Shown here: piece by piece, positions 1-32,825 of the stretch
How the letters are laid out: every line of letters starts with the position of its first letter
Position numbering within the stretch: the first letter of the stretch is position 1
Source: an uncultured Alistipes sp.
GTDB taxonomy: Bacteria; Bacteroidota; Bacteroidia; Bacteroidales; Rikenellaceae
Direction: 5' to 3'
Length of the DNA stretch: 32,825 nucleotides
NCBI GenBank assembly: GCA_947178025.1
Contig: CAMWWU010000006.1
Span: 1-32,825 of the forward strand
The notes under the pieces: model-generated
Told to the model about the DNA's origin: nothing
What the model saw: only the letters and a program-made list of their open reading frames with translations
The model's database searches: none
Program-made: the position numbers and the translations under genes

Positions 1-339
1 GTGGTTGACGGTGTAGATCCCCGTGTTGGGGCCGATGAAGACGCGGTTGCCGATGGTGACGGGAGCTTCGTCGAGAATCGTCAGGTTGAAATTGCCTACG
101 AAGCCGTCGCCGATGGAGATCTGCGTCCCGAAATCGCACCGGAAGGGGCTGTGGAGGATGACGCCGCTACCGAGGTGTCCGAAGAGCTCGCGGAGGATCG
201 TTTCGCGCGCTTCGCTGCGGCTCGGCGGCAGCTGGTTGAGCCGGAAACAGAGCTCCTCGGCCCGGCGGAGTGCCGCTCCGATCTGCGGCGTGATGGCGCG
301 GAGCCAGTATCCGGCCCGCATTTTTTCGAGATCGTCCAT
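1..339 (-). CDS. Sugar (maltose/galactoside-type) O-acetyltransferase, hexapeptide-repeat family; C-terminus cut by window edge
   Basis: Reverse-strand translation MDDLEKMRAGYWLRAITPQIGAALRRAEELCFRLNQLPPSR...VGNFNLTILDEAPVTIGNRVFIGPNTGIYTVNH; start CAT at 337-339; typical LbH acetyltransferase motifs. Confidence 0.88.
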   Translation of the reverse strand, partial: MDDLEKMRAGYWLRAITPQIGAALRRAEELCFRLNQLPPSRSEARETILRELFGHLGSGVILHSPFRCDFGTQISIGDGFVGNFNLTILDEAPVTIGNRVFIGPNTGIYTVNH

Positions 340-433
340 GCTAAATTCGTTGTCGTCCGGCGAGAGGCCGGGGGGGGCGGTCCGTATGTGCCGGCGTTTC
401 GACGGCGGTCGGCCGGCTGCGGCCGGCGATACG

Positions 434-463
434 AAAAACGGCCCGGGATTCCGGACCGTTTTT
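434..463. terminator. Rho-independent terminator-like hairpin between ferredoxin and acetyltransferase genes
   Basis: AAAAACGGcCCGG-gatt-CCGGaCCGTTTTT: stem with one mismatch, flanked by A and T runs. Confidence 0.6.
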
Positions 464-481
464 ATGTGCTTTCGTTCCGAA

Positions 482-649
482 TTACTCGGCGACGATAGCC
501 TCGCTCGGGCAAACGCCTGCGCAGGTGCCGCAGTCGATGCACTTGTCGGCGTCGATGACGTAGATGTCGCCGGCCGAGATGGCCTCTACCGGGCACTCGC
601 CGAGGCAGGTACCGCAGGCAACGCACGAATCAGTGATTTTGTAAGCCAT
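482..649 (-). CDS. 2[4Fe-4S] ferredoxin, 55 aa
   Basis: Reverse translation MAYKITDSCVACGTCLGECPVEAISAGDIYVIDADKCIDCGTCAGVCPSEAIVAE*; two complete CxxCxxCxxxCP motifs. Confidence 0.95.
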   Translation of the reverse strand: MAYKITDSCVACGTCLGECPVEAISAGDIYVIDADKCIDCGTCAGVCPSEAIVAE

Positions 650-686
650 TGTGTTCTGTTGTTTATGGTTAATGTGTGTGTGGGTG

Positions 687-717
687 CAAATATAGCTATT
701 TATTTGATAATATCAAA
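687..717 (-). promoter_or_regulatory. Bacteroidetes-type promoter for the ferredoxin gene
   Basis: On minus strand: TTTG (714-717), 19-nt spacer, TATATTTG (687-694), matching TTTG-N19-TAnnTTTG. Confidence 0.7.
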
Positions 718-1971
718 ACCCGTGTAGGGAACCAGCACCTCGGGGATGCGGATGCCCTCCTCGGTCTGGAAGTTCTCCAGCAGCGCCGCCACGATGCGCG
801 GCAGGGCGAGCGACGAGCCGTTGAGCGTGTGGGCCAGGCGGGTCTTCTTGTCGGCGTCGCGGTAGCGGAGTTTCAGGCGGTTGGCCTGGAACGATTCGAA
901 GTTCGAAACGGACGAAACCTCCAGCCAGCGCTTCTGGGCTTCGGAGTAGACCTCGAAGTCGTAGGTCAGGGCCGAGGTGAAGGACATGTCGCCGCCGCAC
1001 AGCCGCAGGATGCGGTAGGGCAGCCCCAGCGAGCGGACGAGCCCCTCGACATGGGCCACCATGCCGTCGAGCGCCTCGTAGGAGTTCTCGGGCAGTGCGA
1101 GCTGCACGATCTCCACCTTGTCGAACTGGTGCAGACGGTTCAGACCGCGCACGTCCTTGCCGTAGGATCCGGCCTCGCGGCGGAAGCAGGGGGTGTAGGC
1201 GGTCATCTTGACCGGGAAATCCTTCTCGTCGAGGATCACATCGCGGAAGATGTTCGTCACGGGCACCTCGGCCGTCGGCACGAGGTAGAAGTTGTCGGCC
1301 GTAGCGTGGTACATCTGGCCCTCCTTGTCGGGCAGCTGTCCCGTGCCGAAGCCCGAGGCCTCGTTGACCATCACCGGCGGCTCGATCTCGCGGTAGCCGG
1401 CGGCGGTGTTGTAGTCGAGGAAGTAGTTGATGAGCGCACGCTGCAACCGGGCGCCCTGACCCTTGTAGACGGGGAATCCGGCGCCGGTGAGCTTCACGCC
1501 CAGGTCGAAGTCGATGATGTCGTACTTGCGGGCCAGCTCCCAGTGGGGCAGCGGATTCTCGGGCAGCGCGGTGTAGGTCTCGACGAGCTTCACGACGAGG
1601 TTGTCCTCGGCCGTGCGGCCCTCGGGAACGATCTCGGCCGGGAAGTTGGGCAGCGAGACGATCGCGGCCTGCAGCTCCTCCTGCACGGCGGTCGATTCGG
1701 CCTGGAGGGTCGAGGATTTCGCCTTGAGGTCGGCGACGAAGCGTTTGCGCTCCTCGGCCTCGTCGCGACGGCCCTGACCCATCAGGGCGCCGATCTCCTT
1801 GGCGGCCTTGTTTTGGGCGGCGAGCGTCTCGTCGAGCTCGGTCTGAAGGGCCTTGCGGCGGTCGTCGAGAGCGACGATCTTTTCGATGACGGGCGCGGCG
1901 TCGACGCCCTTCTTGGCCAGCTTGCGGACAGCGGCCTGCATGTCATCGCGGATTTGCTTGACTGTAAGCAT
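700..1971 (-). CDS. serS: Seryl-tRNA synthetase
   Basis: 423 aa; MLTVKQIRDDMQAAVRKLAKKGVDA...; class II motifs such as LVPTAEVPVTNIFRD, PCFRREAGSYGKDVRGLNRLHQFDKVE, and a C-terminal NGSSLALPRIVAALLENFQTEEG. Confidence 0.97.
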   Translation of the reverse strand: MLTVKQIRDDMQAAVRKLAKKGVDAAPVIEKIVALDDRRKALQTELDETLAAQNKAAKEIGALMGQGRRDEAEERKRFVADLKAKSSTLQAESTAVQEELQAAIVSLPNFPAEIVPEGRTAEDNLVVKLVETYTALPENPLPHWELARKYDIIDFDLGVKLTGAGFPVYKGQGARLQRALINYFLDYNTAAGYREIEPPVMVNEASGFGTGQLPDKEGQMYHATADNFYLVPTAEVPVTNIFRDVILDEKDFPVKMTAYTPCFRREAGSYGKDVRGLNRLHQFDKVEIVQLALPENSYEALDGMVAHVEGLVRSLGLPYRILRLCGGDMSFTSALTYDFEVYSEAQKRWLEVSSVSNFESFQANRLKLRYRDADKKTRLAHTLNGSSLALPRIVAALLENFQTEEGIRIPEVLVPYTGFDIIK

Positions 1972-2009
1972 GGTATTTCGTGATTTTGAGTTTCTCGCGT
2001 TACGAATGG

Positions 2010-2025
2010 CAAAATTACAAAATTA
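2010..2025 (-). promoter_or_regulatory. Two overlapping TAnnTTTG-like -7 elements upstream of serS
   Basis: Plus-strand CAAAATTA at 2010-2017 and 2018-2025 (TAATTTTG on minus), about 40-50 nt upstream of the serS start. Confidence 0.4.
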
Positions 2026-2060
2026 GCCGCAATGTTGCTCGCCGCGGGGCGTTTTTTTCG

Positions 2061-3497
2061 TCATTTCCCGAAAAGCGGCCAGGCCGGATCCTCCGTGCGG
2101 GCCTCGTCGAGCAGCGTTTTCAGCGCTTCGACCTGCTCGGGGTACCGGGCCGCCAGGTCGTGCGTCTCGGCGGGGTCTTCGTCGATCCGGTAGAGTTCGT
2201 AGCGGGGTGCCGCCGAGCGGATATCCAGCCGGAGCAGTTTCCACGGGCCTTGGCGCACGGCCTGCCTGCCGCCCAGCTCCATGAACTCGAAGTAGAGGCA
2301 GTCGTGGCGCGGCTGCTCCTCGGGTCGCCCTTCGAGCAGCGGCACCAGACTGATGCCGTCGCCGGCCGGCGTTTCGGCTCCGGCCAGTTCGGCGAAGGTC
2401 GCCGGCAGATCCCAGAAGGCGCACGGCAGGTCCGTTTCGCCGCCCGGGGCGATGTGTCCCGGCCATACGGCGATCATCGGCACGCGGATGCCCCCTTCGT
2501 AGAGGTCGCGTTTGTAGCCGCGCCAGGGACCGTTGCTGTCGAAGAAGTCGGGGTCGGCGCCGCCCTCCAGGTGGGGGCCGTTGTCGCTGGCGAAGACGAT
2601 CAGCGTATTGTCCAGCAGTTGCTTCTCGCGGAGTTTGGCCACCAGTTCGCCCACGTAGCGGTCCAGTCGCGTGACCATCGCCGCGAATGCGGCCCGGGGG
2701 TGCGTCTGCGAGCAGTAGCCGCCCTTGCGGAACGCGGGGTGCCCGGCGTCGCAGCCCCGATAGGGCGTTTCGGGATAGCGCCCGCGGAACTCCTGCATGA
2801 TCTCGTCCTCGGGGACGATCAGCTCGGCGTGGGGGATCGTCGTGGGGTAGAAGAGCAGGAACGGTTCGTCGGCCGTGCGTTCGTCGAGGAAGCGCAGCGC
2901 TTCGCGGTGGATCAGGTCGGGGGCGTAGCTTCCGGAGCCGTAGGGCGCGACGTCGTTTTCCGGCAGGTCGACCCGCTTGCCGTCGCTCCACAGATGGTCG
3001 GGGTAGTAGCTGTGGGCCAGCAGCTGGCAGTTGTAGCCGTAGAAGCGGTCGACGCCCTGCCGGGCCGGATCGCCCGTCGTGCCGATGAATCCGAGTCCCC
3101 ATTTGCCGAAGACGCCCGTCGCATAGCCGGCCTCGCGGAGCGTCCGAAAGAGCGTCGCGGCACCCTCCGGCAGCGGATACTGGCCTTCGGGCGTCAGCTC
3201 CAGGTTGCCGCGCACGGGCGTGTGGCCCGAGTGGGTGCCGGTGAGCAGACACGAGCGCGAGGGCGCCGAAACGGTCGTCCCGGCGTAGCACTGCGTGAAG
3301 CGCAGGCCGGCGGCCGCCAGCGAGTCGATCGAGGGGGTGGCGAAGCGCTGCTGTCCGTAGCAGCTCAGGTCGCCGTAGCCCAGATCGTCGGCGAGGATGA
3401 AGAGGATGTTGGGGCGTGCGGGGGCGGTCGGATGTTCGGAGCAGCCTGCGGAGGCCCCTGCGAGCAGCAGTAGTCCCGGAAGCGAAGGGTTTTTCAT
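2061..3497 (-). CDS. Sulfatase (arylsulfatase-like), predicted lipoprotein, Ser-type active site
   Basis: MKNPSLPGLLLLAGASAGCSEHP (lipobox), RPNILFILADDLGYGDLSCYG, active-site SAPSRSCLLTG, FASDNGPH. Start CAT at 3495-3497; the listed 1091-aa ORF is an over-extension. Confidence 0.93.
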   Translation of the reverse strand: MKNPSLPGLLLLAGASAGCSEHPTAPARPNILFILADDLGYGDLSCYGQQRFATPSIDSLAAAGLRFTQCYAGTTVSAPSRSCLLTGTHSGHTPVRGNLELTPEGQYPLPEGAATLFRTLREAGYATGVFGKWGLGFIGTTGDPARQGVDRFYGYNCQLLAHSYYPDHLWSDGKRVDLPENDVAPYGSGSYAPDLIHREALRFLDERTADEPFLLFYPTTIPHAELIVPEDEIMQEFRGRYPETPYRGCDAGHPAFRKGGYCSQTHPRAAFAAMVTRLDRYVGELVAKLREKQLLDNTLIVFASDNGPHLEGGADPDFFDSNGPWRGYKRDLYEGGIRVPMIAVWPGHIAPGGETDLPCAFWDLPATFAELAGAETPAGDGISLVPLLEGRPEEQPRHDCLYFEFMELGGRQAVRQGPWKLLRLDIRSAAPRYELYRIDEDPAETHDLAARYPEQVEALKTLLDEARTEDPAWPLFGK

Positions 3498-3557
3498 AGG
3501 TCGTGTTTTCGGTCCGACGAATTTAGCGATAATGCGCCGTATCTGCAAAAAATATCG

Positions 3558-3565
3558 TACCTTTG
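3558..3565 (+). promoter_or_regulatory. -7 element (TACCTTTG) upstream of the U32 family gene
   Basis: Match to TAnnTTTG 26 nt before the GTG start; no clear -33 TTTG. Confidence 0.45.
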
Positions 3566-3590
3566 ACTGCTTCTTAACTGTTTCGTATCC

Positions 3591-5438
3591 GTGAAGACCG
3601 TCGAACTGCTCTCTCCCGCCAAAGATTACGCCTCCGCCGTCGCTGCCGTCGATTACGGTGCCGATGCGGTCTATATCGGCGGTGCGCGCTTCGGAGCGCG
3701 GCAGGCCGCCGGCAACGGCGCGGAGGAGATCGCCCGCGTCGCGGAGTATGCTCACCGCTACGGCGTGCGGGTGCACGCCACGCTCAACACGCTGCTGCGC
3801 GACGACGAGCTGGAAGCGGCCGAGCGGCAGGCCCGCGAGTTGATTGCGGCGGGTGTCGATGCGCTGATCGTGCAGGACATGGCGCTGCGGCGTATGGACC
3901 TGCCCGTCGAACTGCACGCCTCGACGCAGGTCTGCAACCGCACCCCCGAGGGGGCGCGGTTTCTGGGCGAGGCGGGTTTCGCGCGCGTGATTCTGGAGCG
4001 GGCGCTCTCGCTCGACGAGATCCGGGCGATCTGCGCCGCCACGACGGCCGAGGTCGAGTGCTTCGTGCACGGGGCGATCTGCGTAGGGTACAGCGGCCGC
4101 TGCTTCCTGTCGCGTTCGATGTCGTCGCGCAGCGGCAACCGCGGGGCGTGCAGCCAGCCCTGCCGCCTCGCGTGGGACCTCACGGACGGCCGCGGGCACC
4201 GCTACGTCGCGGGCAAGCACCTGCTTTCGGTGCGGGACATGAACCTGTCGGCGCGCATCGGCGAGCTGCTCGATGCGGGCGTCACGTCGTTCAAGATCGA
4301 GGGTCGTCTCAAGGATACGGGGTATATCCGCAACGTCGTGGCCTGGTACCGCCGGGCCGTCGACGAGGCGCTGGCCGAGCGTCCCGCCCTGCGGCGCGCA
4401 TCGGTCGGGGAGAGCATCCCCGACTTCGAACCCGACCCCGCGAAGAGCTTCACGCGCGGCGAGTCGCAATACTTCTTCGACGGCAAGCGTGCCGGGGTCG
4501 CGTCGTTCGACACCCCGAAGGCGGTGGGCGAATACGTGGGGCGCGTCGCGCGGGTCGAGCGGCGCGGGTTCCGGATCGACGGATCCCATACGCTCGCGGC
4601 GGGCGACGGCATCTGCTTCCTCGCGCGGGGCGGGCTGGTCGGCACGAACGTCAATGCCGTGCGCGACGGGCTCGTGGAGCCCAACCGGACGGAGGGGATC
4701 GTTGTCGGGGCCGAGGTCTACCGCAACAGCGACCGGCTCTTCAACCTCGCGCTGGAGCGCAGCCGCACGCGCCGCGTGATTCCGATCACGGCCTCGGTCG
4801 AGGTGTCGGCCGACCGCGTGCGGATCGAATATACGGATTGCGAAGGGGTGACCGCCGCCGCAGAGCGTCGCGCGGCGCTCGAACCCGCGAAGAGTCCCGA
4901 GGCCAACGCCGCGGCGCTGCGTGCGCAGGCGGCCCGGAGCGGCGATACGATCTTCGTCGTGCGCGAGACGGCGGTCGAGGGGGCATCTCGGTTCGTCCCG
5001 GCATCGCTGGCCGCCGAGTTGCGGCGCGAGGGGCTCGACAAGCTCCTGCAAGCGCGTCGGGAGCGGAGGCCGGAGCATCGCATCCTGCCCGAAGAGCGGG
5101 CGGTCCGCTATCCGTCGGATCGGCTGACGGCTGAGGAGAATGTCACGAACCGGCTGGCCGAGGCTTTCTACCGCGACCACGGCGTGACGCGGATCGAGGC
5201 GCCGCTGGAGCTTGCGGCGACGACCGTCGGACATCGGGTCATGCACTCCTCCTACTGCATCCGCCGCGAGATGGGCGAGTGTCTGCGCGAGCGGCCGACG
5301 CTGCGCGGCCCCCTCTTCCTGGAGCGCGGCACGCACCGCTATCGGCTGGAGTTCGATTGCGAGCGGTGCGAGATGTCCGTGGTGGACTGTTCGCGCAGTA
5401 GTACGGGAGGCAAGGACGGGAAAGGTGCGAGAAACTGA
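3591..5438 (+). CDS. Peptidase U32 family protein (RlhA/TrhP-type RNA hydroxylation protein)
   Basis: 615 aa; MKTVELLSPAKDYASAVAAVDYGADAVYIGG; U32 signature region ECFVHGAICVGYSGRCFLSRSMSSRSGNRGACSQPCR with four Cys. Confidence 0.92.
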   Translation: MKTVELLSPAKDYASAVAAVDYGADAVYIGGARFGARQAAGNGAEEIARVAEYAHRYGVRVHATLNTLLRDDELEAAERQARELIAAGVDALIVQDMALRRMDLPVELHASTQVCNRTPEGARFLGEAGFARVILERALSLDEIRAICAATTAEVECFVHGAICVGYSGRCFLSRSMSSRSGNRGACSQPCRLAWDLTDGRGHRYVAGKHLLSVRDMNLSARIGELLDAGVTSFKIEGRLKDTGYIRNVVAWYRRAVDEALAERPALRRASVGESIPDFEPDPAKSFTRGESQYFFDGKRAGVASFDTPKAVGEYVGRVARVERRGFRIDGSHTLAAGDGICFLARGGLVGTNVNAVRDGLVEPNRTEGIVVGAEVYRNSDRLFNLALERSRTRRVIPITASVEVSADRVRIEYTDCEGVTAAAERRAALEPAKSPEANAAALRAQAARSGDTIFVVRETAVEGASRFVPASLAAELRREGLDKLLQARRERRPEHRILPEERAVRYPSDRLTAEENVTNRLAEAFYRDHGVTRIEAPLELAATTVGHRVMHSSYCIRREMGECLRERPTLRGPLFLERGTHRYRLEFDCERCEMSVVDCSRSSTGGKDGKGARN

Positions 5439-5454
5439 ACTTTTTTTAAGAGAT

Positions 5455-6339
5455 ATGCAGGAACAGCTGACCCCCGATTTCGGGGACTACGAACTGATCG
5501 ATACGGGCGACTTCGAGAAACTCGAACGCTTCGGACCCTACGTCACGCGACGTCCCGAGCCGCAGGCCATTTGGCGGCGTTCGCTTGCGGAGGAGGAGTG
5601 GCGGCGCCAGGCGCACGCCTCGTTTCTGCGCGACGGCCGCAGCGACGAGCGCGGCGAGTGGCGTCTGCGCCCCGGCATGCCCGACCGCTGGACGATCGGT
5701 TATGCGCTGCCCGGGGCGACGCTTCGCATGCGGCTGGCGCTCACGTCGTTCAAACACGTGGGGATCTTCCCCGAACAGGCGGCCAACTGGGACTTCATCT
5801 GCGACGCCTGCCGGGCGGCCGGCTCTTCGGGCCGGACTCCCCGGGTGCTCAATCTCTTCGCCTACACGGGCGGCGCGACGCTGGCGGCCCGGGCCGCCGG
5901 GGTCGAGGTGACGCACGTCGACTCGGTGAAGCAGGTGGTGACCTGGGCCCGCGAGAACATGGAGCAGAGCGGGCTGGACGGGGTGCGCTGGATCGTCGAG
6001 GACGCCCTGAAGTTCGTGCGCCGCGAGGTGCGGCGCGGCAGCCGCTACGACGGCATCATCCTCGATCCGCCGGCCTACGGCCGCGGTGCGAACGGCGAGA
6101 AGTGGATTCTGGAGGAGAACATCGGCGAGATGCTTGCGGGATGCGCCGAGCTGCTCGCTCCGCAGGGGGCGTTTCTCGTGCTCAATCTCTACTCGATGGG
6201 GCTCTCGTCGACGCTGGCCCGCACGGCCGTGCGGCAGGCTTTCGGCGTGCCGCGCGAGGAGCAGTGGGGCGAACTCTGCTTCACGGACCGTGCCGGCAAG
6301 GAGCTGCCCCTGGGAACCTATTACCGGATGAAACGCTGA
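5455..6339 (+). CDS. Class I SAM-dependent methyltransferase (RlmI/RlmL-like RNA methyltransferase)
   Basis: ATG at 5455; VLNLFAYTGGATLAARAAGVEVTHVDSVKQVVTWARENMEQSGL; catalytic-type motif ILDPPAYGRG. Confidence 0.85.
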   Translation: MQEQLTPDFGDYELIDTGDFEKLERFGPYVTRRPEPQAIWRRSLAEEEWRRQAHASFLRDGRSDERGEWRLRPGMPDRWTIGYALPGATLRMRLALTSFKHVGIFPEQAANWDFICDACRAAGSSGRTPRVLNLFAYTGGATLAARAAGVEVTHVDSVKQVVTWARENMEQSGLDGVRWIVEDALKFVRREVRRGSRYDGIILDPPAYGRGANGEKWILEENIGEMLAGCAELLAPQGAFLVLNLYSMGLSSTLARTAVRQAFGVPREEQWGELCFTDRAGKELPLGTYYRMKR

Positions 6340-6351
6340 ATCTTCGAACCG

Positions 6352-6636
6352 ATGATCGTTCCGATTCTTCTTTTCGGGCTGCTGGGCGACTGTTTCCTCT
6401 CCGCGCTGGTGGGCATATTCGGCAGCGGACGCCGGATCGGCTTCACTTGGACGTTTCTCGTCAGCATCCTCCTGACGCCCCTCGCGGGGCTCGTCGTCGC
6501 CCTGCTGAGCGATCCGCTTCCCGGGCGGGAGAAGCGCTGGGGGTGTCTGGGCGTGCTGCTGGCCCTTGCGGGGCTGCTGTGCCTCGGCATGCTGCTCTTG
6601 CTGCTGCTGGGCGGCGCTGCCGCGCTGCTGGCGTAG
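6352..6636 (+). CDS. Small hydrophobic membrane protein, unknown function
   Basis: 94 aa with about three hydrophobic stretches; starts 12 nt after the methyltransferase stop. Confidence 0.65.
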   Translation: MIVPILLFGLLGDCFLSALVGIFGSGRRIGFTWTFLVSILLTPLAGLVVALLSDPLPGREKRWGCLGVLLALAGLLCLGMLLLLLLGGAAALLA

Positions 6637-6639
6637 CGG

Positions 6640-7206
6640 TTACAGATAGATGGCGATTCCTGCCGCGGCCGAAAGGACGATCAGCAGGATGGGGTTGATC
6701 TTGCGGATCGACCCGATGAAGACGCCGGCGAAGAGCACCCAGCTCCAGGCGTCGATGAAGTTCCGTTCGCCGGGGGCTGCGTCGTGCGGGAAGATCAGCA
6801 GCAGAGCTGCCGATGCGATCATGCCGATCACCACGGGACGCATGCCCCGCATGGCTCCCTCGATCAGCGGGTTGTCTTTCAGCCTCAGGAAAAAGCGCGT
6901 GACGAGCAGCATCAGCGTCAGCGCCGGGAGGCAGACCGCAAGGGTCGCGATGACGGCGCCGAGAACGCCCGCTCCCGTTCCGCCGGCCTGCGAGCCGACG
7001 GTGTAGCCGACGTAGGTCGCCGAGTTGATGGCGATCGGTCCGGGAGTGATCTGCGACACGGCCACGATGTCGGCGAACTCGGCGTTGGTCATCCACCGGT
7101 GCTGCACGACCACCTCGTTCTGGATGAGCGACAGCATGGCGTAACCGCCCCCGAATCCGAAGAATCCGATTTTGAGATAGCTTACGAAGAGATGCCAGAA
7201 GATCAT
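6640..7206 (-). CDS. Chromate transporter (CHR family, short-chain), second of pair
   Basis: 188 aa; FLKIGFFGFGGGYAMLSLIQNEVV, SQITPGPIAINSATYVGY. Confidence 0.92.
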   Translation of the reverse strand: MIFWHLFVSYLKIGFFGFGGGYAMLSLIQNEVVVQHRWMTNAEFADIVAVSQITPGPIAINSATYVGYTVGSQAGGTGAGVLGAVIATLAVCLPALTLMLLVTRFFLRLKDNPLIEGAMRGMRPVVIGMIASAALLLIFPHDAAPGERNFIDAWSWVLFAGVFIGSIRKINPILLIVLSAAAGIAIYL

Positions 7207-7745
7207 TCGGCCGATTTTTTAGCGGTGAAGAGTGTCCATGCGATGCCTGCCGCGGCGGCCGCGATCAGGATCAGAATCGGCGACCAGCCCAATCCCCAGA
7301 CCGCGAGCGCCGTGGCGGCGATCACGAGATACATGGCCCGGTGCATGCCGCGGGCCAGCGAGAGCACCGGACCGACGATCAGCGCCACGACAGCCGGGCG
7401 CATCCCCTTGAACGCGGCGTCGACGACGGGGTTGTCGCGCACGTCGGTGAAGAAGAGGGCGATCAGCAGGATGATCGCGAACGACGGGACGACGACCCCG
7501 AGGATCGAGGCGACGGCGCCCGCGTAGCCGCGCATCTTGTAGCCGACGAAGACCGACGTATTGAGCGAAATGGGGCCCGGGGCCGACTGCGCGAGGGTCA
7601 GCAGGTCCAGAAATTCGCGTTCGGCGATCCAGCCTTTGACGTCGATCACCTCGCGGCGGATCAGCGGGATCATCGCGTAGCCTCCGCCGAAGGTGAAGAG
7701 TCCGATCTTGAAGAAACTCCAGAAAAGTCCGAAGAGTTGGCGCAT
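7203..7745 (-). CDS. Chromate transporter (CHR family, short-chain), first of pair
   Basis: Start CAT at 7743-7745: MRQLFGLFWSFFKIGLFTFGGGYAMIPLIRREVI...LAQSAPGPISLNTSVFVGYK; 4-nt overlap with next gene. Confidence 0.92.
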   Translation of the reverse strand: MRQLFGLFWSFFKIGLFTFGGGYAMIPLIRREVIDVKGWIAEREFLDLLTLAQSAPGPISLNTSVFVGYKMRGYAGAVASILGVVVPSFAIILLIALFFTDVRDNPVVDAAFKGMRPAVVALIVGPVLSLARGMHRAMYLVIAATALAVWGLGWSPILILIAAAAAGIAWTLFTAKKSAE

Positions 7746-7747
7746 GG

Positions 7748-8512
7748 TTATTCTCGTTGTTTTTTGCCCAGCAGCGTGCGCAGTCCGTCGATGAAGACCA
7801 TCGGGTGCGTCGGGGCGCCGGGAAGCCACAGGTCGACGCGGTGCCGCTCGAAGAACGAGCGGTCGACGGCTCGGCTTCGGGCGAAGAGCCCTCCCGAGCA
7901 CGCTTCCGAGCCGCAGGCGACGAGTAGCTTGGGCTCGGCCACGGCGTCGTAGCAGATCTGCAAAGCCTCTGCCATATTCGTCGACACGGGACCCGTGATC
8001 ACCACGCCGTCGGCATGGCGCGGCGACGCGGTGAAGCCGATGCCGAAGCGGCCGAGGTCGAAGTTGACGTTGCCCGTGGCGCCGAGCTCCATCTCGATCG
8101 AGGCGTCGCCGCCGGCCGAGACTTCGCGCAGTTGCAGCGCCTGCGAGAAGCAGCGGCTGAGTTCGGGACGCACCGCGGAGGTGTCGAACGCGACGCACCG
8201 GTCGCCCGGACGCACGACGAGCCCCTCGCGCGTGGGCGAGCCGAGGCGGTAGTCGTTGGTGAAGCGGATGTTGCGCGGAGCCCGGCGGGCGCATTCGCCG
8301 CAGAAGAGGCAGCGCCCCAGGTCGAGGGCGAACGGCGTGACGGAGAGTGCCCCCGTGGGGCAGATCGCCGCCGCCTGCTCCAGCTCCGCGGTGTCGCCGG
8401 TGGCGGTGAGTTCGGGACGTCCCCGGAACTCCGGGGTCAGCTCCACGGCGTCGAGATCGGGTATGGCCTGCCGGCCGTGGCTGCGCAGGACTTTTATCTT
8501 GGGGAGTATCAT
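7748..8512 (-). CDS. Fused ferredoxin-domain + NuoB/HycG-like subunit of an energy-converting-hydrogenase-related complex, most cluster ligands missing
   Basis: 254 aa. HyfH-like N-terminus (GRPELT...ICPTGAL...GRCLFCGECARRAP), then HyfI/HycG-like LQLREVSAGGDASIEMELGATGNVNFDLGRFGIGFTASPRHADGVVITGPVSTNM...VACGSEACSGG...PGAPTHP. Confidence 0.85.
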   Translation of the reverse strand: MILPKIKVLRSHGRQAIPDLDAVELTPEFRGRPELTATGDTAELEQAAAICPTGALSVTPFALDLGRCLFCGECARRAPRNIRFTNDYRLGSPTREGLVVRPGDRCVAFDTSAVRPELSRCFSQALQLREVSAGGDASIEMELGATGNVNFDLGRFGIGFTASPRHADGVVITGPVSTNMAEALQICYDAVAEPKLLVACGSEACSGGLFARSRAVDRSFFERHRVDLWLPGAPTHPMVFIDGLRTLLGKKQRE

Positions 8513-8557
8513 GGTATCGTTATGGTAAGATTTTCCTAATCCGGCATGCCGGGTGCT

Positions 8558-10090
8558 TTAAAGGTCGTGTCCGCAGTAGGAGAGGTTGAAGCTCTTGTTG
8601 CAGATCGGGAAGTCGGAGATCCCCTCGCCGCGCACGGCCAGGGCGAGCGCCATCCAGTTGTGGAGGCTCGGATCCTTGATGCGGTCGGCGACGATCCGGC
8701 CTTCGGGGTCGGTGATCGCGACGTGGCAGATCTCGCCGCGCCACCCCTCGACCAGTCCGAAAGCGAGCGACGAGGGTGCCAGCGGCGCCGCGTAGTCGGG
8801 AGCCGGGCACGGCGAGGGGCCGGCGGCGTATTTCTGTTCGTAGATCTCCAGCAGCCGGTCGACGTAGCGGGCCGACTGGAGCACCTCGCGGCAGCGGACC
8901 GTCAGGCGGGCCATCACGTCGCCCTGCGTTTTGACGACCGGTTCGTGGCTGATGTGCTTGGCGAAGACGCCCCATGGATGCGTGGCCCGCAGGTCGCGCG
9001 CGAGGCCGCTCGCGCGGGCCGCCTGCCCGACGCCGCCGATGGCCGCCATCTGGTCGCGCGGCACGATGCCGCACTGCTCGAAGCGGGCCAGCAGCGAGGG
9101 AGACGACTTGATGTCGCGGCGCACCTCGTCGTAGCGGCGGGCGATCTCGGCCACGTTGCGGCGGATCATCGCCGACTTCTCGGCCGTGAGCGGGTGGTCG
9201 GTGCCGTGGGGGCGGATCAGCCCCTTGCCGAAGCGGTTGCCGCACCACGCCTGCGTGGTGTTGATCGTCATCGTGCGCAGCGCCTCGCACGCCACCTGCC
9301 CCAGCTGATAACCCACGTCCATCGACAGGGCGCCCGTGTCGGCGATCTGCATCGCCATGCGTTCGAGTTCGAGGGCGATGCCGCGCTCGCGGTCGAGCTG
9401 TGCGGGGCGTTCGTGGCCGGAGAGTTTCTCGACGGCTTCGGTGAACGCCGTGGCGTGCGCTACGGCGCTGTCGCCCGCGACGGCCTCGGCCAGACACGTC
9501 TGGCGCAGCCGGTTGCCGGTAGCCGCGAACTCGTGCTCCACGCCCCGGTGCTGATAGCCGAGGGCGATTTCGAGATGCAGCACCTGCTCGCCGCTGCAGA
9601 TGAAGCGGAAGGCGCCCGGCTCGATGATGCCGGCGTGGATCGGCCCGACGTTCACCTCGTGGAGCGATCCGCCCTGCATCGTGTAGAACGGGTAGTTGTC
9701 CATCGAGCCGGAGCGGTCGTAGCGGTCGAACGGAAAGCGCAGCGGCTTGGGCCAGGGCATGCCGTCGAAGCGGATGCCGTAGCGCTCGGCGATGTCGCGC
9801 TCGAAGGGATGCAGCTGCGGATGGATCGCCGTGAGCGAGGGAAGCACGCCCTCGTCGTAGTACTCCATGACGTGCGAGGCGACGAGCACCTGCGACGTCG
9901 CGTCGTCGAGCAGCAGGCAGTAGAAGCGCATGCGTCCCTCCTCGGGGAGGGCGAAGTAGTGCGCCACGTGGTAGCGCGGGTCGGCGAGTTTCTCCGCGAG
10001 GTCGGCGTGGAACTCGGCGTAGGGGACCTCCGGAATGTCGCGCAGCGGAATGGCTGCCGCCGTATTGTCGGTGATGTGGTATGTCATCAT
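8558..10090 (-). CDS. HycE/HyfG/NuoCD-like large subunit lacking NiFe ligands (Ehr-type)
   Basis: About 510 aa; ATGA overlap with upstream gene. GPIHAGIIEPGAFRF, LGYQHRGVEHEF, L1-equivalent AEAVAGDSAVAHATAF, C-terminus DFPICNKSFNLSYCGHDL. Confidence 0.87.
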   Translation of the reverse strand: MMTYHITDNTAAAIPLRDIPEVPYAEFHADLAEKLADPRYHVAHYFALPEEGRMRFYCLLLDDATSQVLVASHVMEYYDEGVLPSLTAIHPQLHPFERDIAERYGIRFDGMPWPKPLRFPFDRYDRSGSMDNYPFYTMQGGSLHEVNVGPIHAGIIEPGAFRFICSGEQVLHLEIALGYQHRGVEHEFAATGNRLRQTCLAEAVAGDSAVAHATAFTEAVEKLSGHERPAQLDRERGIALELERMAMQIADTGALSMDVGYQLGQVACEALRTMTINTTQAWCGNRFGKGLIRPHGTDHPLTAEKSAMIRRNVAEIARRYDEVRRDIKSSPSLLARFEQCGIVPRDQMAAIGGVGQAARASGLARDLRATHPWGVFAKHISHEPVVKTQGDVMARLTVRCREVLQSARYVDRLLEIYEQKYAAGPSPCPAPDYAAPLAPSSLAFGLVEGWRGEICHVAITDPEGRIVADRIKDPSLHNWMALALAVRGEGISDFPICNKSFNLSYCGHDL

Positions 10091-11484
10091 AAGGTTGCGA
10101 TTTGGGAGATGAGCTCCGTCAGGATTTCGGGACGCCAGAGGCCCAGCGCGATGGCGGCTCCCAGCGGCACGAGCGCCGACCACGAGAGTGCCCGGTCGGC
10201 TTTCGAGGGGTGCAGCTGATCCTGGTTGGGCTGGTAGCAGAGGCGGATCATGCGCGAGCAGAACGAGTAGATGACGATGCAGACCAGCAGAATCATGGCT
10301 GCCATCACCCACCAGTTGCTCTCGGCCACGACCTGCTTGAGGATCAGCAGCTCCGAGAAGAAGAGCGGCGAGGGCGGGAAGGCCACCAGCACGACCATGC
10401 CCGTGAGCAGGCCGACGGCCCCCACGCGGTTGATGCGGATGTAGTCGCCCAGGCGGTTGATGCGGTATCCGTCGTAGACCTGACGCACGACGGCCATCTG
10501 GAGAAAGAGGCTGCTCTTGACGAGCGTGTGGCAGGCGACGTGGAAGATCGCCGCCCAGACGCCGATGCCGCCGATACCCAGGCCGATGGCCGCGATGCCC
10601 ATGTTCTCGACCGTGGAGTAGGAGAGGAAGCGTTTGTAGTTGTTCGTGCGGCGGAGGAACAGTGCGCCGATGACGAGCGACAGCACGCCCGTGAGCAGCA
10701 GGACGTTGCGCACCCAGGGGAAGACTTCCGAGGCGGCCAGGAGCTTGTAGACGCGGAAGACGGCCAGAAATCCGGCGTTGACCAGACCCGTCGAGATCAG
10801 CGCCGAGCCGGGCGACGGCGCCGCGAAGTTGGCGTCGACGCCGACCGTGTAGAGCGGGAAGAGCTCGACCTTGCAGCTGTATCCGCAGAGGATCAGCAGG
10901 AACGCAGTCTTCAGGTAGAGCGGGTTGGCGGCCGGAATCGCAGCGGCGACGGCTTCGTAGGAGAGCGAGTCGCACTTCGTGGCGGCGCACAGCAGCAGGA
11001 TACCGAGGTAGGCCACGGCGATGCCCGTCGAGCAGACGAAGAGGTATTTCCACGCCGCTTCGAGCGCCTGCGCCGTGCGGCGGTGGTAGACGATGCCCGC
11101 CGAGCAGAGGGTCGTGGCTTCGAGCAGGATCCACGTCACGGCGAGGTTGTTCGAAAAGTAGGCCCCGGCGACGGCCGTCGTCAGGAGCATCAGCAGCGCC
11201 GAGTAGGTGCGCGTCTGGCGGATGTCGCTCCCCTTGAGGTAGGCCTCGGAGTGGAAGTAGGCGAAGGCCGAGACGACCGTGAGCAGCAGGTAGAAGAGCG
11301 TGCCTGCGGCGTCGAAGGCGAATACGCCGGCCGAGGTCGTGCCGTAGAGCCCGCAGAGGATCCGGACGGCGAAGGCGGCCTGCACGGCGTAGAACGCCGC
11401 ACCGGCGGCGAAGAGCTGCCGTTCGCTGCGCAGCAGGAACGCCGAGGCGGCGATCAGGATGCTGAGTGTAAGATAAACGATCAT
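10087..11484 (-). CDS. HyfF/NuoN/MrpD-like antiporter-type membrane subunit
   Basis: 465 aa polytopic; WILLEATTLCSAG (TM5 Glu), GYSCKVELFPLYTVGVDANFAAPSPGSALIST (TM7 Lys region), KRFLSYSTVENMG. Confidence 0.87.
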   Translation of the reverse strand: MIVYLTLSILIAASAFLLRSERQLFAAGAAFYAVQAAFAVRILCGLYGTTSAGVFAFDAAGTLFYLLLTVVSAFAYFHSEAYLKGSDIRQTRTYSALLMLLTTAVAGAYFSNNLAVTWILLEATTLCSAGIVYHRRTAQALEAAWKYLFVCSTGIAVAYLGILLLCAATKCDSLSYEAVAAAIPAANPLYLKTAFLLILCGYSCKVELFPLYTVGVDANFAAPSPGSALISTGLVNAGFLAVFRVYKLLAASEVFPWVRNVLLLTGVLSLVIGALFLRRTNNYKRFLSYSTVENMGIAAIGLGIGGIGVWAAIFHVACHTLVKSSLFLQMAVVRQVYDGYRINRLGDYIRINRVGAVGLLTGMVVLVAFPPSPLFFSELLILKQVVAESNWWVMAAMILLVCIVIYSFCSRMIRLCYQPNQDQLHPSKADRALSWSALVPLGAAIALGLWRPEILTELISQIATL

Positions 11485-11488
11485 GGCG

Positions 11489-12118
11489 TCAGTCTTTTAC
11501 GTTGGTGAGCGAATCCGCGTCGTCGGCGTGGATCTTGTGGTCGATGCGCGTGAAGAAGATGCCCAGCATGAGCACCGACATGAGGATGTCGAGCAGGATG
11601 GCGATGTTGATCAGCAGCGGCATCTCGACGCCGATGGCCGTCGAGAAGAGGAATACGCCGTTCTCGATGACCAGGAATCCGACCATGTGCGAGAAGAGCC
11701 GCGAGCGCAGCACGATGAGCGTCAGACCGCTCAGCAGGGCGTAGAGCGCTACGGCGAAGAAGACCTGATCGACGGCGGAGTCGGCGATGCAGTAGGTGAG
11801 CGAAACGCTGACGGCGAGGGCCGTGAGCGAGAGGAGCAGCGATCCGAACTGCGACGAGCCGGAGGTCCGGACGCGGTTGATCTTCGTGCGGCGGATCACG
11901 GCGAAGAGGATCGCCGGGACCAGAATCGCCTTGAAGAGCAGCGTCTCGACCGAGATGAAGATCAGCTCGGCAGGGTGGATGGCGTGCAGCCGCAGCAGCG
12001 CCACGGCGAAGAGCAGCCACCCTTGCAGCGAAATGATCGATGCGAAATTGCGGAAGCGCTCGGTGATCGAGAGATAGACGAGCGTCACGACGTAGAGCAG
12101 TATGAGTGCGGCGATCAT
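11489..12118 (-). CDS. HyfE/NuoK-like membrane subunit
   Basis: 209 aa from MIAALILLYVVTLVYLSITERFRNF; GFLVIENGVFLFSTAIGVEMPLLINIAILLDILMSVLMLG; ATGA overlap with upstream gene at 12115-12118. Confidence 0.83.
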   Translation of the reverse strand: MIAALILLYVVTLVYLSITERFRNFASIISLQGWLLFAVALLRLHAIHPAELIFISVETLLFKAILVPAILFAVIRRTKINRVRTSGSSQFGSLLLSLTALAVSVSLTYCIADSAVDQVFFAVALYALLSGLTLIVLRSRLFSHMVGFLVIENGVFLFSTAIGVEMPLLINIAILLDILMSVLMLGIFFTRIDHKIHADDADSLTNVKD

Positions 12119-13023
12119 CGGATGACGAGATTTAGTTGCAGCAGGTAGCCCGTGAAGAAGACCAGGGCGGCCAGTACGGCGACGGTGAGTATGAACGTGG
12201 TGTTGCGGACGAGTTTGTTGCGGGCCTGCGTCGACTCGACGATGCCCACCGAGAGGCCGGTGAGCAGCACGGCGGCCGGCGCCGCGATCCACCAGCGGAG
12301 ACCCCAGGCGGCGACGGCGGCGTCGGCGGCGAGCATCGAGAGGGCGGCGGTCTTGAGCCAGCCGGCGATCTTGATGTACGCGAGGTCCGTGCCGCAATAG
12401 TCGAGGCACATCACTTCGTGGATCATCGTCAGCTCGAGGTGCGTGCGCGGGTCGTCGACCGGTACGCGGCCGCTCTCGGTGAAGACGAGCTTCACGAGGA
12501 CGTAGGCCGCGAGCAGCAGTACGACCGTGAAGCGCAGCTCGGGGGCGAGGCTGAAGATCCACCCGAAGGAGGTGAAGCCCGTGACGAGCGCCAGCGTGGC
12601 CAGGATCAGCAGGAGCGCCGGTTCGGCCAGTGCGCCGTAGAGGGCTTCGCGGCTGGCGCCCATGCCCTCGAACGGACTGCCCGTGTCGAGGGCCGCCAGT
12701 ACGAGCGCCACGCGCCCCAGCGCCAGCGTGTAGGCGAAGGCTACCAGGTCGCCGTCGAACGAGAGCACCGGAGGCAGGTCGCCCACGGGGATGAAGAGCA
12801 GCGCCGTGAGGGCTGCGCCGAGGTAGAACGACGGAGCGAGGCGGAAGAGCGCCGAGGTCGTCGTGGAGTAGACGGCCCCCTTGCGCAGGAGCAGCCGCAC
12901 GTCGTAGAGGTGTTGCAGGAACCGGATGCCCTTGCGCCCCGCGAGGCGTGCCCGCGTGCGGTTGATGAGGCCCGGAATGGCCAGGGCTGCCAGGAGCAGC
13001 AGCAGGAGATTGAGCGCTTTCAT
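12115..13023 (-). CDS. HyfC/NuoH-like membrane subunit
   Basis: 302 aa; FTESGRVPVDDPRTHLELTMIHEVMCLDYCGTDLAYIKIAGWLK, the NuoH/HycD family signature. Confidence 0.88.
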   Translation of the reverse strand: MKALNLLLLLLAALAIPGLINRTRARLAGRKGIRFLQHLYDVRLLLRKGAVYSTTTSALFRLAPSFYLGAALTALLFIPVGDLPPVLSFDGDLVAFAYTLALGRVALVLAALDTGSPFEGMGASREALYGALAEPALLLILATLALVTGFTSFGWIFSLAPELRFTVVLLLAAYVLVKLVFTESGRVPVDDPRTHLELTMIHEVMCLDYCGTDLAYIKIAGWLKTAALSMLAADAAVAAWGLRWWIAAPAAVLLTGLSVGIVESTQARNKLVRNTTFILTVAVLAALVFFTGYLLQLNLVIR

Positions 13024-13025
13024 CG

Positions 13026-15023
13026 TCAGAGCAGATTAAGAATCGAAAGCAGGAATACGAGGGTGAGGAACGCCAGGGCGAAGAGCACGTAGTGGTTGAT
13101 CTTGCCCGTGCGGAGCCGCATGACGCGGCCGTTGATCATGCGCAGCGCCTCGACCCACCAGGCCGAGAAGAGCCGGCCGATGCGGTCGCGGTGACGGATG
13201 TCGAAGCGGTGCGCCGCGGGGAAGATCTCCCCCTTGCTGACGGGCGATCCCTCGCCGCTGTCGTGCGTCAGCGGGCGGGCGATGGATTGCAGCCCCTCGG
13301 AGTAGGATTCGCCCGTGTACTGCATCCGGATGTTGGGGGCCGTGAAGCCGCAGCCCCACGTGGGACCCTCGGCGACGGTGCGGCCGCGCAGCAGCCGGGC
13401 GCGGAGCAGGATCAGGCAGGCGATGACGGCGACCAGAATCCAGACCGTGCGGCAGAGCATCGTGAAGGTGGGCGGGAGAGCCCCTTCAGCCGTTGCGGCG
13501 GCATCGGGCAGCAGCACTTCGGCGGCCCGCGTCACGACGGCGACGGCTCCCTGCGGAAAGAGGCCCACGGCGAGGATGCCCGCCAGCGGCAGGGCCATGG
13601 CCGCGATGCGCACGCCGTCGACTTCGGAGGCTTCGGCGACCTCGTGCGTGCGGGGCGAGCCGAGGAACACCGTGCCGAAGAGTTTCGTGAAGGCCAGCAC
13701 GACGATGCCGCCGATGAGCGCCAGCGCCACGAGGCCCGCCATGGCGGCGAGCGGCTGTTGGCCGGCAGCGATGCCGTCGAGCATGCCGAGGTAGATCAGC
13801 AGCTCCGATACGAATCCGTTGAGCGGCGGCAGGGCGCAGATGGCCGCCGTGCCCGTGAGGAAGAGCAGCGCCGTGACGGGCATGTGCTTCGCCAGACCGC
13901 CCAGGGCGTCGAGCGACGTGGTGTGGGTCTTCGAGAGGACGTTGCCGGCCCCGAAGAAGAGCAGCGACTTGAAGAGCGAGTGGTTGACGGTGTGGAGCAG
14001 CGCTCCGGCCAGACCGCAGAGCGCCATGATGCGGAAGCCTTCGGCCATGCCCAGTGCGGCGATGCCCAGACCGATCAGGATGACGCCCACGTTCTCGATC
14101 GAGGAGTAGGCCAGCAGGCGTTTGATGTCGTTCTGCGAGGCGGCGAGCATCACGCCCCAGAGGCCCGTGACGATGCCTGCGCCGAGCAGGATCAGTCCAG
14201 CGGTGTGGAGCGTCGGGAGGTCGGCCAGCTGCTGCATGACGCGCAGGATGCCGTAGACGCCCGTCTTGATCATCACGCCCGACATCAGAGCCGAGATGTG
14301 CGACGGGGCCGCGGGATGGGCCTCCGGCAGCCAGACGTGCATCGGGAAGAGGCCCGCCTTCATGCCGAAGCCGAGCAGGAAGAGGACGAACAGCGGCAGC
14401 TGCTGCTCGGGATGCGCGGCCAGACACTCGCCCAGCGCGCCGAACGTGGCGCTGCCCGTAGCGACGTCGACGCGCACGAAGCCGATGAGCAGCAGCACGA
14501 AGCCGATGTGCATCATGATGAGGTAGGAGAGCGCGGCGCGGCGCACCTCCCGCCGTTCGGCGTCGAAGAGGATCAGCAGGAACGACGCGATGGTCATCAG
14601 CTCCCAGAAAAAGAGGAACGAGTAGCCGCCGTCGCAGAGCACGACGCCCAGCATGGCGTAGCACATCGTCACCAGCGAGGTGTAGTGCAGCGAAACGTGG
14701 GCAGGGGATTTGCTGTCGAGGTAGTGCCGCAGATACCCTTGCGAGTAGAGCACGGCGGCGACCGAACCGATCGAGATGACGAGTGCGAAGAGGGCCGAGA
14801 GGGGGTCCATCGAGGCGGTTTCGCCGTCGAAAGGCATTCCTTCGAAGAGCCACAGCCGCGAGCGGACGCCGCAGGCCAGCACCCGGACGGCCTCGGTCGA
14901 GGCGGCCAGGGCGCCGACGGCGGTCAGGGCCAGCGAGACCCACGCCTTGGCCCGCAGGGGCACGGCGAAGATCAGGGCTACGACCGCCGCGAAGGCGATG
15001 AGCGAATAGAGATAGAATAACAT
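13026..15023 (-). CDS. HyfB/NuoL/MrpA-like antiporter-type membrane subunit
   Basis: Start CAT 15021-15023 (MLFYLYSLIAFAAVV); FFWELMTI, LGFGMKAGLFPMHVWLPEAHPAAPSHISALMSGVMIKTGVYG, KRLLAYSSIENVG. Confidence 0.9.
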   Translation of the reverse strand: MLFYLYSLIAFAAVVALIFAVPLRAKAWVSLALTAVGALAASTEAVRVLACGVRSRLWLFEGMPFDGETASMDPLSALFALVISIGSVAAVLYSQGYLRHYLDSKSPAHVSLHYTSLVTMCYAMLGVVLCDGGYSFLFFWELMTIASFLLILFDAERREVRRAALSYLIMMHIGFVLLLIGFVRVDVATGSATFGALGECLAAHPEQQLPLFVLFLLGFGMKAGLFPMHVWLPEAHPAAPSHISALMSGVMIKTGVYGILRVMQQLADLPTLHTAGLILLGAGIVTGLWGVMLAASQNDIKRLLAYSSIENVGVILIGLGIAALGMAEGFRIMALCGLAGALLHTVNHSLFKSLLFFGAGNVLSKTHTTSLDALGGLAKHMPVTALLFLTGTAAICALPPLNGFVSELLIYLGMLDGIAAGQQPLAAMAGLVALALIGGIVVLAFTKLFGTVFLGSPRTHEVAEASEVDGVRIAAMALPLAGILAVGLFPQGAVAVVTRAAEVLLPDAAATAEGALPPTFTMLCRTVWILVAVIACLILLRARLLRGRTVAEGPTWGCGFTAPNIRMQYTGESYSEGLQSIARPLTHDSGEGSPVSKGEIFPAAHRFDIRHRDRIGRLFSAWWVEALRMINGRVMRLRTGKINHYVLFALAFLTLVFLLSILNLL

Positions 15024-15051
15024 GCTTATGATGGTGTTGTACGTGTCGTGG

Positions 15052-15771
15052 TCAGGGTTTTGCATTGACGACCGAGAACATCACCGTCGCGGCGACCGCG
15101 GCGGTTTCGGTGCGGAGGCGCTGCGTGCCGAGGGTGATCTCCTCGAATCCGCGGGCCAGTGCGAAGTCGATCTCGGCGGGCGAGAAATCTCCCTCGGGGC
15201 CGATCAGGATCATGGCCGCTTCGCCCGGGCGGAGGGTCTGCGCCAGATAGCTCTTGCCCGCCTCGGAGCGTGCGGCGGCGCAGTGGGCGATCAGCTTGCG
15301 CCCCTCGAACGGGGCTGCGACGGCCTCGCGGAACGGCGTGAGCGGATGGAGCTCGGGCCGGTAGGCCTTGAGCGACTGTTTCATGGCCGCCGTGACGACC
15401 TTGCCTCCGCGTTCGGGTTTGAAGACGCGGCGTTCGCTGTGCTCCGTTTCGAGCGGGAGGATCTCCCCGACGCCGATCTCGGTGGCCTTTTCGAGGAACC
15501 ATTCGAACCGGTCGGCGTTCTTGGTCGGCGCCACGGCCATCACCAGATGCGCCGGGAGGGGTTCGAAGTCGTGCTGCGCTTCGACGACGCGCACCGTGCA
15601 GCGGCGCGCGTCGGCCGTGACCAGTTCGCAGCGGTAGAGCGTGCCCCGGCCGTCGGTGATGTGGATGCTCGCCCCGACGCCGAGACGCAGCACGCGCACG
15701 CAGTGCTTCGACTCCTCCTCGCCGAGCGTGTGTTCGGGAGGCGTGAGGTCGGGGGCGTAAAATAGTTGCAT
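15052..15771 (-). CDS. rsmE: 16S rRNA (uracil1498-N3)-methyltransferase RsmE
   Basis: 239 aa; MAVAPTKNADRFEWFLEKATEIGVGEILPLETEHSE, ILIGPEGDFSPAEIDFALARGFEEITLGTQRLRTETAAVAA. Confidence 0.95.
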   Translation of the reverse strand: MQLFYAPDLTPPEHTLGEEESKHCVRVLRLGVGASIHITDGRGTLYRCELVTADARRCTVRVVEAQHDFEPLPAHLVMAVAPTKNADRFEWFLEKATEIGVGEILPLETEHSERRVFKPERGGKVVTAAMKQSLKAYRPELHPLTPFREAVAAPFEGRKLIAHCAAARSEAGKSYLAQTLRPGEAAMILIGPEGDFSPAEIDFALARGFEEITLGTQRLRTETAAVAATVMFSVVNAKP

Positions 15772-15795
15772 ACCTATGATAATTTAGTAACTTTG
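15765..15795 (+). promoter_or_regulatory. Bacteroidetes-type promoter upstream of first M3 peptidase gene
   Basis: GTTG (15765-15768), N19, TAACTTTG (15788-15795). Confidence 0.55.
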
Positions 15796-15866
15796 CATCG
15801 GATATGCCGGGACGTTGCGGGGGCGTTCCGGATCGGCCGCAAAGTTAATCAAAATAACAAGAATAG

Positions 15867-18041
15867 ATGAAACGTATCGCAGGATTATTCACAACACTTC
15901 TTTTGCTTATGACTGTCGTATCGTGCCGAAACGGGCATCAGAGCGGGGAAAATCCCTTTTTCACGGAGTGGGACACGCCCTACGGCGTGCCGCCGTTCGA
16001 CCGGATTCGTGCCGAACACTACCTGCCCGCATTCGAGCGGGCCATGTCGCTGCACGAGGCGGAGATCGACGCCATCGTCACCAACAACGACGAGCCGACG
16101 TTCGAGAACGTCATCCTCGCCTACGACGATTCGGGCCGCATGCTCGAACAGGTGTCGCTGGTCTTCGGCATGCTGTGCGGGGCCGAGACGACGCCCGAGT
16201 TGCAGGCTCTCGAAGAGCAGGTGATGCCCCGTCTGGCGGCCCATGCCGACCGGATCCGGCTCGACGAACGGCTCTTCGAGAAGGTGCGGCAGGTCTACGA
16301 CAACCGCGTGCGCTTCGAGCTCGACGCCGAGCAGAGCCGCCTGCTTCAGAAGACCTACGACGGCTTCGTGCGTGCCGGAGCGCTGCTCGATGCCGAGCGG
16401 AAGGAGCTGCTCAAGCGGATCAACGAGGAGCTGTCGGTCGCTTCGGTGAAGTTCGGCAACAACCTGCTTGCCGAGAACAACGACTTCGTAATGATGCTCG
16501 GGGCCGACGAGCTGGACGGACTGCCCTCGGGCGTCCGCGACCAGGCCCGCGAAAAGGCGCAGGAGCTGGGCGAGAAGAACAAGTGGGCTTTCACGCTGCA
16601 CAAGCCGAGCCTGCTGCCGTTTCTGACCTACTCGAACCGCCGCGACCTGCGCGAACGCCTCTACAAGGCCTATCTGAACCGCGGAAATAACGGCAACGAG
16701 AACGACAACAAACAGCTGGTCAACGATTTCGTTCGTCTGCGGACGGAGAAGGCCCACCTGCTGGGCTATCCCTCCTATGCCGCTTATGTCACGGCCGACG
16801 AGATGGCCCGCACGCCCGAGGCGGTTTACGCCCTTCTGGAGGAGATCTGGACCCCGGCGCTCGAACGGGCGAAGGGCGAACTGGCGGAGATGAAGCCCCT
16901 CTTCGAGAAGGATAACCCGGGTCAGGAGTTCGCCTCCTGGGATTGGTGGTACTACGCCGAGAAGGTGCGCAAGCAGAACTACTCGCTCGACGAGGAGATG
17001 CTGCGACCCTACTTCTCGCTGTCGAACGTGCAGGACGGCATCTTCTTCCTGGCCAACCGCCTCTACGGCATTACGTTCCGGCCGATCTCGGTGCCCGTCT
17101 ACCACGCCGAAGTTTCGGCCTACGAGGTGCTCGACACCGACGGTTCGCACCTCGGCGTACTCTATTTCGACTACTTCCCGCGCGCCGGCAAGAGCCAGGG
17201 CGCCTGGTGCGGCAACTACGTGGAGCAACGCTACGAGAACGGCGAGCGCGTGGCGCCCGTGGTGTCGATCGTCGCCAACTTCACGCGTCCGACGGCCGGA
17301 GCTCCCGCCCTCTTGACGCTCGACGAGACGGAGACCCTCTTCCACGAGTTCGGACACGCCCTGCACTTCCTTTTCCATGACGTGAAGTACCGCGGTCTGT
17401 CGGAGGTCGAGGGCGACTTCGTGGAGCTCCCCTCGCAGGTGATGGAGAACTGGGCGTTCGAACCCGAGATGCTCAAGCACTACGCCGTGCACTATCGCAC
17501 CAACGAGGTCATCCCGCAGTATCTGGTCGAGAAGCTGCGCCGCAGCGAGCTCTTCAACCAGGGCTTCGCCACGACGGAGCTCATCGCCGCGTCGCTGTCG
17601 GATATGGACATACACTCGATGACCGAGTACGAACCCTTCGATCCGGTGGCTTTCGAGCGTCGGGCGCTGGCCGAACGCCGCGGTCTGATTCCCGAGATCG
17701 AGCCCCGCTACCGCTATCCCTACTTCGCCCACATCTTCAACGGCGGCTATTCGGCCGGCTACTACTTCTATACGTGGGCCGAGGTGCTCGACAAGGATGC
17801 TTTCGAGGCGTTCCGCGAGAGCGGCGATCTGTTCGACCGGCGCACGGCCGAGGCGTTCCGCCGCAAGCTGCTGGCCCGGGGCGGGTCGGAGGACGGCATG
17901 TCGCTCTACCGGGCGTTCCGCGGCAAGGAGCCCGACAAGCGGGCGATGCTGCGCGGCCGCGGTCTGTGGAGCGATCCCGAACCCGAGGAGGAGACCGGAA
18001 CGGAAACCGAAGCTGAAGCTGAAGCCGCCGCCGAGGAGTAA
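15867..18041 (+). CDS. M3 family metallopeptidase (peptidyl-dipeptidase Dcp-like), predicted lipoprotein
   Basis: 724 aa; signal MKRIAGLFTTLLLLMTVVSC; zinc motif HEFGHALH; EFASWDWWYYAEKVRKQNY; acidic C-terminal tail ETGTETEAEAEAAAEE. Confidence 0.93.
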   Translation: MKRIAGLFTTLLLLMTVVSCRNGHQSGENPFFTEWDTPYGVPPFDRIRAEHYLPAFERAMSLHEAEIDAIVTNNDEPTFENVILAYDDSGRMLEQVSLVFGMLCGAETTPELQALEEQVMPRLAAHADRIRLDERLFEKVRQVYDNRVRFELDAEQSRLLQKTYDGFVRAGALLDAERKELLKRINEELSVASVKFGNNLLAENNDFVMMLGADELDGLPSGVRDQAREKAQELGEKNKWAFTLHKPSLLPFLTYSNRRDLRERLYKAYLNRGNNGNENDNKQLVNDFVRLRTEKAHLLGYPSYAAYVTADEMARTPEAVYALLEEIWTPALERAKGELAEMKPLFEKDNPGQEFASWDWWYYAEKVRKQNYSLDEEMLRPYFSLSNVQDGIFFLANRLYGITFRPISVPVYHAEVSAYEVLDTDGSHLGVLYFDYFPRAGKSQGAWCGNYVEQRYENGERVAPVVSIVANFTRPTAGAPALLTLDETETLFHEFGHALHFLFHDVKYRGLSEVEGDFVELPSQVMENWAFEPEMLKHYAVHYRTNEVIPQYLVEKLRRSELFNQGFATTELIAASLSDMDIHSMTEYEPFDPVAFERRALAERRGLIPEIEPRYRYPYFAHIFNGGYSAGYYFYTWAEVLDKDAFEAFRESGDLFDRRTAEAFRRKLLARGGSEDGMSLYRAFRGKEPDKRAMLRGRGLWSDPEPEEETGTETEAEAEAAAEE

Positions 18042-18078
18042 CCGAAACGCAGAAGAAACCGATAAACCTTTATAAAAA

Positions 18079-20196
<2,118 letters not shown>

Positions 20197-20212
20197 TTCC
20201 GGGCCGCCCCGT

Positions 20213-20257
20213 GCGAACGAAAATCCCCGCCTCGAAAGGCGGGGATTTTTCGTTCGC
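20213..20257. terminator. Strong bidirectional rho-independent terminator
   Basis: gcgaacgaaaatccccgcc-tcgaaa-ggcggggatttttcgttcgc, nearly perfect ~19-bp stem between convergent genes. Confidence 0.88.
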
Positions 20258-20346
20258 GGCTCTTCGTGCCGTCCGGGCCGCAGCCTCCGGGTGCGGAGAC
20301 CCGCACGCTTCGTTCGTGCCGGGCTTCGCAGGCGGCTGCCCGCAGG

Positions 20347-21729
20347 TCAGTGCTTCACCTCGATGCGTGCGGGGTCGTGCTTGTAGCGGAAGACTACGGC
20401 GAAGACCAGGGCCACGACGAGCGCATAGCCGGCGAAGATCAGCCACGTCGCGGGCCAGCCGCCGGCAACGCCCTCGCGAGCGACCAGGTAGCCGCCCTCC
20501 CAGGTGCAGTAGCGGTTGACGATGCGGCCGGCGATCCACGTGCCGACCGAGGCGCCGATGCCGTTGGTCATCAGCATGAAGAGACCCTGAGCGCTCGCCT
20601 GCATGGGTTTGGCGGCCTCCTGCTCGACGAAGAGCGCTCCCGAGACGTTGAAGAAGTCGAACGCTACGCCGTAGACGATGCACGAGAGGAAGAGCAGCAT
20701 GACGCCGACGGTCGTTTCCGTCGTGCCGATGCCGAAGAATCCGAAGCGCAGCACCCAGGCGAACATCGCCATCAGCATCACGCGCTTGATGCCGAATCGC
20801 TTGAGGAAGAACGGGATCAGCAGGATGCAGAGAGCCTCCGAAACCTGCGACACGGAGACGAGCAGTGTCGGATTGGCTGCGAACCAGCTCTGCGACGAGG
20901 CGGCGAAGCTGTTGATGTAGGGGGTGGCGTAGCCGTTGGTGATCTGGAGCGAGACGCCCAGCAGCATCGAGAAGATGAAGAAGAGGGCCATCTTGCGCTG
21001 CTTGAAGAGCACGAAGGCGTCGAGACCGAGGCGCTGCGCGAGCGACTTGTGCTCCGTGGCGGCCGTGCGGTCGATCGGGCAGGCCGGGAGCGAGAAGGCG
21101 TAGAGACCCAGCAGGAGCCCCAGCACGCCGCAGACGATGAGCTGCATGTAGGTGAACTGTGCGGCCAGCGGCACGAGGCGGATGAGCTTGGCGCCGTTTT
21201 CGGCGACTTCGGTCTGGATGCCGAGACCGCCGAATCCGACGAAGTTGACGAACCACATCGCGGCGATGAAGCCCACGGTGCCGAAGACGCGGATCGGCGG
21301 GAAATCCTTCACGGTGTCGTAGCCCTTGCGCTTGAGGATCGAGAAGGCCACGGTGTTCGAGAGCGCGATCGTGGGCATGTAGAACGCCACGCTCAGACAG
21401 TAGGCGGCGAAGATCGGGGCGATCGAGGTAGCGGCGCCCGCCGCGGTCTGCATCGTGGCCTGATAGCCGAACCAGGCGGCCGCCAGCATGGCGGCTCCCG
21501 CCGTGAGGTGCGAAATGCCGAGCAGCCGCTGCGGCTCGATGAATTTGTCGGCGATGGCACCGATGATCGCCGGCATGAAGATCGACACGACGCCCTGCGC
21601 GACGTAGAACCATGCGATGTAGTCGCCCAGCCCTACGCGGCCGAGGAAGTTGCCGATGCACACCAGGTAGGATCCCCAGACGGCGAACTGGAGGAAGTTC
21701 ATCAGGACGAGCCGAAGTTTGATTCCCAT
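20347..21729 (-). CDS. MFS transporter, nucleoside:H+ symporter (NupG/XapB-like)
   Basis: 460 aa; MGIKLRLVLMNFLQFAVWGSYLVCIGNFLGRVGLGDYIAWFYVAQGVVSIFMPAIIGAIADKFIEPQRLLGISH. Confidence 0.88.
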   Translation of the reverse strand: MGIKLRLVLMNFLQFAVWGSYLVCIGNFLGRVGLGDYIAWFYVAQGVVSIFMPAIIGAIADKFIEPQRLLGISHLTAGAAMLAAAWFGYQATMQTAAGAATSIAPIFAAYCLSVAFYMPTIALSNTVAFSILKRKGYDTVKDFPPIRVFGTVGFIAAMWFVNFVGFGGLGIQTEVAENGAKLIRLVPLAAQFTYMQLIVCGVLGLLLGLYAFSLPACPIDRTAATEHKSLAQRLGLDAFVLFKQRKMALFFIFSMLLGVSLQITNGYATPYINSFAASSQSWFAANPTLLVSVSQVSEALCILLIPFFLKRFGIKRVMLMAMFAWVLRFGFFGIGTTETTVGVMLLFLSCIVYGVAFDFFNVSGALFVEQEAAKPMQASAQGLFMLMTNGIGASVGTWIAGRIVNRYCTWEGGYLVAREGVAGGWPATWLIFAGYALVVALVFAVVFRYKHDPARIEVKH

Positions 21730-21818
21730 AATAAATTGATTTTATGCGGTTTTCTGTTTTAGGCCGATTCCGGTGCGGAAAAAGTCAGAACAAATATATG
21801 ATTTTTTTGCGATTTTTC

Positions 21819-21849
21819 TTTGCAGATGAAAAATAAAGTTCTACTTTTG
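21819..21849 (+). promoter_or_regulatory. Promoter for tRNA-Gln
   Basis: TTTG (21819-21822), N19, TACTTTTG (21842-21849); 17 nt before the tRNA. Confidence 0.75.
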
Positions 21850-21866
21850 CATCACCAAAACGCTAC

Positions 21867-21936
21867 TGAGCTATGGTGTAATGGTAACACAACAGATTCT
21901 GGTCCTGTTATTCCAGGTTCGAATCCTGGTAGCTCA
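21867..21936 (+). tRNA. tRNA-Gln (anticodon CTG)
   Basis: Cloverleaf: TGAGCTA/TAGCTCA acceptor, GTGT/ACAC D-stem, anticodon loop TTCTGGT, CCAGG-TTCGAAT-CCTGG T-arm. Confidence 0.93.
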
Positions 21937-21940
21937 ACTG

Positions 21941-21971
21941 AAGAAGCCCTTGCGAAAGGGCTTCTTTTTTT
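21941..21971 (+). terminator. Terminator of tRNA-Gln
   Basis: AAGAAGCCCTT-gcga-AAGGGCTTCTT followed by T run; perfect 11-bp stem. Confidence 0.88.
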
Positions 21972-21976
21972 GTTAC

Positions 21977-22013
21977 CTCCCCCCCCCGGCTAAGAGCCGG
22001 GTTTTAGGGGGAG
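21977..22013. repeat. Nested inverted repeats with C9 tract
   Basis: CTCCCCC (21977-21983) with GGGGGAG (22007-22013), enclosing CCGGCT-aag-AGCCGG (21986-22000). Confidence 0.6.
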
Positions 22014-22167
22014 ATGGTGCCCGTTCTTGCTTCTTGTTGCCTATTGTCCCCGGGCTTGTGTCTTTTCGGCACTTTTGGAGCCGGCGGGCGGCAGGCTGCT
22101 CCCTTAACCCCCATTTGCTTGGCATCTTTATCCATGGTCCGTTGCTCGGTTGTCGGTAGGCTTTGTT

Positions 22168-22244
22168 GCGAGTCGTAGCCTGCGGGGCGAGCAAAGCGAG
22201 CCTCCGCCGGGGGAGGCTACGGCTCGCGCGGCTCCAAGAGCCGC
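22168..22244. repeat. Tandem hairpins: imperfect 14-bp inverted repeat followed by a 7-bp hairpin
   Basis: GCGAGTCGTAGCCT (22168-22181) vs AGGCTACGGCTCGC (22214-22227), 13/14 complementary; then GCGGCTC-caa-GAGCCGC (22228-22244). Confidence 0.6.
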
Positions 22245-22264
22245 CGATTTATTGGGAAGTGCTG

Positions 22265-22305
22265 CAAAAAAGAGGCCGCCCCGATTGCTCGGGGCGGTCG
22301 CTTTT
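22265..22305. terminator. Terminator downstream of the lipoprotein gene (minus strand)
   Basis: aaaaaagaggCCGCCCCGattgCTCGGGGCGGtcgctttt; GC stem flanked by A and T runs. Confidence 0.82.
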
Positions 22306-22325
22306 CTGCAACTAATTAAGGTAGA

Positions 22326-25300
22326 TTAATTCGTCCATACTACGTTGGTGATTGCACCATATCCTGTGGCTGACGTAAATTGAAGTTTATATTCTCCTGT
22401 GATAGCATATTGAGCCAAATCGAATGCTGTTTCATCAGTCATCAGCACTGCAGTACCTTTGGTTTTTACAGTTTGAGTTAGTTCTACTTTTTGGGTGAAG
22501 TTTTCTCCGTACAATACGGTTAATTTTATGACAGTGTTTGCTTTGTTACCGTTGCAATCGAAACGGATAGTTTTTATTCCTCCTTGTAAGATTTCGGAAG
22601 TTAAGATGCCTGATGAAGCCTGAACTACAATTTTTGAGGTAGAGGTACTAATGGTAGCATTAGCACCATTCATTTTAGTAGATACATTCGTTCCGGTCCA
22701 TTTGCAAACATCACCCATTGATTCTGCTAGTGCACCATAGCCTGTAGTAGTACCAACGTCCGGAATAGTTGAGAATTTCTCTATGAATATTTGGCCCGTG
22801 TCGCCACCGCCATTTCCGCCTGCCTGCTTGATCGGGATTTCGAGCTTGCTGGAGCCGAGGGTCAATATCAGTTGCTGGGAGATGGCGTCACCCGTATTCT
22901 GTGCTGCACTGACGGTAACCGTCATGCCTTCGACTTTCGCAGAGAGGGGAGCTGACAGACCGCTCGCCGTAAGCGTATATCCGTCCGTATTCATAGCCGA
23001 GACAGAGAATGTCTGTTCGCCGCCGGTTGCTTCGAACCCGATCGGCTCGGGTGAAATCGATAGAATGACCGGAGTAAATTCTGCGGGCGTCGTCGGGTCG
23101 TAGGTAACCTCGATTTCGGTAAGACGGATATATCCGGATGCTGCTGTGAATACGATCTTATTGGCAGAGCCGGTCCAGATCCAGTCGGAGTAGGTGCCTT
23201 CGCTTGCCGTAAGGGTGCCGCTTGCCGACTGGGTCTTGAATTTGATCTGCTTCATGGTGCGGCCTTCGATGGTCAATGTATTGTTAGCATTGAGCTGGGT
23301 GTTCGAACTGGTCGACTTGTAATAATAAGGATCCGTCGTACCTTTTCCGAGGCCGAATACCAGACCGATGTTTTTGGCGGCAGTGTTGTCGTAGATGTAA
23401 GCATCTGCACCTTTCATCGGATTCTGACCGTTCGCTGCGGACATAGCCGTTGTTGTCAGGTCGAATATGATCGTCGCTTCATTGGCAGGGTCGGATGTAT
23501 TGATGGCTGCCGTTACGGGTTGGGAGTTTGCCCATTCCAAATCATCGCCAATCGCCCAAACCGAGTAGGTGTAGGTCGTGGATGCCGTCAGATCGGGAAT
23601 CGTGATCGTCAGATTTTCGGTAGTGCCTGCGGCGATCTGCGTGTCTGCCTGCTGCAACGCGTAACCGTAGCTGGTCGCGCCGTTCACTTTATCCCAGTTA
23701 AGCGTAACGCTCGTAGCGGTCGCGCTGGCCGAGACTTCGCTCATCGTGAGAGCAGTTGCACCTTTTTTCTGGGTAATCGTGACCTCGACGGGTGTTCCGT
23801 CGGCGATAGCGAGCGTAATATAGGCCTTGCGGTCGGCACCGGTCGTATTCTCCGATTTTGCGGAGTAAGTCACCGTAAACGAATTGGCTGCATCTTTTTC
23901 ACTTTTCGATACGGAAAGCCAATCTTTCGACTCAGTGTCCTGAGCGAGGGTTGCATCATTCTCCGAATTGGTTATTTTGCCAACGAATGTATGTTCTTCA
24001 AGATCAGTCGACGGGATGGTAAGTTCTGTGGCTTCTGAAAGGATTATCGCCGGTGCGGGTTGTCCATATTCAATGTCGATTTTGTAAATCCAAAGCGTTG
24101 CTGTTGCTGCAATCTTGAATATATTGATATTTCCGACTGCTGTATATGTATAGACATTGAGTTCGATATCTTTTGCGTTGCCGTTATTGTCCGTTACATT
24201 GGCGGTCGTCGTTTCCTTGAGGGGATTTGCCGATGCCAGAGTATTTTTATCGGTTCCCGTCTCAAGCGTAAAGCCGTCTTTTTGAGGATGTACGTATACG
24301 ACAATCTGTTTGATCGATTGCTCCGTGATGTTTTGTATGTACCCGGTGTTTTTCTGGAACTGCAAGAATTGATTGGCCCCCATTAATATATTTCCAGTAC
24401 CGTCTTTGGTGTTCTTTGCTATATAATTGGCGCTATATTCGATCCCGTTTTGGTTCCAAGAAGTTTCTTGTTTAATATAAGTCCCTGAGTTAAGTGTTAT
24501 ACCGGCATTTTCTATGGAGGCAATGTTAATAGTATTGATTTCTGCACCTGACTGGTTGGGCTTTCGTTCTGTCGCCTTGGCGAGGTCGAGCGCGATCTTG
24601 CGGACATAGGCGCGCGGGAGCGGGAGCGGCTTCTTGGCGGGGAACGTATACGTGGCCTTGTTGGTCGTTACGACAACCGTACCTTCGTATTCGCCCGGGA
24701 GGACGGACATGTAGACGATATTGGTCTCCTTGTCGTTGACGTCGAGCAGGTAGCCCTTTCCCGTGAAGTTTACCTCGATGGTCTTGCTGCCGTTTTCTAT
24801 CGATTCAATGGCCGGCATGTCGCCTCGGGAAGGAACTGCGGTCAGGTCGACGGAGAACGTGCCGGCGATAGGAGCATCGGAACCGGTGTTGGTGTAAGAG
24901 ATCGATTCGATCGTTTCGTCGACATATTCCTCGGTCGATGTGTAGATGTTGAATGCCGCCATGGCTGCCGTCTGACGGAAGCAAAGCTGTTCGATCATGG
25001 CGTATTCCGTATCTGAATCCGTCGTTTCGGTCGGAATGGCTACCAGCGGGTTGTAAGCACCGTTGAATTTGTCGAGTGCGGGCGATTCCTGAGCGGCCGG
25101 GACGGTCAGTGCGACGGTCGTCGAGGTCTGGGCGGGATCGTAGGGATAGTAGGCGTAGACCTTGTCGCCGACGGAATAGGGGTTGACCGAGGCTTCGAAA
25201 ACCGTGGGGCTGATCGTGAGGTCGGGAATAGCCTCGGCATTGTTCGTCGGGTCGGCGGAGGCAATGAAGAGGCCGATTTCGTCGCTGGAGCACCACTTGA

Positions 25301-25496
25301 GCTGGTAGTTCTCGTCGAACTCAGTGCGAGTCGTGGCGTTCATTGCGGACTGGTCCGTTTCGGGATCGGTGTCGGCCGAGAAACGGAATGTGACGGTCGG
25401 AGTGTCGGGGGTGACGGTTTCGGTCTGGTCTTTCGAGCAGGCGGCGAATGCTGCTGCGCAGGCGGCGAACAGCATCAGAGAAAAAATTCGTTTCAT
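22326..25496 (-). CDS. Large multi-domain surface lipoprotein: fimbrillin-like N-terminus plus BACON, Fn3 and jelly-roll-like modules
   Basis: 1056 aa; MKRIFSLMLFAACAAAFAACSKDQ lipobox; NPLVAIPTETTDSD...IEQLCFRQTAAMAAFNIY; BACON-like ESKDWLSVSKSEK...VTITQKKG; Fn3-like SVTLNWDKVNGATSYGYAL...TYSVWAIG. Confidence 0.85.
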   Translation of the reverse strand: MKRIFSLMLFAACAAAFAACSKDQTETVTPDTPTVTFRFSADTDPETDQSAMNATTRTEFDENYQLKWCSSDEIGLFIASADPTNNAEAIPDLTISPTVFEASVNPYSVGDKVYAYYPYDPAQTSTTVALTVPAAQESPALDKFNGAYNPLVAIPTETTDSDTEYAMIEQLCFRQTAAMAAFNIYTSTEEYVDETIESISYTNTGSDAPIAGTFSVDLTAVPSRGDMPAIESIENGSKTIEVNFTGKGYLLDVNDKETNIVYMSVLPGEYEGTVVVTTNKATYTFPAKKPLPLPRAYVRKIALDLAKATERKPNQSGAEINTINIASIENAGITLNSGTYIKQETSWNQNGIEYSANYIAKNTKDGTGNILMGANQFLQFQKNTGYIQNITEQSIKQIVVYVHPQKDGFTLETGTDKNTLASANPLKETTTANVTDNNGNAKDIELNVYTYTAVGNINIFKIAATATLWIYKIDIEYGQPAPAIILSEATELTIPSTDLEEHTFVGKITNSENDATLAQDTESKDWLSVSKSEKDAANSFTVTYSAKSENTTGADRKAYITLAIADGTPVEVTITQKKGATALTMSEVSASATATSVTLNWDKVNGATSYGYALQQADTQIAAGTTENLTITIPDLTASTTYTYSVWAIGDDLEWANSQPVTAAINTSDPANEATIIFDLTTTAMSAANGQNPMKGADAYIYDNTAAKNIGLVFGLGKGTTDPYYYKSTSSNTQLNANNTLTIEGRTMKQIKFKTQSASGTLTASEGTYSDWIWTGSANKIVFTAASGYIRLTEIEVTYDPTTPAEFTPVILSISPEPIGFEATGGEQTFSVSAMNTDGYTLTASGLSAPLSAKVEGMTVTVSAAQNTGDAISQQLILTLGSSKLEIPIKQAGGNGGGDTGQIFIEKFSTIPDVGTTTGYGALAESMGDVCKWTGTNVSTKMNGANATISTSTSKIVVQASSGILTSEILQGGIKTIRFDCNGNKANTVIKLTVLYGENFTQKVELTQTVKTKGTAVLMTDETAFDLAQYAITGEYKLQFTSATGYGAITNVVWTN

Positions 25497-25510
25497 TTGC
25501 TGTTCGGAGT

Positions 25511-25681
25511 TTAGAAATAGTCTTCGGAATAGTCGTCGTCGTAGTCGGGATTTTCGATCTCTTCCGGATCGCGACTTAAGGTGAAACCGCGTTCTATGGC
25601 GATTTCAAGTACTTCGAGGGTGGGTGCCGCGTAGGCAAATTCCCCCCCCCTCGGGGTGAATTTGATGGGTTTGGTGTTCAT
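25511..25681 (-). CDS. Small acidic-tailed protein (56 aa) upstream of the lipoprotein gene, with a G9 tract
   Basis: Manual reverse translation MNTKPIKFTPRGGEFAYAAPTLEVLEIAIERGFTLSRDPEEIENPDYDDDYSEDYF*; stops 14 nt before the lipoprotein start; below the ORF-track length cutoff. Confidence 0.7.
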   Translation of the reverse strand: MNTKPIKFTPRGGEFAYAAPTLEVLEIAIERGFTLSRDPEEIENPDYDDDYSEDYF

Positions 25682-25822
25682 AATATGTTGGTTTTGGAAT
25701 TTTCGACTCCGCTAAGTTACGCATAAATGCGTGCGGTTGTACCGAAAAACGTCGGTATTTATCGAAAGAAGATCAACAATATCGAATTTTCCGGGGCGCA
25801 GAGACTCCGAAAGGACCCCGCA

Positions 25823-28669
25823 TCAGTACATGTTGTCGTACATCGACTGCGTTTTGTCGTACTTCAGGTCGGAGAGCGACGCGGCCTTGACGCCGATGTT
25901 GAAGCTCCACGAACGGTGGTAGCCGAACGGGATCCACGAGAAGGACATCTGCCAGCAGTGCAGGTCGCGCGAAATGGAGATCGACGAGGTGGTCAGCTTG
26001 TTCTTCATGATGTCGTAGCCGCCCTGGAAGGTGACGCCCGTTTTCGGGGTGAGGTTGATCGAGCCGTTGAAGCCGACGGTCTGCGTCACGTTCTTGCGGT
26101 AGCCCGTGGTGCCGTTGTTGACGTAGCTGATCGAGTAGTTGACCGTGTAGTTGAAGCCGAGGTTCCACGGCAGCGAGAAGTCGTAGTAGCTCTGCGACAT
26201 GTACTGTCTTCGCAGCACGGGGTCCATGTGCCCGTAGGGGTCGAAGAAGGGGTTCATGTACTCGGGCGGGATGCTCGTGATGTCGTTGATGGCGGTCTGG
26301 CTGCGGTCCTGGCGCGGCTTGAAGGTGTAGCCGAACGACCAGCCCGTCGAGACGATGCGGCCCGGGAAGAAGAGTTTGTCGTAGCGCACGCCCTGCGGGG
26401 TGACGCGGTAGGGGTCGAGCGTTGCCGAGAGGTTGATGCCGAAGTTGCCGAAGATCGTCGTGCGGAACGAGATGGGGATGGTCGACAGCCGCATCGAGTC
26501 GGCCAGGAAGTTGTACGAACCGCTGATGCGCAGCTCGTCGATGAGCTTGATCTTCTTGACGCCCGAGGTGTCGCGCTTCGAGAGCACCTTCATTTCGAGG
26601 TTCTGCGACAGCGAGAAGTTCATCGACATCGAGCGGCCCGACGAGGGGACTCCGTAGGCGTTGACCGCATAGGGCGAGTAGGTCGCCGTGCGGCCCGTGG
26701 AGTCGATCTGCCGGGTGCTGTAGTAGCCGTATTTCGGATCGGAGAAGTCGGGGGCGTAGGAGAAGCCGATCGAGGGGGTGAGCGTGTGGCGGATGGCCTG
26801 GATCTTCCGGTCGCGGCGCTTCTTCGTGAAGTCGTACATGCCGTAGACGGTGGTCGAGGCCGAGACGCTCATCTGGTAGTTGTAGAGGCGGTAGAAGCCG
26901 TACTGCGAGGGGAGCGTGTCGGTGCGGTTCGTGATGGGGTTCCACTCGAACTCGACCTTCTTGAAGTACCACTTCTCGTTGTAGTTGAACGACGGCGAGA
27001 CGTTGATGTAGTTGAAGAGGTTGAACGACGCCGAGATGGGCAGCGAGTGTTCGATGCCGTTCTTCATGTTGTCGAGCGTGTTCTTCGAGAAGACCTCCGA
27101 CTCGGTGGTGGTCACCGAGTTGGTCATCTTGGCCGTGTACTGCATCGAGATCTTCTCGTACCAGCGGTCCTTGCCGGTCTTCTCCTTGCGTTTGAAGGGG
27201 TAGACGCGCGAGACGTTGAAGACCAGCGTCGGCAGCGTGATCGAGATCGTCTGGTTCTGCGAGTTCTGCGACACGGCCATATTGGCCGAGAGCGAGAAGG
27301 GCGTGCCGGCCCAGTTTTTCGAGTAGGCGATCGTCGAGTTGGTCTGCGTCGAGAGGATGTCGTTGAGGTTCGTGGCCGAGTAGCGGCTGTAGCCGCTCGT
27401 CGCGAAGTTTACCGAAGCCGAGAAAGTCGAGCCGGGATTGGCCTTGGGATCCTGCGAGTGGGTCCACTGTACGCGGAAGTTCTTCTGCTTGAGGTAGTCG
27501 GGCTCGCCCTTCTCGCCCGTCTTGACGCTGGAGTACTGCATGTTGAAGCTGCCGCTGTACTTGTAGCGCTTGATGTAGCGCGAGGCGGCCGACGCCTCCC
27601 ACGAGCCGAGCGTGTAGAATCCGCCGCGCAGCGCCAGGTCGGCGTAGTCGCCCAGCGTGAAGTAGTAGCCCATGTCGCGCAGGTAGAAGCCCTTGATGTA
27701 CTCCTCGCCGTAGGTGGGCATGAGCAGACCCGATTTCGGGCCCGAGCTGATCGGGAAGAAGCCTTCGGGGATCATCAGCGGGTAGAGCGGGACATCCTCC
27801 AGCACGAGGTAGGCGGGACCCGTGACGACCTTCTTGCCGGGGATGACCTTGGCCTTGGTCATCGCCAGGTAGAAGTGGGGATGATCCGTTTCGTCGCAGG
27901 TGGTGTATTTGCCGTGCTCGATGTTGATCGTGTTGTCGGCCATCTTCTTGACGCTGCCGCCCACCAGCCAGCCGTCGCCCTGCTGCGTCGCCACGCCCTT
28001 GATCTTGGCCTTCTTCGAGTCGAGGTTGTAGGTGATCGTGTCCATCTGGAACGTGTCGCCGCCCTCGGTGAATTCGGGCTTCGTGACGATCGGTTTGCCG
28101 TCGAGCGAGTCGGCCTTGCCGTAGGCATAGATCATCTTGTCGTTCATGTCGATGCGCATGTAGTCGGCCTTGAGGTTGCTCGACTGGTAGCTGACGTCGC
28201 CCTCGTTGTAGATGTATACCAGCTTGTTGCGCACGTCGTAGACCAGCGAGTCGGTGTTCTTGCCCGAGATCGGGTCGTCGAGGAACGCTCCCGGTTCGCG
28301 GGGCTCGGGCGCCGAGCCGCTGCGGGTCGAATCGGGCTGGCTGCGCTCGGCCACGAGCGAGTCGACCTGGGCGCTGAAGAGCGAGTCGCGCTCCTCCTGC
28401 GGCAGGGCGTCGAATGCGGCGCGGTTGCGCGCCTGCTCGCGGGCTGTTCGCCGGGCGCTGCGGCGCTCGGTGCGCGAGAGAGACGGGTCGATCAGCTGGC
28501 CCGACAGGGCGGCTGCGGCGCTGTCGGCAGTGGCTGCTGCGATGCGGAGCGCGGTGTCCTGGCCCTCCGGGGCATCGAGACCGTGCGGCGTCGAGCCGCC
28601 CAGCACCGCCTGGGCGAAGAGGAGCACGAGCAGCGCCGATGCGAGATATTTTGACTTCAGTCCGTTCAA
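25823..28669 (-). CDS. LptD-like outer-membrane LPS-assembly protein
   Basis: 948 aa; OstA/LptD-type DTITYNLDSKKAKIKGVATQQGDGWLVGGSVKK...GKYTTCDETDHPHFYLAMTKAKVIPGKKVVTGPAYLVLEDVPLYPLMIPEGFFP; TTG start. Confidence 0.88.
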   Translation of the reverse strand: MNGLKSKYLASALLVLLFAQAVLGGSTPHGLDAPEGQDTALRIAAATADSAAAALSGQLIDPSLSRTERRSARRTAREQARNRAAFDALPQEERDSLFSAQVDSLVAERSQPDSTRSGSAPEPREPGAFLDDPISGKNTDSLVYDVRNKLVYIYNEGDVSYQSSNLKADYMRIDMNDKMIYAYGKADSLDGKPIVTKPEFTEGGDTFQMDTITYNLDSKKAKIKGVATQQGDGWLVGGSVKKMADNTINIEHGKYTTCDETDHPHFYLAMTKAKVIPGKKVVTGPAYLVLEDVPLYPLMIPEGFFPISSGPKSGLLMPTYGEEYIKGFYLRDMGYYFTLGDYADLALRGGFYTLGSWEASAASRYIKRYKYSGSFNMQYSSVKTGEKGEPDYLKQKNFRVQWTHSQDPKANPGSTFSASVNFATSGYSRYSATNLNDILSTQTNSTIAYSKNWAGTPFSLSANMAVSQNSQNQTISITLPTLVFNVSRVYPFKRKEKTGKDRWYEKISMQYTAKMTNSVTTTESEVFSKNTLDNMKNGIEHSLPISASFNLFNYINVSPSFNYNEKWYFKKVEFEWNPITNRTDTLPSQYGFYRLYNYQMSVSASTTVYGMYDFTKKRRDRKIQAIRHTLTPSIGFSYAPDFSDPKYGYYSTRQIDSTGRTATYSPYAVNAYGVPSSGRSMSMNFSLSQNLEMKVLSKRDTSGVKKIKLIDELRISGSYNFLADSMRLSTIPISFRTTIFGNFGINLSATLDPYRVTPQGVRYDKLFFPGRIVSTGWSFGYTFKPRQDRSQTAINDITSIPPEYMNPFFDPYGHMDPVLRRQYMSQSYYDFSLPWNLGFNYTVNYSISYVNNGTTGYRKNVTQTVGFNGSINLTPKTGVTFQGGYDIMKNKLTTSSISISRDLHCWQMSFSWIPFGYHRSWSFNIGVKAASLSDLKYDKTQSMYDNMY

Positions 28670-28686
28670 AATTCAAAAAAAAACCG

Positions 28687-28694
28687 TAACTTTG
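28687..28694 (+). promoter_or_regulatory. -7 element (TAACTTTG) upstream of the amidase gene
   Basis: Perfect TAnnTTTG; overlaps a palindrome. Confidence 0.5.
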
Positions 28695-28750
28695 CCGACA
28701 AGTCGGCAAAACGCCCGAAATGCTCTTCCCGATGCTTCGGCGGGCGTTTT
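28691..28750. repeat. Inverted repeats in the LptD-amidase divergent region
   Basis: TTTGCCGAC-AA-GTCGGCAAA (28691-28710) and AAAACGCCCG (28708-28717) / CGGGCGTTTT (28741-28750). Confidence 0.7.
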
Positions 28751-28807
28751 CGGTGCCGGCAAAGATAGTGAAAATTTGCGTAAAGCCCGCATCCGACCCT
28801 GATAAAT

Positions 28808-29938
28808 ATGCGCACACGACCGATCCTCGTATTTTTGCTGTTCGCGGCATGCCTCCTGGCTAACGTCGCCCGGGCGGCCGATGCTCCTCACGGGGTGCGC
28901 ATCGTGGTGCTCGACGCCGGGCACGGCGGCTCCGACCCGGGGGCCTGCCGGAACGGGATGCGCGAGAAGGACATCACGCTCAAAGTGGTGCTTCGGCTGG
29001 GCCGTCTGATCGAGCAGGAGATGCCCGGCGTGAAGGTCGTCTACACCCGCACGACCGACAAGGCGCTGGGGGCGACCAAGGCGGCCGATTTGCAGGCGCG
29101 CACCGCTGTCGCGAACAAGGCCGGCGCCGACCTGTTTTTGTCGGTGCATGTCAACGCCGCCGAGTCGACGGCGGCCTGCGGCGTCGAAACGCTCGTCATG
29201 GGCGAATCGGCCAAGGAGCAGAGCTACAATTCGAGTGCACTGCTCGAAAACAACCGCGACGACCTGATCGACATGTCCGACGAGCACGAGGCGGCGCTCG
29301 TGCGGGCCTACATTCAGAACCTCCAGTTCACCTACGGGCAGTACAGCATGGCGCTGGCGCGCTGCATCCAGGAGAGCTACCGGGCCGGAAACCGGACGAT
29401 CCACGGCAGAAACCTGGGAATCAAGCCGCAGCTGCTGAAAGTGCTCTACGGTACGGACATGCCGAGCGTGCTGACCGAGATCGGCTTCCTCTCCAATGCG
29501 AAGGAGCGGGCCTACCTCGGTTCGGAAAAGGGATTGGACGAAGTGGTGCAGGCGCTGCTGCGCGGCGTGAAGCAGTATTCGGCGCATCTGTCGCGGCTGC
29601 GGGCGGGAACGGCTTCGGAGTCCCGGACGGAGACGGTGGCGGAGAAGCCCGAAAAAGCGCCGGCCGCAGCATCGGAGAAGCCGGCTGCGAAGACGGAGAC
29701 GGTGCACTATGCCGTGCAGCTGCTCGCCTCGGACAAGGCGATGCCGCTCGCCTCGGCGCGTTTCAAGGGTTTCCGGGGCGAGGTGAAAGAGTATACCGCC
29801 GAGGGGCGTTTCCGCTACAAATACTGCGTAGGGGAGTTCGCCGAGGCTTCGGCTGCGCAGCGCAAACTGCGCGAAGTGCGCAAGGAGTTCCCCGATGCGT
29901 TCGTGGTGCGCTGCCGGGGCTCGCGGATCGATAAATAA
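28808..29938 (+). CDS. N-acetylmuramoyl-L-alanine amidase (Amidase_3) with C-terminal SPOR-like domain
   Basis: 376 aa; VRIVVLDAGHGGSDPGACRNGMREKDITLKV, FLSVHVNAAESTAACGVETLVMG, VLTEIGFLSNAKE; tail HYAVQLLASDK...FRYKYCVGEFAEASAAQRKLREV. Confidence 0.93.
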   Translation: MRTRPILVFLLFAACLLANVARAADAPHGVRIVVLDAGHGGSDPGACRNGMREKDITLKVVLRLGRLIEQEMPGVKVVYTRTTDKALGATKAADLQARTAVANKAGADLFLSVHVNAAESTAACGVETLVMGESAKEQSYNSSALLENNRDDLIDMSDEHEAALVRAYIQNLQFTYGQYSMALARCIQESYRAGNRTIHGRNLGIKPQLLKVLYGTDMPSVLTEIGFLSNAKERAYLGSEKGLDEVVQALLRGVKQYSAHLSRLRAGTASESRTETVAEKPEKAPAAASEKPAAKTETVHYAVQLLASDKAMPLASARFKGFRGEVKEYTAEGRFRYKYCVGEFAEASAAQRKLREVRKEFPDAFVVRCRGSRIDK

Positions 29939-29952
29939 ATTAAGGAAATAGG

Positions 29953-30933
29953 ATGAAAAGAGAAGTCAAGATCGGAATTTTCGCCGTGGCGATGATCGGT
30001 GTCGCCTGGGGCGGAATCCGTTTTCTGAAAGGATTCGACATCTTCGGCGGCAATACGGAGTACTACGCCGCCTACGATCAGATCAACGGCGTGCAGTCGG
30101 CGTCGCCCATCATGATGAAGGGTGTCAAGATCGGTACGGTGACGGGGTTGGAGTTCGACCCCGCGCGGAGCGACAAGGTGGTGCTGCGGCTGACCATCCG
30201 GCGGCAGTACCGCATTCCGGAGGATTCCGAGGCCAAGATCGTCAGCAACGGGCTGATGGGCGGCAAGGCGATCGAGATCGCCTACGGCGCCTCGCCCGTT
30301 TTCCTGCACGGCGGCGATACGCTGCGTTCGGGCCGCGACCGCGACCTGATGGACGTGGCGGGCTCGGAGCTCGATTTCGTCAAGCAGCGGCTCTCGCAGG
30401 TGACTTCCGACCTGACGCGCACGCTCGACAACGTGAACCGGCTGTTGGAGGCCAATACGGAGAATATCACCGGCACGCTCGGCAATCTGAACAGCCTCTC
30501 GGGCGATCTGGCGTCGCTGCTGGCCGCCGAGAAGCAGCATCTGCGCACCGCGATCGGCGGTCTGTCCGAGTTTTCGGAGATGTTGGGCGACAACGCCGGG
30601 CGGGTCGACAGCATCGTCGGCGACCTGCATGCGCTCACCTCGCAGCTCGCCGAGGAGCAGCTGGCCCGCAAGCTGGGGCAGGCGGCCGACGATCTTTCGA
30701 CGCTGCTGGGCCGCATGGAGCGCGGCGACGGCACGGTGGGCAAGCTGATGACCGATCAGCAGCTCTACGACTCGCTCAACGAGGCCACGGGCAATCTGGC
30801 GGCGCTTTTGGCCGACCTGAAGGAGTACCCCGCCCGTTACGTACACTTCTCGCTCTTCGGCCGCGATCCCGAGAAGATGAAGGAGCGCGCCGAGAGGCGT
30901 GCCGCGAAAAAGGCTGCCAAGGCGGAGGAGTAG
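29953..30933 (+). CDS. MlaD family (MCE-domain) protein
   Basis: 326 aa; MKREVKIGIFAVAMIGVAWGGIRFLKGFDIFGGNTEYYAAYDQINGVQSASPIMMKGVKIGTVTGLEF. Confidence 0.92.
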   Translation: MKREVKIGIFAVAMIGVAWGGIRFLKGFDIFGGNTEYYAAYDQINGVQSASPIMMKGVKIGTVTGLEFDPARSDKVVLRLTIRRQYRIPEDSEAKIVSNGLMGGKAIEIAYGASPVFLHGGDTLRSGRDRDLMDVAGSELDFVKQRLSQVTSDLTRTLDNVNRLLEANTENITGTLGNLNSLSGDLASLLAAEKQHLRTAIGGLSEFSEMLGDNAGRVDSIVGDLHALTSQLAEEQLARKLGQAADDLSTLLGRMERGDGTVGKLMTDQQLYDSLNEATGNLAALLADLKEYPARYVHFSLFGRDPEKMKERAERRAAKKAAKAEE

Positions 30934-30952
30934 TCCGTAAAAATACGATCCG

Positions 30953-32825
30953 ATGATCTATCCTGCATCATTCGAACAGAAAATAGGGTTCGACCGGCTT
31001 CGTGCGCAGGTCGCGGCGCTCTGCACGATGCGGGCCGCCCGCGAGCGGCTCGCTCAGGAGGGGTTCACCGCCTCGCCGCGCGAGATCGAGCGGCGGCTGT
31101 CGCTCGCCGACGAGATGCGCCTCGTGCTCGATATGGAGCGCGACTTCCCCGGAGGCGAGTACCCCGACGTGGACGGCGTGGTCGCCAAGCTGCGTGTCGA
31201 GGGGACATTCCTCGACGTCGAGGAGACGGTGCTGCTGCGCCGGGCCCTGAGGCATATCGGCGCTGTCGTGGCCTTCATCGGCAATCGGCGCGAGCGCTAT
31301 CCGGCCCTTTACGCCCGGACACGCGGCGTGGAGGCTTTTCCGGCCATCGTGCAGCGTATCGACAGCCTCGTCGACGACTTCGGCGAAGTGCGCGACGGCG
31401 CTTCGCCCGAGCTGGCGCAGATCCGCCGGGCGATCCGCGAACGCGAGGGACAGGCGGCCAAACGGCTGCAACAGGTCCTCACGGCGGCCAAGAACGCCGG
31501 AATCGTCGAGGCCGACGCGCAGCTGTCGGTCCGCGACGGCAAGACGGTGATTCCTGTCTCGGCAGCCAACAAACGCAAACTCAACGGTTTCATCCACGAC
31601 GAGTCGGCCACGGGCCGCACGTTCTACGTCGAGCCGGTCGAGGTCGTGGAGCTCAACAACGAGCTGCGCGAACTCCAGTATGCCGAGCGGCGCGAGATCG
31701 TCCGCATCCTCACGGAGTTCACCGAGGAGATCCGCCCCGACGCGGAGCTGATCGCCGATTCGGGCGACTACCTGGCCGACATCGACCTGCTGCGCGCCAA
31801 GGGGCGCTGGGCTTCGGAGAACGGCTGCGTGAAGCCGATCCTTTCGACCGATGACCGGATGGTGCTCCGAAATGCCCGCCACCCGCTGCTGCAACAGACC
31901 CTCCGGGCCGCCGGCCGCGAGATCGTGCCCCTCGACATGCAGCTCGACGCCCGCAAGCGGATCCTCGTCATCTCGGGACCCAATGCCGGCGGCAAGTCGG
32001 TGTGTCTGAAGACCACGGGCATCGTACAGTACATGTTCCAGTGCGGGTTTCCGGTGCCGACGTCGGAGATTTCGGAGCTGCCCGTCTTCGAGAGCATCTT
32101 CCTCGACATCGGCGACGAGCAGTCGATCGACAACGATCTGTCGACCTACTCCTCGCACCTGCTCAACATGAAACACCTGCTCGCCGGGGCGTCGGCGCGG
32201 ACGCTGGCGCTCATCGACGAGTTCGGGTCGGGCACCGAGCCCACGATCGGCGGGGCGATCGCCGAGGCGATCCTCGAACGGCTGCTCGAACGGGGCTGCT
32301 ACGGCGTCATCACGACCCACTACGCCAATATCAAGTACTTCGCTTCGTCGAACGAGGGGGTCGCCAACGGCGCCATGATGTTCGACGTGCAGCATATCCG
32401 GCCGCTCTTCCGTCTCGAAACGGGCAAGCCGGGCAGTTCGTTCGCCGTGGAGATCGCCCGCAAGATCGGGCTTCCGGAGCAGATCATCCGGGCTGCGAGC
32501 GAGAAGGCCGGCAGCGACCACATCAACATCGAGAAGCAGCTGCGCGAGATCGCGCGCGACAAGCACTACTGGGAGCAGAAGCGCGACCGGATCCGGGTGA
32601 CCGACCGCAAGGTCGAGGAGCTGGAGCAGAGCTACGCCGAGCAGCTCGCGAAGATCCGCTCCGAGCGGCAGGAGATTCTGCGCCGGGCGAAGCAGGAGGC
32701 GCAGCAGCTCATCGCCGATGCCAACCGGCAGATCGAGCAGACGATCCGCACGATCCGCGAGGCGCAGGCTGAGAAGGAGCTCCCGCGGCTGGCGCGTCGC
32801 GAGTTCGCCGCCTTCCGCGAGCAGG
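30953..32825 (+). CDS. mutS2: Endonuclease MutS2, C-terminus cut by window edge
   Basis: MIYPASFEQKIGFDRLRAQVAALC...; Walker A GPNAGGKSVCLKTTG; LSTYSSHLLNMKHLL; LIDEFGSGTEPTIGGAIAEAILE; open to window end. Confidence 0.94.
   Translation, partial: MIYPASFEQKIGFDRLRAQVAALCTMRAARERLAQEGFTASPREIERRLSLADEMRLVLDMERDFPGGEYPDVDGVVAKLRVEGTFLDVEETVLLRRALRHIGAVVAFIGNRRERYPALYARTRGVEAFPAIVQRIDSLVDDFGEVRDGASPELAQIRRAIREREGQAAKRLQQVLTAAKNAGIVEADAQLSVRDGKTVIPVSAANKRKLNGFIHDESATGRTFYVEPVEVVELNNELRELQYAERREIVRILTEFTEEIRPDAELIADSGDYLADIDLLRAKGRWASENGCVKPILSTDDRMVLRNARHPLLQQTLRAAGREIVPLDMQLDARKRILVISGPNAGGKSVCLKTTGIVQYMFQCGFPVPTSEISELPVFESIFLDIGDEQSIDNDLSTYSSHLLNMKHLLAGASARTLALIDEFGSGTEPTIGGAIAEAILERLLERGCYGVITTHYANIKYFASSNEGVANGAMMFDVQHIRPLFRLETGKPGSSFAVEIARKIGLPEQIIRAASEKAGSDHINIEKQLREIARDKHYWEQKRDRIRVTDRKVEELEQSYAEQLAKIRSERQEILRRAKQEAQQLIADANRQIEQTIRTIREAQAEKELPRLARREFAAFREQ

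Follow-up and report, generated by a model that had tools for sequence, protein, structure and literature searches.

The locus and its complex I-like operon

The window, as we call the whole 32,825-nt stretch of DNA analysed here, carries a complex I-like operon of six genes, all on the minus strand. These encode HyfB-, HyfC-, HyfE- and HyfF-like membrane subunits, a fused 30 kDa/49 kDa large subunit and, as the sixth gene, a ferredoxin/NuoB fusion. The reading frames overlap by 4 nt at two junctions, and the six genes are found in identical order in distant relatives. The operon and the two genes that follow it are:

13026..15065, (-), HyfB/NuoL-like antiporter-type subunit; the start may be 15023
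12115..13023, (-), HyfC/NuoH-like membrane anchor
11489..12118, (-), HyfE-like membrane subunit (PRK11492, 4.5e-15)
10087..11484, (-), HyfF-like antiporter-type subunit
8558..10090, (-), large subunit, fused 30 kDa/49 kDa (HyfG/HycE/NuoCD-like)
7748..8512, (-), ferredoxin/NuoB fusion, 254 aa, ATG start
Fusion residues ~20-107, (-), ferredoxin half (HyfH/NuoI-like), matching HycF/HyfH/NuoI models and chains
Fusion residues ~125-250, (-), small-subunit half (HyfI/NuoB-like), matching NuoB/HycG/MbhJ over residues 137-250
7203..7745, (-), CHR (chromate-transporter-like) gene 1, starting 2 nt after the fusion stop codon
6640..7206, (-), CHR gene 2 (Pfam Chromate_transp), with a 4-nt overlap with gene 1

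Two M3-family peptidase genes (15867-18041 and 18079-20196) lie in tandem immediately upstream of the operon, on the opposite, plus strand.

An earlier note on this DNA had read 7748-8512 as a fused ferredoxin/NuoB-like frame, and both the frame and its residues are as described there. Pfam Oxidored_q6 matches residues 141-246 of the fusion (1.5e-16). No NCBIfam model matches the protein above its cut-off; thus, the fusion has no named family in NCBIfam. The structure prediction that the earlier note had proposed was carried out with AlphaFold2 on the window protein and 56 homologues, and it yielded one confident fold (pLDDT 91, pTM 0.88). The NuoB half of this model superposes on MbhJ (6cfw_J), from the P. 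furiosus hydrogenase, with a TMt of 0.83 and an rmsd of 2.3 Å, and also matches HycG (7z0s_G).

The cysteine motifs of the fusion are selectively altered. Motif I reads AAAICP, in which C51, the fourth cysteine of the motif, is the only one left. Motif II reads C68LFC71GEC74 followed by RRAP, so that its fourth cysteine is absent. By the ligand pairing established for 2[4Fe-4S] ferredoxin folds and for NuoI, the retained set is N6b and the missing one N6a. Judged by the residues, C51, C68, C71 and C74 form a complete N6b-type [4Fe-4S] ligand set with complete spacing, for a putative cluster, and the N6a-type and N2-type sets are absent. The NuoB half reads GGDAS, CGSEACSGG and PGAPTHP at its altered motifs, and D136, I139, E203 and A233 stand in place of the N2 set. 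The sequence thus bears out the earlier claim that the four ligands of one N6b-like cluster are kept and the N6a-like and N2-type ligands are gone.

Two features had escaped the earlier note: two N2 cysteines are replaced by acids that are invariant as a class, and the large subunit has lost its NiFe cysteines. In the window large subunit, all four NiFe cysteines (two CxxC) are gone, their sites reading AVAGDSAVAH and NLSYCG. The same cysteines are missing in every large subunit that is paired with a fusion homologue. As for the membrane arm, the HyfC/NuoH-like anchor has the conserved acidic residues E183, D190, D191, E197 and E203, and the HyfB/NuoL-like subunit retains the conserved E155, K236, K267, H243, H358 and H362. 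The charged residues of these two subunits are conserved in both N2-bearing and N2-less classes. In the HyfF-like subunit, the TM7 motif HxWLPxAH of relatives is replaced by PLYTVGVDAN within residues 205-221.

Cluster ligands among homologues and their history

To place the window fusion, relatives were collected in genome sets covering the window's phylum and family as well as two other families; a named collection contributed the best 80 of its 508 relatives. Among the 170 distinct homologues scored, 170/170 have the whole N6b set (the fourth cysteine of motif I and cysteines one to three of motif II). All sets are present in 43, only N6a is lost or incomplete in 52, and both N6a and N2 are lost in 75; loss of N2 with N6a kept was found in 0/170. 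The score of one protein, L076, was settled by eye. All 75 proteins of the window's tier lack both sets, and the pattern, whose conservation the earlier note had proposed to check, is a conserved state of the clade. Homologues with every cysteine, which that note would have taken as a sign of strain-specific decay, do exist; however, they belong to other lineages, and the loss is not specific to a strain. The fusion itself, singled out there as notable, is unremarkable, since every one of the 170 homologues has it, those with all cysteines among them; in part this is built into the search, whose query was the fusion.

The N2 set is almost all-or-none, being either CCCC or D/E-x-D/E-(N/A/T/S/H); in the latter form, a cysteine persists at the second position in some cases. 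Among the N2-less proteins, 73 of which were aligned, residue 136 is aspartate in 72 and glutamate in 1, residue 203 is aspartate in 40 and glutamate in 33, and H236 is invariant (73/73), whereas positions 136 and 203 are cysteine in all 93 aligned N2-bearing proteins. The fourth former ligand, position 233, is N, A, T, S or H in the N2-less proteins, and position 139 is free to vary. Moreover, C51, C68, C71 and C74 are invariant in the 73 aligned N2-less relatives and conserved above 93% in the aligned N2-bearing ones, while the five other cysteines of the window fusion (106, 121, 187, 200 and 205) are not conserved, which argues against a chance pattern.

For the fusion gene, the eight closest pairs give a dN/dS of 0.05-0.20, and the median of all 125 pairs compared is 0.18; these ratios indicate that the gene is under purifying selection. 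Together with the replacement pattern, they point to a selected and maintained state. A single sequence could not have told such a state from strain-specific decay, a sequencing error or a pseudogene; however, the same pattern recurs in 75 distinct proteins of many genera, with open frames and dN/dS well below 1, which leaves that explanation a negligible chance. A single contaminated or misassembled source is likewise hard to reconcile with a pattern spread across so many independent genomes. The earlier suggestion of selection rather than random decay accordingly holds for the clade as a whole.

To follow the losses, trees of the large subunit plus the fusion were built with the cysteine columns removed. 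On these trees, N6a was lost about seven or more times and N2 once or twice, the N2-less proteins falling into a single group or two. L004 and L173, the closest relatives that bear N2, branch within the N2-less group, although the data do not reject one N2-less clade (p-AU 0.37). In this sample, in which the named collection is represented by the best 80 of 508 relatives, the N2-less members of known origin are Bacteroidota, including Saprospiraceae, Chitinophagaceae, Flavobacteriales, Bacteroidales MAGs and the window's own family. The earlier note had described the loss as ordered. This stands across the family, where N6a alone was lost repeatedly and N2 alone never; in contrast, no intermediate is seen in the window's lineage, since L004 and L173 keep all cluster sets. 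Ordered loss is thus a family-wide regularity, and no series of steps is visible in the lineage of the window.

Changes elsewhere in the complex were compared with the loss of N2. The TM7 motif HxWLPxAH of HyfF is kept in 52/56 N2-bearing relatives, but its replacement is common to the N2-bearing L173; similarly, L004 and L173 share W280, Q278 and R363 of the large subunit. Because N2-bearing relatives have them, these changes probably preceded the loss of N2, and the altered HyfF motif and the large-subunit residues are ruled out as its consequences. Since L173, and L004 wherever that locus is covered, have them while keeping N2, the HyfF motif and most large-subunit changes do not track the loss of N2. 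The only large-subunit change that tracks the loss of N2 is C453, and it does so imperfectly.

Two further observations concern other branches. Many of the Gastranaerophilales/Melainabacteria fusions (L119-L169) have partly decayed N6a sets (for example 0011, 0111 and 1001) with N2 and N6b intact, which reflects an independent and perhaps still continuing loss of N6a. The fusion of L178, a MAG titled Rikenella microfusus, is 63% identical at best, to that of the Chitinophagaceae MAG L176, and is not near the window's family, presumably Rikenellaceae; the title of this MAG may be wrong.

Relation to Ehr and other known complexes

Energy-converting hydrogenase-related (Ehr) complexes lack the NiFe-coordinating cysteines (PMC6349859, PMC10284858); they trace to Marreiros et al. 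2013, as cited in PMC9474812, and their function is stated as unknown (PMC10284858). The window operon combines homologues of the group 4 hydrogenase large and small subunits with NuoH-like and antiporter-like subunits, and its large subunit has lost the Ni- and Fe-coordinating cysteines. On these sequence grounds, the window complex is an Ehr complex by the published definition and not a hydrogenase. A HyfG-type hydrogenase, or hydrogenase activity, is ruled out by the loss of the NiFe cysteines in every large subunit examined.

The complex resembles other Ehr complexes in its subunit set, with a group 4-like large subunit devoid of NiFe cysteines, antiporter- and NuoH-type membrane subunits and a ferredoxin-type subunit. 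It differs in lacking the N2-type cluster and one ferredoxin cluster, and in its acidic N2 pocket; there is no relay to a proximal cluster of N2 type such as the remaining Ehr tiers of the census have. This absence makes it a variant within Ehr and does not exclude it, since an N2 relay lies outside the quoted published definition. No description of an N2-less Ehr complex was found in the literature searched, which covered papers other than the founding Ehr paper, so that an earlier mention is possible. On N2-less relatives or on Alistipes energy metabolism, the search returned nothing on point. The pattern is real, conserved and unusual, and the complex is of a known kind, Ehr, in a variant lacking N2 that was not found described in that literature.

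Compared with E. coli formate hydrogenlyase and hydrogenase 4 (Hyc/Hyf), the subunits are homologous and the gene order is B, C, E, F, G, H/I. However, HycF and HycG are separate proteins with three clusters and HycE carries NiFe (PMC9474812), whereas the window complex has one ligand set and no NiFe site; none of the four NiFe cysteines that characterize group 4 [NiFe] hydrogenases is present. With respiratory complex I (NuoB/I/CD/H/L/M/N/K), it shares the fold, the core subunits and the lack of a NiFe site. In contrast to complex I, it has no N2 ligands (CC...C...C), no N6a and no NuoEFG in the operon, and a hydrogenase-like VGPIHAG loop replaces the quinone-site motif.

Searches of the genome place the complex in a wider setting. 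NuoEFG were seen neither in the operon nor among the scanned flanking proteins, and no other 49 kDa homologue was found in the window's genome (assembly 89% complete). RnfC and NqrF are both encoded in that genome, above the family cut-offs. The Ehr complex is thus an additional complex in an organism that has other ion-pumping redox enzymes and in which complex I is apparently missing.

The membrane-bound complex MBS of P. furiosus (6u8y) is similar to the window complex in having lost the NiFe site and in joining its peripheral arm to a membrane arm that pumps ions. Three clusters are retained in MBS, and sulfur is reduced at its open-coordinated proximal cluster on three cysteines (PMC7684303). 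MBS thereby demonstrates that the superfamily can lose the NiFe site and remain an enzyme (PMC7684303), which gives some ground for regarding the window complex as an MBS-type sulfur reductase with an open-iron proximal cluster as catalyst. However, that cluster needs three cysteines (C28, C93 and C123 of MbsJ), and in every N2-less member no more than one of the four corresponding positions is a cysteine. With the proximal cluster gone, MBS-like catalysis is ruled out and a sulfur reductase of this type is highly improbable.

Possible function of an N2-less complex

It has long been asked how complex I couples the reduction of N2 to the pumping of ions. In both formate hydrogenlyase and complex I, electrons reach a chamber at the interface of the large, small and NuoH subunits through a chain of clusters spaced by less than 14 Å (PMC9474812). 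By the distances in formate hydrogenlyase, removal of N2 leaves a gap in this relay. The N6b-type cluster would then have no partner within normal tunnelling range toward that chamber, and electrons would no longer be passed to a substrate there. These features suggest an ion pump of the complex I type that has given up the usual electron-transfer mechanism. We consider it about an even chance that the fusion is the peripheral-arm Fe-S subunit of an N2-less Ehr complex in which no electrons reach the chamber and the membrane arm still moves ions. This is the most likely reading, and the ions would be H+ or Na+. Gating might depend on protonation, or on ligand or metal binding, at the acidic former N2 site, on the state of the lone cluster, or on both, in place of N2 reduction; the cluster itself may serve as a structural core, a redox sensor or an electron entry point. 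Two points weigh against this ion-pump reading. The modified TM7 motif of HyfF makes full ion translocation by the arm uncertain, and selection for an intact four-cysteine set is just as compatible with real electron transfer to a partner encoded outside this locus.

The latter point leads to a doubtful but serious alternative, that the complex is still a redox enzyme whose lone cluster takes electrons from a soluble donor and passes them to another acceptor, such as a metal ion held by D136/E203/H236 or a protein that docks on the face where N6a was lost. No homologue has lost the N6b set, and N6a was lost several times with N2 kept, so direct entry at N6b is evidently tolerated. The combination D/E, D/E and His is also a chemically plausible metal site, but position 139 is variable and the former ligand at 233 changes among five residues. 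Furthermore, no obvious gene for electron input or output recurs beside the operon in the loci listed.

Within the ion-pump reading, the N2 site may have become a carboxylate/histidine site (D/E136, D/E203, H236). Binding of a proton or of a divalent metal at this site would drive or gate the ion-pumping arm, and the pump would then be coupled to a process other than electron transfer to N2; we put this forward tentatively, as somewhat improbable. The acids could instead merely fill a cavity, in a relic whose peripheral arm persists solely to let the membrane arm assemble and whose cluster is purely structural. The successive losses of the NiFe, N6a and N2 sites do resemble attrition, and the complex has a patchy distribution; however, purifying selection and strict acids at 136 and 203 together with H236 exceed what filling would need, and a relic is unlikely.

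A conserved natural lineage that retains the pump architecture, with acids replacing N2, makes it possible to test directly which elements of the coupling depend on the cluster. In addition, the graded series of three, two and one clusters within one family is a means of tracing the stripping-down of a redox pump.

A concrete lead to the role of the Ehr complex comes from the transporter genes beside the operon. The two CHR proteins are 41% identical over 132 aa, and their genes are probably co-transcribed with the Ehr complex. A CHR pair adjoins the fusion in 24/53 loci of the window's family (loci with at least 600 bp downstream). In L004, L173 and L177, of the same wider clade, a SulP-family anion permease lies directly downstream of the fusion. 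Positions of SulP-family permeases directly downstream of the Ehr operon are:

L095:385-2052, SulP-family permease
L173:10772-12376, SulP-family permease
L177:10920-12539, SulP-family permease

CHR and SulP are both anion transporter families; thus, a role of Ehr tied to anion transport, or to its driving gradient, is worth testing. SulP-like genes also occur upstream of the operon in several cysteine-complete loci, and in L099, L100, L104-L106 and L179.
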